This document shows positions 1 to 64,000 of a stretch of DNA of 64,000 bases, in pieces (within the stretch, counting starts at the first letter, position 1; every line of letters starts with the position of its first letter). Source of the DNA: Tistrella mobilis KA081020-065 (GTDB lineage: Bacteria; Pseudomonadota; Alphaproteobacteria; Tistrellales; Tistrellaceae); contig NC_017956.1 of NCBI RefSeq assembly GCF_000264455.2, positions 1,657,501 through 1,721,500 on the forward strand, written 5' to 3'. Position numbers and translations under genes: made by a program. The notes under the pieces are model-generated. The model saw only the letters and a program-made list of their open reading frames with translations, had not been told where the DNA came from and ran no database searches.

Positions 1-20
1 TTCGCCTTCGTGGCGGCAAG

Positions 21-50
21 CCTGATCAGGCCGCGGGTGGCCTGATCAGG
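21..50. terminator. Candidate hairpin downstream of the ACT-domain gene
   Basis: Two copies of the self-palindromic 10-mer CCTGATCAGG form a perfect 12-bp stem (21-32 with 39-50) around the 6-nt loop gcgggt. It lies just beyond the stop of the minus-strand ACT gene, so it may end that transcript. There is no clear T-run, so intrinsic termination is uncertain. Bases 1-58 hold no recognisable gene. Confidence 0.4.
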
Positions 51-58
51 AAGGGGGC

Positions 59-439
59 TCACCCGATCCGGTGGCCGGCGGCGCTGAGCGCTGCAATCAC
101 CCGCTCCCTGTCGGCCGCCTGGACCAGCAGATAGTCGGTATCGAAGGTCGAGACCAGGAAGATACCGATCCCGTCGGCCGCCAGCGGCTGCAGAACCGCG
201 ACGGCGATGCCGGTCTCGTCGAAGGCGAAGGGGCCCTGGAATTTGAAGCAGGACCAGGCCCGGTCTGCCCTGACATCGCCGGGCACCCGCTCGGCCAGGC
301 ACACCACCGACAGCTCGTCGGCGGTGCGCGAGATCGAGACGAAACCCGGCCCGTCGGCCCAGCCTGGAATGGGGGCAAGGGGATCGAGCCGGGCGACGGC
401 GTAGGTTCCGGACAGGGGGAGGAGGGTGATCCGTCTCAT
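59..439 (-). CDS. ACT domain-containing protein (COG3603-like)
   Basis: 126 aa, complete. The N-terminal half runs LLPLSGTYAVARLDP ... PGWADGPGFVSISRTADELSVVC and the second half carries the ACT-like stretch GIAVAVLQPLAADGIGIFLVSTFDTDYLLV followed by a helix. This two-part arrangement matches small stand-alone ACT proteins related to the CASTOR amino-acid sensors. Ligand and role are unknown; a small-molecule sensing role is inferred from the fold family only. It is the last gene of a minus-strand run behind the AhpD-like peroxidase (31-bp gap), and a hairpin lies downstream. Confidence 0.75.
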   Translation of the reverse strand: MRRITLLPLSGTYAVARLDPLAPIPGWADGPGFVSISRTADELSVVCLAERVPGDVRADRAWSCFKFQGPFAFDETGIAVAVLQPLAADGIGIFLVSTFDTDYLLVQAADRERVIAALSAAGHRIG

Positions 440-469
440 GTTCCGGAACCTCTGTGGGGTGGGTGATGG

Positions 470-1054
470 TCAGCGGCCGAGGGTGTAGAATTCGTCGTTC
501 GGCCGCATGCGGGTGACATTGGCCATGCGGTTCGACAGGCCGAAGAAAGAGGCGATGCCGGCGATGTCCCAGGCATCTTCTTCGGTGAAGCCATGGGCGG
601 CGAGGGTGGCGAAATCCGCTTCTTCCACCGCATAGGCCTCGAACGAGACCTTCATCGCGAAATCGAGCATGGCGCGCTGACGCTCGGTGATGTCGGCCTT
701 GCGATAGTTGATCGCCACCTGATCCGCGATCAGCGGGTTCTTGGCCCGGATGCGCAGGATGGCGCCATGGGCGACGACGCAATACTGGCACTGATTGAGA
801 TTGCTGGTGGCGACCACGATCATCTCGCGCTCGGCCTTGGTCAGGTTGCCGGGCTTGTCCATCAGCGCGTCGTGATAGGCGAAGAAGGCGCGGAATTCAT
901 CCGGCCGGCGCGCCAGTACCACGAAGACATTGGGGATGAAGCCCGATTTCTCCTGCACCTTGAGCAGGCGGTCGCGGATGTCTTCGGGCATCTCGTCGAG
1001 CGAGGGCACCGGGAAGCGGCTGATCGGCAGGGTGGCGGGTGCGGTGTCGGTCAT
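470..1054 (-). CDS. Peroxidase-related enzyme, AhpD/carboxymuconolactone decarboxylase-like
   Basis: 194 aa, normal length for the uncharacterised peroxidase-related subfamily. The AhpD-type redox motif CxxCxxxH is visible as CQYCVVAH near residue 103, inside the all-helical core; the two cysteines and the histidine are the expected catalytic set for reducing peroxides with thiol electrons. The N-terminus (SRFPVPSLDEMPEDIRDRL) and C-terminus (NDEFYTLGR) are typical of this family. It follows acuI on the same strand with a 53-bp gap, so it may share the tetR-acuI promoter. The physiological substrate is not known. Confidence 0.85.
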   Translation of the reverse strand: MTDTAPATLPISRFPVPSLDEMPEDIRDRLLKVQEKSGFIPNVFVVLARRPDEFRAFFAYHDALMDKPGNLTKAEREMIVVATSNLNQCQYCVVAHGAILRIRAKNPLIADQVAINYRKADITERQRAMLDFAMKVSFEAYAVEEADFATLAAHGFTEEDAWDIAGIASFFGLSNRMANVTRMRPNDEFYTLGR

Positions 1055-1107
1055 GGCGGGGCGTTTCCGTTGGGGAGGGATTCTTAAGCGGCGGGCGGAG
1101 GCGATTG

Positions 1108-2100
1108 TCAGCCGAGCTCCGGGTTCACAGGCACGACCACGCGGCCGCGGACCTTGCCTTCAAGAATGCGGGCGGCGGTGGGGATCACCTCGTCGAAGCC
1201 GATTTCGGTGGTCAGCTCGTCGAGAAGCGCCGGGTCGAGGTCGCGGCCGAGGCGCTGCCAGGCTTCCAGCCGGTCGGGCCTGGGGCACATCACACTGTCG
1301 ACGCCGGCAAGCGTGACGCCGCGCAGGATGAAGGGGGCGACGGTCGCCGGCAGCGACATGCCGCCGGCCAGGCCGCAGGCGGCGACCGTGCCGCGATACT
1401 TCATCTGGGCGCAGATATTGGCGAGGGTCTGGCCGCCGACCACGTCGACCGCACCGGCCCAGCGCTCTTTCGCAAGCGGCTTGCCCGGCTCGGCAAAGGG
1501 CGCGCGGTCCATGATGTCGGCGGCGCCGAGCCGCGTCAGATAATCGGCCTCTTCGGGCCGGCCGGTCAGGGCCACGACCCTGTAGCCGAGCTTCGCCAGC
1601 ACGGCGACGGCTACAGAGCCGACACCGCCCGCCGCACCGGTGACCAGCACCTCGCCCTTGTCGGGGGTGACGCCGTGACGCTCCAGCGCCAGCACGCAGA
1701 GCATGGCCGTGTAGCCGGCCGTGCCGATGGCGGCCGCCTGACGCAGGGTGAAGGGGCTGGCGAGCGGCACCAGCCAGTCGCCCTTCAGCCGGGCCTTGCC
1801 GGCAAGCCCGCCCCAATGCACCTCGCCCACGCCCCAGCCGTTCAGCACCACCCGGTCGCCGGGCTTCCAGTCGGCATGTTCCGAGCTTTCGACCACACCG
1901 GCCAGGTCGATGCCGGGCACCATGGGGAAGCTGCGCACCACCGGGCTCTTGCCGGTGATGGCGAGGCCGTCCTTGTAGTTCAGCGTCGACCAGCCGACCT
2001 TGACCGTGACATCGCCGGCGGGCAGCCGGTCGTCGTCGAGATCGGTCTGCCGGGCATGGTAGCCGCTGTCGTCCTTGTCGATCAGGATCGCCTTGAACAT
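1108..2100 (-). CDS. acuI: Acrylyl-CoA reductase AcuI / YhdH-type quinone oxidoreductase
   Basis: 330 aa from the ATG at 2100; the open frame runs 132 codons further upstream but that extension lies inside tetR and is not real. It is a medium-chain reductase lacking structural zinc: N-terminal GroES-like part ([19 protein letters not shown]), then the nucleotide-binding motif GAAGGVGS near the middle. The YhdH/AcuI family reduces acryloyl-CoA to propionyl-CoA with NADPH and protects cells against acrylate-like electrophiles. It starts 28 bp downstream of a tetR gene, suggesting that the neighbour controls it. Exact substrate is inferred from family. Confidence 0.88.
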
Positions 2101-2128
2101 CGGGGAGAGGCTCCGTTCGGGTGATGGG

Positions 2129-2809
2129 TCAGATGGATGACGTGGCCGGCACCGGCGGCGGCGCATGGCCGAGCAGGGCGAAGAAGCCGGCGGCGAACAG
2201 CCGGAGCGGCGCCGGGTCGCGGTCGAGCTTGGTGCGTAGCACCGCCCCTTCCCAGCCGATCCAGAAGAAGGCGGCCAGGCGATCGCAGTCATGGGCCGGG
2301 TCGATTTCGCCGGCGGCCTGTGCCGCCCGCAGGCAGGCGGCGGTGCGGGCCTGCCAATCCTGGAACACCGCGGCGATCTGCGCGCGGAAGCCTTCGGGCA
2401 AGGTGCCCATCTCCTGGCCCAGATTGCCGACCAGGCAGCCGCGCCGCCAGCCATGGCGGGCCATGCCCGCTTCGGCATCGGCGATGAAGCGGCCAAGCCG
2501 GGTCATCGGCGTCAGGCTGCCGTCCAGGAACCAGCGGTCGAGCTTGCGGGCGAAATAGGCGGCATAGGCGCCGATCAGCGCGGCGCCGAAGGCCTCTTTG
2601 CCGTCGAAGTAATGGTAGAAGGATCCCTTCGGGATGCCGGCCGATTTCAGGATCTCGTCCAGCCCGACGGCCGAGAAGCCCTTCTCGGTCAGGATGGCGA
2701 CGCCCGAGCGCACCAGCCGGTCCCGCGCATCGACCAGCCCGGCCTTGGGCGGGCGGCCCCGGCGGCGGGCAGGCATGGCGGGGGCGGCAGAGATGGTGGC
2801 ATCGGTCAT
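2129..2809 (-). CDS. TetR/AcrR family transcriptional regulator
   Basis: 226 aa. An N-terminal basic stretch ([11 protein letters not shown]) precedes a TetR helix-turn-helix: [19 protein letters not shown] at about residues 49-67. The C-terminal part is the ligand-binding domain with a TetR_C-like arrangement ([12 protein letters not shown]). It is first in a minus-strand run with acuI directly behind it, and a perfect inverted repeat lies 9 bp upstream of its start codon, so autoregulation and control of acuI are likely. The inducer is probably a reactive electrophile, by analogy with NemR-like regulators of reductases; this is inference. Confidence 0.88.
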
Positions 2810-2817
2810 GCGGTGAA

Positions 2818-2838
2818 TTTAGACCGATCGTCTCTAAA
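2818..2838. promoter_or_regulatory. Candidate TetR operator upstream of tetR-acuI
   Basis: Perfect inverted repeat TTTAGA-N9-TCTAAA centred 18 bp upstream of the tetR start. The inner bases (TAGACCGATCGTC) also resemble TAGAC/GTCTA half-sites used by TetR repressors of oxidoreductases such as NemR. It overlaps the last codons of the upstream lysR gene. Confidence 0.55.
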
Positions 2839-3760
2839 ATAACAAGACCTCATCCTGCGCCGGCTCGGCGGCGACCTCGATCACCTGCTGCCGCAGCCAG
2901 CGCTGTGCCGGGTGATCGTCGGTGCGCCGATGCCAGAGCAGATGAAAGGGGATCGCCGGCAGGGCCAGCGGGGGCGCAGACACGGCCAGATCCGGCCGCG
3001 CGCCCGCGACCACGCCGGCCATCAGCGTGGCCACCAGGTCGGTTTCGGCGATGATGGCTGGGGCTGCATACATCTGCGGCAGCATCAGGCCGACCCGGCG
3101 GCGGAGGCCCTGCGCCTGAAGCGCCTGGTCCACCACTCCGAAGCCGTCGCCTTCGGGGGAGACCAGCAGGTGGCGGGCGTCGAGGAAGGAAGGGAGATCG
3201 GCAAGGGCCGCCTCTGCCGGCCCGCCTTTGCGGGCGATGCAGACGAAAGCTTCGGTGAACAGCGGCGCTGACAGGATGCGCGCTTCCGGGCCCGGCGGCA
3301 CGCCGACGGCAAGATCGGCCACCGCCTCGTCCAGCAGGCGGATCGCATCTTCGCGCCCCTGAAAGCCCAGCACCTGCAGGTCGATCCCAGGCGCCGCCGC
3401 CGCGAGGCGCCGCCCCAGTCCCGGCAACAGGCGATGGGCCGGATGCTCCGACAGCGCGAGCGTCACTCTGGTGGTGGCGGCGCTCGGGTCGAAAGCCGGC
3501 CTGTGGTTCAGGGCAGCGTCCACCGCTTCCAGGATCTGCCCGAAGGGGCGGGCAAGGTCCAGTGCGCGCGGGGTGGGGGCGAGCCCTTTGGGGCTGCGCA
3601 CGAACAGCTCGTCGCCGGTGGCGCGGCGCAGTCGGGCGAGCGCCGCGCTCATCGCTGGCTGGGTCAGCCCGATCCGCCGGGCAGCCCGGGTGACGTTGCG
3701 TTCCGCCATCAGCGCCTGAAAGGCGGCGATCAGATTGAGGTCGAAACCGTTGTGATCCAC
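2834..3760 (-). CDS. LysR family transcriptional regulator
   Basis: 308 aa from a GTG start at 3760. The N-terminal LysR winged helix is clear: FDLNLIAAFQALMAERNVTRAARRIGLTQPAMSAALARLR at residues 6-45, followed by a linker helix and a periplasmic-binding-protein-like effector domain. It resembles the NodD/LinR-like group (LDLARPFGQILEAVDAAL). It is divergent from the SnoaL-like/MDR gene pair with a roughly 90-bp shared region, so these are its likely targets. Its stop overlaps the operator of the next minus-strand gene, tetR. Confidence 0.9.
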   Translation of the reverse strand: MDHNGFDLNLIAAFQALMAERNVTRAARRIGLTQPAMSAALARLRRATGDELFVRSPKGLAPTPRALDLARPFGQILEAVDAALNHRPAFDPSAATTRVTLALSEHPAHRLLPGLGRRLAAAAPGIDLQVLGFQGREDAIRLLDEAVADLAVGVPPGPEARILSAPLFTEAFVCIARKGGPAEAALADLPSFLDARHLLVSPEGDGFGVVDQALQAQGLRRRVGLMLPQMYAAPAIIAETDLVATLMAGVVAGARPDLAVSAPPLALPAIPFHLLWHRRTDDHPAQRWLRQQVIEVAAEPAQDEVLLF

Positions 3761-3850
3761 CAGATCTATGTCCTCATATAATCTGCATCGATTTCAATGA
3801 TGACACAGGCTGTCCCACCTTCTCCATCGTCACCCGATGATGGAGGCATC

Positions 3851-4324
3851 ATGCCCACGGATATCGCCCGCATTCCCCCGACCGAAGCGCCGGATCTTTC
3901 CCCTGGCCGGCGCCTTGCACTGGAGCATCTCTATGGTGGATTCGGCACGGACGACGTCGATCTGGTCGATCTTGCGCTGACGGCGGACTGGCAGGACATT
4001 CCGTCCATGCCCGGCCAGGCCGCCGGGCCCGCCGGCATCAAGCCGATCTTCCGCCTGTTCCGGCAGGCCTTTCCCGATCTGACGGTCGAGATTGTCGAGG
4101 TGCTGACCGGCCCCGACCGGGCGGCCGTGCGCCTGATGGCGACCGGCACCCATCTGGGACCGCTGTTCGGCGTGCCGGCCAGCGGCCGGCGGGTCAGTCT
4201 GGCCATCCATGAATTCCACCGTTTCGAGGGCGAGCGCATCGCCGTCACCCACCATATGGAAGATCTGTTCGGCCTGTTCCGTCAGATCGGCGCCTGGCCC
4301 GCCATGGAAGGAGCAGCGGCATGA
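3851..4324 (+). CDS. SnoaL-like ester cyclase / NTF2-fold protein
   Basis: 157 aa from the ATG at 3851, which has a good ribosome site (tggagg, 7 nt upstream); an in-frame ATG at 3797 lacks one. The sequence shows the SnoaL pattern: helix RRLALEHLYGGF, then DLVDLALTADWQDIP, AGPAGIKPIFRLFRQAFPDLTVEI, AVRLMATGTHLGPLFGVPASGRRV and HEFHRFEGERIAVTHHMED. Members are small NTF2-fold cyclases, hydrolases or binding proteins. The next gene overlaps its stop by 4 bp (ATGA), so the two are translationally coupled. Its substrate is unknown. Confidence 0.8.
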   Translation: MPTDIARIPPTEAPDLSPGRRLALEHLYGGFGTDDVDLVDLALTADWQDIPSMPGQAAGPAGIKPIFRLFRQAFPDLTVEIVEVLTGPDRAAVRLMATGTHLGPLFGVPASGRRVSLAIHEFHRFEGERIAVTHHMEDLFGLFRQIGAWPAMEGAAA

Positions 4325-5235
4325 CCCGGAGCCTGATCCTCACCCGCATGGGTGCCACGCCTGAGCCTGCTCTTGCGGAGCTGCCGTTGCGGGAGCCGGG
4401 GCCGGGAGAGCTCCGTATTGCCATAGATGCGGCGGCGTTGAACCCGCTGGATGCCAAGCTCGCCCGGGGCCATCTGGCCGACTGGTTTCCGATCGTGCTG
4501 CCCTGGGTGCCGGGCACGGATTTTGCCGGCCGGGTGGTGGCCGTCGGCGCCGGCGTGACGGGATTTGTCCCGGGGGACGAGGTTTTCGGGCGCAGTGATC
4601 CCGTTGCCGGCGGCGCCTTCGGGCCCGCGATCACCCTGCCGGCCGGCTTCGTGGCGCGGCGCCCGGCGGGGATCGATGCCGCAACCGCGGCGGCCCTGGT
4701 CACACCGGCAGCCATTGCCCTGCAGGCGCTGGACGAGGTGGCCGGCGCCGATGGCCCGCTGGTGATCCTGGGCAGTGGTGCGGTGGGTACGGCGCTGGTG
4801 CAGATCGCCCGCCGCGGGCGTGCCGTGACGCTCAGCGGCCGCCATGCCGCCCGGCTCGCGGTGCATGGGGTGCAGGTGCTTGCGGCAGAGGGGGCCGACC
4901 TCGCCGCCGCGATCGCCGGAGCCGGGGTGGTGATCGACACCGTCGGCGGACCGCGTCAGCGGCAGGTGCTGGCCTGTCTGCGCCCCGGTGCCCGTTTCCT
5001 GGCCATCGCCGAGCCGCTGCCCGAAGATGCGGCGGTACCTGCGGGCGTCAAGGCCGGTTTCGCGGCTCTGGCAGGTGGCGGCGGTCAGCTCGATCGGATC
5101 GCCGGACTGGCGGCCGATGGCGTGCTGGTTCCCGAGATTGCAAGCCGGTTCGGGATCGGGGATGCGGTGGCCGTGTTCGGCGCCTGGACTGCTGGGCGTC
5201 TTCCGGCCCGTCAGGTGATGGTGCGGGAGGGCTGA
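4321..5235 (+). CDS. Zinc-binding-type MDR oxidoreductase (quinone oxidoreductase-like)
   Basis: 304 aa. A GroES-like N-terminal domain (NPLDAKLARGHLADWFP, PGTDFAGRVVAVGAGVTGFVPGDEVFG) is followed by a shortened Rossmann part with GSGAVGTALVQIARR. There is no catalytic zinc cysteine set, so it is a zinc-independent medium-chain reductase that probably reduces quinones or enones with NADPH. It overlaps the SnoaL-like gene by 4 bp and both are divergent from lysR, which probably regulates the pair. Confidence 0.82.
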   Translation: MTRSLILTRMGATPEPALAELPLREPGPGELRIAIDAAALNPLDAKLARGHLADWFPIVLPWVPGTDFAGRVVAVGAGVTGFVPGDEVFGRSDPVAGGAFGPAITLPAGFVARRPAGIDAATAAALVTPAAIALQALDEVAGADGPLVILGSGAVGTALVQIARRGRAVTLSGRHAARLAVHGVQVLAAEGADLAAAIAGAGVVIDTVGGPRQRQVLACLRPGARFLAIAEPLPEDAAVPAGVKAGFAALAGGGGQLDRIAGLAADGVLVPEIASRFGIGDAVAVFGAWTAGRLPARQVMVREG

Positions 5236-5258
5236 TCGGCAGGTATAAATCGGAATTG

Positions 5259-5297
5259 GCGGCAAAATTTTTCTGTAAAACAGAAAATTTTTGCCGC
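5259..5297. promoter_or_regulatory. Large AT-rich inverted repeat upstream of the DUF2975-XRE pair
   Basis: Two 17-bp arms (5259-5275 and 5281-5297) match at 16 of 17 positions around the loop taaaa. The arms carry A4T5/A4T5 tracts in otherwise GC-rich DNA. The element is 45 bp upstream of the DUF2975 gene and 23 bp after the MDR stop, so it could be an operator for the XRE regulator or a strong terminator; its symmetry and position favour an operator. Confidence 0.55.
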
Positions 5298-5342
5298 AAC
5301 ATGCGGGCATCGATGGATGGCACAGCCGAGAGGTGAAGGATC

Positions 5343-5915
5343 ATGCGCCTGCCCGCCACCAATCAGACGCCCGATGACGATGGCAAGGGCCGGGAGGACG
5401 GGGCCCTCTGCCGCCGCAGCCGTCGCCTGGCGCATCTCTGCGCCGCCTTTGCCGTGGCCCTGCCGGTTGGTGTGGTCGTGAGCTGTGCGGCGGGACAGGT
5501 GCCGGATCTTCCAGGCCTGTCGAAGACGATCGACCTTGCGGCGCTGGTCTGGTGGCAGGTCGGCATTGTTCTGGCCGGCATGCTGGCGCCGGTGCTGCCG
5601 GTCAGCCTGGCCCTGCTGGTGGCGCGGCGCTGCTTTCTGGCGGTCGGCCGGGGAGCCATCTTCACCTTGGAGACGGTGGCCGCCCTTCGGCGGATCGCCG
5701 GTCTGGTGACGCTTGGCGGGATTGCGGGGCTGATCGCACCGACGGTGGTGGTGCTGGGGGCGACCGTTCTGGCCGCCCCCGGCCAGCGCCAGCTGGCAAT
5801 CAGCATCAGCAGCGGGCCGCTGCTGACCCTGGTGCTGGGGGCCGTGGTCTATCTGATCGCCGACATCATGCATCGGGCAGCACGCATGGCGGAAGACCAT
5901 GCGCAGATCGTCTGA
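5343..5915 (+). CDS. DUF2975 family membrane protein
   Basis: 190 aa with four predicted membrane segments: about residues 32-50 (LCAAFAVALPVGVVVSCAA), 70-98 (WWQVGIVLAGMLAPVLPVSLALLVA), 117-140 (AGLVTLGGIAGLIAPTVVVLGATVLA) and 155-172. A segment between the second and third helices (FLAVGRGAIFTLETVAALRRIA) is the recognisable DUF2975 feature. DUF2975 proteins usually sit directly upstream of a small XRE regulator and are thought to sense or modulate it, as here, where the stop and next start overlap (TGATG). Confidence 0.8.
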   Translation: MRLPATNQTPDDDGKGREDGALCRRSRRLAHLCAAFAVALPVGVVVSCAAGQVPDLPGLSKTIDLAALVWWQVGIVLAGMLAPVLPVSLALLVARRCFLAVGRGAIFTLETVAALRRIAGLVTLGGIAGLIAPTVVVLGATVLAAPGQRQLAISISSGPLLTLVLGAVVYLIADIMHRAARMAEDHAQIV

Positions 5916-6121
5916 TGGCGATCGTCGTGCGTCTGGATGTGATGCTGGCCCGCCGCAAGATGAGTTCCCGGGATCTGGCGGCGCAGATCGGCATCACCGA
6001 GGCCAATCTCTCGCTGTTGAAGCGCGGCCATGTGAAGGGCATCCGCTTCGAGACGCTGGAGAAGATCTGCGAGGCGCTCGCCTGCCAGCCGGGGGATCTT
6101 CTTGAGTATGAAGCACCCTGA
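5915..6121 (+). CDS. Small XRE/Cro-CI family helix-turn-helix regulator
   Basis: 68 aa, essentially a single HTH domain: LDVMLARRKMSSRDLAAQIG then ITEANLSLLKRGHVKGIRFETLEKICEALACQPGDLLEY. This is the YozG-like group of mini-regulators that partner DUF2975 membrane proteins. The start overlaps the DUF2975 stop by one base (TGATG). A large palindrome upstream of the pair is a plausible autoregulatory operator. Confidence 0.88.
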   Translation: MAIVVRLDVMLARRKMSSRDLAAQIGITEANLSLLKRGHVKGIRFETLEKICEALACQPGDLLEYEAP

Positions 6122-6132
6122 TGACGGGTCGG

Positions 6133-6840
6133 TCAGGCCGGCCGCTTCGGGATGTCGAGACCCCGCTGCACCGCCGGGCGAGCAAGGCCGCGCTCCAGCC
6201 AGGCCGGAACATTGATCAGCTTTTCGAAATGAACCAGATCGCCCGCGCCGTAGAAGCCGATCAGGTTGCGCACCCAGCCGAGCAGCGAGATGTCGGCGAT
6301 GGTGTAGTCGTCGCCCATGATCCAGTCGCGGCCGTCGAGCCGGGATTCGAGCACGCCGAGCAGGCGCTCGCTTTCGGCGCGGTAGCGCTCCAGCGGGCGT
6401 TTGTCCTCGATCTCGCGGCCGGCGAATTTGTGGAAGAAACCGAGCTGGCCGAACATCGGCCCGACCGCCGCCATCTGGAAGAACACCCACTGGATGGTTT
6501 CGATCCGGGCGACCGGGTCGGCGGGCAGGAAGCTGCCGGTCTTTTCCGCCAGATAGAGCAGGATGGCGCCGGATTCGAACAGGCCGACCGGCCGGCCGTC
6601 GGGGCCGGCGGGATCGATGATCGCCGGGATCTTGCCGTTCGGATTGAGCGACAGGAATTCAGGCGTCCAGGTCTCGTTCTTCATGATGTCGATCAGATGT
6701 GCCTCGTAAGGCAGGCCGGTCTCTTCCAGCATGATCGACACCTTCACGCCATTGGGCGTGGCCAGGGAATAGAGCTGGATACGGTCCGGATGGGTGGCGG
6801 GCCAGCTGCGGGTGATCGGGAAGACGGAGAGATCGGCCAT
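6133..6840 (-). CDS. Glutathione S-transferase family protein (YfcG/Ure2p-like)
   Basis: 235 aa from the ATG at 6840, chosen because GAAGGA lies about 9 nt upstream; a TTG five codons earlier has no ribosome site. The thioredoxin-fold N-terminal domain (YSLATPNGVKVSIMLEETGL, NPNGKIPAIID, FESGAILLYLAEKTG) and helical C-terminal domain (DYTIADISLLGWV, PAWLERGLARPAVQRGL) match the nu-class YfcG group, which uses a Thr/Asn pair instead of a catalytic Tyr or Ser. This group has disulfide reductase activity on small thiols. Tandem 17-bp repeats lie directly upstream. Confidence 0.9.
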   Translation of the reverse strand: MADLSVFPITRSWPATHPDRIQLYSLATPNGVKVSIMLEETGLPYEAHLIDIMKNETWTPEFLSLNPNGKIPAIIDPAGPDGRPVGLFESGAILLYLAEKTGSFLPADPVARIETIQWVFFQMAAVGPMFGQLGFFHKFAGREIEDKRPLERYRAESERLLGVLESRLDGRDWIMGDDYTIADISLLGWVRNLIGFYGAGDLVHFEKLINVPAWLERGLARPAVQRGLDIPKRPA

Positions 6841-6861
6841 CGGGGCGTCCTTCAACAGGTC

Positions 6862-6912
6862 GGAACGGACAGGTGGTTGGAACGGACAGGTGGTTGGAAC
6901 GCACAGGCAGGG
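6862..6912. repeat. 17-bp tandem repeats (3 units) upstream of the GST gene
   Basis: Unit ggaacggacaggtggtt occurs twice exactly (6862-6878, 6879-6895) and a third, diverged copy follows (6896-6912). The array starts 21 bp upstream of the GST start codon, where promoter and operator elements are expected, so repeated binding sites for a regulator are plausible. Confidence 0.75.
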
Positions 6913-6975
6913 GCAGTCATCCTAGGCGGAGCATCGGGGACTGTCTGTCCTGCCTCATGGAAACGCACCGTTCTT

Positions 6976-8256
6976 TCAGCCGCCCGCCCTGCCTGTGCGG
7001 GATGTCCTTTCCGCCGGCGCCGGTTCATCGCCGAAAACGCTCCGGCCGCCATAGTCGTGGGAGCGGCGGCGTTCGCGGGCGATGAAGGCATCCAGCGACG
7101 GGCCGCCGGCGGTCTGCTCCAGCCGCCGTGCCTGTGCGTCCAGGCGGCGGATGGCGTCGAGCTTCTCGTCATTGCCGAGGGATGCGGCTTCGACCGCCGA
7201 TTTCATCACCTGAATGGTCCGGTCATAGACCAGCACGGGCACCGGGAAAGGCTGCCGGTCCTTGCCGCCATGGGCGAGCGAGAAACGGGCCGGGTCGTCG
7301 AAGCGGCAGGGCGCGCCGTGGACCAACTCGGCGACCATGGCGAGCGAGCGCACCGTCCGGGCGCCGACGCCCGGGACCATCAGTAGTTCGGCGAAATCCC
7401 GGGGGCCCGCCTCGGCGGCAGCGGCAAGCGCACCATGCAGGCGGCGCAGGATCACGTCTCCTGGCCGGACCTCGTGACGATCGGGCATCACCAGATGCGG
7501 CAGGTCCGGCTGGGCTGTGGCGGGTGGGGGCGGGGCGGGCGCGGGCGTGGGAGTAAGGGCCGCGGCTTCCCGGACGATGCCGTCGGGCCCCAGATCCCGC
7601 AGCAGATCCAGCTGTCCGATGCGCGAGGCGGCGGCGCGGCGGTCGGTGAGATTGACGATCCGGCCCTGATTGCGGCCGTCGATCGCGGCATGCGGGGTTT
7701 CGACGAAACTCTTCAGATCTTCCGACAGCCAGTGATAGCGGCGGGCGAGGCGGGTGCCGTCGTTCATGCCCTGCTGCACCACCACCCAGCGCCCGTCATC
7801 GGCGACGATGAAGCCGTGAAGATAGAGGTCGAACCCGTCCTGCACGGCGGCGCTGTCGACCTTGGCGATCATCCGGCTGGTCCACGCCAGCGCATTGCCG
7901 TCGAGGCCGGTGCGGTTGCCGACGGCCAGGAGTTCATCCGGTGTGGCACGGGAATGGCGGCCGCGGCCGCCGCAGACATGCAGGCCAAGCTCTGCCGACA
8001 GTGGCGTCAGCCCGCGCTTCAGCGCCCCCAGCACCGAGGTGGTGATGCCCGAGGAATGCCAGTCCATGCCCATGACTGCGCCGAAGGACTGGAACCAGAA
8101 GGGATGGGCCAGGCGGCGGAGGAACTCGTCACGGCCGTAATGCAGGATGATCGCCTGCGTGATCACCGTGCCGAGCTTCGTCATCCGCTGGCCCAGCCAG
8201 GCGGGTACCCGGCCGCCATGAAGCGGCAGGTCGGCACTGCCGGCGCGTCTGGACAT
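6976..8256 (-). CDS. DUF763 domain-containing protein
   Basis: 426 aa. The N-terminus RRAGSADLPLHGGRVPAWL and the conserved blocks GRDEFLRRLAHPFWFQSFGAVMGMDWHSSGITTSVLGALK, HVCGGRGRHSRATPDEL and VVQQGMN define DUF763. A helix-hairpin-helix-like segment LLMVPGVGARTVRSLAMVAEL lies at about residues 290-310, suggesting nucleic-acid binding. The family is common in archaea and scattered in bacteria; its function is unknown. The IS insertion lies just upstream of its start and may separate it from its original promoter. Confidence 0.85.
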   Translation of the reverse strand: MSRRAGSADLPLHGGRVPAWLGQRMTKLGTVITQAIILHYGRDEFLRRLAHPFWFQSFGAVMGMDWHSSGITTSVLGALKRGLTPLSAELGLHVCGGRGRHSRATPDELLAVGNRTGLDGNALAWTSRMIAKVDSAAVQDGFDLYLHGFIVADDGRWVVVQQGMNDGTRLARRYHWLSEDLKSFVETPHAAIDGRNQGRIVNLTDRRAAASRIGQLDLLRDLGPDGIVREAAALTPTPAPAPPPPATAQPDLPHLVMPDRHEVRPGDVILRRLHGALAAAAEAGPRDFAELLMVPGVGARTVRSLAMVAELVHGAPCRFDDPARFSLAHGGKDRQPFPVPVLVYDRTIQVMKSAVEAASLGNDEKLDAIRRLDAQARRLEQTAGGPSLDAFIARERRRSHDYGGRSVFGDEPAPAERTSRTGRAGG

Positions 8257-8324
8257 CAGCGGCTGCTCCGGAACGAAAGGGAAACACTCCTATCCTAACC
8301 AGCCGAAACCCGCTCTGGCAAGCA

Positions 8325-8334
8325 GGTGAGGGCG
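8325..8334. repeat. Target-site duplication, left copy
   Basis: ggtgagggcg directly abuts the left IS end and is repeated exactly at 9576-9585. A 10-bp duplication fits ISAs1-family insertion. Confidence 0.85.
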
Positions 8335-8352
8335 CAGGGCAATCGGGTGAAA
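8335..8352 (+). repeat. IS left terminal inverted repeat
   Basis: CAGGGCAATCGGGTGAAA matches the reverse complement of 9558-9575 at 17 of 18 positions. Confidence 0.88.
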
Positions 8353-8419
8353 CAGTGCGTGACAGGACGGAAAAAGTCTGAATCTCTCGTTGTCGACGTT
8401 GCTGGCTTGGGAGGGATGG

Positions 8420-9553
8420 ATGGAACCGTGTGGGGCCTTGGGCGAAGCGATTGGGTTTCTTGAGCATTTTGAGGAGCTTCCGGACGGGCGGCAAGCTGGC
8501 AAGATTGTGTATCCGCTTGATGAGGTGCTGCTCCTGAGCCTTCTGGCGGTGCTGGCGGGAGCGGAGACCTTCACGGACATCGCGCGCTTTGGCCAAAAGA
8601 AGCTCGATCTGCTGCGGCGCTTCCGGCCATTCGCGGATGGCACGCCGCCGCACGACACGCTGGGTGACATCTTCGCGTCGCTGGACGCGGAGAGCTTTCA
8701 GCGGTGCTTCGTGTCGTGGGTGGCGTCGGTTACCGGGACGCCTGAGGGCGTGATCGCCATTGATGGCAAGACCGTGCGGCGTTCGGGCGGGAAGAAGGAC
8801 GCGAAGGCGCCCATCCACATGGTCTCGGCCTTCGCCGCCCGGCAGCGTCTGGTGCTGGGTCAGGTCAAGGTGGACGAGAAGTCGAACGAGATCGTGGCCA
8901 TTCCCAAGCTATTGGACCTGCTGGCGATCGAAGGGGCCATCGTGACCATCGACGCCATGGGATGCCAGCGCGACATTGCGGCCAGGATCACCGACAAGAA
9001 GGCCGATTACGTGTTGGCCCTCAAAGGCAATCAAGGATCGCTGCGCGAGGACGTCGCCCTGTTCGTCGCCGAACAGCAGGCCAAGGGCTTCCAGGATACG
9101 ACCATCAGCCAGCACGAGACCGTCGACGGCGATCATGGCCGGATCGAAACCCGCAAGACCACCGTCATCCATGATGTCGCCTGGCTCCGGGCGCGACATG
9201 ACTGGCCCGGCCTCAAAAGCATCGTCGTCGTGGAAAGCACGCGACGGATCGGCGACAAAATCGACAGCGAAACCCGGCTCTACATCACATCATTGGCGCT
9301 CATCGCCGCTCTCGTCGGGCCGATCATCAGAAGTCATTGGGCCATCGAGAATAGTCTCCACTGGGTCATGGATATGGTCTTCCGTGATGACGAATGCCGG
9401 GTGCGTACCCAAAACGCCCCAGCCAACTTCACAACCCTGAAGCACATGGCACATAACCTGCTGCGACAAGCACCGGGAAAGGACTCCCTACGCCTCCGAC
9501 GCAAGGTCGCCGCCTGGGACGACGACTTCCTCGCAAGCCTCATCGCAGTTTAA
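8420..9553 (+). CDS. ISAs1 family transposase
   Basis: 377 aa from the ATG at 8420, preceded by ggaggga; the frame is open 30 nt further to a TTG. The N-terminal DDE_Tnp_1-associated domain (FLEHFEELPDGRQAGKIVYPLDEVLLL) is followed by the RNase H-like catalytic part with VIAIDGKTVRRSGGKKD (first Asp), VTIDAMGCQRDIA (second Asp) and IRSHWAIENSLHWVMDMVFRDDECR (catalytic Glu region). Length is normal for ISAs1 and no frameshift is seen, so it looks functional. Confidence 0.95.
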   Translation: MEPCGALGEAIGFLEHFEELPDGRQAGKIVYPLDEVLLLSLLAVLAGAETFTDIARFGQKKLDLLRRFRPFADGTPPHDTLGDIFASLDAESFQRCFVSWVASVTGTPEGVIAIDGKTVRRSGGKKDAKAPIHMVSAFAARQRLVLGQVKVDEKSNEIVAIPKLLDLLAIEGAIVTIDAMGCQRDIAARITDKKADYVLALKGNQGSLREDVALFVAEQQAKGFQDTTISQHETVDGDHGRIETRKTTVIHDVAWLRARHDWPGLKSIVVVESTRRIGDKIDSETRLYITSLALIAALVGPIIRSHWAIENSLHWVMDMVFRDDECRVRTQNAPANFTTLKHMAHNLLRQAPGKDSLRLRRKVAAWDDDFLASLIAV

Positions 9554-9557
9554 AAAC

Positions 9558-9575
9558 TTTCACCCGATTCCCCTG
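9558..9575 (-). repeat. IS right terminal inverted repeat
   Basis: TTTCACCCGATTCCCCTG, inverse of the left end at 8335-8352 with one mismatch. Confidence 0.88.
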
Positions 9576-9585
9576 GGTGAGGGCG
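9576..9585. repeat. Target-site duplication, right copy
   Basis: ggtgagggcg, identical to 8325-8334. Confidence 0.85.
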
Positions 9586-9671
9586 TGTCGCTGATATGCG
9601 ATCCCGGCCACCCCCACCCCGGCGGATGGTGTTAGCATCATTGCAGATCGCACGACGTAAGGTGACGGGTG

Positions 9672-11486
9672 ATGGAGAAGAAGACGCAGTTTCACCTCTG
9701 GTACTGGTTCGCGGCCCTGTTCGCGCTGCTGGTGTTCCAGTATGTCTTCACCACCGCCCAGCAGGTCGCCGAGATCCCCTACAGCCGGTTCGAGACCTAT
9801 CTGACCGAGGGGAAGATCGCCGAGGTCGCGGTCTCGGACCGCTTCATCCAGGGCACGCTGAAGGAGCCGCTGGAAGGCGGCCAGACCCGCTTCGTTACCA
9901 CCCGTGTGGAGCCCGACCTCGCGCGCCAGCTTCAGGACAAGGGCGTGGTGGTGAAGGGGCAGGTGGAGAATACTTTCTTCCGTGATCTGCTCTCGTGGGT
10001 GCTGCCGGTCGCTCTGTTCGCCGGCGTCTGGATCTTCATCCTGAGGCGGATGGGGGCAGGGCTCGGCGGCGGCATGATGCAGGTCGGCAAGAGCAAGGCG
10101 AAGGTCTATGTCGAACGCGACACCGGCGTCACCTTCGACGACGTCGCCGGCGTCGACGAGGCGAAGGACGAGTTGAAAGAGATCGTCGCCTTCCTGAAGG
10201 ATCCGAAGGGCTATGGCCGGCTGGGCGCGCGCATGCCCAAGGGTGTTCTGCTGGTCGGTCCTCCCGGCACCGGCAAGACCCTGCTCGCCCGAGCCGTGGC
10301 GGGTGAGGCGGGGGTGCCGTTCTATTCGATTTCGGGCTCTGAATTCGTCGAGATGTTCGTGGGCGTGGGCGCGGCACGGGTGCGCGACCTCTTCGCCCAG
10401 GCACGGGAGAAGGCGCCGGCGATCATCTTCATCGACGAGCTCGATGCGCTCGGCCGCGCGCGGGCGATCGGGCCGATGTCGGGCGGTCAGGACGAGAAGG
10501 AGCAGACCCTCAACCAGCTGCTGGTGGAACTCGACGGCTTCGACCCGTCATCGGGGCTGGTTCTGCTGGCGGCGACCAACCGGCCGGAAATTCTGGATCC
10601 GGCATTGATGCGCGCCGGCCGCTTCGACCGTCAGGTTCTGGTCGACCGCCCCGACAAGCCCGGGCGGATCCAGATCCTGAACGTCCACATGAAGAAGGTC
10701 GATCTGGCCCCGGATGTCGATGCGGCCAGGGTGGCGGCGCTGACGCCGGGCTTCACCGGGGCGGACCTCGCCAATCTGGTCAACGAGGCGGCGCTGCTCG
10801 CCACCCGCCATGGCCGCGACGCGGTGACCATGGAGGATTTCAACGACGCGGTGGAGCGGATCGTCGCGGGACTTGAGAAGCGCAACCGGTTGCTGAACCC
10901 GCGTGAGCGCGAGATCGTGGCCCATCACGAAATGGGCCATGCGATCATGGCGAGCGTGCTGCCCGGGGTCGATCCAGTCCACAAGGTCTCGATCATCCCG
11001 CGCGGCATCGGCGCGCTCGGCTACACCATCCAGCGGCCGACCGAGGACCGCTTCCTGATGACCCGGACCGAGCTTGAAAACAAGATGGCGGTGCTGCTGG
11101 GTGGCCGGGCGGCGGAATGGGTGGTCTATCATCATCTTTCGACCGGTGCGGCCGACGATCTCGCCAAGGTGACCGACATCGCCCGCGCCATGGTCACCCG
11201 CTATGGCATGTCGGAGACGCTGGGCCAGGTGGCGCTGGAGCGCGACCGGCGATCCTTCCTCAGCCCGGAAGATCTGACCGGCATGCCGCGGCCGCGCGAT
11301 TTTTCGGATGTGACGGCGGCGGCGATCGATGCCGAGGTCCGCCAGATCGTCGACCAGGCTTTCGAGCGGACGGTGGCCGCGCTGACCGAACGCCGTGCAC
11401 TGCTCGACCGTGCCGCCCATCGGCTGCTGGAAGAGGAGACCCTGGATGGCGACGCCTTGAAGGCGATGATCGCCGGCACCGCTTGA
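9672..11486 (+). CDS. ftsH: FtsH-type ATP-dependent zinc metalloprotease (paralogue)
   Basis: 604 aa. Two N-terminal membrane helices (about residues 9-26 and 105-124) flank a periplasmic domain. Then comes the AAA+ ATPase: Walker A GPPGTGKT, Walker [12 protein letters not shown], the pore motif [11 protein letters not shown] and the second region of homology [20 protein letters not shown]. The zinc site is HEMGH, with the family's downstream acidic ligand region in the M41 domain. The protein is somewhat shorter than typical housekeeping FtsH and is not next to tilS or folP, so it is probably an extra copy. It is followed 84 bp later by an alcohol dehydrogenase gene carrying an FNR/FixK-like site. 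Confidence 0.92.
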
Positions 11487-11490
11487 CCGG

Positions 11491-11508
11491 ATTTGACCGG
11501 GGTCAAAT
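11491..11508. promoter_or_regulatory. FNR/FixK-like palindrome upstream of the alcohol dehydrogenase
   Basis: ATTTGACC-GG-GGTCAAAT is a perfect 18-bp palindrome. It contains TTGAC-N4-GTCAA, which fits the TTGAY-N4-RTCAA consensus of the Crp-Fnr regulators (FNR, FixK, Dnr). A further ttgaccgg copy lies 10 bp upstream. It is 63 bp before the adh start codon, a suitable place for activation. Confidence 0.65.
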
Positions 11509-11570
11509 CGCCCTCCCGACCCCTGTGCGAGAGTGCCTGACGAGGTGACGGCACCGCGGGAGATGGCGAG

Positions 11571-12554
11571 ATGAAGGCGATGGTTCTGCAGCGGCCGGGA
11601 ACGGCGCTGGTCATGGAGACGCGGCCTGATCCCGAACCGGGCCCCGGGCAGATCCTGGTCCGGGTGCTGGCCTGCGCGGTCTGCCGCACCGATCTGCACG
11701 TGGTCGATGGCGATCTGCCGGACCCGAAGCTGCCGGTGGTGCCGGGGCATGAAGTGGTGGGTGTGGTCGAGGCGCTGGGCGCCGGCGTCGACCCGTCGCT
11801 TGCCGGGCGGCGGGTGGGGGTGCCCTGGCTGGGGCATGCCTGTGGTACCTGCCGCTATTGCGGCATGCGGGCCGAGAACCTGTGCGATTTCCCCGAATTC
11901 ACCGGCTACACCCGCGATGGCGGCTTCGCGACCCACATGCTGGCCGATGCCGGTTTCGCCTTTCCGCTGGCCGATGATCTGGACCCGGTGGCGACGGCGC
12001 CGCTGATGTGTGCCGGGTTGATCGGCTGGCGCTCGCTCAAAATGGCGGGGGAGGCGGACCGGATCGGGCTCTATGGCTTCGGCGCCGCCGCCCATATCAT
12101 CGCCCAGGTCTGCCGCTGGCAGGGGCGGGAGGTCTTTGCCTTTACCAGCCCGGGCGACAGCGCGGCGCAGGCTCATGCCCGGGCCCTGGGCGCGGCCTGG
12201 GCCGGCGGCTCGGATCAGACGCCGCCGGCGGAGCTGGATGCGGCGATCCTGTTCGCGCCGGTCGGCCATCTGGTGCCGAAGGCGCTGGCGGCGGTGCGCA
12301 AGGGCGGCATCGTGGTCTGCGGCGGCATCCATATGAGCGACATCCCGTCCTTCCCCTACAGCCTGCTCTGGGGCGAACGCCGGCTGGTGTCGGTCGCCAA
12401 TCTCACCCGTGCCGATGGTCATGAATTCCTGGAGCTGGCGCCGCGGGCCGGCGTGAAGACGTCGACGACCATCTACCCGCTGGCCGATGCCAACCGCGCG
12501 CTCGACGATCTGCGCCACGGCCGGTTTCAGGGGGCGGCCGTGCTCGTGCCCTGA
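11571..12554 (+). CDS. Zinc-dependent alcohol dehydrogenase (AdhA-like MDR)
   Basis: 327 aa. Catalytic zinc ligands are visible as [16 protein letters not shown] and [12 protein letters not shown]. Structural-zinc cysteines occur as [17 protein letters not shown]. The Rossmann glycine motif appears as [14 protein letters not shown], which is degenerate compared with GxGxxG but usual for this subgroup. The family oxidises or reduces short-chain alcohols and aldehydes with NAD(P). Its position after an ftsH paralogue, and the palindrome upstream, suggest expression under low oxygen; this is inferred. Confidence 0.9.
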
Positions 12555-12667
12555 CGGGTCCACGTCGCGTCGGAACCTGTTTCTTCCTGCCTTCGATCCA
12601 TCGACAATGGGCGGATCGAAGCCGCAGCCCCGAATGCCGCGGTACGGAAGCGGGAGGAGACGAGAAG

Positions 12668-14341
12668 ATGGCGAACAACCGGCGGTCCGCCAACATCACC
12701 CAGGGCGTGGCGCGGTCACCCAACCGGGCGATGTATTACGCCCTGGGCTATCAGGCGGCCGATTTCGACAAGCCGATGATCGGCATCGCCAACGGCCATT
12801 CCACGATCACGCCCTGCAATGCCGGGCTGCAGCGGCTGGTGGATGCCGCGACGGTTGCCGTCAGGACGGCAGGCGCCAATCCGCAGGTCTTCGGCACGCC
12901 CACCATCTCGGACGGCATGGCGATGGGCACCGAGGGCATGAAGTACTCGCTGATCTCTCGCGAGGTCATTGCCGACTGCATCGAGACCTGCGTCCAGGGC
13001 CAGTGGCTGGACGGGGTGCTGGTGGTCGGCGGCTGCGACAAGAATATGCCGGGCGGGATGATCGCGCTCGCCCGCTGCAATGTGCCGGGCATCTATGTCT
13101 ATGGCGGGACGATCAAGCCGGGACGCTGGAAAGGCCAGGACCTGTCGATCGTCTCGGCCTTCGAAGCGGTCGGCGCCTTCATGGCCGGCCGGATGTCACA
13201 AGAGGATTTCGAGGGCGTGGAGCGCAATGCCTGCCCGTCGACCGGATCCTGCGGCGGCATGTATACCGCCAACACCATGAGTTCGTCCTTCGAAGCGCTG
13301 GGTATGGCGCTGCTCTATTCCTCGTCGATGGCCAATCCGGACGAGGAGATCGTGGCGGGCGCGGCACGCGCGGCCGAGGTGCTGGTGAAGGCGGTGGAGG
13401 CCAACCTCTGCCCGCGCGACATCATCACCCGCAAATCGATCGAGAATGCCGTGGCGCTGATGATGGCGACCGGCGGTTCGACCAATGGTGTGCTGCATTA
13501 TCTGGCGATCGCCCATGCCGCCGGTGTGGAATGGTCGCTGGACGATTTCGAGCGGGTGCGCCGCAAGGTGCCGGTGATCTGCGACCTGAAGCCCTCGGGC
13601 CGGTTCATGGCGGTGGATCTGCACAAGGCCGGCGGCGTGCCGCAGGTTCTGAAGATCCTGCTGAATGCCGGGCTGATCCATGGCGACTGCATGACCATCA
13701 CCGGCCGGACGCTGGCCGAGGAGCTGGAGCATGTGCCCGACGAGCCGCGGGCCGATCAGGAGGTGATCCGCCCGATCAGCCGGCCGATCTATGCCGAGGG
13801 CCATCTCGCCATCCTGAAGGGCAACCTGGCGACCGAAGGTGCCGTCGCCAAGATCAGCGGGCTGAAGAACCCGGTGATCACCGGGCCGGCACGGGTGTTC
13901 GACGACGAACCCTCGGCGATGGATGCGATCCTGAGCGACCGGATCCGTCCGGGCGATGTGGTGGTGCTGCGCTATCTGGGGCCGAAGGGTGGCCCGGGCA
14001 TGCCCGAGATGCTGGCGCCGACCTCGGCGATCATCGGCCGCGGGCTGGGTGAGAGCGTCGGGCTGATCACCGATGGCCGGTTCTCGGGCGCGACCTGGGG
14101 CATGGTGGTCGGCCATGTGACGCCCGAGGCGAGCGAGGGCGGCACCATCGCGCTGGTCAAGGAGGGAGACGAGATCACCATCGACGCCCATCGCCAGCTG
14201 ATCCAGCTGAATGTGAGCGATGCCGAGCTGGAGACCCGCCGGGCGGCCTGGACGCCGCCTGCACCGCGCTACAACCGCGGTGTGCTGTCGAAGTTCGCCA
14301 GGCTGGCCCGTCCGGCGAGCGAGGGGGCTGTGACCGACTGA
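12668..14341 (+). CDS. ilvD: Dihydroxy-acid dehydratase
   Basis: 557 aa, full length. It converts 2,3-dihydroxy-acids to 2-keto acids in valine, isoleucine and pantothenate synthesis, using an iron-sulfur cluster and Mg2+. Cluster and active-site segments are clear: [13 protein letters not shown] (Cys), [16 protein letters not shown] (Cys) and [11 protein letters not shown]. The ATG has a strong site (gggagga) 11 nt upstream. A 9-bp inverted repeat (cttcgatcc 12591-12599, ggatcgaag 12613-12621) lies in the leader; no leader peptide is visible. It is a single gene flanked by a terminator. Confidence 0.97.
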
Positions 14342-14352
14342 GCCCTTCCCGG

Positions 14353-14385
14353 GGCGAAGCTGCCGTCTCAGGCGGCAGCTTCGCC
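14353..14385. terminator. Terminator hairpin between ilvD and xthA
   Basis: Perfect 13-bp stem (GGCGAAGCTGCCG, 14353-14365, with 14373-14385) and a 7-nt loop, between convergent genes. It overlaps the last codons and stop of xthA, whose C-terminal Gly-Glu-Ala-Ala-Ala is encoded in the stem. Confidence 0.7.
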
Positions 14386-15201
14386 TTCCGGGGCACCATA
14401 GGGGGCGTTGATGCGCGCCTGATCGGACAGCCGGGCCCAGACCGGGGTATGGTCGGACGCCTTGTCGCGGCCGCGCGGGGTGCGGTCGATATCGGCGGCT
14501 TCCAGCCGGTCGCAGGCTTCGGGCGAGAGCAGAAGATGGTCGATGCGCAGGCCGTGATCTTTCTGCCACATGCCGGCGCGGTAGTCCCACCAGCTGTAGC
14601 GGCCTGCTTCGGCATGAAGCGCGCGGAAGGCATCGGTCCAGCCCTGGTGGAGCACGGCGCGGAAGCGGCGGCGCTCTTCCGGATGGAACAGCACGTCGCC
14701 GGCCCAGCCCTTGGGGTCGTAGAGATCGCCGGCCTCGGGCGCGATGTTGAAATCGCCGCCGATCACCGCCGGGCGGCTGGCATCGCCCAGCATCGACCGG
14801 GCATGGCTGACGAAGGCGTCGAGGAAGGCGAGCTTGTAGGGGAATTTCTCCGACGTCACCGACTGGCCGTTCGGCACATAGACGCTGGCCACCCGCACGC
14901 CCTGGTCGCCGATCGCCACCGTGCCTTCGATCCAGCGCGCCTGCTCGTCCTCGAAGCCCGGCAGGCCGCGGGTGACGTCGGTGATCGGTGCCTTGGCCAG
15001 GATCGCGACGCCGTTATAGGTCTTCTGGCCGTGGGCGGCGAAATGATAGCCGGCCGCCTCGATCTCCGCCGCGGGGAACCTGTCGGTCTCGAGCTTCAGT
15101 TCCTGAAGCAGCACGATGTCCGGCGTCGCTTCGGCCAGCCAGTCGAGCACATGACCAAGACGGGCCTTGAGCGAATTGACGTTCCAGGTGGCGATGATCA
15201 T
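14368..15201 (-). CDS. xthA: Exodeoxyribonuclease III
   Basis: 277 aa EEP-family nuclease that cuts abasic sites and degrades 3' ends in base excision repair. Motifs: ATWNVNSLKAR (metal-binding Asn), LLQELKLETDRFP (catalytic Glu), YVPNGQ (Tyr), GGDFNIAPEAGD (Asp-Asn), GLRIDHLLLSPEA (Asp-His pair) and SDHTPVWARL. It is followed by a shared terminator. The preceding erpA gene lies 15 bp upstream on the same strand, so the two are probably cotranscribed. Confidence 0.96.
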   Translation of the reverse strand: MIIATWNVNSLKARLGHVLDWLAEATPDIVLLQELKLETDRFPAAEIEAAGYHFAAHGQKTYNGVAILAKAPITDVTRGLPGFEDEQARWIEGTVAIGDQGVRVASVYVPNGQSVTSEKFPYKLAFLDAFVSHARSMLGDASRPAVIGGDFNIAPEAGDLYDPKGWAGDVLFHPEERRRFRAVLHQGWTDAFRALHAEAGRYSWWDYRAGMWQKDHGLRIDHLLLSPEACDRLEAADIDRTPRGRDKASDHTPVWARLSDQARINAPYGAPEGEAAA

Positions 15202-15216
15202 CGGGGCCGGGCTGCC

Positions 15217-15606
15217 TCAGAACACGCTGAACGAGGTGCCGCAGCCGCAGGAGGCCGTGGCATTGGGATTGGTGACCGCAAAGCGCGAACCGGTCAGATC
15301 CTCGACGAAATCAAGCTCCGAGCCGATGATGAACGGGATCGAGGCCTCGTCGACCAGTGCCTCGGCGCCGTCGCGGGCGATCACCACGTCTTCCGGCTGC
15401 ACGCCGCCCTTGTCGATCGAGAATTCGTACTGGAAGCCCGAGCATCCACCGCCCGAAACGGCGATGCGCAGCCGGACGGCCACGCCTTCCTTCTCGGCAA
15501 TGCGATTGATGTGGCGGGCGGCGCGGGCGCTCAGCGTCAGCGGCGGCAGGCCGGGCGTGCCGGCGGAGCCGTTGCCCGAGGTGAGGGCGGCGTCGGAAGC
15601 GGCCAT
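15217..15606 (-). CDS. erpA: Iron-sulfur cluster insertion protein ErpA (A-type carrier)
   Basis: 129 aa. The three cluster-binding cysteines of A-type carriers are present: VSGGGCSGFQYEF and, at the C-terminus, SCGCGTSF. The family delivers [4Fe-4S] or [2Fe-2S] clusters to apo-enzymes. A Gly/Ala/Pro-rich N-terminal extension of about 20 residues precedes the conserved LTLSARAARHI start. It is divergent from dgt across a 201-bp gap holding the 10-bp palindrome TTGGATCCAA (15660-15669), a possible regulatory site. xthA follows by 15 bp. Confidence 0.94.
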   Translation of the reverse strand: MAASDAALTSGNGSAGTPGLPPLTLSARAARHINRIAEKEGVAVRLRIAVSGGGCSGFQYEFSIDKGGVQPEDVVIARDGAEALVDEASIPFIIGSELDFVEDLTGSRFAVTNPNATASCGCGTSFSVF

Positions 15607-15807
15607 CTGCTGGACCTCCTCGCAGGTCGATACCGGATCGCGGGTTTCTCACCCGTTATTTGGATCCAAGATGTAGGCAAGTGCGGCCCCGAGGTCAACG
15701 ACGGCCTGTCCTCGGGCGGTTGATGGGCTTCCGGCTTCGGCGTAGCCTGGAAGGGCCTGACCGGGCCGCCCCGGCGCCGGCATCGCCGAGAGGTCGACGA
15801 GGAGATC

Positions 15808-17013
15808 ATGGCCGCAGCCGACCCCCGGGACAGCTCGTCCCGTCTCGCCCCCTATGCCTGCCGCCCGACCCGCGGCCGGCTGATCGACGAGCCCGAGAGC
15901 CTGATCCGCTCGCCCTTTCAGCGGGACCGCGACCGGGTGGTTCACGCCCGGGCCTTCCGCCGGCTGATGTACAAGACCCAGGTCTTCGTCAGCCACGAGG
16001 GCGACCATTACCGCACCCGCCTGACCCACAGCCTGGAGGTGGCGCAGATCAGCCGCACCATCGCCCGGGTGCTGGGCCTTGATGAGGATCTGGCCGAGGT
16101 GGTGGCGCTGGCCCATGATCTGGGCCATCCGCCCTTCGGCCATGCCGGCGAGGAAGCGCTGGCCCAGGCGGCCGCGGAGTTCGGCGGCTTCGACCACAAT
16201 GTCCAGGCGCTGCGGGTGATCACCATGTTCGAGCGGCGCTATGCCGCCTTCGACGGGCTGAACCTCAGCTGGGAAACCATCGAGGGGATCGCCAAGCATA
16301 ACGGGCCGATGACCGGGCCGCTGGCCGATCCTCGCCCCAAGCCGCCGGTGGTGACCGAGACCCTGGCAGCGATCAGCAGCATCAAGCCGCTGGATCTGGA
16401 CGGCTGGCCGTCGATCGAGGCGCAGGTGGCGGCCCTGGCCGATGACGTCGCCTACATCACCCACGACATCGACGACGGGCTCAGGGCCGGGCTGCTGTCG
16501 ATTGCGGATGTGGCGGAACAGCCGCTGGCGGGGCCGCTGCTCAAGCAGCTGGTTGCCGCGTATCCGGGGCTTGAACAGCGCCGGCTGATCGGCGAACTTC
16601 TGCGCCGCCTGATCGATCGCATGGTCACGGATCTGATCACGGAAACCCGGCGCCGGATCGCCGCGGCGGGCATCGCCCATGCGGATGATGCACGGGCGCT
16701 GGGCGCGCCGACGGTTGCGTTTTCCGCCGAGATGGACCAAGACAGGCACGCGATCAAAGCCTATCTGTTCGGCGCGCTCTATCGCCATGTCCGGGTCAAC
16801 CGGATGACGTCGAAGGCGCGCCGGGTGGTGCGGGATCTGGTGGCGCTGTTCCTGGCCGAGCCGGAATGCCTGCCCGATGGCTGGCGTGAACGGGCCGAAG
16901 GGCCGGGGAATGCCGTCACCGCCCGCGTGGTCGTGGACTATGTCGCGGGCATGACCGACAGGCATGCCCGCGACGAGTACGAAAAGTTGTTCAACCCATT
17001 CGTCAGGACGTGA
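15808..17013 (+). CDS. dgt: Deoxyguanosinetriphosphate triphosphohydrolase-like protein
   Basis: 401 aa HD-domain enzyme that removes triphosphate from dNTPs. The metal-binding HD residues are in [12 protein letters not shown] and [16 protein letters not shown], with the downstream Asp in [14 protein letters not shown]. The N-terminal [26 protein letters not shown] segment is the characteristic dGTPase type 2 signature. It starts the conserved alphaproteobacterial run dgt-argS-SPOR-nagZ-scpA-scpB; argS begins 2 bp after its stop. Confidence 0.96.
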
Positions 17014-17014
17014 C

Positions 17015-18760
17015 GTGAGCGTCTTCGAAGAGTTTCGCGCCAGAATCGCCGGCATCGTCGGGGCGCTCGGGACCGAGGGCCGCCTGCCGGCCGATCTGGA
17101 CACCGCCAACATCTCCGTGGAACCGCCGCGTGATGCCGCCCATGGCGATCTCGCGACCAATGCCGCCCTGGTGCTGGCCAAGGCGGCCCGCATGAAACCG
17201 CGCGACATTGCGGAGGCGCTGGCCGAGAGGCTGCGTGCCGACGGCGATGTCGAGACGGTGGACGTGGCCGGCCCCGGCTTCGTGAACCTGCGCCTGTCGC
17301 CCGCCTATTGGCAGGGCGTGGTGCGGAGCGTGCTGGCCGCCGGGACCGCCTATGGCGATCTGACTGCCGGCGCCGGAAGGCGGGTCAATATCGAATATGT
17401 CTCGGCCAACCCGACCGGGCCGATGCATGTCGGCCATGCCCGTGGCGCCGTGGTCGGCGACGTGCTGGCCAGCCTGCTGATCAAGGCGGGCTATACCGTC
17501 TGCCGCGAATACTACATCAATGATGCGGGCAGCCAGATCGAGGTGCTGGCGCGGTCGGTCCATATCCGCTATCGCGAGGCGCTGGGCGAGACGGTGGGCG
17601 AGATTCCGGCCGGCCTCTATCCGGGCGATTATCTGGTGCCGCTGGGCCAGGCGCTGGCCGCCGAATTCGGCGACCGCTGGGCGGCGGCCCCCGACAGCGA
17701 ATGGCTGCCGGTGTTCAAGGCCCGTGCCGTCGAGGCGATGATGGCCCTGATCCGCGACGATCTTGCAGCGCTGGGCGTGCGCCACGACGTGTTTTCGTCG
17801 GAAAAGGTGCTGCACGACAATGGTGCGATCGATGCCGCCCTGGCGGCGCTGACCCAGGCCGGGCACATCTATGAAGGCGTGCTGGAGCCGCCCAAGGGCA
17901 AGCTGCCCGACGACTGGGAGCCGCGCCCGCAGACCCTGTTCCGCGCCACCGATTTTGGCGACGATGTCGACCGGGCGCTGAAGAAGTCCGATGGCGCCTA
18001 TACCTATTTCGCTGCCGACATCGCCTATCACTTCGACAAATATCGTCGCGGCTGGCCCGAACAGATCGACGTTCTGGGCGCCGATCATGGCGGCTACGTC
18101 AAGCGGATGAAGGCCGCCGTGAAGGCGATCTCGGGCGGCGAGGCCGAACTCGACGTCAAGCTCTGCCAGCTGGTCAATCTGATGGCCAATGGCGAGCCGG
18201 TGAAGATGTCCAAGCGTGCCGGCACCTTCGTCACCCTGCGCGAGGTTGTGGACGAGGTCGGCCGCGATGTGGTCCGCTTCATCATGCTGACCCGCAAGAA
18301 CGATGCGACGCTCGATTTCGACCTCGCGAAGGTCACCGAGCAGTCGCGCGACAACCCGGTCTGGTACGTTCAGTACGCCCATGCCCGTGCCCGATCGGTC
18401 CAGCGCAATGCGAAGGACCAGATGGGCATCGAGGCGCCGGCCGCCGATGCCGCACCGCTTCATCGCCTGACCCATGATGCCGAACTGGGCCTGATCCGCC
18501 GCCTGGCCGAATGGCCGCGAGTGGTGCAGGGCGCGGCCGATGCACATGAGCCACACCGAATCGCCTTTTATCTCCAGGACTTGGCCGCAGAACTTCATGG
18601 ACTGTGGACGAAAGGCCGAGAGGATGAGAGCCTGCGGATCATCGTGGCTGACGATCCTGAGATCGTCGCCGCCCGCCTGGCACTGATCGAGGCCGCCCGT
18701 CTGGTGATCGCCTCGGGGCTGGGCGTGATGGGTGTGCAACCGGTCGAGGAGCTGCACTGA
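17015..18760 (+). CDS. argS: Arginyl-tRNA synthetase
   Basis: 581 aa class I aminoacyl-tRNA synthetase. I chose the GTG at 17015 just after the dgt stop, because the open frame upstream lies inside dgt. The N-terminal Add-1 domain is followed by the HIGH motif in the form [20 protein letters not shown], and the KMSK motif is [20 protein letters not shown]. The DALR anticodon-binding domain ends the protein with [14 protein letters not shown]. Its stop overlaps the next start (TGATG). Confidence 0.97.
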
Positions 18761-19794
18761 TGCCGCAACCGCCGCTCAACGGCGACGACGAGGGCGGGCT
18801 TCGCGCCGAGCCGCGCCGGCCCGCCGCAGGGCCGCGGCCGCCGCGCGACGACGATTTCGAGCCCGCCGGCCATGTCCCGCTGCCGCGGCGCCATCGCCTG
18901 CGTCCGGTCGCCGTGGCGGCGGCGCTGATCCTGTTCGGCGGCCTGGTCTGGTACGCCTTCGATCAGCGCGATGTGTCGATGCGCGACGCACCGCCGCCAC
19001 TGATCACCGCCGATCAGACGCCGATGAAGTCGCTGCCCAAGGATCCCGGCGGCATGGAAGTGCCGCATCGCGACAAGACCGTCTACGACGCGCTCGGCGG
19101 TGGCACCGAAACCGGGACGGAGCCCGAGCGGGCGCCGGTGGAGCGGCTGATGCCGCCGCCAGAGGACCCCATCCTGCCCGAACCGGATGAAGGTGCGCTG
19201 GTGGCCGAGGCGCCGGACGCGGCCGGGCAGGAGGTTGCGCAGGCCCAGAACCAGACGCCGGAGCAGCCGGCCGTGCAGGAGGCGCCGGCCCAGGCGGCGC
19301 CGGTTCCCGCCCAGCCGCAGCCTCAAGCGCCTGCCGAGACGCCGAAACCGGTGGAACAGGCGAAGCCCGCCCCCGAGGCCCCGAAGCCGGTCGAGCCGGC
19401 CAAACCCGTGGAGCCCGCCAAACCCGTCGAACAGGCCAAGCCCGTCGAGCAGACGAAGCCGGCCGAAGCCCCGAAGCCTGTGGAGCCGCCGAAGTCTCCC
19501 GATCTGCGCGACGTGCGCACCGGCGCCGACGCGACTGCCTCGCTGGCCGGCTGGAAGGTTCAGCTGGGAGCCTTCGGCGACGAGGCCGGCGCGCGCAAGG
19601 GCTGGGACACATTGCGCACCCGTAACAAGGAACTGGTCGCCGGCCTGCAGCCGGTGATCGTTCCGGTCAAGGTGAAGGACAAGGGTACCTTGTATCGACT
19701 CCAGGCCGGTCCGCTGGCCGACGGTGCCGCCGCCAAGGCGCTCTGCGGCCGCTTTGCCCAGGCGAAGCTCGCCTGTTTTCCGGTGGCACCATGA
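18760..19794 (+). CDS. SPOR domain-containing membrane protein
   Basis: 344 aa, probably a bitopic septal protein. A cytoplasmic basic/acidic N-terminus leads to one membrane helix (about residues 47-66, LRPVAVAAALILFGGLVWYA). A long periplasmic Pro/Ala/Lys-rich linker follows, with imperfect repeats of KPVEPAK/KPVEQAK at residues 185-245. The C-terminal 75 residues are a SPOR domain (GWKVQLGAFGDEAGARKGWDTLR ... YRLQAGPLADGAAAKALCGRF), which binds denuded glycan at division sites. It overlaps argS and nagZ at its ends. Confidence 0.88.
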   Translation: MPQPPLNGDDEGGLRAEPRRPAAGPRPPRDDDFEPAGHVPLPRRHRLRPVAVAAALILFGGLVWYAFDQRDVSMRDAPPPLITADQTPMKSLPKDPGGMEVPHRDKTVYDALGGGTETGTEPERAPVERLMPPPEDPILPEPDEGALVAEAPDAAGQEVAQAQNQTPEQPAVQEAPAQAAPVPAQPQPQAPAETPKPVEQAKPAPEAPKPVEPAKPVEPAKPVEQAKPVEQTKPAEAPKPVEPPKSPDLRDVRTGADATASLAGWKVQLGAFGDEAGARKGWDTLRTRNKELVAGLQPVIVPVKVKDKGTLYRLQAGPLADGAAAKALCGRFAQAKLACFPVAP

Positions 19795-20837
19795 GCACGC
19801 CCGCAACCCCCTCGTGTCCGGCCGATCTGCGCCCGATCATCATCGGCTGTCAGGGGCTGAAGCTGACGGCAGAGGAACGGGCGATCATCGCCGGCGAGCG
19901 CCCGCTGGGGCTGATCGTGTTCGCCCGAAATGTCGACGAACCCGAGCAGCTGTCGGCGCTGGTCGCTGAATTCCGCGAGGCGGCCGGCAATCCCTATGCC
20001 CCCGTCCTGATCGACCAGGAGGGCGGACGTGTCCGTCGGCTGAAGCCGCCGCATTGGGGTGTGGTGCCGCCGGCGGGGACCATCGGCCGCCTGCATGCCA
20101 AGGATCCCGCGGCCGGGCTGACGGCTGCCCGGCTGACCGGCCGGCTGATTGGTCATGACCTGATCTCGCTCGGCATCGACGTCAATTGTGCGCCGGTGGC
20201 CGATATCCGCTTCGCCCATGCTCATGAAGTGATCGGCGATCGTGCCTATTGCGCCGATCCGGTCAAGGTGGCGGCACTGGCCGGCGCCATGGCGGCGGGG
20301 CTGGGCGAGGCCGGCGTGCAGCCGGTGGTGAAGCACATCCCCGGCCATGGCCGGGCCGAGACCGACAGCCATGCGGAACTGCCGGTGGTCGATGCCGATC
20401 TGGAGGCGCTTCGGGCAGCCGATTTCGCCCCCTTCCTGGCGCTCAACCGCCTGCCCTGGGCGATGACCGCCCATGTCGCCTATCCGGCGATCGACCCCGA
20501 CCTGCCGGCGACCCTGTCGGCAAAGGTGATCGACGAGGTGATCCGCCGCGAAATCGGCTTCGACGGCGTGCTGCTGTCCGACGACGTCTGCATGGCGGCG
20601 CTGGAGGGCGACATGTCCTGGCGGGCGAATTCGGCGCTGGCGGCCGGTTGTGATGCGGTGCTCCACTGCAACGGCAACACGGCCGAAACCCGTGCGGTGC
20701 TGGAAGCGGCCCCCCTGGTGACGGCCGAAGCCCGGCGGCGGCTGACGGCGGCGGCGGCCTGGGCGGCGAAGCGCCGTTCGGCCCAGCTGGATGTTTCAGC
20801 CGATCGCAAGGCGCTTGCCGGCCTGATCGGCGACTGA
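19791..20837 (+). CDS. nagZ: Beta-N-acetylhexosaminidase NagZ
   Basis: 348 aa glycoside hydrolase family 3 enzyme, cytoplasmic, removing N-acetylglucosamine from muropeptides during peptidoglycan recycling. Diagnostic residues: VLIDQEGGRVRRL, and the mobile catalytic loop KHIPGHGRAETDSHAELPVVD, which holds the His/Asp acid-base dyad. The nucleophile Asp is in LLSDDVCMAAL. The gene overlaps the SPOR gene by 4 bp (ATGA), fitting cell-wall maintenance. Confidence 0.96.
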   Translation: MSTPATPSCPADLRPIIIGCQGLKLTAEERAIIAGERPLGLIVFARNVDEPEQLSALVAEFREAAGNPYAPVLIDQEGGRVRRLKPPHWGVVPPAGTIGRLHAKDPAAGLTAARLTGRLIGHDLISLGIDVNCAPVADIRFAHAHEVIGDRAYCADPVKVAALAGAMAAGLGEAGVQPVVKHIPGHGRAETDSHAELPVVDADLEALRAADFAPFLALNRLPWAMTAHVAYPAIDPDLPATLSAKVIDEVIRREIGFDGVLLSDDVCMAALEGDMSWRANSALAAGCDAVLHCNGNTAETRAVLEAAPLVTAEARRRLTAAAAWAAKRRSAQLDVSADRKALAGLIGD

Positions 20838-20858
20838 CCGGGTTCGGGGGCCGGTGAC

Positions 20859-21788
20859 ATGGCCGGCGACATCGGGCATGGCCCCATATCGGACATGACG
20901 GCATCGGACGCGGCGGCGGCGCCGCGTCCGATGCAGCTTGTCCTGGACCTCGACGGTTTCGAAGGGCCGATCGACCTACTGCTGTCGCTCGCCCGCGACC
21001 AGAAGGTCGATCTGCAGAAGATCTCCATCACCCGGCTGGCCGATCAGTATCTGGGCTTCATCGCCGAGGCCCGCCGCCGCCATCTGGAACTGGCGGCCGA
21101 TTATCTGGTGATGGCCGCCTGGCTCACCTACCTGAAATCGCGCCTGCTGCTGCCGGACGAGGCGCCGTCTGCGGACGAAGACGAGCCCTCGGCCGAGGAG
21201 ATGGCGGCGGCCCTGGCCCTGCGGCTGCGCCGGCTGGAGGCGATGCGGCGGGCGGGCGAGGTGTTGCGCGCCCGGCCGCGGCTGCTGCTGGACCGGTTTC
21301 CCGCGGGCGGGGCAGGGGCGGCGGTCAGGATCGTGGAGCGCCAGGCGACCGACGGCTATGGTGACCTGATCGCTGCCTATGCCCGGATCGCCGAGCGACG
21401 CTTTCGCAATGTGCTGACGGTCACCCCGTCGCGGCTGATGACCATCGATCAGGCGATCGAGCGGCTGGGAGCGATGCTGCCCGGGCTGCCGCGGCGCTGG
21501 GTGCCGCTGATCGGCCTGCTGCCCGATCTGCCGGCCCCCCGGCCGCTGCCGGCGACGGGCGACCCGCTGGCCATGGCGGCGGCCGAGGTGGCGGCTGCGC
21601 GCGCCAGACGGCTGGAGCGACGCTCCGCCCTGGCGGCCAGTTTTGTGGCGGTGCTGGAACTGGCCCGTCAGGGCCGGCTTGCGGTGGCACAGAGGCAAGG
21701 CGGCGGGCCGCTGATGGTACATCCGGACGCCCGGGCCCCTATGGACGAGGTTCCGACGGATGACGAGGAGGGCGGAGATGAGCGGTGA
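20859..21788 (+). CDS. scpA: Segregation and condensation protein A
   Basis: 309 aa kleisin subunit of the SMC-ScpAB condensin. The N-terminal SMC-neck-binding region is typical: LVLDLDGFEGPIDLLLSLARDQKVDLQKISITRLADQYLGFI, then LELAADYLVMAAWLTYLKSRLLLP. The C-terminal winged helix (LAASFVAVLELARQGRLAVAQRQGGGPLMV) binds the SMC head. It overlaps the start of scpB. The ATG at 20859 is the first candidate; a start near residue 13 (Met) is also possible. Confidence 0.95.
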   Translation: MAGDIGHGPISDMTASDAAAAPRPMQLVLDLDGFEGPIDLLLSLARDQKVDLQKISITRLADQYLGFIAEARRRHLELAADYLVMAAWLTYLKSRLLLPDEAPSADEDEPSAEEMAAALALRLRRLEAMRRAGEVLRARPRLLLDRFPAGGAGAAVRIVERQATDGYGDLIAAYARIAERRFRNVLTVTPSRLMTIDQAIERLGAMLPGLPRRWVPLIGLLPDLPAPRPLPATGDPLAMAAAEVAAARARRLERRSALAASFVAVLELARQGRLAVAQRQGGGPLMVHPDARAPMDEVPTDDEEGGDER

Positions 21789-22455
21789 CGACACGGAGCG
21801 TTTCGCCCATGCGCGCCGCGTGATCGAGGCGGTGCTCTTCGCCAGCGCCGAGCCGCTCGGCCGTGACCGGTTGGCCGAGTATCTGCCGGCGGGGGCTCCG
21901 ATCGATGCCGTGCTGGACAGTCTTGCCGCCGATTATGCCGGGCGCGGGGTGGAGCTGGTGCGCCGCGACGACGCCTGGGCCTTCCGTACCGCCCCCGATC
22001 TGGCCCCGCATCTGCAGGCGCGGGTGGTGGAGCCGCGCCGGCTGGGGCGGGCGGCGCTGGAGGTGCTGGCGATCATCGCCTATCACCAGCCGGTGACCCG
22101 GGCCGAGATCGAGGAAATCCGCGGCGTGGCCCTGGCGCGCGGGACGCTGGACCTGCTGATCGAAACCGGTTTCGTGCGCCCCCGCGGTCGGCGGCAGGCG
22201 GTGGGGCGACCGCTCGAATGGGCGACGACGCCTCATTTTCTGGATCATTTCGACCTGTCGTCACTGGCCGACCTGCCGGGGCTGGACGAATTGAAGGCGG
22301 CCGGCCTGCTGGGACAGGGGCGCGGCATCGCCGATTATGCCGCCGATCAGGAACAGCCGGCCCTGCCGCTGGAACCCCGCCCGAAGCCGAGCGGACGGCT
22401 TGGCGGCTTCACAGCGGGGCTCGATGGCGGCGATAGCGAGCCAGGGGAGATGTGA
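21778..22455 (+). CDS. scpB: Segregation and condensation protein B
   Basis: 225 aa from ATG 21778, which has a strong site (gaggaggg) and overlaps the scpA stop; an upstream ATG at 21760 lies within scpA. Tandem winged-helix domains: ARRVIEAVLFASAEPLGRDRLAEYLP and ALEVLAIIAYHQPVTRAEIEEIRGVA, ending with RGRRQAVGRPLEWATTPHFLDHFDL. It is the last gene of the dgt-scpB run; in most alphaproteobacteria tatA follows directly, but here it lies 25.8 kb away. Confidence 0.95.
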   Translation: MSGDDTERFAHARRVIEAVLFASAEPLGRDRLAEYLPAGAPIDAVLDSLAADYAGRGVELVRRDDAWAFRTAPDLAPHLQARVVEPRRLGRAALEVLAIIAYHQPVTRAEIEEIRGVALARGTLDLLIETGFVRPRGRRQAVGRPLEWATTPHFLDHFDLSSLADLPGLDELKAAGLLGQGRGIADYAADQEQPALPLEPRPKPSGRLGGFTAGLDGGDSEPGEM

Positions 22456-22618
22456 GCCAGGGTGGGCGACGGGCGACGTTAACGATGATTGATCCGGTCA
22501 ACGTCAGCGCTTGCAGGCCTGTGCTCGGCAGGGAAGGTTCGGCGGTCGATGGACAGCATTCGCCCGGGGAGCTAGCTTTGGGGCGGGATGCGGGTACGGG
22601 GGTGATGTCGGTCCGACG

Positions 22619-23875
22619 ATGAATGCCAGCGGTATTTTCCGGAAGGCGGCCCTCGACCGTCTGTCTTCCCCCGAACAGCTTGATCAGACACTGACCGTCG
22701 CGAGCCCCCGGGGCTGGGCAGCGGCGCTTGTCGTGGCGGCGGCCATGACCGGGGTCGTGGTCTGGTCGGTGGTGGGGACGATCCCCGTGCGCAAGGCCGG
22801 GCAAGGGTTGCTGATCGCCGAAGGCGGCCGGGTTCTGGATGCCTCGGCGCTGGGGGCCGGGACGCTGTCCGAGCTTCTGGTCGGGCTGGGAGACGAGGTC
22901 ACGGCCGGTGAGCCGGTGGCGCGGATCTCCAACCCGGATCTCGCCCTGCAGCTTGCCAATCTGCGGGCGGTGGTGGCGGAACGCCGCGATGCCCGCACCC
23001 GGCTGGAGCAGGATCTTGCCGAGGAAGCGCGCCTGCGGGAGGCGAGCCTGACCGCCCAGCGCGAGGCGCTGGACACCCGCCTCAATGCCGCGCGCAGCCG
23101 GCTGGCCTATCAGCAGGGGCGTCTTTCGGATCTGGAGGCCCTGTTGGCCCAGAAGGTGGTGACGCGCGATGCGCTCGCCCGGGCCCGCGACGAGGTCGCC
23201 CAGGCCCGCCAGGATCTGGCCGAGATCGAAAGCGGCACCGCCGATCTCCGCTCGCGGAAGATCGAGGCCGAGATCGCAGCCGAGCGCCGCCGCCGCGAGG
23301 CCGACGAGGCGATCGCCGAGGCGGAGCGCCGTGTTGCCGAGCTGGAGGCCCGGGCCGCCCGCGGCGCGGTGGTGACGGCACCCGAGACGGGGCGGGTGAC
23401 CGAGATCAAGCAGCTGCCCGGCGCCCAGCTGAGCGCCGGCCAGGCGGTGCTGGCCCTGCAGACCGGCGGCGAGACGCTGGAAGTGGTGATGTTCGTGCCG
23501 CCGGCCGACGGCAAGGCTATCCGGCCCGGCATGCCGGTGCAGATCAGCCCGTCGACGGCGCCGCGCGAGAGCTTCGGTACGCTGACCGGCGAACTGGTCT
23601 CGGTGTCGGACTTCCCGGTCTCGACCGACGGCATCCGGGCGATCGTCGACAATCCCGGACTTGTCGAGAGCTTCGTTCAGGCGGGCCCGCCCTTCCTGGC
23701 CCGGGTCCGCATCGATCGGGATCCGTCGAGCACCTCGGGCTATCGCTGGACCTCGTCCAAGGGCAGCGATCTTGCGCTTTCGGCCGGTACGCTGGCCTCG
23801 GTCGAGGTCGAGACCGCGACCGAGCGGCCCATCGACATGGTGATCCCGCTGCTCAAGGAGTGGACCGGGCTGTGA
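22619..23875 (+). CDS. NHLP bacteriocin system secretion protein (HlyD-like adaptor)
   Basis: 418 aa from ATG 22619; the upstream extension in frame has no coding look. One membrane helix at about residues 35-56 (WAAALVVAAAMTGVVVWSVVG) is followed by a lipoyl half-motif (GAGTLSELLVGLGDEVTAGEPVARI), a long coiled coil (residues about 105-245, Ala/Arg/Glu-rich), the second lipoyl half (VVTAPETGRVTEIKQLPGAQLSAGQAVLAL) and a beta-barrel. This is the layout of the TIGR03794 adaptor of NHLP systems: the periplasmic bridge between ABC exporter and TolC. The next gene overlaps its stop (GTGA). Confidence 0.88.
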   Translation: MNASGIFRKAALDRLSSPEQLDQTLTVASPRGWAAALVVAAAMTGVVVWSVVGTIPVRKAGQGLLIAEGGRVLDASALGAGTLSELLVGLGDEVTAGEPVARISNPDLALQLANLRAVVAERRDARTRLEQDLAEEARLREASLTAQREALDTRLNAARSRLAYQQGRLSDLEALLAQKVVTRDALARARDEVAQARQDLAEIESGTADLRSRKIEAEIAAERRRREADEAIAEAERRVAELEARAARGAVVTAPETGRVTEIKQLPGAQLSAGQAVLALQTGGETLEVVMFVPPADGKAIRPGMPVQISPSTAPRESFGTLTGELVSVSDFPVSTDGIRAIVDNPGLVESFVQAGPPFLARVRIDRDPSSTSGYRWTSSKGSDLALSAGTLASVEVETATERPIDMVIPLLKEWTGL

Positions 23876-26136
23876 CCGCGCCTGCCGCGGCGCCCGCCGC
23901 CCCTGAAAGCCTGATCAAGCCCAACGCGCCGCAGGGCGGGCGCCGCTTCCGTGTGCCGACCATTCTGCAGATGGAGGCGACCGAATGCGGTGCCGCCTCG
24001 CTTGCGATGATCATGGCCCATCACGGGCTCTGGCTGCCGCTCGAGGTGCTGCGCCGGGAATGTGGCGTGTCGCGCGACGGCTCCAAGGCCGCCAATCTGC
24101 TCAGGGCCGCGCGTCGCTACGGCTTCGAGGCCCGCGGCTACCGGCGCGAGCCCGACAGCGTGGTCAACCTGCCCTTCCCGATGATCGTGTTCTGGAACTT
24201 CAACCATTTCGTGGTTCTGGAAGGGGTGGATGCGAAGCGCGACCGGGTCTGGATCAATGATCCGGCCATGGGGCCGCGGGCGATGACGGTGGAGGAATTC
24301 GACCAGGGCTTCACCGGCGTGTGTCTGGCTTTCCGGCCGACGCCGGAGTTCAAGCGCGGCGGTCGCCCGCCGGGGCTGTTCAAGGCCTTTGCCGAACGGC
24401 TGCGCGGCAGCGGCCCGGCACTCGCCATGGTGCTGATGCTGACCCTGATGCTGGTGCTGCCGGGGCTGGCGCTGCCGGTCTTCTCCAAGCTTTTCGTCGA
24501 CGGCGTGCTGATCGGCGACGAGCAGGACTGGCTGAAACCGCTGCTGATCGGCATCGGGCTGACCGCGATCATCCGGGCCGGGCTCGACTGGGCGCAGATG
24601 CGCTATCTGGCCCGGCTGGAACTGAAGCTGGCGATTTCGGGCTCGGCCAAACTGCTCTGGCATGTTTTCCGGCTGCCGGTCGAATTCTTCCTTCAGCGCT
24701 ATCACGGCGACGTGGCGATGCGGGTCGAATCCGGTGACCGGATCGCCCAGCTGCTGTCGGGCGAATTCGCGACCAATGCGGTCGGGCTGGTGACCATGGT
24801 CTTTTATGCCGTGGTCATGATCGGCTATTCGCCGCTGCTGGGGGCTGTGGGGATCGGCCTCGCCCTGGTCAATGCGGTGGTACTGAAACTGGCCCAGCGT
24901 GCGCGGGAGGATGGCGGCCGGCGTCTTGCCCGCGAACAGGGCGCCCTGGCGGCGACGTCCATGAGCGGCATCCAGCTGCTGGAGACCCTGAAGGCGAGCG
25001 GTGGTGAAAGCGATTTCTTCGCCCGCTGGGCCGGGGTCCATGCCCGATATTTGAACGCCTTGCAGCAGGTCGGCCGGATCACGTCCTGGGTCAATGCGGT
25101 GCCGGCCTTCATGGCGGCACTCACCTCGGCCGTGATCCTGGGCATCGGCGGGCTGGAGGTGATGTCGGGCGCCATCACGGTCGGCGGCCTGGTGGCGGTG
25201 CAGAGCCTGCTCGCCAGCTTTTCGGCGCCGATTGCCGGGCTGATGCAGTTCGGCGGCGAGTTGCATGCGATCAAGGGCCAGGTCGCCCGGATCGACGACG
25301 TGCTGCGTTATGACGTGGACCCCACGCTCGATACCACCGAAAAGGTGATGCGGATCGATGCACCCTCGGGCCGCAGGCTGCCGCAGCGTCTGCGCGGCGA
25401 AGTGCGGATCGAGAACCTGACCTTCGGGTACAACAAGGCCGAAGCGCCGCTGATCGACGATTTCTCCCTGACCATCCGCCCGGGCCAGCGCGTGGCGCTG
25501 GTCGGCGGATCGGGCAGCGGCAAGTCGACAGTGGCGCGTGTGGTCTGCGGGCTCTACCGGCCGTGGAGCGGGCGGGTGCTGTTCGACGGCATTCCCGCCG
25601 AAGACCTGCCCCATGCCTATTTCGCCGGCTCCATCGCCTCGGTCGACCAGGACATCTTCCTGTTCGAAGGCACGGTGCGCGAAAACGTCACCATGTGGGA
25701 CGATACGATCGGCGAGGCCGCCGTCACCCGGGCCCTGCGGGACGCGGCGCTGCTGGACCTGATCGAGGCGCGACCCGGCCGCTACGACTCCCCCGTGGCC
25801 GAGAACGGCGCCAATTTCAGTGGCGGCCAGCGTCAGCGGCTGGAGATCGCCCGTGCGCTGGTCGGCGACCCGGCGGTGCTGATCCTGGACGAGGCGACCA
25901 GTGCGCTCGACACCCAGATCGAGAAGATCATCGACGAGCGCCTGCGCCATCGCGGCTGCACCTGCCTGATCGTCGCCCACCGGCTGTCGACCATCCGCGA
26001 TTGCGACGAGATCATCGTACTGGAACGGGGGCGTATCGCCCAGCGCGGCCGGCATGAGGACATGATCCGCGAGGACGGCCCCTATGCGCGGCTGATCCGG
26101 TCCGAACAGGCCGATGCGGCCAGGGGGCGCGGATGA
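23872..26136 (+). CDS. NHLP-family export ABC transporter, peptidase/permease/ATPase
   Basis: 754 aa from GTG 23872, with AAGGAG upstream and a 4-bp overlap with the adaptor. The N-terminal C39 peptidase is complete: oxyanion Gln33, Cys39 (EATECGAASLAMIMAHHG), His112 (FNHFVVLEG) and Asp130 (INDPAMG). It cleaves leaders after a double glycine. Residues about 180-460 form the six-helix ABC permease. The ATPase carries GGSGSGKST, SGGQRQRLEIARAL and LILDEATSALD. The TIGR03796 type fits the two precursor genes at 31.2-31.9 kb, which both carry GG motifs. Confidence 0.93.
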   Translation: MTAPAAAPAAPESLIKPNAPQGGRRFRVPTILQMEATECGAASLAMIMAHHGLWLPLEVLRRECGVSRDGSKAANLLRAARRYGFEARGYRREPDSVVNLPFPMIVFWNFNHFVVLEGVDAKRDRVWINDPAMGPRAMTVEEFDQGFTGVCLAFRPTPEFKRGGRPPGLFKAFAERLRGSGPALAMVLMLTLMLVLPGLALPVFSKLFVDGVLIGDEQDWLKPLLIGIGLTAIIRAGLDWAQMRYLARLELKLAISGSAKLLWHVFRLPVEFFLQRYHGDVAMRVESGDRIAQLLSGEFATNAVGLVTMVFYAVVMIGYSPLLGAVGIGLALVNAVVLKLAQRAREDGGRRLAREQGALAATSMSGIQLLETLKASGGESDFFARWAGVHARYLNALQQVGRITSWVNAVPAFMAALTSAVILGIGGLEVMSGAITVGGLVAVQSLLASFSAPIAGLMQFGGELHAIKGQVARIDDVLRYDVDPTLDTTEKVMRIDAPSGRRLPQRLRGEVRIENLTFGYNKAEAPLIDDFSLTIRPGQRVALVGGSGSGKSTVARVVCGLYRPWSGRVLFDGIPAEDLPHAYFAGSIASVDQDIFLFEGTVRENVTMWDDTIGEAAVTRALRDAALLDLIEARPGRYDSPVAENGANFSGGQRQRLEIARALVGDPAVLILDEATSALDTQIEKIIDERLRHRGCTCLIVAHRLSTIRDCDEIIVLERGRIAQRGRHEDMIREDGPYARLIRSEQADAARGRG

Positions 26137-29100
26137 CCGCGGCATCCTCCGAAAGCGCCGGTCTGCCGGCGATCGATCCGGAACTCGTCGAGGCCAAGGC
26201 CGAACTGCTGGCCAGGATCGACGGCGTGCGGCGCCAGGTCGGCTATCACAATCCCTTCCTGCTCGACCGCCCCGATCTCATCTGGCTGGTGCTGGAAGGC
26301 GCGGTCGATCTTTATGCCGTGCCGGTGCGTGACGGCGAGGTGATCGGCGTCGGCATTCATGTCGGCCGGGTGCCGGCCGGCGAACTGGTGTTCTCGCCCG
26401 GCCTGGTGCCGTCGGCGGGGGCGCTGGTCGCGGCGGAAGAGGGAGCCGATCTGGCGCTCCGTGCCGTCGCCGTGATGGGCACAGAACTCTTCGAGGCGAA
26501 GCGCGCCGACGTTGCCGAGGGCGATTTCGACCTGATCGTGGTCGACTGGCTGGACCGCTGGATCGGCCATATGGCCGGGCTTGCAGTGCCGGGCGCCGGT
26601 GCCCGCGCGGCCGAGCTGCTGGAAGCCGAGCCGGGCCAGGAGGTGCCGGCCGGCCGGGTGCTGGGGCCGCAGCCCGAAGACGTGATCTGGGTTCAGTGCA
26701 ACAGCGGTCGGGTGCGGCTGATGGGTCTGCCGGAGCTGGAATACGGCCGCAATGACCCGCCGATACCGGTCGCCCGCCATCTCTGGGTCGAGACGGCCGA
26801 GGATGCGATCCTCTCGCCGGCCTATACGCCGACGGTGCTGTTCCGCGACATGGCCTGGGAGGCGCTGGACGCTTTCCACCACATGGTGCTGACGGCCACA
26901 GCCCGGCGGCTCGCCGAGGCGGCCGAGCAGGATGGCGGCCGGCTGGAAACCCGTCGGGATGCCAGCCGGCGCCGGTTCGAGACCTCGCTCGGCCGCATCG
27001 GGCGCCTGCTCGACCGGCACGGGCAGACGGAGACGGCCGGTCTTGCCGAGGGCGCCGGCCCGCTCATTGCCGCGGTCGACCGTGTGGCCCGCGAGACCGG
27101 GATCGACCCGGCCTCGCGCGGCGCGAAGCCACGCGGCAGACGGGTGCTCGACATCGCCCAGAGCCTGAGGCTGCGCTGTCGGCGGGTGACGCTGACCGGC
27201 GACTGGTGGCGCCGCCCGGGCGCGCCCCTCGTCGCCTTCATCGGTGAGACCGGGGTGGGCGAGCGCGGCCGGCCCGTGGCCCTGCTGCCCGCTGCCGATG
27301 GCCGCTGGCGGCTGGTCGATCCCGAGACCGACGGGCCGGCCGGGCCGGGCCGGCCGGTCACCCGTGCCGAGGTCGACAGCCTGAGCGGCGAGGGCTGGAT
27401 GCTCTACCGGCCGTTCCCGGCCAAGCCGATGTCGGTGGGAGAGGTCTGGCGGTTCGGCCTGTACGGCCTGAAAGGCGACGTCCGCACGATCATGACCTGC
27501 GGGCTGCTGGCGGCGCTGACCGGCCTGCTGACCCCGATCGCCAGCGGGGCGCTGTTTTCCAACGTTATTCCGCGGGCCGATCTGCAGACCCATCTCTGGG
27601 TGGTGCTGGCGCTGCTGGCGGGCGCGGTCGGCATCCTGACCTTCGCCGTGGTGCGCGGCATTGCGCTGCTGCGCCTGCAGGCGACCATGGACAGCTCGGT
27701 ACAATCGGCGGTCTGGGACAGGCTGCTTGCCCTGCCGGCGCCGTTCTTCCGCCGGTTCACCGGCGGTGATCTGGCCGATCGCGCCAACAGCGTTTCGGCG
27801 ATCCGGGAATTGCTGACCGGCTCGGCGCTACAGGTGGGGTTGGACGCCCTGTTTTCGCTGGTCAGCCTGGCCCTGCTGTTCTGGTACAGCGCGAAGCTCG
27901 CCCTGGTCGCACTGGGCGTGCTGCTGGTCCAGGTGCTGGTCACCGGCATTCTGCTCAGGATCCAGCTGCCCGATCAGCGGGCGCTGCTCAGCCTGGGCGG
28001 GCGGATCGAGGGGCTGGTCTTCCAGCTGTTGACGGGACTGTCCAAGCTGCGAGTGTCTGCGGCCGAACCGCGCGCCTTCGCCCGCTGGGCCGAAGAATTC
28101 TCGGTGCGCAAGCGGCTGACCTATCGGGTGCGGCTGAATGCGGCGGCGCAGGCGGCGCTGGCGCAGCTGTTCCCCGTGCTGGGCACGCTGGCGGTTTATC
28201 TCTCGGTCGCGACCCTGCTGACCGGGCCGGACGGCCGGCCGGAATTCGGTATCGGCCCGTTCATGGCCTTCACCGCCGCTTTCGGCCAGCTGACCATGGC
28301 GATGACCTCTCTGGTCGCGACGGCCGGCACCGTGCTCGCCATCGTCCCGCTTTACGAACGGGTGACGCCGATCCTGACCGAGATGCCCGAGATCACCCCC
28401 GACCGGGCCCATCCGGGCGAGATCACCGGCCGGATCGAGTTCTCTCACGTCACTTTCGCTTACGCACCCGATGCGCCGCCGGTGCTGGATGATCTGTCGC
28501 TGACGATCGAGTCGGGCGGCTATATCGCCTTCGTCGGCGAAAGCGGCTCGGGCAAGTCGACCCTGCTGCGCCTGCTGCTCGGTTTCGAGCTGCCGCAATC
28601 GGGCGGTGTCTATTTCGACGGCATGGATCAGGCCGGCCTGGACCTGACGGCACTCCGCCGGCAGATCGGCGTGGTGCTGCAGAACGGCCGGCTGATGTCG
28701 GGCAGCATTTTCGACAACATCGTCGGCTCGTGGCCGCTGACCCAGGATGATGCCTGGGCGGCAGCGCGGCTTGCAGGCCTGGACGAGGATATCCGGGCCC
28801 TGCCCATGGGCATGCACACGGTGCTGTCGGAAGGTGGCGGCACACTCTCGGGCGGGCAGCGCCAGCGGCTGATGATCGCCCGGGCCCTGGTCCACCGGCC
28901 ACGCATCCTGGTGCTGGACGAGGCGACAAGCGCGCTCGACAACCGCACCCAGGCGATCGTCAATGACAGCATTTCGAAGCTGAACATGACCCGGATCGTG
29001 GTCGCGCATCGCCTGTCGACCATTCAGGACGCCCATCAGATCTATGTCATGAAATCCGGCCGGCTGGTGGAGCAGGGCGACTATCGCAGCCTGATGGCGC

Positions 29101-29144
29101 TCGATGGCGAATTCGCGGCCCTGGCCCGGCGCCAGCTGCTGTAG
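26133..29144 (+). CDS. NHLP-family export ABC transporter, permease/ATPase (large partner)
   Basis: 1003 aa, overlapping the preceding gene by 4 bp (ATGA). The C-terminal half is an ABC exporter: membrane helices from about residue 450 (TIMTCGLLAALTGLLTPIASG) and an ATPase with GESGSGKST, SGGQRQRLMIARAL and LVLDEATSALD. There is no C39 peptidase. The first 400 or so residues are a family-specific cytoplasmic region; residues about 35-125 look like a beta-roll (LIWLVLEGAVDLYAVPV, GELVFSPGLV), reminiscent of cyclic-nucleotide-binding or cupin folds. This matches TIGR03797, the usual second subunit; the two ABC proteins probably form a heterodimer. Confidence 0.92.
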   Translation: MTAASSESAGLPAIDPELVEAKAELLARIDGVRRQVGYHNPFLLDRPDLIWLVLEGAVDLYAVPVRDGEVIGVGIHVGRVPAGELVFSPGLVPSAGALVAAEEGADLALRAVAVMGTELFEAKRADVAEGDFDLIVVDWLDRWIGHMAGLAVPGAGARAAELLEAEPGQEVPAGRVLGPQPEDVIWVQCNSGRVRLMGLPELEYGRNDPPIPVARHLWVETAEDAILSPAYTPTVLFRDMAWEALDAFHHMVLTATARRLAEAAEQDGGRLETRRDASRRRFETSLGRIGRLLDRHGQTETAGLAEGAGPLIAAVDRVARETGIDPASRGAKPRGRRVLDIAQSLRLRCRRVTLTGDWWRRPGAPLVAFIGETGVGERGRPVALLPAADGRWRLVDPETDGPAGPGRPVTRAEVDSLSGEGWMLYRPFPAKPMSVGEVWRFGLYGLKGDVRTIMTCGLLAALTGLLTPIASGALFSNVIPRADLQTHLWVVLALLAGAVGILTFAVVRGIALLRLQATMDSSVQSAVWDRLLALPAPFFRRFTGGDLADRANSVSAIRELLTGSALQVGLDALFSLVSLALLFWYSAKLALVALGVLLVQVLVTGILLRIQLPDQRALLSLGGRIEGLVFQLLTGLSKLRVSAAEPRAFARWAEEFSVRKRLTYRVRLNAAAQAALAQLFPVLGTLAVYLSVATLLTGPDGRPEFGIGPFMAFTAAFGQLTMAMTSLVATAGTVLAIVPLYERVTPILTEMPEITPDRAHPGEITGRIEFSHVTFAYAPDAPPVLDDLSLTIESGGYIAFVGESGSGKSTLLRLLLGFELPQSGGVYFDGMDQAGLDLTALRRQIGVVLQNGRLMSGSIFDNIVGSWPLTQDDAWAAARLAGLDEDIRALPMGMHTVLSEGGGTLSGGQRQRLMIARALVHRPRILVLDEATSALDNRTQAIVNDSISKLNMTRIVVAHRLSTIQDAHQIYVMKSGRLVEQGDYRSLMALDGEFAALARRQLL

Positions 29145-29168
29145 GCCATCAGCCAAGGAGCACGGCCG

Positions 29169-29822
29169 TCAATCCGCCGTCGGCAGACCGGCATCGGTTG
29201 CGGCGGCGCTCTCGATCATGCCGCGCAGGCTGCCGGTGTTGGCGAAATCCCAGCGGCCGTCATAGACGACGTCATCGATCCGCCAGCCGTCATCGCCGCG
29301 CAGGATCGACAGGCGATCGGTCCAGCTGGTCATCAGCGTGCCGGCCTCGTAGGCATAGCGCAGCTCGACCGAGGCGGTGTTGCGTGCCAGAGTCACGGCG
29401 CCGACGCGGCAGCTCGTGGCACCCTCGAACAGGCTGGAGAACAGATCGCCATCGGCAAAGGGCGGTTTGTCGCCAGGGGCGTGGCGGATGGCGGCATCGT
29501 GAAGATGCCGGGCGGCGGTGAGGGCACCATCCAGGCCGAGGGTGATCAAAGGTTCAAGGGCATGCTGTGCAGCGGGGGGCGGCAGGCCGCCGCCGCGGAG
29601 GTCCGGATAGACGGCACAGAAGGCCTCGGCGAGCTGTGAGACCTCGACGCCGTCCTCGGCGGCTGCCGCACGTGCGGCGCTTGCCTGGGCATCGAGCGTG
29701 GAGCCGTAGACCTCTTCTTCGGCGAGGGCAACATGTGGCAGGACATTGCAGATCAGCATCGCCAGAAGCCACGCCGATGCCGTCTCTATTCCCCGGTGAC
29801 CGGGTTTACGAACACGCGCCAT
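29169..29822 (-). CDS. Secreted protein of unknown function in the NHLP locus
   Basis: 217 aa. A signal peptide is likely (basic N-terminus, hydrophobic ASAWLLAMLICNVLPHVALA, cleavage after ALA near residue 34). The mature part holds two cysteines (AFCAVYP and TSCRVGAV) and ends with WTDRLSILRGDDGWRIDDVVYDGRWDFANTGSLRGMIESA, which resembles NTF2-like/DUF3828 periplasmic proteins; this assignment is tentative. The start overlaps the end of tolC by 37 bp, so it is in the precursor-tolC operon. It could assist passage or immunity, but nothing proves it. Confidence 0.6.
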   Translation of the reverse strand: MARVRKPGHRGIETASAWLLAMLICNVLPHVALAEEEVYGSTLDAQASAARAAAAEDGVEVSQLAEAFCAVYPDLRGGGLPPPAAQHALEPLITLGLDGALTAARHLHDAAIRHAPGDKPPFADGDLFSSLFEGATSCRVGAVTLARNTASVELRYAYEAGTLMTSWTDRLSILRGDDGWRIDDVVYDGRWDFANTGSLRGMIESAAATDAGLPTAD

Positions 29823-31180
29823 TTGACCGCCTCATAGTCGCCAGTCGGATCATGATACGGCACATCGAGCGCGAGTGCGCGCGCTTCCAGCCCACCGGTC
29901 GCCGCCAGCACCCCGAAGGCTGCCACGACCACGTCGCGGCGCGCTCCGGCAAGCGCCTCGCTCGCATCGAGCAGGTCGCGTTGGGCATCGAGCAGGTCGA
30001 TCAGCGGCCGCCGGCCCAGATCGACTTCGCGCGCGACGCCGTCGAGTGCGGTGGTCGCCGCCTCGACCTGCGCCTCGCGCGCGGCGATGGCCGCACGGGC
30101 CGCCAGCATGTCGCGCCAGACCCGCTCGGTCCGCTCCACGATGCTGCGTTCGGTGGCTAAGCGGGAGAGACGGGCTTCGGCGGCGGTCTTGCGGGCCTCG
30201 CGCAGCCGGCTCTCGGCAATGCCGGCACTGTAGATCGGCACCGTCAGCTGCAGGCCGACCGCCGCGGCTTCGGTCTCCCGTGGATTGACATCAAGGCTGG
30301 AGCGATTGCGGCTGAGGCTTCCGGTGACGGAGACCTTGGGCAGCAGGGCGCCGCGGCTGACCGCAATCCCGTCCGTCGCCGCCTCGGTATCATAGCCTGC
30401 GGCCACGATCTGGGGATTGGCTTCCCTGGCACGGAGCAGGGCGGCGCCCAGAGTGTCGGGCAGATGGGCGGGTAAGGGCGCTGGCGCTGGGGCCGTCGGC
30501 TCCTGGCCGGTCACCGCGAGATAGGTGGCCTGCGATTTGGCCAGGGCGGCTTCGGCGGCGACCACACGCGCCTCGGCATCGGCCACGCGCGCACGGGCCT
30601 GGGCAAGATCCGCGGCCGTGGCATCGCCCAGATCGTGGAGGGCGCGGGTCTGATCCAGCCGTCGCACCAACAGGTCGCGGGCCTGGCGGTTCAGGTTCAG
30701 AACGTCCAGGTCCCGCGCGACATCCACATGGGCGGTGACCGCGGCGAGCAGCACCTCGCTCTCGGTGGTCCTGAGGCGGGCCCGCTCGGCCCTGATGGTA
30801 TTCTCGGCCCGGTCGAGCCCGGCGGAGGCGGCGCCGCCGCTATAGACCGGCTGGTTCAGGGTCAGCGCCTGCTGGTCCTGGCGATTGGTGCGGTTGACCA
30901 CGCCGTCATAGGTCAGGTCCTGTACGTCGCGGCTGGCCGAGGCCGACAGGCTGGGCAGGAAACCGCCGAGCGCCTGCGGGCGCTGCTCGTTGACGACGTC
31001 GAGCCGTGCCCGCCCGACCGCCAGATCCGGATTGGCGAGATAGGCGGCGGCCAGGGTCTCTGACAGGGTTTGTGCGCCGGCCGGTGCGATCACCGCCGTG
31101 GTCGCCGCGATGATGGCGGCGAGACGCCAGGCATAGGGTGGCCGGACTGGCCGGTGCCGGACCGGGGACCCGGCACTCAT
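29786..31180 (-). CDS. TolC-family outer membrane efflux protein of the NHLP system
   Basis: 464 aa, usual length. A signal peptide is clear (RLAAIIAATTAVIAPAGAQ). Two outer membrane efflux protein repeats follow: TLSETLAAAYLANPDLAVGRARLDVVNEQRPQALGGFLPSLS and LGAALLRAREANPQIVAAGYDTEAATDGIAVSRGALLPKVSV, each with its long helices. It forms the trimeric outer membrane channel for export. Its start overlaps the stop of the second precursor gene (ATGA), tying it to these peptides rather than to general efflux. Confidence 0.92.
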   Translation of the reverse strand: MSAGSPVRHRPVRPPYAWRLAAIIAATTAVIAPAGAQTLSETLAAAYLANPDLAVGRARLDVVNEQRPQALGGFLPSLSASASRDVQDLTYDGVVNRTNRQDQQALTLNQPVYSGGAASAGLDRAENTIRAERARLRTTESEVLLAAVTAHVDVARDLDVLNLNRQARDLLVRRLDQTRALHDLGDATAADLAQARARVADAEARVVAAEAALAKSQATYLAVTGQEPTAPAPAPLPAHLPDTLGAALLRAREANPQIVAAGYDTEAATDGIAVSRGALLPKVSVTGSLSRNRSSLDVNPRETEAAAVGLQLTVPIYSAGIAESRLREARKTAAEARLSRLATERSIVERTERVWRDMLAARAAIAAREAQVEAATTALDGVAREVDLGRRPLIDLLDAQRDLLDASEALAGARRDVVVAAFGVLAATGGLEARALALDVPYHDPTGDYEAVKWRVFVNPVTGE

Positions 31181-31479
31181 CGGCTGCCGTCGGTCCTCGG
31201 GAAAAGGCCCGCGGCAAAGGCCGCATCGCCGACGGTGACCACATCGCCGCCGACATCGGCGGCCTGGTCGACGTCGTCATAGGCCATCAGCGGCGAGGGG
31301 AGAACCAGATGCATCCGGTCACGCCGGTCTTCCAGCACCACGACCTCGCAGCCGTCTGGAACGTCCAGCCCGGCTTCGGCGAGGACAGCGGCCGGATCGG
31401 CCTTCAGCCGGTCGCGAAGGGCGGCATCCCTGGCGGCACGGCGCAGCAGATCGGCCAGCATCCGGGTCACTTCACTCAT
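31177..31479 (-). CDS. NHLP leader peptide family RiPP precursor (second precursor)
   Basis: 100 aa. The leader resembles the nitrile hydratase alpha-subunit helix-strand unit: ADLLRRAARDAALRDRLKAD, PAAVLAEAGLDVPDG, then CEVVVLEDRRDRMHLVLPSP. A double-glycine site follows at Gly77-Gly78 (DVDQAADVGG). The predicted core is residues 79-100, beginning DVVTVGDAAF and ending PRTDGSR; it has no Cys and only three Ser/Thr. The gene lies 6 bp after the first precursor and overlaps tolC. Precursor status is inferred from leader form and locus. Confidence 0.82.
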   Translation of the reverse strand: MSEVTRMLADLLRRAARDAALRDRLKADPAAVLAEAGLDVPDGCEVVVLEDRRDRMHLVLPSPLMAYDDVDQAADVGGDVVTVGDAAFAAGLFPRTDGSR

Positions 31480-31485
31480 GACCTG

Positions 31486-31857
31486 TCACCTTCCGCCCAG
31501 AGTGAATGTCACGCCGCCGGAGCCGAAAACCAACAGCATGTCATCTCCACCAGGTGGAACAACCGGACCACCGACGCCGCCGGCGACGGCATCGAGGGCA
31601 TCATCCGCCAGATCGCCGCCATCGGTATCCTGGGCGACCGGCGGAATGACCAGATGCACGCGATCTGGCGTGTTTTCGACCACGACGAGGCTGACATCGG
31701 CCGGCAGGTCGATGCCATGGGCCGCCAGGGCCTGACGCGGATCCGTCCTGCACAGGGCGCGGAACTCCGCATCCCGCCAGGCATGGTCGATGATATCGCC
31801 AATGCGCTTGCGCAATTCGTCCGTCACCTGATCGTGAGAGGCTGTGCCCTTGTCCAT
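31486..31857 (-). CDS. NHLP leader peptide family RiPP precursor (first precursor)
   Basis: 123 aa from ATG 31857. The same frame is open to 32076 but that extension shows no family similarity. The leader has the NHLP form: HAWRDAEFRALCRTDPRQAL, AAHGIDLPADV and VVVENTPDRVHLVIPP; the VVENTP-VH segment recalls nitrile hydratase alpha just before its metal loop, which is absent. A cleavage site DALDAVAGG ends at residue 94. The predicted core, residues 95-123, is glycine-rich (9 Gly of 29) with hydrophobic MLLVF, and lacks Cys. It is first in the minus-strand operon. Confidence 0.88.
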   Translation of the reverse strand: MDKGTASHDQVTDELRKRIGDIIDHAWRDAEFRALCRTDPRQALAAHGIDLPADVSLVVVENTPDRVHLVIPPVAQDTDGGDLADDALDAVAGGVGGPVVPPGGDDMLLVFGSGGVTFTLGGR

Positions 31858-32213
31858 GTTCCCGCCGCGATGGGCCCTTTGTTGCGGGGCCCGCACGCGC
31901 CCGCTTTCGCATTCAACGCTATGATCGACCTGTTTGGTAAATCCCACCACTGCCTGGGTCAATGGCCGTTTATGCGACATGCAAGATATCATGCGCATTG
32001 AGGTACGATGCCACGTCGTCTGTGGCCGTAAGGTCGCGCCTGTCGCGTGAAGCGTGTCGTCCTTCAGGTCGTTCATGGTGATCCGATCCGCCTGACGTCC
32101 TTTTCAGGATGCAAGCTTCGGCGCCCCGGTATATAAGGCGAGATAACAAGCAGTCCAAGGGTAGAGGCTGGCGGAGGACTATCCGCCGTGCGGGATGGAT
32201 CGGGGGCAGAGGC
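31858..32213. other. Divergent control region between NHLP precursors and the regulator
   Basis: 356 bp without a convincing gene, and less GC-rich than its surroundings. It contains a candidate minus-strand promoter (31934-31962), an AT-rich TATATAA stretch near 32140 in the plus direction, and a small hairpin (ggcgga/tccgcc near 32169-32186) ahead of the regulator start. No third NHLP-like precursor was found in it. Confidence 0.5.
31934..31962 (-). promoter_or_regulatory. Candidate sigma70-type promoter for the NHLP precursor operon
   Basis: On the minus strand, TTGACC (31957-31962) and TACCAA (31934-31939) are separated by 17 bp. The -35 is close to consensus and the -10 is weak. It would give a leader of about 70 nt before the first precursor. 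Confidence 0.35.
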
Positions 32214-32945
32214 GTGACTCTGCGGCATAACGGGGCGGCACTTCCGTCTGAACCTAGAGATCGCGTTGCCGTGCTGTCGGAAGACATCGGCGAAGCGCGT
32301 CGAATTGCCGACTATCTTAAAACTGCAGGATTAATATCTGTAGCTTTGATCGCCAATCGCGCAAGTTGCGATCAGCTTGCCGAACGGCCGGTGGATCTTG
32401 TCGTGCTGGACTGCGATGGTCGCACCGTTGACGGTCTGGCACTCGGCCGGCGCATTCTAGCGCAGGGTCAGCCCGGTCTGGTGTTCGTCAGCAAGCGTGA
32501 CGACGAGGTGGAACGGGTGATCGGCCTCGATATGGGTGCCGACGATTTCCTGGTCCGCCCTTTCAGCCTGCGGGAACTGACCGCCCGGGTTCGCTCGGTC
32601 CTGAGGCGTCGGCGCATGATGCCCGAGACGATCGGCGCAGACATCCGCCATGTCCGTGGCTGGACCATCGACCTCACCCGCCGTGAGATCGCCGATCCGG
32701 ATGGCGAGGTCGTGCGGCTGACCCGCGGCGAATTCGACCTGCTGGCCGCCATCGTCCAGGCGGGCGGTCGGCCGGTGACCCGGGAATATCTGTTGGAAGT
32801 GGTGTCGAAGCGGGCGGATGCGGTCTCCGACCGCACGGTCGTGACCCTGATCAGCCGCCTGCGCCGCAAGCTGGACCGTGGCGCCGGGGATCTGGACCTG
32901 ATCCGCACCGAGCCGGGTGTCGGCTACCGGATCACCGCCGACTGA
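32214..32945 (+). CDS. OmpR/PhoB-family response regulator with an atypical receiver
   Basis: 243 aa from GTG 32214; an ATG at 32109 would add 35 basic residues not typical of the family. The receiver has acidic residues Glu23/Asp24, phospho-acceptor Asp66 (VVLDCDG) and Ser93, but the conserved Lys is replaced by Arg115 (DDFLVRPFSL). The C-terminal winged helix is complete (VRLTRGEFDLLAAIVQAGGRPVTREYLLEVV ... VGYRI). No histidine kinase is adjacent. It is divergent from the precursor operon and is its probable regulator. Confidence 0.88.
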   Translation: MTLRHNGAALPSEPRDRVAVLSEDIGEARRIADYLKTAGLISVALIANRASCDQLAERPVDLVVLDCDGRTVDGLALGRRILAQGQPGLVFVSKRDDEVERVIGLDMGADDFLVRPFSLRELTARVRSVLRRRRMMPETIGADIRHVRGWTIDLTRREIADPDGEVVRLTRGEFDLLAAIVQAGGRPVTREYLLEVVSKRADAVSDRTVVTLISRLRRKLDRGAGDLDLIRTEPGVGYRITAD

Positions 32946-33321
32946 TCCTGTCGGCCCATCCGCCATAAAGTTCCCTGCATACTGAATATGACACAGACCC
33001 CGCCTCGCCACGTGGTGTAAAGCACACCGCCTCTCCGGTGTGTCATGAAAAGGGCGTGCCGTGTCGCTGAGTATTGTGGTGTAGAGGAAGATGCGGCTGT
33101 TCAAGGCCCTATCTTTGTTTCATGCAATCGAAGGCGGTCGGCCCTACATTCTCCTCATAGCCGAGGCGCACACGACCCGCTGATGTCAAGACATCGACCG
33201 TGGCGCTACAGATCGTCGAACCGGCCCGCGCGTCCCCCGATGCGCACCGCTCTTGCAACCAGATCATGCAATGGCTGGCCCATTCCCGGCGACGGTCCCC
33301 TGAAGGAGGAGCACCGAAACC
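32946..33321. other. Intergenic region, no gene recognised
   Basis: 376 bp. It holds a small hairpin (cacaccg/cggtgtg around 33027-33045) after the response regulator gene and a strong ribosome site (aaggagga, 33304-33311) for the following lipoprotein. A 98-codon open frame here has no coding character. Confidence 0.45.
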
Positions 33322-33573
33322 ATGTCCGCCATGAAGCATAGCCCCAAAGCCCTTGCCGCCGCTGCCGTGTGTGTTGCGGCCCTTGCCCTGGCTGCCTGCG
33401 GTAACTCGCCTGAACGTCGCGGTCTGACCGGTGCCGGCCTGGGTGCCGGTGCGGGTGCCGCGATCGGCGCCGCCACGGGCGGCAGCGTGCTGGGTGGTGC
33501 GCTGGTCGGCGGTGCGGCCGGTGGCCTGACCGGCGCGCTGACCGACAAGGACGACATCGACATCGGCGACTGA
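33322..33573 (+). CDS. Glycine-zipper (YMGG-like) lipoprotein
   Basis: 83 aa. Lipoprotein signal with lipobox LAACG (lipidated Cys near residue 26), then a glycine zipper: GLTGAGLGAGAGAAIGAATGGSVLGGALVGGAAGGLTGAL, ending in an acidic tail. Such proteins form short hydrophobic hairpins at the outer membrane; related proteins include SlyB-like ones. The ATG at 33322 follows aaggagga; a second Met three codons later is also possible. Confidence 0.82.
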   Translation: MSAMKHSPKALAAAAVCVAALALAACGNSPERRGLTGAGLGAGAGAAIGAATGGSVLGGALVGGAAGGLTGALTDKDDIDIGD

Positions 33574-33707
33574 TCGCCATCCCGACGGTTCCCGTCGCAA
33601 AAACATCACGGGGCGGTGCGGTCGACGTGACCGGCCGCCCTCCTTACATACCGGTCAGCTTTCGCACCCTGCGCGAGCCGCCTTTCCCGAAAGACGGAGG
33701 TCCATCC

Positions 33708-33893
33708 ATGGAGGGACGCAACGACAGCTTTCTGGGCGACCTGTTCCGCATCATCGTCGCGGTGATCCTGCCGCCGCTGGGCGTGTTGCTGGAGGTCGGC
33801 CTGACCAAGCACTTCTGGATCAATATCCTGCTGACGCTGCTTGGCTGGCTGCCCGGCATCATCCATGCGGTCTGGGTCATCAGCCGTCGCTGA
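33708..33893 (+). CDS. YqaE/Pmp3 family membrane protein
   Basis: 61 aa from ATG 33708, with cggagg 7 nt upstream. Two membrane helices: IIVAVILPPLGVLLEVGL and WINILLTLLGWLPGIIHAVWVI, joined by TKHF. The PPLGV and LPGIIHA motifs define the UPF0057/Pmp3 family, small membrane proteins linked to salt and membrane stress. A rho-independent terminator follows. Confidence 0.92.
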   Translation: MEGRNDSFLGDLFRIIVAVILPPLGVLLEVGLTKHFWINILLTLLGWLPGIIHAVWVISRR

Positions 33894-33910
33894 GACCGCC
33901 CGTCATACGG

Positions 33911-33944
33911 AAAGGCCCCGATCCCTGGCCGGATCGGGGCCTTT
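33911..33944. terminator. Rho-independent terminator, bidirectional
   Basis: 14-bp stem AAAGGCCCCGATCC / GGATCGGGGCCTTT with a 6-nt loop, followed by a further T on the plus strand. It serves the Pmp3-like gene and, on the other strand, the end of the Anbu operon. Confidence 0.88.
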
Positions 33945-33970
33945 TCATGCGGCGTCCCTGAAGGGTGCGG

Positions 33971-34690
33971 TCACCACTCCGGATCGGGAAGATCCAGATA
34001 GGCCGCGCGCAAGGCCTCGGACCAGCGCTGGCGGATGGAGAGGAAATAGGGATCGGTCTCGTCGATCCGCCGCTCGAGGTCGTATTCGAAGGTGTCGGTG
34101 CGGATCACGGTCAGATCGATCGGCATGCCCACCGACAGATTGCTGCGCAAGGTGCTGTCCATCGAAATCATGGCCAGCTTGATCGCGTCGTGAATGCGGG
34201 TCTCCGGCCCCATCACCCGGTCGAGGATCGGCTTGCCGTATTTGTGCTCGCCGATCTGGAGGTAGTGGGTATCGCTCATCGCTTCGATGAAGTTGCCCGC
34301 CGAATAGATCTGGAAAAGGCGGAGTTCGTCGCCCCGGATCTGACCGCCGAGCAGGAAGGTGACGTTGAATGCGGTGTCATGGGCTTCCAGCGCCGGGCCG
34401 TCGGCACGGTGGACGGCCCGGATCGACTCGCCCACAATTTCGGCTGCCGAAACCATGTCGGGGGCATCGTCCAGATGGCGGCCGTCTTCCAGGCCGCGCC
34501 GCAGGCGATTGACCACTGCCTGGGTGATGGCGAGGTTGCCAGCAGCCGTCAGGCAGAGCACCGACTTGCCGGGGCGTCCCCAGAGCGTGGTCTTGCGATA
34601 GGTCGAAATGTTGTCGACGCCGGCATTGGTCCGGGTGTCGGAGAGCATCACCAGTCCGGCGCGCATCTTCAATCCGACGCAGTATGTCAT
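33971..34690 (-). CDS. Anbu, proteasome-like Ntn hydrolase
   Basis: 239 aa from the ATG at 34690. This start gives MTYCVGLKM, so Met removal exposes the N-terminal Thr nucleophile expected of the Anbu family (COG3484); the longer frame to 34765 is therefore rejected. Family blocks are clear: VMLSDTRTNAGVDNISTYRK (with the Asp and the Lys of the active site), TAAGNLAITQAVVNRL and PILDRVMGPETRIHDAIKLAMISMDST. It is the last gene of the ATP-grasp/alpha-E/transglutaminase/Anbu operon. Biological substrate unknown. Confidence 0.93.
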   Translation of the reverse strand: MTYCVGLKMRAGLVMLSDTRTNAGVDNISTYRKTTLWGRPGKSVLCLTAAGNLAITQAVVNRLRRGLEDGRHLDDAPDMVSAAEIVGESIRAVHRADGPALEAHDTAFNVTFLLGGQIRGDELRLFQIYSAGNFIEAMSDTHYLQIGEHKYGKPILDRVMGPETRIHDAIKLAMISMDSTLRSNLSVGMPIDLTVIRTDTFEYDLERRIDETDPYFLSIRQRWSEALRAAYLDLPDPEW

Positions 34691-34761
34691 GAGGGTGGGA
34701 ATCCGTCTGAGGGGCGCGGTGTCGAAGGGGCGGGCTGGCGGAACCCGGCTTCGTCCCGCCT

Positions 34762-35598
34762 TCACTGTTGGGCCTGTTCCGTGACGTGGACGCGGACGGC
34801 GAGGTGTTCCTCGTCGCCGGCGATACGGATGCCGCGCACGGGTGCTGCATCCAGATAGTCGAGACCGTGGGCGAGGCGGATATAGGATCCGGTCGGGCTG
34901 ATGCCGTTGGACGGATCGAAGCCGACCCAGCCCAGCCCGTCCAGCCAGGCTTCCGCCCAGGCATGGCTGGCTTCGCTGCCCGGGTTCTCGGCATGGTCGT
35001 CGTCATTGGGCGAGAGATAGCCGCTGACATAGCGGGCGGGAATGCCCAGTTCCCGCACCAGGGTGATAAAGACGTGCGCATGGTCCTGGCACACGCCGCG
35101 CCCGTGGGCCAGCGCCTCGGCGGCGGTGGTGCGGGCATCGGTGGCCCCTTTGACATATGCCACGCGCCCCGCGGTCAGGCGCAGGACGGCATGCATGGCC
35201 GCCACCGCCCCTTCGGCCTCCAGCACAGGGCGGACCTCGTCAGCGATGGCCTTCAGCGCGTCATCGGCCGTGGTCAGCGGGGTTTCGCGCAGGAACACCT
35301 CGGGCGACAGCGTGTCGGGCAGGTCACTGCCGACGACCCCGGCGGTATCGGTCGTCTCGACGATCCCGCGTACCGTCACCGCCAGCCGGTCGTGGTCGCG
35401 ATCGAGGGTCAATTGATGAACGCGGTTGCCGAAACCGTCGGTGAGCGGCACCAGATGGGCAGTGGGCTCAACCTCGATCCGCCACGAGATCACACGCTGG
35501 GCCGCCAGGTCGGGCGGGGTAAGGCGCAGCGCCTGGATCGCATATCGGGCAGGCCGCCCATAGGTGTAAATGGTCTGGTGCTCGACGGTCAGGCGCAT
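34762..35598 (-). CDS. Transglutaminase-like cysteine protease of the Anbu operon
   Basis: 278 aa from ATG 35598, with GAGGGA 4 nt upstream. An N-terminal beta domain (LTVEHQTIYTYGRPARYAIQALRLTPP) precedes the transglutaminase core with catalytic Cys (GRGVCQDHAHVFITLVRELG), His (ASHAWAEAWLDGLGWV) and Asp (GFDPSNG). COG1305 proteins of this kind regularly accompany Anbu and alpha-E genes. It ends 72 bp before the Anbu start. Confidence 0.92.
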   Translation of the reverse strand: MRLTVEHQTIYTYGRPARYAIQALRLTPPDLAAQRVISWRIEVEPTAHLVPLTDGFGNRVHQLTLDRDHDRLAVTVRGIVETTDTAGVVGSDLPDTLSPEVFLRETPLTTADDALKAIADEVRPVLEAEGAVAAMHAVLRLTAGRVAYVKGATDARTTAAEALAHGRGVCQDHAHVFITLVRELGIPARYVSGYLSPNDDDHAENPGSEASHAWAEAWLDGLGWVGFDPSNGISPTGSYIRLAHGLDYLDAAPVRGIRIAGDEEHLAVRVHVTEQAQQ

Positions 35599-35653
35599 GA
35601 ATCCCTCGACGATACGGACGGGAGCGACGGGGTATACCCGCCGCAGATCCCGG

Positions 35654-36601
35654 TCAAGACAGATAGCAGCGCTGAATCTCGTCGCTGAGCCGCGCATTGC
35701 GCATGATGAAGTCTGTCAGGAACTCGTGCAAGCCGGCCTGAAAGATGTCCTCGGTCCGGCCATAGGTCAGCTGGGCGTGAAGCTGGCCGGCCTGGCGGTG
35801 GCATTCGGCCCTGCGGCCGTAGAGCTTGGCCAGATAGTCCAGCTGGGTGTCGACCTCTCCCACACAGGCGACCAGCGATCGCGGCATCTCGGGCCGCAGG
35901 ATCAGGAACTCGGCTACCAGCCAGGGCCGGACATTGGTCCGGTACAGCCAGTGGAACGAGCGATGCGCCGAGACCGCCCGCAGGATCGACATCCACTGGT
36001 ATTCGTCGACCGCGCCGCCGACGGTCTCTTCCGGCGGCAGCAGGATGTTATATTTCACATCCAGAATCCGGGCGGTATTGTCACCCCGTTCGACATAGGT
36101 GCCAAGCCGCACGAAGGCATAGGCGTCGTCACGGATCATGGTGCCGTAGGCGCTGCCCCGGAACAGGGTGACGCGTTCCTTGATCCAGTCCAGGAAGTTG
36201 CGCAGCTCCGTGCCGGTGATGGCGGCCGGGTCGAGCCGGTTCATCTCCATCCAGGTGCTGTTGATGCTCTCCCACATTTCAGAGGTGAGGGCGGTGCGCA
36301 CCGAGCGGGCATTGCGGCGAGCGTTTTCGATACAGCTGCGGATGCTCGACGGGTTGTCGCGATCGAAGGCGATGTAGTCCACCACCCGGCGCTGATCGAC
36401 GGCATCCTCGCCATGACGTGCCATGAAGCCCCCGGCGACACCGGCACTGATGAGCGCCGAGCGCCATTCGTCATAGCCGCCTTCGGCAGACGAAGGCAGC
36501 AGGGCCATGCGATGGGCGGCTTCGATGATGCGGGCGAGATTTTCCGCCCGCTCCATATTGCGGGAGAGCCAGTAGATATTGTCGGCGGTACGGCTGAGCA
36601 T
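35654..36601 (-). CDS. Alpha-E domain-containing protein
   Basis: 315 aa, all-helical. The diagnostic start is MLSRTADNIYWLSRNMERAENLARIIEAAHRM, and later blocks include ARSVRTALTSEMWESINSTW, FLDWIKERVTLFRGSAYGTM, YVERGDNTARILDVKYNILLP and QWMSILRAVSAHRSF. This is COG2307, whose genes are found with Anbu, ATP-grasp and transglutaminase genes. The molecular role is unknown. It is 55 bp upstream of the transglutaminase gene. Confidence 0.92.
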   Translation of the reverse strand: MLSRTADNIYWLSRNMERAENLARIIEAAHRMALLPSSAEGGYDEWRSALISAGVAGGFMARHGEDAVDQRRVVDYIAFDRDNPSSIRSCIENARRNARSVRTALTSEMWESINSTWMEMNRLDPAAITGTELRNFLDWIKERVTLFRGSAYGTMIRDDAYAFVRLGTYVERGDNTARILDVKYNILLPPEETVGGAVDEYQWMSILRAVSAHRSFHWLYRTNVRPWLVAEFLILRPEMPRSLVACVGEVDTQLDYLAKLYGRRAECHRQAGQLHAQLTYGRTEDIFQAGLHEFLTDFIMRNARLSDEIQRCYLS

Positions 36602-36686
36602 CGAGGGGGTTCCCCGGGAAGATCGGTCGAGAGGGCCGCCGGAACGGCCCCTGCGGCAGGGCTGACGACGGGCGCCGGGCGGCGCC

Positions 36687-38180
36687 TCAGCGGGCGAGCA
36701 CCCAGGTGTCCTTGGTGCCGCCGCCCTGGCTGGAATTCACCACCAGAGAGCCCTTCTTCAGCGCCACGCGGGTCAGCCCGCCCGGCACCAGCGAGACGCC
36801 GTTGGCGCCGACCAGCAGGAACGGCCTGAGGTCGACATGGCGCGGGGCCACCCCTTCCTCGACCAGGGTCGGGCAGGTCGACAGGGCCAGTGTCGGCTGG
36901 GCGATGAAGTCTTCCGGGTTCGCCTTGATCCGCTCGGCATAGGCCGCCTGCTCGGCGCGGGTCGACTTCGGGCCGACCAGCATGCCGTAGCCGCCCGATC
37001 CGCGGACCTCCTTCACCACCAGCTCGTCCAGATGTTCCAGTACATAGCGGCAGTCGTCGTTCCGGCCGCACCAGCGGGTCGGCACGTTGTTGAGCAGCGG
37101 CTCCTCGCCCAGATAGAAGCGGATCATATCCGGCACGAAAGTGTAGATCATCTTGTCGTCGGCGATGCCGGTGCCCACTGCATTGGCAAGTGTCACATTG
37201 CCTGCGCGATAGGCGTCGATCAGCCCGGGTACGCCCAGCTGGCTGTCGGGTCGGAAGACCAGCGGGTCCAGGAAGGCGTCGTCGATGCGCCGGTAGATGA
37301 TGTCGACCCGCTTCGGCCCCTCGGTCGTCCGCATGAAGACCTTGTTTTCCGAGACGAAGAGGTCGGGGCCCTCGACCAGTTCGACACCCATCTGGTCGGC
37401 CAGGAAGGTGTGCTCGTAATAGGCGCTGTTGTAGATGCCGGGCGTCAGGAGAACCACCGTCGGCTGGCCGGCGGACATGTTCGGCGGCGCCACCGAGCAG
37501 AGCGTGTCGCGCAGGCTGGACGGGTAGTGGTCGACCGGGCGGACCTGATGCGCCGACAGCAGATCGGGGAAGAGCCGCATCATCACGTCGCGGTTCTCCA
37601 GCATGTACGACACGCCCGAGGGCGTGCGGACATTGTCTTCCAGCACGAAGAAATCGTTCTCGTCGGTCCGCACCAGATCGATGCCGGCGATGTGGGTATA
37701 GACATTGCCGGGGACCTTGAGCCCCTGCATCTGGGGCAGATAGCCCACATTGCGCAGCACCAGATCCGGTGGAACGATGCCGGCCTTCAGGATGTCCTGG
37801 CCGTGATAGATGTCGGTCAGGAAGGCGTTGAGCGCCCGAACGCGCTGGGCCAGACCGCGGGACAGGGTGGACCATTCCTCGCCGGTCACGATCCGCGGCA
37901 CCAGGTCGAAGGGCAGGATGCGCTCCGGGTCGCCACCTTCGCCGTAGACGGCGAAGGTGATGCCGATCCGCCGGAACAGCACCTCGGCCTCGCGGCGCTT
38001 CAGTTGCAGGCGGTCATGCGGTGTCTGTGTCAACCAGGCTCTGATTTCCGCATAGGCAGCTCTGACGTCCTCCGGTGACCTGACTTCGTCCGGTGTGCGG
38101 GCTTCTTCGGGCGCATCGGTCCCCGCCGTCGCCCAGCCGTTCATCTCGTCGAAGATCCGGATGTCAGTCGTATTGCTCAA
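36687..38180 (-). CDS. Circularly permuted ATP-grasp protein of the Anbu operon
   Basis: 497 aa from a TTG start at 38180, favoured because GGAGGA lies exactly 7 nt upstream; ATG codons at 38216 and 38237 have no ribosome site. COG2308 blocks: FAVYGEGGDPERILPFDLVPRI, FLTDIYHGQDILKAGIVP, FVLEDNVRTPSGVSYMLENR, VVKEVRGSGGYGMLVGP and HVDLRPFLLVG. Such proteins are predicted peptide ligases. It is the first gene of the operon, with alpha-E following after 85 bp. Confidence 0.9.
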   Translation of the reverse strand: MSNTTDIRIFDEMNGWATAGTDAPEEARTPDEVRSPEDVRAAYAEIRAWLTQTPHDRLQLKRREAEVLFRRIGITFAVYGEGGDPERILPFDLVPRIVTGEEWSTLSRGLAQRVRALNAFLTDIYHGQDILKAGIVPPDLVLRNVGYLPQMQGLKVPGNVYTHIAGIDLVRTDENDFFVLEDNVRTPSGVSYMLENRDVMMRLFPDLLSAHQVRPVDHYPSSLRDTLCSVAPPNMSAGQPTVVLLTPGIYNSAYYEHTFLADQMGVELVEGPDLFVSENKVFMRTTEGPKRVDIIYRRIDDAFLDPLVFRPDSQLGVPGLIDAYRAGNVTLANAVGTGIADDKMIYTFVPDMIRFYLGEEPLLNNVPTRWCGRNDDCRYVLEHLDELVVKEVRGSGGYGMLVGPKSTRAEQAAYAERIKANPEDFIAQPTLALSTCPTLVEEGVAPRHVDLRPFLLVGANGVSLVPGGLTRVALKKGSLVVNSSQGGGTKDTWVLAR

Positions 38181-38391
38181 GAGAGCATCCTCCGCCGTGT
38201 TGACGTTCGACGGCATGACCAGCAAATGCCGTGCCATCGATCTGCGGCCGGATCTTCCCCGGAAACCGGCCGCTCCCCACTTGAATCCTGCCCATCTTTT
38301 CGGCAGAGAACAACAGTGCTGCGCAGCGCAGTGGCGTCGAAAGGGGGCCGGCCTGCAGAAACCGGGGCGGGAGCGGGCGGAAAACGAGGGC

Positions 38392-38425
38392 GGAAAGCAA
38401 AACGGGCCCGGCGATGCCGGGCCCG
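38392..38425 (-). terminator. Rho-independent terminator after the STAS/anti-sigma pair
   Basis: 10-bp stem CGGGCCCGGC / GCCGGGCCCG (38403-38412, 38416-38425) with a 3-nt loop; on the minus strand it is followed by TTTTGCTTT. It separates the pair from the Anbu operon. Confidence 0.85.
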
Positions 38426-38449
38426 ACAGGCGATGATCCGTCCGGGGGA

Positions 38450-38899
38450 TCAATCGTCGGCGATGCCGGCCGGGATCTGCTTGCGGAGCGTCACTACATT
38501 GCGGCCGTCGATGCGGGCATAGTCCACCTGATCCATCATGCTGCGGACCAGATGCACACCCAGACCGCCGATCGGCCGGTCTTCGATATCGCCCTCGAGC
38601 ACCGGCGGCGGGGCCTCGGCGAAGGGGTCGAAGGCGGGGCCGTCATCGACGATCACGACGGTGACCGAGGCGGCGTCGCCCTCTCCGGCGGCAAGCCGCA
38701 CCGTGATCGGCAGGCCGGTGGCGCCATCGGGAAAGCCGTAGCTGATCACATTGGTGATCAGTTCGTCAGCCGCGAGCGAGATCTGGTACGAGACCGCCGG
38801 CGGCAGAGCATGCGCGTCGCAGAAAGTCTCGATCGCATCCGCAAGCCGGGTCAGTTCGCTCAGGTCGGCCGCAAGGGCCAGTTCGGTCACTGCGGTCAT
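38450..38899 (-). CDS. Anti-sigma regulatory factor-like ATP-binding protein (RsbW type)
   Basis: 149 aa from ATG 38899. HATPase_c_2 fold: SLAADELITNVISYGFPDG (N-box with Glu and Asn), VVIVDDGPAFDPFAEAP (G1-box) and PIGGLGVHLVRSMMDQVDYARIDGRNVVTLRK (G2-box). These proteins bind a sigma factor or phosphorylate a STAS protein on Ser. The adjacent STAS gene is the natural partner (68 bp gap). No PP2C/SpoIIE phosphatase or sigma factor lies in the window. Confidence 0.88.
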   Translation of the reverse strand: MTAVTELALAADLSELTRLADAIETFCDAHALPPAVSYQISLAADELITNVISYGFPDGATGLPITVRLAAGEGDAASVTVVIVDDGPAFDPFAEAPPPVLEGDIEDRPIGGLGVHLVRSMMDQVDYARIDGRNVVTLRKQIPAGIADD

Positions 38900-38967
38900 G
38901 GCGCGGTTCCCTGATCCGGGGCGCGTGTGGCGCAGCCGGGCCTGCCGGCCGCGCGAGGGGTGAGCGA

Positions 38968-39303
38968 TCAGGCGAAAGCCGCGATCGCCTCGTCCCGGCC
39001 CGGCAGGATCTGGAAGATCGCGCTGAAGCCGCTGATGTCGAAGACCTCGCGGATCTCGGGCCGCATGCCCGACAACACGACCTTGCCGCCGCTGGCCTTG
39101 GACCGCTTGGCGGCGATCAGCAGCACCCTGAGGCCGGCACTGCTGATATAGTCCAGCCCGGCAAGATCCACCGCCAGCCGGCCCGCGGAGGAGTCCAGCG
39201 CCGCCAGAACCTCGGCTTCGAAAGCCGGACAACTGGTGCCGTCCAGCCGGCCCTTCGGGCTGAGGACGACGACCGTTCCGATGGACTGACGCTCGATCTG
39301 CAT
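38968..39303 (-). CDS. STAS domain anti-anti-sigma factor
   Basis: 111 aa from ATG 39303, with gggagcg upstream. STAS core: IGTVVVLSPKGRLDGTSCPAFEAEVLAAL, LAVDLAGLDYISSAGLRVLLIAAKRSKA and EVFDISGFSAIFQI. DYISSAGL contains the Ser that the RsbW-type kinase phosphorylates. It is upstream of the kinase in a two-gene operon. It can also belong to a sulfate/receptor complex, but the small size and neighbour favour partner switching. Confidence 0.92.
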   Translation of the reverse strand: MQIERQSIGTVVVLSPKGRLDGTSCPAFEAEVLAALDSSAGRLAVDLAGLDYISSAGLRVLLIAAKRSKASGGKVVLSGMRPEIREVFDISGFSAIFQILPGRDEAIAAFA

Positions 39304-39552
39304 CTTCGCTCCCGTCAACTTGAGCCCGGGGCCGCCGGTAGCCGTCAAGAACACTGACGCGCGGCCCCTGGAACCGTTCCGGATTCCATATCAGGTGGCA
39401 GCATTTTGCCCAAGGAATTTTGTCCGGGCACGACAGTATATGACAGTTGAATGACGTTGCTGGGTGACGATTGCGGCGCGTGGGGTGGTGCGGCACACTC
39501 CGCACTCTGCGGGACCGACGGTCCGGTCCCGATCTTCTCCGGCTCAGGTGGA

Positions 39553-41205
39553 ATGCTGCTCGACGTTACCACGGCCCTGGCCGGGCTGGGCCTGTTCTTC
39601 CTCGGCGCACGCACGCTGGGCGATGCCCTGAAACGTCTGGCTGGCCGCCGGGTCCGGGTGGCGGTTGCCCGCAGCACCGACGGCCCGCTGAAGGCGGCCG
39701 GCATGGGGCTGGTGATGGCGGCCGTCACCCAGTCCACCCAGGTTGCCACCTTCATCCTGGCGGGCATGATCCGCGCGGCGCTGATCCGGGCCGAACGGGC
39801 GATGATGGTCATGACCGGCGTCAATGTCGGGGTCTGCGGCCTGCTGTTCGTGGCGACTTTCGATGTCCGGATCGTGGTCTATGCCGTTATCGGTCTGTCG
39901 GGCATCGCGATGACCCGCGCCCGTTTCGCGCCCTGGCGGGACCAGTTCTCTGCCCTGTTCGGCGCCGGGCTGCTGCTGTTCGGGCTGGGCTTGCTGCGTC
40001 AGGGAACGGTGCCGATCGCCGGGCTCGACATCGTAACCGGCACCATGGCGGCGATCAGCGGCCACGACATCCTGGTCTTCCTGGCGGCCGCCCTGCTGAT
40101 CCTGGCGGTACAGTCGTCGTCAGCCGTGGGCATGATCGGCATCTCGCTGGCCGGAGCCGGCCTGTTCGGGCCCGAACAGGCGATCGCGCTCGCCTTCGGT
40201 GCCAATTTCGGCACGGCGCTCAACATGGCGCTGCTGACCCGCAGCATGACCGGCCGCGCCCGTCAGCTCGCCATGTTCCAGGTGCTGGTCAATCTCGTCG
40301 GCACGGCGGTGACCCTGCCGCTGCTGCTGGCGGAAAGCGCCGGCCTTACCGGTTTCGGTCCGATCGGCGCGATCGCGGCGCTGACCGGTGATGCGGGGCG
40401 GAGCGTCGCCTGGGCCTTTCTGCTGTTCAATCTGATAGGGGCCGGGCTGTCGGGCCTGCTGCTGCCCTGGATCGCGCCGGTTCTGGCGCGGATCTGGCCG
40501 GTGACGCGGGTGGAGGCCGATGCCCAGCCGGCCTTCCTGGAAGACGGCATGCTGCGTGACCCGGCCGGTGCGCTCGATCTGGCCATTCTGGAGCAGCGCC
40601 GGCTGGTTGCCCATCTGGCGCATCTGTCGGCGATTGCGGCCGATCCGGGGGATCCGGCGGCCGGCAGGGTGGCGATGGCCCAGCGGGTCGACGGGCTGTT
40701 GACCCTGCATGGGCGGATCGCCGAGGTGCTGCGGGATCTCGGCGCCGCCGACATCTCGGCTGCCGCCTATGAGCGGCTGGCTCGCGCGGTGGCCAATCAT
40801 CAGCGTCTCGATGGAGTGATCCACGGCTTTGCCGAACTGGCCGGCACGCTCATCGACCGGCTGACCGATCCGGGGGTGATGGGGCGGGTCTCGCGCGGCA
40901 TGCTGGATGGTATCGATGCCGTGGTGATGACGCTGGCCGAGGTGGCGCAGAGTGCCGATGCGGACGAGCGGATGCTGCTGCGGGCGATGACCGGCGATCG
41001 CGCCGAGACCATGGGACGCATCCGCAGCAGCTATCTGGCGGCGGAAGAGGCGCTGACGCCGGCCGATCGCGGGCGCCTGCTGCTGGCAACCAATCTCTGC
41101 GAGCGGTTGTTCTGGATGCTGGGCAGCCTGGTGGAAGGGCTGGAGGCCGAGTTCAAGGCCGGCAGTGAGGATGGCGTGGTGCTGCCACTGCCCGAGGCGT
41201 CCTGA
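39553..41205 (+). CDS. Na/Pi cotransporter family protein with PhoU-like tail
   Basis: 550 aa from ATG 39553, with aggtgg 3-8 nt upstream; the frame is open to 39451. Membrane half: repeats typical of Na/Pi cotransport, VTQSTQVATFILAGMI and ILAVQSSSAVGMIGISLAGAG (the QSSS signature), with at least eight helices to about residue 320. The last 200 residues are helical PhoU-like (LAILEQRRLVAHLAHLSA, LARAVANHQRLDGVIHGF). Phosphate specificity is inferred. It is divergent from the STAS pair. Confidence 0.88.
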   Translation: MLLDVTTALAGLGLFFLGARTLGDALKRLAGRRVRVAVARSTDGPLKAAGMGLVMAAVTQSTQVATFILAGMIRAALIRAERAMMVMTGVNVGVCGLLFVATFDVRIVVYAVIGLSGIAMTRARFAPWRDQFSALFGAGLLLFGLGLLRQGTVPIAGLDIVTGTMAAISGHDILVFLAAALLILAVQSSSAVGMIGISLAGAGLFGPEQAIALAFGANFGTALNMALLTRSMTGRARQLAMFQVLVNLVGTAVTLPLLLAESAGLTGFGPIGAIAALTGDAGRSVAWAFLLFNLIGAGLSGLLLPWIAPVLARIWPVTRVEADAQPAFLEDGMLRDPAGALDLAILEQRRLVAHLAHLSAIAADPGDPAAGRVAMAQRVDGLLTLHGRIAEVLRDLGAADISAAAYERLARAVANHQRLDGVIHGFAELAGTLIDRLTDPGVMGRVSRGMLDGIDAVVMTLAEVAQSADADERMLLRAMTGDRAETMGRIRSSYLAAEEALTPADRGRLLLATNLCERLFWMLGSLVEGLEAEFKAGSEDGVVLPLPEAS

Positions 41206-41357
41206 ACTGGCCGGGGGCCTCGCGGCAGCTGTGTCTTCGGTGCCATGTCGTCGAAAATCGTCACCCTCCGGTGGATTGTCGGCATCGCCGGCAGGGCTCC
41301 GACGGTTATGCTGACCGCAACGGCATGTTCTTGTTTCAGGAAAGGCGCACGGGCTCC

Positions 41358-42107
41358 ATGCTCGATCTGCTCACCGATCCGCAGGTCATTCTCAGCTTCC
41401 TCACCCTCGCGGTGCTGGAGATCGTCCTCGGTATCGACAACCTTCTCTTCGTCCAGATCATCGCCGGACGGGTGGCCCCTGAACGGCGGGACACCGCCCG
41501 GCGGGTGGGGCTGGCGCTCGCCCTCGTCACCCGGCTGATCCTGCTGGCGGCCATCTCGTGGGTGGCGGGCCTGACCGCACCGCTGGTGGACATCCAGGGC
41601 TTCGCCCTGTCCTGGCGGGACGTGATCCTGATCGCCGGCGGCCTGTTCCTGCTCGCCAAGGCCACGACCGAGATCCACCACACGGTGGATGGCGATGAAG
41701 AGCACGGGGCAGGGGAGCCGAAGATCCATCTCAGCCTCGCCGCTGCCGTAGTACAGATTGCCCTGCTCGACATCGTGTTTTCGCTCGACAGCGTGATCAC
41801 GGCGGTCGGCATGGCGCAGCATCTGCCGGTCATGGTGGCGGCGGTGATCGCGGCCATGATCGTGATGATCGTGGCGGCCGCCCCGGTCGGCCGTTTCGTG
41901 GAGCGGCATCAGTCGGTGAAAATGCTTTGCCTGTCCTTCCTGCTTCTGGTGGGCGTGGCCTTGATCGCAGATGGACTCCATTTCCATATACCGAAGGGCT
42001 ATCTCTACTTCGCCATCGCCTTCTCGGCGCTGGTCGAAGGTCTCAACATCCTGGCCAAGAGCCGCCGGCGTCGCCGCCGGGCCATGAGCAACGTCGCACC
42101 GTCGTGA
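41358..42107 (+). CDS. TerC family integral membrane protein
   Basis: 249 aa. Seven-helix TerC pattern: FLTLAVLEIVLGIDNLLFVQIIAG (the acidic EIVLGIDN motif), ALALVTRLILLAAISWVAGL, RDVILIAGGLFLLAKATTEIH, VQIALLDIVFSLDSVITAVGM (second acidic motif) and HIPKGYLYFAIAFSALVEGLN. Family members handle metal ions such as manganese. Its stop overlaps the next start (GTGA), linking it to the CorC-like protein. Confidence 0.92.
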   Translation: MLDLLTDPQVILSFLTLAVLEIVLGIDNLLFVQIIAGRVAPERRDTARRVGLALALVTRLILLAAISWVAGLTAPLVDIQGFALSWRDVILIAGGLFLLAKATTEIHHTVDGDEEHGAGEPKIHLSLAAAVVQIALLDIVFSLDSVITAVGMAQHLPVMVAAVIAAMIVMIVAAAPVGRFVERHQSVKMLCLSFLLLVGVALIADGLHFHIPKGYLYFAIAFSALVEGLNILAKSRRRRRRAMSNVAPS

Positions 42108-43417
42108 TCTTCGAAATACTGATCGTCTTCGCGCTGATCCTGCTGAACGCGGTTTTCGCGATGTCGGAAATGGCTCTGGTCTCCGCCCGCCGCCCTCGGC
42201 TGATGGAGCGGGCCTCGGCCGGTGACCGGTCGGCGGCCGCCGCACTGCGGCTCGCCGACGACCCGACCCGGTTCCTGTCCACCGTCCAGATCGGCATCAC
42301 CCTCGTGGGCGTGCTGGCCGGTGCTTATTCCGGCGCCACCCTCGCCGGGCCGCTGGCCGATATGCTGGCGACCATTCCGGGCTTCGAGCCCCATGCGCGG
42401 CCGGTGGCCGTGGGCCTTGTCGTCGCCGGCGTCACCTATGTGTCGCTGGTGGTGGGAGAGCTGATCCCGAAGCGGCTGGCGCTTGCCCATGCCACCACGA
42501 TCGCCATGGCGGTGGCGCGGCCGATGTCGGTGCTGGCGGTGATCGCCACCCCGGCGATCTGGCTGCTGCGTGTGTCGACCGAAGGCGGGTTGAAGCTGCT
42601 CAGGGTCGACACCGCCTCGGCCGAAGCGGTCACCGAGGACGAGATCCGGGCCATGGTTCGCGAAGGGGCGGACAGTGGTGCCATCGATCGTGCCGAACAG
42701 AACCTGATCGACAGCGTCTTTGCCCTCGACGACCGGCCGGTCCGCACCGTGATGACCCCGCGCCACGACGTCATCTGGCTGGATGCCGATCGGCCTTTCG
42801 GCGAACAGCTGGACCGGATCTCGGGCAGTGCGCGCTCACGCTATCCGGTTGCCCGCGGCAGCCTGGACGAACCGGTGGGCATCGTCGCCACGCGCGACAT
42901 CCTGGACGTCGTGCTGGCCGGTGGCACCCCCGATATGGCGACGCTCGCCCGGCCGGTGCTGGTGGTGCATGAAGCGGTGCCGCTGCTGAAAATGATCGCC
43001 ATGCTCCGCGATGAACGTGAGCCCATGGCCCTGGTGGTCGATGAGTATGGCGGTGTCGAGGGCGTGGTGACCGCCACCGACATCCTGTCGGCGATCGCGG
43101 GCGAGACCGCGCTCGGCTGGGATGATGATCGGCCTGCGGCGGTCGCGCGGCCCGAAGGCGGCTGGCTTGCCGATGGTCGCATGGCGATCAGCGAGGTCGA
43201 GCGCCTGCTCGACCGTCAGGACCTTCACGGCGAAGGCGACTACGCGACCCTCGCCGGTTTCCTGCTCTGGCATATGGAGCGGGTGCCGGTGGCGGGCGAC
43301 GTCTTCGACTGGCAGGACATCCGCTTCGAAGTCGTCGACATGGACGGCCGCCGGATCGACAAGGTGCTGATCCGGCTGCGGCCTGTGGATGATGTGCTGC
43401 CGGGCGAGGGGATCTGA
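42104..43417 (+). CDS. Hemolysin/CorC family transporter-associated protein (CNNM-like)
   Basis: 437 aa from GTG 42104, overlapping the terC stop. The N-terminal DUF21 membrane domain (ILIVFALILLNAVFAMSEMALVSARRPRL ... VSLVVGELIPKRLAL) is followed by a CBS pair (VRTVMTPRHDVIWLDADRPFGEQL, LALVVDEYGGVEGVVTATDILSAIAG) and a CorC_HlyC C-terminal domain (LADGRMAISEVERLL ... DWQDIRFEVVDMDGRRIDKV). The family is implicated in magnesium or other ion export. Translational coupling to TerC suggests shared metal homeostasis. Confidence 0.93.
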   Translation: MIFEILIVFALILLNAVFAMSEMALVSARRPRLMERASAGDRSAAAALRLADDPTRFLSTVQIGITLVGVLAGAYSGATLAGPLADMLATIPGFEPHARPVAVGLVVAGVTYVSLVVGELIPKRLALAHATTIAMAVARPMSVLAVIATPAIWLLRVSTEGGLKLLRVDTASAEAVTEDEIRAMVREGADSGAIDRAEQNLIDSVFALDDRPVRTVMTPRHDVIWLDADRPFGEQLDRISGSARSRYPVARGSLDEPVGIVATRDILDVVLAGGTPDMATLARPVLVVHEAVPLLKMIAMLRDEREPMALVVDEYGGVEGVVTATDILSAIAGETALGWDDDRPAAVARPEGGWLADGRMAISEVERLLDRQDLHGEGDYATLAGFLLWHMERVPVAGDVFDWQDIRFEVVDMDGRRIDKVLIRLRPVDDVLPGEGI

Positions 43418-43432
43418 GCCGCAGGTGCCGGC

Positions 43433-43780
43433 TTAGCGCAGCACACCGCCGCGGAGATCGGGGGCCAGACGCCGGATGCCGGCATCGGCCTCCGCCATCG
43501 CACGTTCTCCCTGGTTGCCGTCGCAGGCGCGGTTGGCGCGATCCAGATGCTGACGCGCCGCGATGTAGTCGGCGACGCGACGGTCCCGCCGGGGCGGATC
43601 GGCCACCAGTTTCGCCAGGGTCTGCACGGCCGATCGACAAGAAGATCGTGTGGCGTCCTGGGCGCGGGCCTCGCCCGAAGGGAGTGCGGCCGCAAACATG
43701 CCTGCCATGAGACCGGCCAGAAAGATGCTGTGCAGACGGATCCGCCCGGGGCGGGCGGTACGAAGGCAGCGGATGGTCAT
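43433..43780 (-). CDS. Secreted protein of unknown function
   Basis: 115 aa from ATG 43780, with gaggcg upstream. A signal peptide is likely (IRLHSIFLAGLMAGMFAAALPSG, cleavage after ARA near residue 41). The mature 74 residues carry two Cys that could pair (SSCRSAV and NRACDGN) and are helical: LAKLVADPPRRDRRVADYIAARQHLDRA. No family recognised. It is convergent with the CorC-like gene. Confidence 0.6.
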   Translation of the reverse strand: MTIRCLRTARPGRIRLHSIFLAGLMAGMFAAALPSGEARAQDATRSSCRSAVQTLAKLVADPPRRDRRVADYIAARQHLDRANRACDGNQGERAMAEADAGIRRLAPDLRGGVLR

Positions 43781-44152
43781 CGCGAAGGCGCCTCGTCGAT
43801 CAGGCGGGAGCACTTGCGCCGGGCAGGAGCGTAGATCGCGTCCCGATCAGGTGGGGAAAGGACATCTGCGTTGCACTGTGCGCCCCTGTGCACCAGAAGG
43901 CCGTGGAACGATCCTTTCGCGTCGCAGTATCTCCATGCAGGGCTGTGCTGTAAACGGCGAACTCCACGAAATCCGACGGCCGATATCGCGGGGCGGCGAA
44001 TCGCCGCGTATCGCAAATCAGTCTCACCCGCGCTTGAAGCGACGCTTCCGGAATGATAGGCAAGAGCTGATAGGAATTCGCAATCGCACGCCGCTGGCGC
44101 CTTCGGCCCGGCGGCCCGGATTCCGCCTGCCCCGCTTATCGACGAGACTGCC
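43781..44152. other. Intergenic region upstream of the iron transporter
   Basis: 372 bp without a recognised gene. It must carry the iron transporter promoter; a weak AATGATAG-type Fur-like half-site at 44052-44059 is noted but not convincing. Nothing else stands out. Confidence 0.4.
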
Positions 44153-45208
44153 ATGACCGACATGTTTCGCCGTCCCGCCCGTCATCGCCTGTTCGGCAGC
44201 ATCGGCGGCGCTGCCGCGGCCCTTGCTCTGCTGGTCGCCGGCCCGGCGGCGTCCGCTGCAGAGGTTAACCTCTACTCGGCGCGCCAGGAACAGCTGATCC
44301 GCCCGATCCTCGACACCTTCACCGCCGAAACCGGCATCAAGGTGAACCTGCTCTCCGACAGCGGCGAAAAGCTGCTGGCGCGCATCCAGGCCGAGGGGGA
44401 GAACAGCCCTGCCGACATTCTGCTGACCGTCGACGTGGCGCGGCTGGAGCAGGCGAAGGAAGCAGGCATCTTCCAGCCCGTCTCGTCCAAGGTGCTGGAA
44501 GAGGCGGTGCCGGCGCATCTGCGTGACAGCGACAATGCCTGGTTCGGCCTGTCGAAGCGCGCGCGTGTGGTCGTCTACGCCAAGGATCGGGTGAAGCCCG
44601 AAGAGCTGTCGACCTACGAACAGCTCGCCGATCCGATGTGGAAGGGGCGTATCGCCATCCGCTCGTCGAGCAACACCTACAACCAGTCGCTGACCGCGGC
44701 CATGATCGTGGCCAACGGGCCCGAGAAGACCGAGGACTGGGCGAAGGGGCTGGTGGAGAATTTTGCCCGCAAGCCGCAGGGTGGTGACCGCGATCAGATC
44801 CAGGCCGTTGCCTCGGGCGAAGCCGATATCGCGGTGGTCAATACCTACTATCTGGGCGGTATGCTCGCTGGCAAGGACGAGGCCCAGAAGGCGGCCGCCG
44901 AGAAGGTGGCCGTGTTCTTCCCCAATCAGGACGGCCGCGGTACCCATGTCAACGTTTCGGGCGCCGGTGTGGTCAAGACCGCGCCCAATCGTGAGGCGGC
45001 GGTCAAGCTGCTGGAATTCCTGGTCTCGGAAGAGGCTCAGAAGTTCTACGCCGAAGTGAACCAGGAATTCCCGGTGCGGCCCGGCGTGCCGTCCTCGGAG
45101 ATCATCCAGTCCTGGGGGCCGTTCAAGGAAGACACCGTGGCGATCACCCGCCTGGGTGAGCTGAACCGTCAGGCCGTGGAGATCATGGACCGCGCCGGCT
45201 GGCGCTGA
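44153..45208 (+). CDS. Ferric iron ABC transporter, substrate-binding protein
   Basis: 351 aa. Signal peptide (RLFGSIGGAAAALALLVAGPAASAA). The mature protein begins EVNLYSARQEQLIRPIL and carries the paired tyrosines of FbpA/FutA iron-binding proteins in AVVNTYYLGGML. Other blocks include NSPADILLTVDVARL and SGAGVVKTAPNREAAVKLLEFLVS. It binds periplasmic Fe3+ and delivers it to the permease encoded downstream, across a 213-bp gap that contains a long hairpin. Confidence 0.93.
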   Translation: MTDMFRRPARHRLFGSIGGAAAALALLVAGPAASAAEVNLYSARQEQLIRPILDTFTAETGIKVNLLSDSGEKLLARIQAEGENSPADILLTVDVARLEQAKEAGIFQPVSSKVLEEAVPAHLRDSDNAWFGLSKRARVVVYAKDRVKPEELSTYEQLADPMWKGRIAIRSSSNTYNQSLTAAMIVANGPEKTEDWAKGLVENFARKPQGGDRDQIQAVASGEADIAVVNTYYLGGMLAGKDEAQKAAAEKVAVFFPNQDGRGTHVNVSGAGVVKTAPNREAAVKLLEFLVSEEAQKFYAEVNQEFPVRPGVPSSEIIQSWGPFKEDTVAITRLGELNRQAVEIMDRAGWR

Positions 45209-45230
45209 GCGGAGCGGCTGCGACGTTCCG

Positions 45231-45268
45231 GAAAGGGTGCCGTGACGGCCACGTCACGGCACCCTTTC
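45231..45268 (+). terminator. 16-bp hairpin between iron-binding protein and permease genes
   Basis: Perfect stem GAAAGGGTGCCGTGAC / GTCACGGCACCCTTTC with a 6-nt loop, 23 bp after the binding-protein stop. No strong T-run follows, so partial termination or mRNA 3'-end protection is plausible, giving excess of binding protein over permease. Confidence 0.65.
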
Positions 45269-45421
45269 GCCGTTTCAGGCCGGCAATGCTTGATCCGCCG
45301 TCAGACGACGTGTACCCATCTTCGATCCCGGGACTGCGGATGTGTCGCAGTCACGATCGCGACATGCTCCACAGGCAGGATGCCTGGCACCCACGGCAGC
45401 TGACGGAGGCGTATCCGCCCC

Positions 45422-47148
45422 ATGGCCACCATCTATGCAGGCAAGCCGGAGGACGAGCCGCCCGCGGCGGGCCGCGCCGCTGTAGCACCGGTCCTGCAGG
45501 CCCGTCGTGGCGGGCGGGGCGGGTTGGCCTGGCCGCTTGCGGCCATGCTGCTGGCGGCGCTGGTGGCGGTACCGGTGGTGGTGGTGCTGAGTGCGGGGCT
45601 CACCCCCGATCTCGCCGTCTGGTCCCATCTGATCGACACCGTGCTTGGCCGGTATCTGGCAAATACTCTCTGGCTGACGCTCGGGGTCGGCGCCGGCACG
45701 CTGACGCTGGGTGTGGGCACGGCCTGGCTGGTGACCATGTGCCGCTTTCCCGGGCGACGGAGTTTCGAATGGGCGCTGCTGCTGCCGATGGCGGTGCCGG
45801 CCTATGTCATCGCCTATACCTATTCCGGCCTGCTCGACTATTCCGGGCCGGTGCAGGAGACGTTACGTCTTCTGATCGGCGCCACCAGCCGCCGCGACTA
45901 CTGGTTTCCGCAGATCCGCAGCCTGGGCGGTGCCATCGTGGTGATGACGCTGGTGCTCTACCCTTACGTCTATCTGCTCGCCCGGGCGGCCTTTCTTGAA
46001 CAGTCGATGTGCGTGCTGGAGATCGGCCGCACGCTTGGCAATGGCCCCTGGTCCTGCTTCCGGCGCATCGCCCTGCCGCTGGCTCGTCCCGCGATCGTTA
46101 CCGGCGTCAGCCTGGCGCTGATGGAGGTGCTGGCGGATTTCGGTACGGTCGATTATTTCGCCGTCGACACCTTCACCACCGGCATCTACCGCACCTGGTT
46201 CGGCCTGGGGGAGCGGGCCGCCGCGGCGCAGCTGGCTGCGGTGCTGCTTTCGGTGGTGCTTATCCTGGTGCTGCTGGAGCGGGCGAGCCGCGGCGAGCGG
46301 CGCTTCCACCACACCTCGCGCCGCTATCGGCCGCTGCCGGGCTGGCAGCTCCGCGGCCTGCGCAAGGCGGGTGCCGTTGCGGCCTGCGCCCTGCCGATCC
46401 TGTGCGGTTTTCTGATCCCGGCTGCAGCACTCGGCTGGTGGGCGCTGACCTCGCGGCTCGATTCCGGCAGCGGCTTTCCGCGCCTTGTGGTCACCAGCCT
46501 GCTGCTGGCGGCCGCAGCGGCGGTGATGGCAGTGGCGGCGGCCCTGGTCGTCGCCTATGCCCGCAGGCTGGCCCCCGGTCGCGCCTCGGCGCTGGCGGCG
46601 CGGGTGGCGGCCATGGGCTATGCCGTGCCGGGGGCGGTGATCGCGGTCGGGATCGTGGTTCCCCTGGCGGCGGCCGACGGGGTGATCATCGACATCGCCC
46701 GTGCCCTTGGTCTCGGCAATCCGGGCCTGGTCCTGACCGGCACGCTGGTCGGCCTGCTTTACGCCTATATGGTCCGCTTCCTGGCGGTGTCGCTGAACAC
46801 GGTGGAGGCGAGCCTCGGCAAGGTGACGGCCTCGATGGATGATGCTGCGCGGGTCTTCGGCCTCGGGCCCGGGGCGACGCTGGTCCGGGTTCATGCGCCG
46901 CTGGTTTCGGGTGGCCTGCTGACCGCCGCCCTGCTGGTCTTCGTCGATGTGCTGAAAGAATTGCCGGCGACCCTGATCCTCCGGCCCTTCGGCATCGGCA
47001 CGCTGGCCATGCGCACCTATGAACTGGCTGGCGATGAACGCCTCGCCGATGCCTCTCTGCCCGCTCTCACCATCGTCGCCGCCGGCATCCTGCCGGTGAT
47101 CCTGTTGTCCCGGGCGATCGCCCGGTCCCGTCCCGGTGCCCGGAATTG

Positions 47149-47149
<1 letters not shown>
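45422..47149 (+). CDS. Ferric iron ABC transporter, fused permease
   Basis: 575 aa with about twelve membrane helices in two homologous halves, as in FbpB. Each half has an EAA loop for ATPase contact: LEIGRTLGNGPWSCFRRIALPLARPAI in the first and DDAARVFGLGPGATLVRVHAPLVSGGL in the second. The first 40 residues are a soluble Pro/Arg-rich extension. Its stop overlaps the ATPase gene start. Confidence 0.93.
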
Positions 47150-48210
<1,061 letters not shown>

Positions 48211-48295
48211 CGGCTGCATTGCACAGCCCCCGTGCTTCTGCCATCATGCGCCGCACGATTAGGCAGTCCGGGGGACTGCGGAGGAGGGGTACCCG

Positions 48296-48544
48296 ATGAG
48301 CATCGGTATTTGGCAGATCGTCCTGATCCTGGTTCTGGTCCTGATCCTGTTCGGGGCAGGCAAGCTGCCGCGGGTGATGGGCGACGTGGCCAAGGGCATC
48401 AAGAGCTTCAAGGCCGGCATGAAGGACGAGGAGACCGAGAACAACAGCTCGTCGTCTCAGGATCCGAAAGTGCTGAACAAGCCGCAGGATGCGCGCATGG
48501 CGGACGAGGTCCGTCGTGATGAGGTCAGCGGCCCGAAGGCCTGA
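48296..48544 (+). CDS. tatA: Sec-independent protein translocase TatA
   Basis: 82 aa. Short N-terminal helix ([24 protein letters not shown], including the FGAGKLP hinge) followed by an amphipathic helix ([18 protein letters not shown]) and an acidic polar tail. It forms the pore-like assembly for folded proteins. It begins the tatABC-serS run that in related genomes directly follows scpB. Confidence 0.95.
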
Positions 48545-48600
48545 TCCGGTGACGCATTCGAGGAGCGGACGCAGGCTGCTGCGTCCGTCTGCGTGACTCC

Positions 48601-49107
48601 ATGTTCGACATCGGCTGGGCGGAACTCGCCCTGGTGTTCGTCGTCGCCCTGATCGTGATCGGCCCGAAGGACCTGCCTGTCGCTTTGCGTGCGGCCGGCG
48701 TCTGGATGGGACGGTTGAGGCGGATGGCGCGCGAATTCCAGTCGAGCGTTGACGAGGTTCTGCGCGAATCCGAACTCAAGGAGCTGCGCGACCGGGCCGA
48801 GAAGGCGTCGCGCTTCGACATGGGCGAGGCGACCCGCAGGGCGATCGATCCCGATGGCGCGCTGGAGCGGGCGACATCTCCGGTTCGTCTGGATGATGAC
48901 GCCCCGGCCGCGAAGCCCGCGGATGCGGATGCGGCGACGCCTGCCGCGGCCCCGGCTGCTGCCCATCCGGCTCCTGCATCTCAGGCGCCCGCATCTTTGG
49001 CCCCCGCACCTGCGGCACCGACGGATGCCACGCCCGCCGCACCGGTCGGACCGAAACCGGCCGCGCCGGATGCGGTACCCGACGATGCCACCACCCCGAA
49101 GGCCTGA
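48601..49107 (+). CDS. tatB: Sec-independent protein translocase TatB
   Basis: 168 aa. MFDIGWAELALVFVVALIVIGPKDLPVALRAAG is a textbook TatB N-terminus (IGPKDLP hinge), then an amphipathic helix with WMGRLRRMAREFQSSVDEVLRESELKEL. The C-terminal 80 residues are Ala/Pro-rich low-complexity tail. It starts 56 bp after tatA and lies 6 bp before tatC. Confidence 0.94.
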   Translation: MFDIGWAELALVFVVALIVIGPKDLPVALRAAGVWMGRLRRMAREFQSSVDEVLRESELKELRDRAEKASRFDMGEATRRAIDPDGALERATSPVRLDDDAPAAKPADADAATPAAAPAAAHPAPASQAPASLAPAPAAPTDATPAAPVGPKPAAPDAVPDDATTPKA

Positions 49108-49113
49108 CGCTTC

Positions 49114-49947
49114 ATGGCGACCCATGACGATGACGACGAGGTCGAGAACTCCAAAGCGCCGCTGCTCGAGCATCTGATCGAGCTTCGCAACCGGCTGATC
49201 TATTCGGTCGTGGCGCTGCTGATCGCCTTCGGCGTCTGCTACATGTTCGCCGAGGACATCTTCGGCTTCCTGGTCGAGCCGCTCGCCAAGGTGCTCGGCC
49301 ACGACAAGCGCCTGATCTACACCGGCCTGACCGAGGCCTTCTTCACCTATGTGAAGGTCTCGTTCTATGCCGCGCTGTTCATCTCGTTCCCGATCATCGC
49401 CTCCCAGCTCTACATGTTCGTGGCGCCGGGGCTCTACCGGAACGAGCGCAAGGCGTTCATGCCCTTCCTGATCGCCACGCCGTTCCTGTTCGTACTCGGT
49501 GCGGCGCTCGCCTATTACTTTGTCTTTCCGCTCGCCTGGGGCTTCTTCGCCGGCTTCCAGACCACCGGCAGCGAAACCAGTATGGCGATCGAACTCGAGG
49601 CGAAGGTCGATCAGTATCTGTCGCTGGTGCTGGCGCTGATCTTCGCCTTCGGTCTCGCCTTCCAGCTGCCGGTGGCCTTGAGCCTGCTGGTGCGTGCCGG
49701 GCTGGTGAGCGCCGAAGCCCTGGCCAAGAAGCGCCGGTTTGCGATCGTCATCGTCTTCCTGGCTGCGGCGGTGATGACCCCGCCTGATCTGATCAGCCAG
49801 TGCTCTCTGGCCGTGCCGCTGCTGATCCTCTATGAAATTTCGATCTTCATCGCGCGGCGGATCGAGAGGGCACGGGCAGAGCGGGAGAAGGCCGAGGAGG
49901 CGGAACTCGCCGCGACGCTCGCCGACAAGGACGACAGCGGCGCTTGA
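49114..49947 (+). CDS. tatC: Sec-independent protein translocase TatC
   Basis: 277 aa, six membrane helices. The signal-peptide-binding features are present: APLLEHLIELRNRLIYSVVALL at the start (with the conserved Glu), GLTEAFFTYVKVSFYAALFISFPIIASQLYMFVAPGLYRNERK, and FPLAWGFFAGF. The C-terminal cytoplasmic tail is charged and helical (RRIERARAEREKAEEAEL). It is the receptor subunit with TatB. Confidence 0.96.
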   Translation: MATHDDDDEVENSKAPLLEHLIELRNRLIYSVVALLIAFGVCYMFAEDIFGFLVEPLAKVLGHDKRLIYTGLTEAFFTYVKVSFYAALFISFPIIASQLYMFVAPGLYRNERKAFMPFLIATPFLFVLGAALAYYFVFPLAWGFFAGFQTTGSETSMAIELEAKVDQYLSLVLALIFAFGLAFQLPVALSLLVRAGLVSAEALAKKRRFAIVIVFLAAAVMTPPDLISQCSLAVPLLILYEISIFIARRIERARAEREKAEEAELAATLADKDDSGA

Positions 49948-49972
49948 CCCGAAGGGATCAGGGCCGTTAGAT

Positions 49973-50004
49973 GGGCGCGCTTCGGCCGGATGGCCGGCGC
50001 GCCC
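49973..50004 (+). terminator. Nested hairpin between tatC and serS
   Basis: 8-bp outer stem GGGCGCGC / GCGCGCCC enclosing a cggcc/ggccg inner pair; followed by ttcgtcgtttcc. It could terminate tat transcription or act as an attenuator before serS. Confidence 0.4.
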
Positions 50005-50046
50005 TTCGTCGTTTCCGGAACCATCGTTCATTCAGCGAGCGAACCA

Positions 50047-51336
50047 ATGCACGACATACGCCTTCTGCGCGATGCGCCCGACGCCTTCGACGCCGCCCTT
50101 GCTCGTCGTGGCCTCGATGCGTCGTCGGAGCGTCTCGTGGCGCTCGATGAACGGCGCCGCGCCCTGATCCGTGAGCTGCAGGAATTGCAGACCCGGCGTA
50201 ATGTCGCCTCGAAGGAAATCGGCCAGATCAAGCGCACCGGCGGCGATGCCGCGGCCCTGGTCGCCGAGGTTCAGGCGATCAAGGAACGGATGCCCGAGCT
50301 GGAGGCCGAAGAGACGGCGCTTGGCCGCGAACTCGACGATGCGCTCTCCAGCCTGCCCAACCAGCTGGATGCGGACGTGCCCGACGGGCCGGACGAGACC
50401 GCGAATGTCGAGCTGCGCCGCTGGGGCACGCCCCGCGCCTTCGATTTCGCGCCGCGCGCCCATTATGAACTGGGCGAGATGATGGCTGCCGGTCCGGTGC
50501 TGAAGGCGATGGATTTCGAGCGGGCGGCCAGGCTGTCGGGCGCACGCTTCGTGGTTCTGGCCGGCCAGATGGCACGGCTGGAGAGGGCGCTGGCGCAGTT
50601 CATGCTGGACCTGCACACAGGCACGCATGGCTTCATCGAGGTTCAGCCACCGCTTCTGGTTGGCACCGACGCCGTCTACGGCACCGGCCAGCTGCCTAAA
50701 TTCGCCGAGGATCTGTTCCGCACCACCGATGACCGCTGGCTGATCCCCACCTCCGAGGTGCCGCTGACCAATCTTGTGGCCGGCGAAATCCTGGACGAGG
50801 CGGCCCTGCCGCTGCGGCTGACCGCGCTGACCCCATGCTTCCGGTCGGAAGCCGGCTCCGCCGGTCGCGATACCCGCGGCATGCTCCGTCAGCATCAGTT
50901 CTCGAAGGTGGAGATGGTGTCCATCACCACCGCCGAAGCCTCGCGCGACGAGCAGGACTACATGACGGCCTGCGCCGAAAAGGTTCTTCAGCTGCTGGAA
51001 CTGCCCTATCGGGTGGTGGTGCTGTGTTCGGGCGATACCGGTTTCGCCGCAGCGCGCACCCACGACATCGAAGTCTGGGTGCCGGCGCAGAACACCTATC
51101 GCGAAATCTCCAGCGTCTCGAACACCCGCGATTTCCAGGCGCGGCGGATGAAGGCCCGCTGCCGCAAGGCCGGCGAGCGCGATACCCGCTTCGTTCACAC
51201 GCTCAACGGCTCGGGTGTTGCTGTCGGTCGCGCATTGATTGCGCTGGTCGAGAACCATCAGCAGGCGGATGGCAGCATCCGCATCCCGGAGGCGCTGCGC
51301 CCCTATCTGGGCGGCGCCGAGGTCGTCGGTGCCTGA
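50047..51336 (+). CDS. serS: Seryl-tRNA synthetase
   Basis: 429 aa from ATG 50047; the frame is open to 49990 but [15 protein letters not shown] is the family's start. An N-terminal antiparallel coiled coil (residues about 30-100) precedes the class II core: motif 2 [30 protein letters not shown], motif 3 [21 protein letters not shown], and [13 protein letters not shown]. It charges tRNA-Ser. Conserved downstream of tatC in alphaproteobacteria. Confidence 0.97.
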
Positions 51337-51396
51337 TCCGTTCGCCTGTCCCCTGCAGACGACACGCATCACATCATACCGGAATACCGGAAACGA

Positions 51397-51421
51397 GTGC
51401 CGCCGATTGCATCGGCGGCAC
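51397..51421 (+). terminator. Hairpin between serS and surE
   Basis: 10-bp perfect stem GTGCCGCCGA / TCGGCGGCAC with loop ttgca, in the 149-bp serS-surE gap. No T-run follows, so strength is uncertain. Confidence 0.5.
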
Positions 51422-51485
51422 TTCCCATGAAAGCCAAGAACGGGTATCCAAGCCCGGCTTTCCCGATCCTCAAGGAGTTCGGCAC

Positions 51486-52241
51486 GTGCGCATCCTGATC
51501 AGCAACGACGACGGCATCAACGCCCCCGGGATCGCGATCCTGGAGCAGATTGCGCGCGAGCTGTCCGACGACGTTTGGGTCGTCGCGCCTGAGACCGATC
51601 AGAGCGGCGTGTCGCATTCGCTGACCATCCATAACCCGCTGCGTGTGCGCAAGATCGCCGACAAGCGCTATGGCGTCAGCGGCACCCCCACCGATTGCGT
51701 GCTGATCGCCACCCGCCGGCTGATGCACGAAACCGCGCCGGATCTGGTGCTTTCGGGCGTCAATCGGGGCGCCAATCTGGGTGAGGATGTGCATTATTCC
51801 GGCACCATCGCCGCCGCCAAGGAAGCCACGCTGCTGGGCCTGCAGGCGATCGCGATGAGCCAGGTTTTCGTCGATCCGCAGGATGTGCCCTGGCGCACGG
51901 CTCGTGCTCATGGCCCCGCCCTGGTCGAGAAGCTGATCGCCACGAAATGGCCCAAGGGCGTGCTGGTCAACGTCAACTATCCGCCGGTCGAGCCCGAGGC
52001 GGTGACCGGCGTGAAGGTCGTCTCCCAGGGGCAGCGCGTTCTGGGAGAGATGATCGTCGAAGGCCGCGACCCGCGTGGCGTGCCCTATTACTGGATCGGC
52101 GGACTGCGCCGCGACGGTCACGAGACCGAAGGCACCGATCTGTCGGTGATCCGCAAGGGCGCCATCTCGGTCACGCCGCTGCATATCGACCTGACCGCCC
52201 GCGACTATATGGGCGCGCTCGAGGACGTGCTGGGGGCCTGA
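51486..52241 (+). CDS. surE: 5'/3'-nucleotidase SurE
   Basis: 251 aa from GTG 51486, with AAGGAG 8 nt upstream. Metal-binding N-terminus RILISNDDGINAPGI, then VVAPETDQSGVSHSLT, SGTPTDCVLIA, LVLSGVNRGANLGEDVHYSGTIAAAKEA and the C-terminal TDLSVIRKGAISVTPLHIDLT. It dephosphorylates nucleoside monophosphates under stress. The frame upstream of the GTG is serS shadow. pcm begins 2 bp after its stop, a common pairing. Confidence 0.96.
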   Translation: MRILISNDDGINAPGIAILEQIARELSDDVWVVAPETDQSGVSHSLTIHNPLRVRKIADKRYGVSGTPTDCVLIATRRLMHETAPDLVLSGVNRGANLGEDVHYSGTIAAAKEATLLGLQAIAMSQVFVDPQDVPWRTARAHGPALVEKLIATKWPKGVLVNVNYPPVEPEAVTGVKVVSQGQRVLGEMIVEGRDPRGVPYYWIGGLRRDGHETEGTDLSVIRKGAISVTPLHIDLTARDYMGALEDVLGA

Positions 52242-52243
52242 CG

Positions 52244-52909
52244 ATGGAGACGCTCGCCGAAGCGAAGATCAAGCTGTTGATGCAGCTGCGTTCGGCGGGC
52301 ATCACCGACACGCGGGTGCTGAAGGCCATCGAGACGGTGCCGCGCGAGATCTTCGTGCCGACACCGCTGGTGCCCAAGGCCTATGCCAATCGCGCCCTGC
52401 CCATCGGGCAGGGCCAGACCATCAGTCAGCCCGAGGTGGTGGCGCTGATGACCCAGGCCCTGGAGCTGGGCGACCGGCACAAGGTGCTGGAGATCGGTAC
52501 CGGCTCCGGCTACCAGACCGCGATCCTGTCGCGGCTGGCTCGCCGGGTCTATACGGTCGAGCGTCATCGCAGCCTGGCGCGGGAAGCCCAGAGCCGTTTC
52601 GGGGAACTGGCCATGCACAATGTGGTCAACCGGATCGGCGATGGTATGCGTGGCTGGCCCGAACAGGCGCCTTTCGACCGGATCATCGTGACAGCTGCTT
52701 CGGACGAAGTGCCCGAAGAACTGCTCGATCAGCTGGCGATCGGCGGACTGATGGTGATGCCGGTGGGCGCCCATGGCCGCGAACAGCGCCTGATGAAGCT
52801 GATCCGCAACGAAGATGGCGTCGACGACGTCGAGATTGCCCGCGTCCGTTTCGTGCCGCTGATGCCCGGCGTGCCGCGCGAAGATGATCCGGGCTCGCCG
52901 GCGGGTTGA
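52244..52909 (+). CDS. pcm: Protein-L-isoaspartate O-methyltransferase
   Basis: 221 aa from ATG 52244. It repairs isoaspartyl residues using S-adenosylmethionine. Motifs: IGQGQTISQPEVVALM (family signature), VLEIGTGSGYQTAILSRLARRVYTVER (SAM-binding motif I) and FDRIIVTAASDEVPEELLDQLAIGGLMVMPVG. It is directly coupled to surE, as in many proteobacteria. Confidence 0.96.
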   Translation: METLAEAKIKLLMQLRSAGITDTRVLKAIETVPREIFVPTPLVPKAYANRALPIGQGQTISQPEVVALMTQALELGDRHKVLEIGTGSGYQTAILSRLARRVYTVERHRSLAREAQSRFGELAMHNVVNRIGDGMRGWPEQAPFDRIIVTAASDEVPEELLDQLAIGGLMVMPVGAHGREQRLMKLIRNEDGVDDVEIARVRFVPLMPGVPREDDPGSPAG

Positions 52910-52982
52910 TACGCGCTGGCGGCTTGTGCCGGATCACGCTTCCGTTGCCGCAGTGCGACATGCGGCTTAGACTGGGCGCGCC

Positions 52983-54302
52983 ATGAACGGGGCCGCCATG
53001 ATCAGACCCAGCCTGTCCTTTCGCCATGCCGCTGCAGCGGCGCTCGTGCTTCTCGTTGCCGCCTGTGCCGGGCGCGACGAGCCGGCGCCGGTCGATTTTC
53101 GCGGTGCCCAACCTGGGGGGATCGCACTCCCCGCCGGGGCGAGCGAGATCGTCGTGGAGCGGGGCGATACGCTGTATGCCATTGCCCGGCGTAACAATGT
53201 GCCGCTGCGGGCGCTGATCGAAGCGAACCATCTGCAACCGCCCTATACCATCTATCCCGGCAACCGCCTGGTGCTGCCGGCCAACCGCATCCATACCGTG
53301 CGCCAGAACGAGACGCTCTACGGCATTTCGCGGGCCTATGGCGTGGAGATGACGGCGTTGGCCCAGGCCAACGGATTGCAGCCGCCCTATCCTGTGTCGC
53401 CCGGCCAGCGTCTGGTCGTGCCCGAAGGGCAGGGGCCCGGCACCCAGGCCGCGGCGGCGGCGGTGGCCGCGGCGGGGCCGGAGGGCCGGCCGCCCTCGAC
53501 CCGGATCGAGGATGCGGAGACGATTTCTGTATCGCCTGCGGTCGGCGGCACGGCCGTCGCATCCGCGGGAACCGCTGCCACCGGCGGCACCGGCATCTCG
53601 GCCGCTCCTCTGCCGCCGCCCGGAACCGAGACCACGTCCGCGGCATCGACGACGGTTGCGCCCGTCACGACGGCACCGGCTTCGGCCGGCGAGCCCGCGA
53701 CCGGTGGTGAACCGGTGACGCTTGCTCCGCGCGCGGAAGACGTCACGCCGCCGCCCGCGGCACCTGCAGAACCCGCGCCGCAGCCGGCCCCGGCCCCGGT
53801 CGAGCCGCCAAAGGCGGAACCGGCGCCCACGCCCACGCCTGCACCGGCCCAGCCGGCAGCTGAACCGGCGCCTGCGCCGGTGAAGGCCAAGCCCGTGGAA
53901 ACCGGTGATCTGGGGCCGGCGCCGAAACGCTTCGTCTGGCCGGTCAACGGCCGGGTCGTTTCGGCCTATGGCGACAAGGCCGGGGGTCTGCACAATGACG
54001 GGGTGAACATCCAGGCGCCGCGCGGCACGCCGATCCGCGCGGCCGCCGACGGCGTGGTGGTCTATGCCGGCAGCGACCTGAAGGGTTTCGGCAACATGCT
54101 GCTGATCCGCCATGGCGGCAACTGGCTGACCGCCTACGCCCATGCCCAGGCGGTGCTGGTGGATCGCGGCCAGCGGGTGAAGCAGGGCGAGGTGATCGCC
54201 CGGGTCGGCTCCAGCGGCAATGTCGATCAGCCACAGCTGCATTTCGAGTTGCGCCGGGGCCGCGAAGCCGTTGATCCTGAACGCTATCTGCCCCGGCGAT
54301 GA
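52983..54302 (+). CDS. LysM and LytM (M23-like) lipoprotein, NlpD/DipM type
   Basis: 439 aa. Lipoprotein signal ending VAACAG. Two LysM repeats: IVVERGDTLYAIARRNNVPL (about residues 56-100) and HTVRQNETLYGISRAYGVEM (about 104-148). A long Ala/Pro/Thr-rich linker follows (residues 150-310). The C-terminal LytM domain is FVWPVNGRVVSAYGDK to LHFELRRG. The usual HxGxD zinc pair is replaced (GVN in place of GxD), and QLH stands where HLH is expected, so it is probably an amidase activator, not an active endopeptidase. A Met five codons in is an alternative start. Confidence 0.88.
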   Translation: MNGAAMIRPSLSFRHAAAAALVLLVAACAGRDEPAPVDFRGAQPGGIALPAGASEIVVERGDTLYAIARRNNVPLRALIEANHLQPPYTIYPGNRLVLPANRIHTVRQNETLYGISRAYGVEMTALAQANGLQPPYPVSPGQRLVVPEGQGPGTQAAAAAVAAAGPEGRPPSTRIEDAETISVSPAVGGTAVASAGTAATGGTGISAAPLPPPGTETTSAASTTVAPVTTAPASAGEPATGGEPVTLAPRAEDVTPPPAAPAEPAPQPAPAPVEPPKAEPAPTPTPAPAQPAAEPAPAPVKAKPVETGDLGPAPKRFVWPVNGRVVSAYGDKAGGLHNDGVNIQAPRGTPIRAAADGVVVYAGSDLKGFGNMLLIRHGGNWLTAYAHAQAVLVDRGQRVKQGEVIARVGSSGNVDQPQLHFELRRGREAVDPERYLPRR

Positions 54303-54312
54303 GCCGGGGCAG
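54288..54312. terminator. Hairpin over the stop of the LytM gene
   Basis: 10-bp stem CTGCCCCGGC / GCCGGGGCAG with the TGA stop in the loop, between convergent genes. It lacks a T-run. Confidence 0.5.
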
Positions 54313-54340
54313 GCTGCGTCGTCGCTGATGGGCCCGGCTG

Positions 54341-55606
54341 TCAGCGGTAGCGGCTGAAGATCACCGATGCGTTGACGCCACCGAAGCCGAAGCCGTTCGA
54401 CAGCACATGATCGACGGAGCGGTGCCGGGCCTCGGGGCCGATCAGGTCCAGCCCGGCCGCCGCGGGGTCGGGATCGGTGAGGTTCAGCGTCGGCGGCAGT
54501 ATGCCGTCGCGCAGCGCCAGCACCGAGAACATCGCCTCGATCGCGCCGGCGGCACCGAGCAGATGGCCGGTGGCCGATTTGGTCGACGAGATCGACACGC
54601 CCGCGCCCTCGCCGAACACCGCGCGGATCGCCGCCAGCTCGCCGGCATCGCCGACCGGTGTCGAGGTCGCATGCGCGTTCAGATAGCCGATCTCTTTCGG
54701 ATCGAGACGGGCAGAGGCGAGTGCCGCCCGCATCGCCCGCTGGGCGCCTTCACCGTCTTCCGGGGCCGCGGTCATGTGATGGGCATCGGCGCTGGTGCCA
54801 TAGCCGGTGAGTTCGGCGATCGGAACCGCGCCCCGGGCCAGGGCATGATCGAGTGCCTCGATGACCAGCATGGCCGCACCTTCGCCCATGACGAAGCCGT
54901 CGCGCGCCGTATCGAAGGGCCGGGAAGCTTCGGCCGGGCGGTCGTTGAAGCCGGTCGAGAGGGCGCGCGCTGCCGCAAAGCCACCAAGGCTGACCCGGTC
55001 GATGCACCCTTCGGCACCACCCGCCAGTGCAATATCGGCCTCGCCGGAATGGATCAGCCGGGCGGCATCGCCGATCGCCTGGACACTGGCGGCACAGGCG
55101 GTGACCGGCGCGCCCAGCGGCCCGCGAAGCCCGAAGCGGATCGAGACCTGACCGGCCGCCATATTGGGCAGGAAGGACGGCACGGTGAACGGAGAAAGCC
55201 GCCGCGGGCCCTTGCCGTCGGTGGTGCGCACGGCCTCTGCCATGGCGGGCAGGCCGCCGACGCCGGTACCGATGATGGTGGCGGTGCGGTCGCGTTCGGC
55301 CTCGGACGCCTCCAGCCAGCCGGCCTGGCCCAGCGCCTCTTCGGCGGCGGCCAGGGCGAGCAGGATAAAGCGGTCCATCTTCTTGTGGTCCTTGGGCGGC
55401 ACGGCGCGGGCGGCATCGAAGCCACCCTCGGCATCCTCGGCCGCATCGGGCACCACGCCGGCGATTTTCGCCGGCAGATCCTGCACCATGGTCTCGGGCA
55501 GGGCGCGAATGCCCGAGCGTCCCTCGATCAGGCGCCGCCAGACCGTGGGCGCGCCCTGACCGAGCGGCGAGACCACGCCGATACCGGTGACGACGATGCG
55601 TCTCAT
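54341..55606 (-). CDS. fabF: Beta-ketoacyl-ACP synthase II (FabF-type)
   Basis: 421 aa from ATG 55606, with AAGGA 8 nt upstream; the open frame continues to 55840 through tetR and is not used. The Cys-His-His triad is present: TACAASVQAIG (Cys), NAHATSTPVGD (His) and STKSATGHLLGAAG (His). It elongates acyl-ACP by decarboxylating condensation. It is not in a fab cluster but follows a tetR gene by 11 bp, so it is probably an accessory copy used under particular conditions. Confidence 0.93.
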   Translation of the reverse strand: MRRIVVTGIGVVSPLGQGAPTVWRRLIEGRSGIRALPETMVQDLPAKIAGVVPDAAEDAEGGFDAARAVPPKDHKKMDRFILLALAAAEEALGQAGWLEASEAERDRTATIIGTGVGGLPAMAEAVRTTDGKGPRRLSPFTVPSFLPNMAAGQVSIRFGLRGPLGAPVTACAASVQAIGDAARLIHSGEADIALAGGAEGCIDRVSLGGFAAARALSTGFNDRPAEASRPFDTARDGFVMGEGAAMLVIEALDHALARGAVPIAELTGYGTSADAHHMTAAPEDGEGAQRAMRAALASARLDPKEIGYLNAHATSTPVGDAGELAAIRAVFGEGAGVSISSTKSATGHLLGAAGAIEAMFSVLALRDGILPPTLNLTDPDPAAAGLDLIGPEARHRSVDHVLSNGFGFGGVNASVIFSRYR

Positions 55607-55617
55607 GGGGGTGTCCT

Positions 55618-56211
55618 TCATCTTGACCCGGAGGACAGCAGCGTCCTGAGGTCGTTGAGGGCTGCGGCGATCCCGTCGGTCATCGGCGCGGGATCGCCAG
55701 CGAGAAAGGCGAGAACGGCGCTGCCGGCCCAGCGTGCGGTGAAATCCCGGGCAGCGATGTCCGCCCTGTCTGCGTCGACACCGCCCGCCTTCAGTTCGGC
55801 CGCTACGCTGGTGCGCAACAGGGTTGCTGCCCGGATGCATGTCTCGCGGGCGACGCGCTCCGCCTCGCCGCCATTGGCCAGGTCGCGGGCCAGCCGCTGG
55901 ATCGGGCAGCCATGGCGGGCGGCGAGCGGGGCACCGGCGGCCAGCCCGGTTGCGATGATCGTCAGCCGCTCTTCCGGAGACCGGCCCTCGGCCGCCCGGG
56001 CCAGAATCTCCTCTGCCCGGTTTAGTTGCGCATCGGCTGCCACCGTCGCAAGGGCTGCCTTGGTCGGGAAATGATAGAACACGGCACCGGCCGGCACGCC
56101 GGCCCGGGCGGCGATGTCCCGCAGGCTGACGGCATCATATCCCCGTTCATGGAAGAGATCAGCCGCCGCTCGCGCCAGGCGCTCACGACGGTCTCGGGCA
56201 GGGAGGCGCAT
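55618..56211 (-). CDS. TetR/AcrR family transcriptional regulator
   Basis: 197 aa. HTH in the N-terminus: RERLARAAADLFHERGYDAVSLRDIAARAGVPAGAVFYHFPTKAAL. The effector part contains LAARHGCPIQRLARDLANGG, typical of the TetR group with Cys-containing ligand pockets. It is directly upstream of fabF (11 bp), and a symmetric operator candidate is 27 bp upstream of its start, so autoregulated control of fabF is likely. Confidence 0.9.
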   Translation of the reverse strand: MRLPARDRRERLARAAADLFHERGYDAVSLRDIAARAGVPAGAVFYHFPTKAALATVAADAQLNRAEEILARAAEGRSPEERLTIIATGLAAGAPLAARHGCPIQRLARDLANGGEAERVARETCIRAATLLRTSVAAELKAGGVDADRADIAARDFTARWAGSAVLAFLAGDPAPMTDGIAAALNDLRTLLSSGSR

Positions 56212-56237
56212 ACCGGTGGTTCGTTCGGGTTTAGTTA

Positions 56238-56249
56238 GTCAACTGACTT
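56238..56249. promoter_or_regulatory. Candidate TetR operator of tetR-fabF
   Basis: AGTCA-AC-TGACT is a perfect palindrome, extended imperfectly to TTAGTCA...TGACTTAA. It is AT-richer than its surroundings and lies 27 bp before the tetR start. Confidence 0.55.
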
Positions 56250-56298
56250 AACAGGAGCATCAAAAATGGGCCGCGTCAAGCGCGGCCCTTTGGGTGGT

Positions 56299-57192
56299 TC
56301 AGCCCTTGCGGGTTTCCAGCTGGCGGCCCAGCCGGCCGGCCAGATCCTGAATATACTGCCAGGCCACACGGCCCGACCGGCCGCCGCGGGTCTGGGCCCA
56401 GGCGAGGGCCTCCCGCTCCACATCGACGTCCTTCGAGCCCAGGCCATAGGCGGTGACATAGCCGTGCACCATCGCGAGATAGGTCTTCTGATCGCAGGCA
56501 TGGAAGCCGAGCCAGAGGCCGAAACGGTCGGAGAGCGAGACCTTTTCTTCGATCGCTTCCGACGGGTTGATCGCCGTCGAGCGCTCGTTGTCGATCATGT
56601 CGCGCGGCATCAGATGGCGGCGGTTGGATGTGGCGTAGAACAGCACCTCGTCGGGCCGGCCTTCGATGCCGCCGTCGAGCACGGCCTTCAGCGACTTGTA
56701 ATCGGTATCGTCGTGATCGAAAGAGAGATCGTCGCAGAACAGCAGCGCGCGGGTATCGCCCCCGCGCAGAACTGCCAGCAGGTCGGGCAGCTGCGAAATG
56801 TCTTCGCGGTGGATTTCGATCAGCTTGATCGGCCGGTGGCCGGCCGGCGTCTCGGCCACGATCTTAGCATGCACCGCCTTGACCAGCGAGCTTTTGCCCA
56901 TGCCGCGCGCACCCCAGAGCAGGGCATTGTTGGCCGGCAGGCCGGCGGCGAAACGCCGGGTGTTCTCGAGCAGCTGATCGCGGGCGAGGTTTACGCCTTC
57001 CAGAAGGCCGATATCGACCCGCGAGACCCGGGGGACCGGCTGCAGGCTGCGATTGGTCGAGACCCAGACGAAGGCGTCGGCGGCATCGAGATCGATGGTG
57101 GCGGCCGGCGGCGGCGCCATGCGCTCCAGTGCCGAGGCGATGCGGTCGAGCGCCGACAGAAGGTCGGGGGAAGCAGAGGCGGTATCGGTCAT
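56299..57192 (-). CDS. DUF815 ATP-binding protein (AAA-type)
   Basis: 297 aa from ATG 57192. DUF815 signature: LLWGARGMGKSSLVKAVHA (P-loop), LFCDDLSFDHDDTDYKSLKAVLDGG (Walker B region), VLFYATSNRRHLMPRDM and EKVSLSDRFGLWLGFHACDQKTYL. Function unknown; conserved in alphaproteobacteria between the LytM gene and yajC, which is its position here apart from the tetR-fabF insertion. The frame above 57192 has no family similarity. Confidence 0.92.
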   Translation of the reverse strand: MTDTASASPDLLSALDRIASALERMAPPPAATIDLDAADAFVWVSTNRSLQPVPRVSRVDIGLLEGVNLARDQLLENTRRFAAGLPANNALLWGARGMGKSSLVKAVHAKIVAETPAGHRPIKLIEIHREDISQLPDLLAVLRGGDTRALLFCDDLSFDHDDTDYKSLKAVLDGGIEGRPDEVLFYATSNRRHLMPRDMIDNERSTAINPSEAIEEKVSLSDRFGLWLGFHACDQKTYLAMVHGYVTAYGLGSKDVDVEREALAWAQTRGGRSGRVAWQYIQDLAGRLGRQLETRKG

Positions 57193-57445
57193 CGGGGCAG
57201 GATCCTGCAGGCGGATGTCGGACAGAGGGCAGTGACGCGGTGTTATATCGCGTTGATGATGCGGGCCCAAGCGGCGGGCCACGATGGGGACCCCCACACC
57301 GCAGGACCGGCCCGGTCCCCTGACCGCCGGGTTCGCTTTGCAAAGCTGCGGGGCACCGCTATAGTCCGCTCACGACTGCGCCGGAGCCGGTTTGCGGCTG
57401 CGGCCTCCTCTTGCCAACGCAATATACACCCACGGGGACGTATCG

Positions 57446-57841
57446 ATGCTCATCTCTCCGGCCTATGCGCAGGCCGCCGGTGCCGACGGCGGTGCTGGCA
57501 TGCTCATGCAGCTGCTGCCGCTGCTCCTGATCTTCGTCGTCTTCTATTTCCTGCTGATCCGGCCGCAGCAGAAGAAGGCCAAGCAGCACCGCGAGATGAT
57601 CTCGGCGCTGCGTCGCGGCGACCGTGTGGTGACCGCGGGCGGCATCGTCGGCACGATCGCCAAGGTCGATGACGACACCTACGCCACCCTCGAGATCGCG
57701 CCCGACGTGCGCGTGAAGGTGATGCGCCACACCATCACCGACAAGATCGCGGCGACCGAGCCGGCCCGCTCGGGCCGCAAGGGCAAGGAGGCCGACGAGG
57801 CTGCCGACGCCGACGCCGACGCCGAGAAGAGCGGGAAGTGA
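57446..57841 (+). CDS. yajC: Preprotein translocase subunit YajC
   Basis: 131 aa from ATG 57446; upstream frame discarded because MLISPAYAQA is the known start. One membrane helix (MLMQLLPLLLIFVVFYFLLIRPQQKKAKQHREMI, about residues 18-40), then the small cytoplasmic YajC domain (LRRGDRVVTAGGIVGTIAKVDDD) and an acidic tail. It assists SecDF, encoded by the next two genes. Confidence 0.95.
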   Translation: MLISPAYAQAAGADGGAGMLMQLLPLLLIFVVFYFLLIRPQQKKAKQHREMISALRRGDRVVTAGGIVGTIAKVDDDTYATLEIAPDVRVKVMRHTITDKIAATEPARSGRKGKEADEAADADADAEKSGK

Positions 57842-57950
57842 CGACCAGGCCGCCGCCGGAGGCATCCGGCGGCGGCCTTCCCGATAAGACGTCTCCCCGA
57901 GGTCCGCTTCCCGGCCGCCTCTCCGCCTTTCCGCCCAGACGACGGTATCC

Positions 57951-59519
57951 ATGCTGCAATTCGCCAAGTGGAAGACGGCGCTGATCATCGGCATCTGCCT
58001 GATCGGCGTTCTCTTCACCGCTCCGAACCTGATCGGCCGGCAGACGCTCGACGCGCTGCCCGACTGGTTGCCCAAACAGCGCCTCAGCCTGGGGCTGGAT
58101 CTGCGTGGCGGCTCGCACCTGCTGCTCGAAGTCGAGATGGGGGCGGTGCTGCGCGAGCGCCTGGCCTCGGTTGCCGATGATGTGCGCTCGAAGCTGCGCG
58201 AGGACGGAACCGGTTATGCCGCGATCGGCGTCGATGGTGATGCCATCGTGGTCCGGGCGCGCGATGCCGCCGATGCCGGCAAGATCGCGGATGCGATGCG
58301 CGGCCTGAATGCCGGCCTCGATGTGTCGACCGATGGCGGCGTGATCCGCGCTACCTTCACCGAGGCCGAGATCGCCCATCGCCGCGACCAGACGCTTGCG
58401 CAGTCGATCGAGGTCGTGCGCCGGCGCGTCGATGAACTCGGCACCCGCGAAAGCTCGATCCAGCGCCAGGGCGACGACCGGATCATCGTTCAGCTGCCGG
58501 GCGTCGAGAATCCGGGCGAGATCAAGGCCCTGCTCGGTACCACCGCCAAGATGAGCTTCCGCCTGCTCGACCCCACGGTCAGCGCGGCCGAGGTGCTCTC
58601 GGGCGGGCGGCTGCCGCCGGGTTCGGAACTGCTGGACGGTACCGGCCCGGGTGGCCAGCCGACCAAATATGTGGTCCAGCGCCGGGTTCTGGTGTCGGGC
58701 GAACGCCTGACCGACAGCCAGCCCAGCTTCCAGAACAACGAGCCGGTGGTGAGCTTCCGCTTCGACAGCGTCGGTGCCCGCCGGTTCGGCGAGGCCACCC
58801 AGCAGAATGTCGGCCGCAACCTCGCCATCGTCCTCGACGACAAGGTGATCAGCGCGCCGGTGATCCGCGAGCCCATTCTGGGCGGTTCGGGCGTCATTTC
58901 CGGGACCTTCACGGTTCAGGAAGCCAACAATCTGGCCGTCCTGCTGCGTGCCGGTGCTCTGCCCGCACCGCTGACCGTGATCGAAGAGCGCACGGTCGGG
59001 CCCGATCTGGGGGCCGACGCCATTGCCCGCGGTGAATTCGCGAGCGTGCTGGCCTTCGTTCTGGTCATCGCCTTCATGGCGCTCTACTACCGTCGTCTCG
59101 GCCTTTACGCCGATATCGCGCTGCTCGCCAATCTGGTGCTGCTGCTGGGGGCCCTGTCGGCCCTGCAGGCGACACTCACCCTGCCGGGCATCGCCGGCAT
59201 CGTGCTGACGATGGGCATGGCGGTCGACGCCAATGTGCTGATTTATGAGCGGATCCGCGAGGAACGCGCTGCCGGGCGATCGGTGATCGCCGCGGTGGAG
59301 GCGGGCTTCAAGGGTGCGATGACCACCATCATCGACAGCAACCTCACCACGCTGATTGCCGCGGCATTGCTGTTCCAGTTCGGCTCGGGGCCCGTCAAGG
59401 GTTTCGCGGTCACGCTGTCGATCGGCATTCTGACCACGCTGTTCAGCGCCGTGTTCGTGACCCGTCTGCTTGTGGCCAGCTGGCTGCATCGGGCGCGTCC
59501 GAAGACCCTTGCCCTCTGA
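57951..59519 (+). CDS. secD: Protein translocase subunit SecD
   Basis: 522 aa. First membrane helix (ALIIGICLIGVLFTAP), P1 periplasmic head starting GLDLRGGSHLLLEVEMGAV, and five C-terminal helices with ARGEFASVLAFVLVIAFMALYYRRLGLYADIAL and GMAVDANVLIYERIREER, the conserved proton-pathway Asp region. It uses the proton gradient to pull proteins through the Sec channel. secF follows after 19 bp. Confidence 0.96.
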   Translation: MLQFAKWKTALIIGICLIGVLFTAPNLIGRQTLDALPDWLPKQRLSLGLDLRGGSHLLLEVEMGAVLRERLASVADDVRSKLREDGTGYAAIGVDGDAIVVRARDAADAGKIADAMRGLNAGLDVSTDGGVIRATFTEAEIAHRRDQTLAQSIEVVRRRVDELGTRESSIQRQGDDRIIVQLPGVENPGEIKALLGTTAKMSFRLLDPTVSAAEVLSGGRLPPGSELLDGTGPGGQPTKYVVQRRVLVSGERLTDSQPSFQNNEPVVSFRFDSVGARRFGEATQQNVGRNLAIVLDDKVISAPVIREPILGGSGVISGTFTVQEANNLAVLLRAGALPAPLTVIEERTVGPDLGADAIARGEFASVLAFVLVIAFMALYYRRLGLYADIALLANLVLLLGALSALQATLTLPGIAGIVLTMGMAVDANVLIYERIREERAAGRSVIAAVEAGFKGAMTTIIDSNLTTLIAAALLFQFGSGPVKGFAVTLSIGILTTLFSAVFVTRLLVASWLHRARPKTLAL

Positions 59520-59538
59520 CCGCGCCGGGATCGATCAC

Positions 59539-60507
59539 ATGTTCAAGTTCTCGCTCCACCCCGGCAAGACCAATATCGACTTCCTGCGCTACCGGATCGC
59601 GGCCCTGGTCTTCACCGCCCTTCTGACGGTCGCCACCATCGGTCTGGTGGTCGGCAAGGGGCTGAATTTCGGCATCGACTTCACCGGCGGCGTGCTGGTC
59701 GAGGTCGAGACCTCCGGCCCCGCCGATCTGGGGGCGATGCGCGACGCGCTGGGCGACGGCAGCTTCGGCGATGTGTCGCTGCAGAATTTCGGGGCCGACA
59801 ACGCCGTGCTGATCCGCCTTGGGCAGGATGCCGGCGAAGGCGACGCCCAGGGGCGGATGGTCGAGGCACTGCGCCAGACCCTGTCCGAGAAGGTCGACCC
59901 GAATATCCAGATCCAGCGTGCTGAATTCGTCGGCCCGAAAGTGGGTCAGGAACTGATCGAAGGGGCGGTGATCGCCTTCGTGGTCGCGATTGCGGCCATG
60001 ATGATCTATGTCTGGTTCCGCTTCGAATGGCAGTTCGGCGTGGGCGCCGTCGCGGCCCTGTTCCACGACGTGATCATGACCATCGGCATGTATGCGGTGA
60101 CCGGCTATGAGTTCAATCTCACCAGTGTTGCCGCGGTGCTGACGATCATCGGCTATTCGCTGAACGACACGGTGGTCATCTTCGACCGGGTGCGCGAAAA
60201 TCTGCGCAAGTACCGCGACATGACGATCCTGGAGCTGCTGAACCGGGCGCTCAACGACACGCTGTCGCGGACGATCATGACCGGGTTCACCACGCTGATC
60301 GCGCTGTTCGCGCTCTACTTCGTGGCCGGCTCCGCGCTTGCGGGCTTCACCTTCGCGATGATCGCGGGCGTGTTCATCGGCACCTATTCCACGATCTTCA
60401 TCGCGGTACCGATCCTGGTCTATCTGAACCTGCAGAAGCGCCAGCGGGGCCGTGTGGGCACCGATGGCAACGGTGACGGGGAGGCGGAGGCCGAGGTGAA
60501 GGCCTGA
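59539..60507 (+). CDS. secF: Protein translocase subunit SecF
   Basis: 322 aa from ATG 59539. RYRIAALVFTALLTVATIGLV (helix 1), GLNFGIDFTGGVLVEV (signature FGIDFTGG), then five helices including VGAVAALFHDVIMTIGMYAVTGYEFNLTSVAAVLTIIGYSLNDTVVIFDRVREN (SND...VFDRVRE signature). The frame upstream to 59470 is in the secD end. It forms the SecDF complex with the preceding gene. Confidence 0.96.
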   Translation: MFKFSLHPGKTNIDFLRYRIAALVFTALLTVATIGLVVGKGLNFGIDFTGGVLVEVETSGPADLGAMRDALGDGSFGDVSLQNFGADNAVLIRLGQDAGEGDAQGRMVEALRQTLSEKVDPNIQIQRAEFVGPKVGQELIEGAVIAFVVAIAAMMIYVWFRFEWQFGVGAVAALFHDVIMTIGMYAVTGYEFNLTSVAAVLTIIGYSLNDTVVIFDRVRENLRKYRDMTILELLNRALNDTLSRTIMTGFTTLIALFALYFVAGSALAGFTFAMIAGVFIGTYSTIFIAVPILVYLNLQKRQRGRVGTDGNGDGEAEAEVKA

Positions 60508-60555
60508 CGCCGCCACCGTCCAGCCAATTTCCCCTCAGACCGGAGTATTCCACCG

Positions 60556-60939
60556 ATGATGGACCTGACCCCCAAGCTCGCCGACGGCGCCAAGGTGGTG
60601 CAGGGCTATGCGGAAGGCCGCTTCCGTATCGGCGGCGAGATTTTTCCGCATTCGGTGCTGGTGATGCCGGGTGTCGTCGAGGCCTGGCAGGTGGCAGATC
60701 TCGCCACCGCCTCGGTCGACAGCCTGGAGCCGGTGCTGGCTGCCGGCCGCGCCGGGGCGGTCGAAGTGCTGATCATCGGCTGTGGCCCGCGCACCCAGCT
60801 GGTACCGCGGCCGCTGCGCGAGGCGCTGAAGGCCGCCGGCATCGGTGTCGAAGGCATGGACACCGGCGCCGCCGCCCGCACCTACAACGTCATGACCATG
60901 GAAGACCGCAAGGCCGCGGCCGCCCTGATCGTTCTCTGA
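60556..60939 (+). CDS. Mth938-like domain protein (NDUFAF3 family)
   Basis: 127 aa. The conserved core is VQGYAEGRFRIGGEIFPHSVLVMPG, EVLIIGCGPRTQLVPRPLREALKAAGIGVEGMDTGAAARTYNVM. Eukaryotic relatives (NDUFAF3) help assemble respiratory complex I; the bacterial function is unknown. It follows secF by 48 bp, the usual alphaproteobacterial order, and is closed by a rho-independent terminator. Confidence 0.92.
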   Translation: MMDLTPKLADGAKVVQGYAEGRFRIGGEIFPHSVLVMPGVVEAWQVADLATASVDSLEPVLAAGRAGAVEVLIIGCGPRTQLVPRPLREALKAAGIGVEGMDTGAAARTYNVMTMEDRKAAAALIVL

Positions 60940-60960
60940 CCACAGAACGGCGCCAAACGA

Positions 60961-60995
60961 AAACCCCCGCCCGGAGCTGCCGGGCGGGGGTTTTC
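60961..60995. terminator. Rho-independent terminator, bidirectional
   Basis: 15-bp stem AAAACCCCCGCCCGG / CCGGGCGGGGGTTTT with loop agctg, T-rich on both strands, between the convergent Mth938-like and sodB genes. Confidence 0.93.
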
Positions 60996-61023
60996 ATATG
61001 CAGGACAACCTGCGCCGGCCGGA

Positions 61024-61623
61024 TCAGGCCTTGGCGAGGTTCTCGGCTGCGAAGTCCCAGTTCACCAGATTGTCCAGGAAGGACTGGACGAAATCCGGGC
61101 GACGGTTCTGATAGTCGAGGTAGTAGGCATGCTCCCAGACGTCGATGGTGAGCAGCGGCGTGGCGCCGGTGCCGACCGGGGTCTCGGCATTGCCGGTCTT
61201 CACGACCTCGAGCTTGCCGTCCTTCACCACCAGCCAGGCCCAGCCCGAGCCGAACTGGGTGGTGGCGGCGTTCTTGAACGCCTCCTTGAACTTGTCGAGG
61301 CCACCGAAATCGGCATCGATGCGCTTGGCAAGGTCGCCCGAGGGGGCGCCGCCGCCATTCGGCTTCATCGAATTCCAGAAGAAGGTGTGGTTCCACACCT
61401 GCGCGGCGTTGTTGAACACGCCGGCCTTCGCCGCATCGCCGCGGCTCTTGACGATGATGTCCTCGAGGCTGGCGTCGGCGAGATCGGTGCCCTCGACCAG
61501 CTTGTTGAGGTTCACGACATAGGTGTTGTGGTGCTTGCCGTGATGGAACTCGAAGGTCTGGGCCGAGATGTGCGGCTCCAGAGCGGTCTTGTCGTAGGGC
61601 AGGGCGGGAAGTTCGAACGCCAT
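61024..61623 (-). CDS. sodB: Superoxide dismutase [Fe/Mn]
   Basis: 199 aa from ATG 61623, with GAGGA upstream; a start six codons earlier is less likely. Metal ligands: His in [16 protein letters not shown], His in [18 protein letters not shown], Asp and His in [14 protein letters not shown]. The GGG(A)P and [13 protein letters not shown] segments fit the iron-type. It removes superoxide in the cytoplasm. Monocistronic, with a terminator 3' of it. Confidence 0.96.
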
Positions 61624-61996
61624 GACGATCCTCGTCCTCAATTGTCATTATGCCCAGGCGGCGGACCCCTCTTGTCGTGGGCTGCCGCCGGATGACAGGC
61701 CCCGCCGGCCACATGCCGCAGACCGGCATGCCGTCGGGAGGAGCCCGATGGGGTGATACCGCGAAATGCCGCCCCCTGCCAACCGTCGCTGTGCCAACCA
61801 TCGGTGGGCCGGGCCACCCTCGGACCGGAATGGACCCAGGCGGGGCCTTTGCGGCAAAACCCCTTCAACAGCCACCCGGTTCCGCCTGCTGGCGGGCCCG
61901 GGTCACCGTTCCGCCCGAATATGGGGCGAGTCTCGGCCCGGGCCAAGGGCTGCCTTCGACATGTCACGGGTTGGTGTGTGCCCATGGTGCGCCGGA
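61624..61996. other. Intergenic region upstream of sodB, nothing clear seen
   Basis: 373 bp of GC-rich sequence between hpnE and sodB on the minus strand. The sodB promoter must lie here, but no convincing -10/-35 pair, operator or terminator was found; short direct repeats of ccaacc occur around 61776-61800. Confidence 0.4.
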
Positions 61997-63229
61997 TCAG
62001 CGACGGCGAAGCACGGCCGCTGCCGCCCGCTGCCCCGAGACCACCGCGCCTTCGATCGTGGCCGGCAGGCCGGTGGCGGTCCAGTCGCCGGCAAGCACGA
62101 CATCCGGCCGGGGGCGGGTGCGATCGACAGGGCCCGGGCGCAGGGCCTCGCCGCCCGGATCGTGGCGCATGGTCGCCCGCTTCTCTTTCACAACCCGGAC
62201 CGGCGGCATCGCGGCCGGAAGCCCGGCCATGGCGAGGCAGGTCCGGATTTCCGCCCAGCCGGTTGCCGCCAGCACCTCTGCCGGCCGGTCCATCAGCGCA
62301 TCGGCGGCGCTGGTGGTGATGGACAGGATGCCGTCCCGATGAAAGATCCAGTCGGCCATCCCGCCGGTCACCATCAGCGCCTCTGGCATGCCGGCGGGCA
62401 GCTGATCCGGGGCGTAGTGGATGTTCAGGATGGCGGAGCTGGCGCGGGGCACCGTGATGTTGGGCAGCAGGCGATGGGCCGCCGCCGGCGGCAGGGCGAG
62501 CACGATCATCCGGTCGGGATCGGGCGGCGGCAGCCGGTCGAGCGGCGTGGTCGGATACAGACGGACGCCCAGTGCCCGCAACCGCGCGACTGCCGGGGCG
62601 ATCAAGGCGGCGTCCAGCCCGCCTTCGGCCAGGTGCAGCCGGAAGCCGCGGGGGCCGGCGAGCGCAAGCCGGCGAAGCATGCGGGCGACCAGCCGGGCAT
62701 CGGCGGCCGCGGGATCGATGTTGAGCGCGGCGCGGACAAGCGGTGCCAGCACCGCCTGACCGAGCTTACGCGAGAGCAGGCCGGGGCGGGCCGTCCCGAG
62801 TGGGCCGTTCACGCGGCCGTCGAGCAGAAGACCGGCAAGGGCCAGCAGATCGCCCGCACCGAGCCCCAGGCTGCGCATCAGCTGCACCGGACTGCCGAGC
62901 CGGATCGCGTGCCGGCCGGTGATCTCGCCGCCGGGGCCATCAAGGGCGACCGCGGGATAGATGGCCGGCAGCTCGCGAAACCGCCCGCCCACCCTGCGGA
63001 CGAAATCGAGCGCGGCCGGATTGGCGCCGAGCAGGACATGGGTGCCGTTGTCCAACCGATGGCCGGTGACCGGGTCGTAGAAGGACCGGCAGCGGCCGCC
63101 GGCCTGGGGCGCCGTCTCCAGCAACTCGACCGTCAGCCCGGCTTCGGCCAGATCGAGTGCCGCGGCGAGGCCGGCAATGCCGGCGCCGGCAACCAGCACG
63201 CGGGTCGGGCGCGGGGGACGAGCGGGCAA
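61997..63229 (-). CDS. hpnE: Hydroxysqualene dehydroxylase HpnE
   Basis: 410 aa FAD enzyme. Dinucleotide motif VLVAGAGIAGLAAALDLAEAGLTVELLE at residues 10-37, a typical phytoene-desaturase-like fold, and C-terminal PDVVLAGDWTATGLPATIEGAVVSGQRAA. HpnE reduces hydroxysqualene to squalene for hopanoid synthesis. It starts 5 bp after hpnD, giving the canonical hpnD-hpnE order. Confidence 0.93.
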   Translation of the reverse strand: MPARPPRPTRVLVAGAGIAGLAAALDLAEAGLTVELLETAPQAGGRCRSFYDPVTGHRLDNGTHVLLGANPAALDFVRRVGGRFRELPAIYPAVALDGPGGEITGRHAIRLGSPVQLMRSLGLGAGDLLALAGLLLDGRVNGPLGTARPGLLSRKLGQAVLAPLVRAALNIDPAAADARLVARMLRRLALAGPRGFRLHLAEGGLDAALIAPAVARLRALGVRLYPTTPLDRLPPPDPDRMIVLALPPAAAHRLLPNITVPRASSAILNIHYAPDQLPAGMPEALMVTGGMADWIFHRDGILSITTSAADALMDRPAEVLAATGWAEIRTCLAMAGLPAAMPPVRVVKEKRATMRHDPGGEALRPGPVDRTRPRPDVVLAGDWTATGLPATIEGAVVSGQRAAAAVLRRR

Positions 63230-63234
63230 GGCGG

Positions 63235-64000
63235 TCAGCCGCCGATCCGGGCGAGCACGGCGTGGCGCAGGGCTGCGCGGACTGCCCGCCGTTTCAGCTG
63301 CCGGCGCAGATCCGGGGGCAGGGCTGTGAAGCGTCGCGCCTCCAGCACCGCCAGCAGGCCGCGATAGGCATCGGCCATGGCCATGGCCGGGCGCAGACGG
63401 CGGCGCAGATGCGGATCATCGGGCAGGGCGGCATCTGCGGCAGCAAAGGCATCGCGGGCAGCACGGCCAAGGGCGCGTGCGGCGGGCAGGCGTGCTGGCC
63501 CTTCGGCGATGACCACGGGTGCCGCGCGCGGATCGGCACCGGCGGCCATCAGGGCCTCTGCCGGCAGGTAGATCCGCCCGTGGATCGCATCCTCGTCGAT
63601 GTCGCGCAGAATGTTGGTCAGCTGGAGCGCCCGGCCCAGATGACGGGCATAGGCCCGGCCTGCAGCCTGGGGGACACCGAAGGCCACCAGGGCGGCCTCG
63701 CCGACGGCGCCGGCCACGCGATCGGCGTAGCGCAACAGATCCGCCCAGGCAGGGGCACCGCCGGGATGATCGCTGCAATCGCTCAGGCAGCCGGCGACGA
63801 TCTGTCGAAGGGCGTCGACCGGCAGATGATGGTGGCGGACGGCATCGTCGAGCAGCGCCGCATCGGGCCCGGTCGGCGCATGGTCGGCACCGAGGGCCAG
63901 CAGATCCGCATCGATCGCGTCCAGAAGCTGTCGCCGCCGGGCGGCGGGTGCATGGCCGTCGGCAATGTCGTCGACCAGCCGGCTGACGGCATAGAGGGCC
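63235..64000 (-). CDS. hpnD: Presqualene diphosphate synthase HpnD (3' part; runs off the window)
   Basis: Partial: the reading frame remains open to the window edge at 64000, covering about 254 residues of the C-terminal part. The two Asp-rich signatures of the squalene/phytoene synthase family are seen: VSRLVDDIADG near the edge and LTNILRDIDEDAIHGRIYLP (63574-63633 region). RYADRVAGAVGEAALVAFG is also typical. With HpnC and HpnE it makes squalene. An internal TTG at 63735 could be mistaken for a start. hpnC is expected just outside. Confidence 0.9.
   Translation of the reverse strand, partial: ALYAVSRLVDDIADGHAPAARRRQLLDAIDADLLALGADHAPTGPDAALLDDAVRHHHLPVDALRQIVAGCLSDCSDHPGGAPAWADLLRYADRVAGAVGEAALVAFGVPQAAGRAYARHLGRALQLTNILRDIDEDAIHGRIYLPAEALMAAGADPRAAPVVIAEGPARLPAARALGRAARDAFAAADAALPDDPHLRRRLRPAMAMADAYRGLLAVLEARRFTALPPDLRRQLKRRAVRAALRHAVLARIGG

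Follow-up and report, generated by a model that had tools for sequence, protein, structure and literature searches.

A glycine-rich, cysteine-free NHLP precursor beside a complete NHLM exporter in Tistrella mobilis: a candidate for export without modification

In the 64,000-nt stretch of the Tistrella mobilis KA081020-065 genome analysed here (the window), we identified P1, a precursor of the NHLP family that has a glycine-rich, cysteine-free core and is encoded beside a complete NHLM exporter. We propose that the P1 leader directs recognition by the C39 peptidase of this exporter, that P1 is cut after Gly94 and that a linear 29-mer, unmodified or nearly so, is exported, a reading to which we give a probability of about 0.55. 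It starts from the following observations: P1 has a leader of the NHLP family with the matching site motif, its gene row adjoins an exporter that is complete, three genomes encode a similar core, and no known maturase was found nearby.

A cysteine-free core behind an NHLP leader

Profile search placed P1 in the NHLP leader family, with a TIGR03793 score of 63.3 bits against a curated cut-off of 50.9, and Pfam gave PF02979 at 29.4 bits (cut-off 27.2). The TIGR03793 match covers positions 7–77 of 77 and ends at residue 94, the last residue of the VAGG motif (V91-A92-G93-G94). The cleavage region, with L-12, L-7 (L83 and L88), V-4 and GG, agrees with the family consensus. The sole Cys of P1 is C36, and therefore the multi-Cys metal site of nitrile hydratase, as described in PMC2887384 (excerpts), is absent.

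An AlphaFold2 model built from 27 sequences (mean pLDDT 67.1) placed helices and one strand inside residues 8–61. Throughout the core the block means of pLDDT were 41–44, with values below 50 except at residues 117–119. In a Foldseek search with this model, no PDB match reached E 0.001; the two best were proteusin precursors, 8tb1 (E 3.9e-3, 41% identity) and 9cjx (E 4.9e-2). Proteusin leaders consist of a rigid part and a disordered part with LxxxxL at -12 to -7 (PMC10858898, excerpts). Judged by its sequence, P1 is a genuine NHLP precursor of the proteusin type.

The core, VGGPVVPPGGDDMLLVFGSGGVTFTLGGR, has 29 residues, among them nine Gly, three Pro, one Ser and two Thr (S113, T117 and T119), and contains MLLVF. 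The initial annotation had described it in exactly these terms, and translation bore out each detail. It had also argued that lanthionines, sactionines and Cys-derived thiazoles are impossible here, which holds because the core has no Cys. Thus, the wealth of modifiable residues expected in the core of a proteusin/NHLP RiPP is lacking (0 Cys, 3/29 Ser/Thr). In Gly content the core ranked sixth of 73 cores of at least 15 aa, and a paralogue in the same genome (locus L038) ranked higher. The features of the locus are collected in Table 1.

Table 1. Features of the P1 locus (window coordinates)
Feature	Coordinates	Strand	Basis
P1 (P0002), NHLP-leader peptide precursor, 123 aa	31486..31857	-	TIGR03793, PF02979
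P1 leader, residues 1-94, C-terminal end LADDALDAVAGG	31576..31857	-	translation, site motif, AlphaFold2 model
P1 core, residues 95-123, Gly-rich, Cys-free	31489..31575	-	translation, pLDDT, genus comparison
P2 (P0003), NHLP-like protein with degenerate cleavage motif, 100 aa	31177..31479	-	TIGR03793 41 bits, below cut-off
TolC family outer membrane protein	29786..31180	-	TIGR01844 257 bits, over cut-off
P0010, YbjP-like, signal-peptide-like start (by eye)	29169..29822	-	NF007824, PDB sequence matches
NHLM HlyD-type secretion protein	22511..23875	+	TIGR03794 275.6 bits, over cut-off
NHLM peptidase/permease/ATPase with C39 peptidase	23860..26136	+	TIGR03796 1041.6 bits, over cut-off; PF03412 120.2 bits
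NHLM second ABC permease/ATPase	26133..29144	+	TIGR03797 843.2 bits, over cut-off
OmpR-type response regulator, divergent from P1	32109..32945	+	PF00072, PF00486

Gene row and exporter

P1 heads a row of four genes (P1, P2, tolC and P0010), in which P1 and P2 are 6 bp apart, P2 and tolC overlap by 4 bp, and tolC and P0010 overlap by 37 bp; this spacing is identical in three genomes of the genus. Convergent to the row lies a complete three-gene NHLM exporter (22511-29144), which gives P1 the exporter linkage of the NHLP family. The HlyD-type protein probably starts 3′ of the annotated TTG, because the TIGR03794 match begins at residue 50. The NHLM peptidase carries the C39 motifs QMEATECG, NHFVV and INDP and so provides the dedicated C39 exporter expected of a class II microcin.

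The last gene of the row, P0010, resembles YbjP weakly: NF007824 scored 28.4 bits (E 1.4e-6), far under its cut-off of 200, and the three best PDB sequence matches were all YbjP (E 0.08–0.14). YbjP is the TolC lipoprotein partner of E. coli, and the immunity protein Tai3 has the same domain (PMC13082787, excerpts). Given this resemblance, P0010, whose gene lies directly 3′ of tolC, could be a TolC partner or an immunity protein; no gene was recognised as a dedicated immunity gene for P1. Unlike YbjP, P0010 showed no clear lipobox by eye and no Pfam family below E 0.001, and neither of two weak matches up to E 1 was DUF3828. Its relatives, found in 7/385 genomes of the class (three of the seven from its own genus), also lie away from TolC: in all four of the other genomes, the 14–17 kb stretches around them had no TolC, NHLP or exporter match. 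A single-sequence model of P0010 (mean pLDDT 40.9) was too poor for a fold search and was set aside.

On one side the cluster is flanked by ScpA/ScpB and on the other by a set of alpha-E, ATP-grasp, transglutaminase and proteasome-like genes. The NHLM cluster as a whole (22455-49114) sits between scpB and the tatC/serS genes. As scpB and tatC/serS adjoin each other in many alphaproteobacteria, this region may be a variable insertion. Receivers usually carry Lys before Pro at a conserved place, where the response regulator at 32109-32945 has LVRPF; it is possibly an atypical receiver.

Conservation of P1

The initial annotation had made its reading of the core depend on conservation among orthologues, and within the genus the core is indeed conserved. 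Compared with its counterparts in the two other genomes, P1 has identities of 97% and 95% overall and of 26/29 (P101A, G103V and G114D) and 27/29 (P101A and R123G) in the core, so that residues 104–113 and 115–122 are invariant in all three. The leader differs at 1/94 and 5/94 positions. For the three pairs of genomes, the non-synonymous/synonymous ratios of the core were 0.60, 0.28 and 0.24 (Fisher P = 0.62, 0.14 and 0.04), which, in this small sample of three genomes, weakly suggests purifying selection.

No P1-like core was found outside the genus in the loci read or in the searches made, which covered samples or the matches listed. An NHLP match over cut-off was present in 15/385 genomes of the class, three of them of the same genus, and the loci of the other twelve were read; a genome_contigs search with one pattern led to the reading of 34 loci among the matches listed. 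P1 itself matched 2/398 genomes in a phylum sample, one being the window's own, and a plasmid collection returned one Paenibacillus leader match covering 46% of the query. Among the matches listed from open-licence PMC papers, no title concerned the NHLPs of this genus.

Maturases in the window and the genome

No RiPP maturase (YcaO, LanC/LanM, radical SAM or other recognised type) was present among 38 window proteins scanned with Pfam, a scan that listed part of them at E 1e-6 or better and left 25 of the 59 called ORFs, some up to 410 aa, outside. Queries with a LanM, two YcaO and one SPASM sequence against 470 window ORFs of at least 40 aa returned no match at E 1e-3, and CxxxCxxC is absent from every window ORF longer than 250 aa. 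Therefore, the nearby maturase typical of a proteusin/NHLP RiPP was not found in the window by Pfam or by these LanM, YcaO and SPASM queries.

In the genome (6.5 Mb, five contigs), the NHLP profile matched 15 times at E 0.001, and five of these matches exceed the cut-off. The 15 include the P1/P2 pair, four on contig C3 (L038), two on contig C2 (L045), one at C1:2016644 (L041) and matches in longer frames. Two of the longer frames (L044 and L047) contain C-T/S-LCSCYPW, a stretch like that of nitrile hydratase alpha subunits. Genome-wide, there is one YcaO and one LANC-domain protein, a LanM. A radical SAM search with SPASM and rSAM_ocin_1 gave a single SPASM match, the GDL-peptide maturase TIGR03913, and four rSAM_ocin_1 matches, none over cut-off. 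A second NHLM-like exporter (L059) lies ~62 kb before that of the window, with its peptidase at 850.6 bits (cut-off 853.3), HlyD over and the second ABC protein under cut-off; the 40 kb read in and next to this exporter yielded no NHLP precursor.

With a LanM in the genome, P1 might be modified in trans, this or another enzyme altering Ser/Thr or the backbone of the core before export. We consider this unlikely. The idea draws on other NHLP and Nif11 systems, in which one enzyme serves several distant precursors, and on Haft et al. (PMC2887384, excerpts), who report NHLP precursors encoded far from their enzymes and assume that NHLPs of the non-TOMM kind remain dehydrated if they lack Cys. P1 also retains L-12 and L-7, the LxxxxL that is bound by a brominase in a proteusin leader (PMC10858898, excerpts). 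Since precursors can lie far from their maturases, a trans-acting LanM could dehydrate S113, T117 or T119. However, the core offers only these 3 of 29 residues, and the LanM and the YcaO each have another small ORF nearby. The one ~0.1 kb behind the LanM has a Cys-rich tail, and its leader is of another kind, with a weak resemblance to Nif11 (17.5 bits, below cut-off). The other, likewise with a Cys-rich tail, lies ~1.2 kb before the YcaO ORF. These two are the presumed substrates of the LanM and the YcaO. No NHLP precursor was found in either stretch, and the Nif11 leader profile had no match in the genome at E 0.001. An enzyme of a type outside the classes searched could also act on the core. 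Nevertheless, we favour the reading in which the P1 core is probably exported unmodified.

Cysteine-free cores among NHLPs

The initial annotation had presented the lack of Cys as setting P1 apart from other NHLPs, which the loci read contradict: 62/97 distinct cores are Cys-free, 24/25 in the three genomes of the genus and 38/72 outside it. The loci sampled were relatives of P1, which biases these counts; differing orthologues were counted separately, the site rule was our own (GG first), some ORF ends are uncertain and 30 ORFs lacking a canonical end were left out. Outside the genus, twelve loci have only Cys-free cores. Five of these (L107, L117, L130, L131 and L135) have a maturase match and seven (L092, L104, L105, L110, L120, L134 and L139) have none. 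For instance, L110 (Curvibacter) encodes eight Cys-free NHLP precursors in a row, and the seven neighbours scanned are all ordinary genes with no maturase among them. Used as a query, the YcaO of L108 scored >300 bits in L095, L096, L098, L099, L102, L107, L108 and L114, and 38.9 bits in L127. NHLPs without known maturases were already noted in 2010 (PMC2887384, excerpts); therefore the general situation is known and P1 is a new instance. Among NHLPs, the P1 core is not exceptional in its composition or in being Cys-free.

The loci read also showed several other arrangements. In L104, a CmcJ/NvfI-type oxidoreductase is encoded nearby. In L093–L095, L098 and L099, NHLP cores end in CCCW (with YcaO in L095, L098 and L099) and accompany a gene of 432–499 aa that starts with an NHLP-like domain; two of these genes, when scanned, had a squalene-hopene-cyclase-like C-terminal part under the family cut-off. 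Eleven NHLP precursors at L092:8334-13893 have short cores all ending in Trp, seven of them in NW. Among several NHLP precursors with nearly Cys-free cores, a 530-aa ORF at L138:10900-12492 comprises the LanM dehydratase part (DUF4135) without the LanC part.

Aggregation and membrane activity of the core

The P1 core had initially been likened to an amyloid- or membrane-active segment, an idea that we now consider improbable. In its favour, the core contains MLLVFG and GVTFTL, both short, hydrophobic and beta-prone and both kept in the three genomes except for G114, which precedes the second, and AlphaFold2 places low-confidence strands at 107–109 and 116–122. Against this, an equal or larger aggregation hot spot arose in 1015/2000 shuffles of the core, which ranked 26 of 73 cores, and amyloid-like character is thus unsupported. 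The same applies to a membrane-active helix: the best helical moment is 0.30, compared with 0.39–0.52 in four cores of the C2 cluster, and the net charge is -1. Made with AGGRESCAN, Kyte-Doolittle and Eisenberg scales, both comparisons are a crude test of aggregation and membrane character. By these measures, the four C2-cluster cores are the better membrane-active candidates of the genus. NHLP precursors on another contig (L045 and L048) have hydrophobic, Gly-rich tails, e.g. VGLFGSLLSTLMPVMGSVVGKLFGSR, with the look of class II bacteriocins.

A paralogue with a degenerate cleavage motif

The neighbour of P1, P2, is the less expected and more unusual point of the locus. Its TIGR03793 match stops at 61 of 77, and its site residues are Y-12, Q-7, D-4 and GG, where the family has L at 88/108, L at 98/108 and V at 87/108 sites, respectively. 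Between genomes G000 and G002, the 22-residue tail behind this site, DVVTVGDAAFAAGLFPRTDGSR, shows five synonymous changes and an identical amino-acid sequence, compared with eight changed residues in the rest of P2 (Fisher P = 0.001 for the tail). Relative to G001, one residue of the tail differs (G98S). These substitution patterns indicate that the P2 tail is under purifying selection, more clearly than the P1 core. Paralogues lacking GG altogether are likewise encoded in the C3-type clusters of the three genomes (L038, L039 and L040) and next to a TOMM-type NHLP in L108.

Os1348 of Pseudomonas sp. Os17 is a small protein of the NHLP clan without which the strain shows less antibiotic activity (PMC7726476, excerpts). 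Like Os1348, P2 is an NHLP-clan protein of 85–100 aa without a good leader motif; unlike at the P1 locus, where none was recognised, the excerpts place putative modification genes in the Os1348 cluster, and P2 scored 24.9 bits with the Os1348 model NF038399, below its cut-off of 40 bits.

P1 and P2 might form a pair, with P2 as an uncut NHLP-like partner that binds P1 or the exporter and serves as escort, inhibitor or immunity-like protein. This suggestion is tentative, and we doubt that it is correct. The 6-bp distance kept in three genomes and the occurrence of GG-less paralogues at the four other loci fit it, as does the combination in P2 of atypical residues at -12, -7 and -4 with a tail that is unchanged relative to G002. 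However, P2 retains GG, which the C39 peptidase could potentially use if the unusual motif is tolerated, the tail does differ from G001 at G98S, and the GG-less copies could be duplicates retained for other reasons. A motif that is broken while the protein remains under selection raises the question of what purpose an uncleaved leader domain serves.

Discussion

Class II microcins and bacteriocins of the microcin V type have a double-glycine leader of ~15–30 aa and a C39 peptidase-ABC exporter with HlyD and TolC. We propose, by analogy, that the NHLP leader and exporter are used at the P1 locus as these systems use theirs. The folded, nitrile-hydratase-derived leader, together with L-12, L-7, V-4 and GG, would be recognised by the C39 peptidase of the adjoining NHLM transporter, which would cut P1 after Gly94. 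The 29-residue core would then pass out through HlyD and the co-encoded TolC as a linear peptide, unmodified or nearly so. Besides cleavage, export and absence of modification, we infer a bacteriocin-like or signalling role for the product. P1 resembles the class II microcins in its C39 exporter, HlyD, TolC and apparently unmodified short product, and differs from them in having a partly folded leader of 94 residues rather than a short one and no recognised immunity gene.

With the NHLP/proteusins (TIGR03793; PMC2887384 and PMC10858898, excerpts), P1 shares the nitrile-hydratase-like leader, the GG motif and LxxxxL at -12/-7, and the locus shares an adjacent three-gene NHLM exporter and several precursors per genome. 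Unlike proteusins, P1 has a core without Cys and with few Ser/Thr, no maturase found in the window and a paralogue with a broken motif next door. The NHLP-type T1SS LB2SS/LB3SS of Legionella are likewise considered in the excerpts of PMC6959600 to have an NHLP-type C39 exporter that carries bacteriocins; there the systems are treated as transporters, whereas we consider the P1 locus by its precursors and cores.

Cys is missing from other NHLP cores of the genus as well, and some of these NHLPs (L045 and L048) have tails that look bacteriocin-like. It is conceivable, if rather unlikely in our view, that in this genus the NHLP leader and NHLM exporter have become a general route for secreting unmodified, Cys-free peptides, and that uncleavable paralogues, P2 among them, are retained as conserved protein partners to gate, escort or neutralise the cleavable ones.

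An NHLP leader is normally taken as a sign that the product is a modified natural product. If our reading of P1 is correct, a conserved, exporter-linked, Cys-free NHLP with no known maturase within reach would imply that such a leader can serve plain cut-and-export secretion, and tools that label clusters of this kind as encoding modified peptides would be wrong for those clusters.
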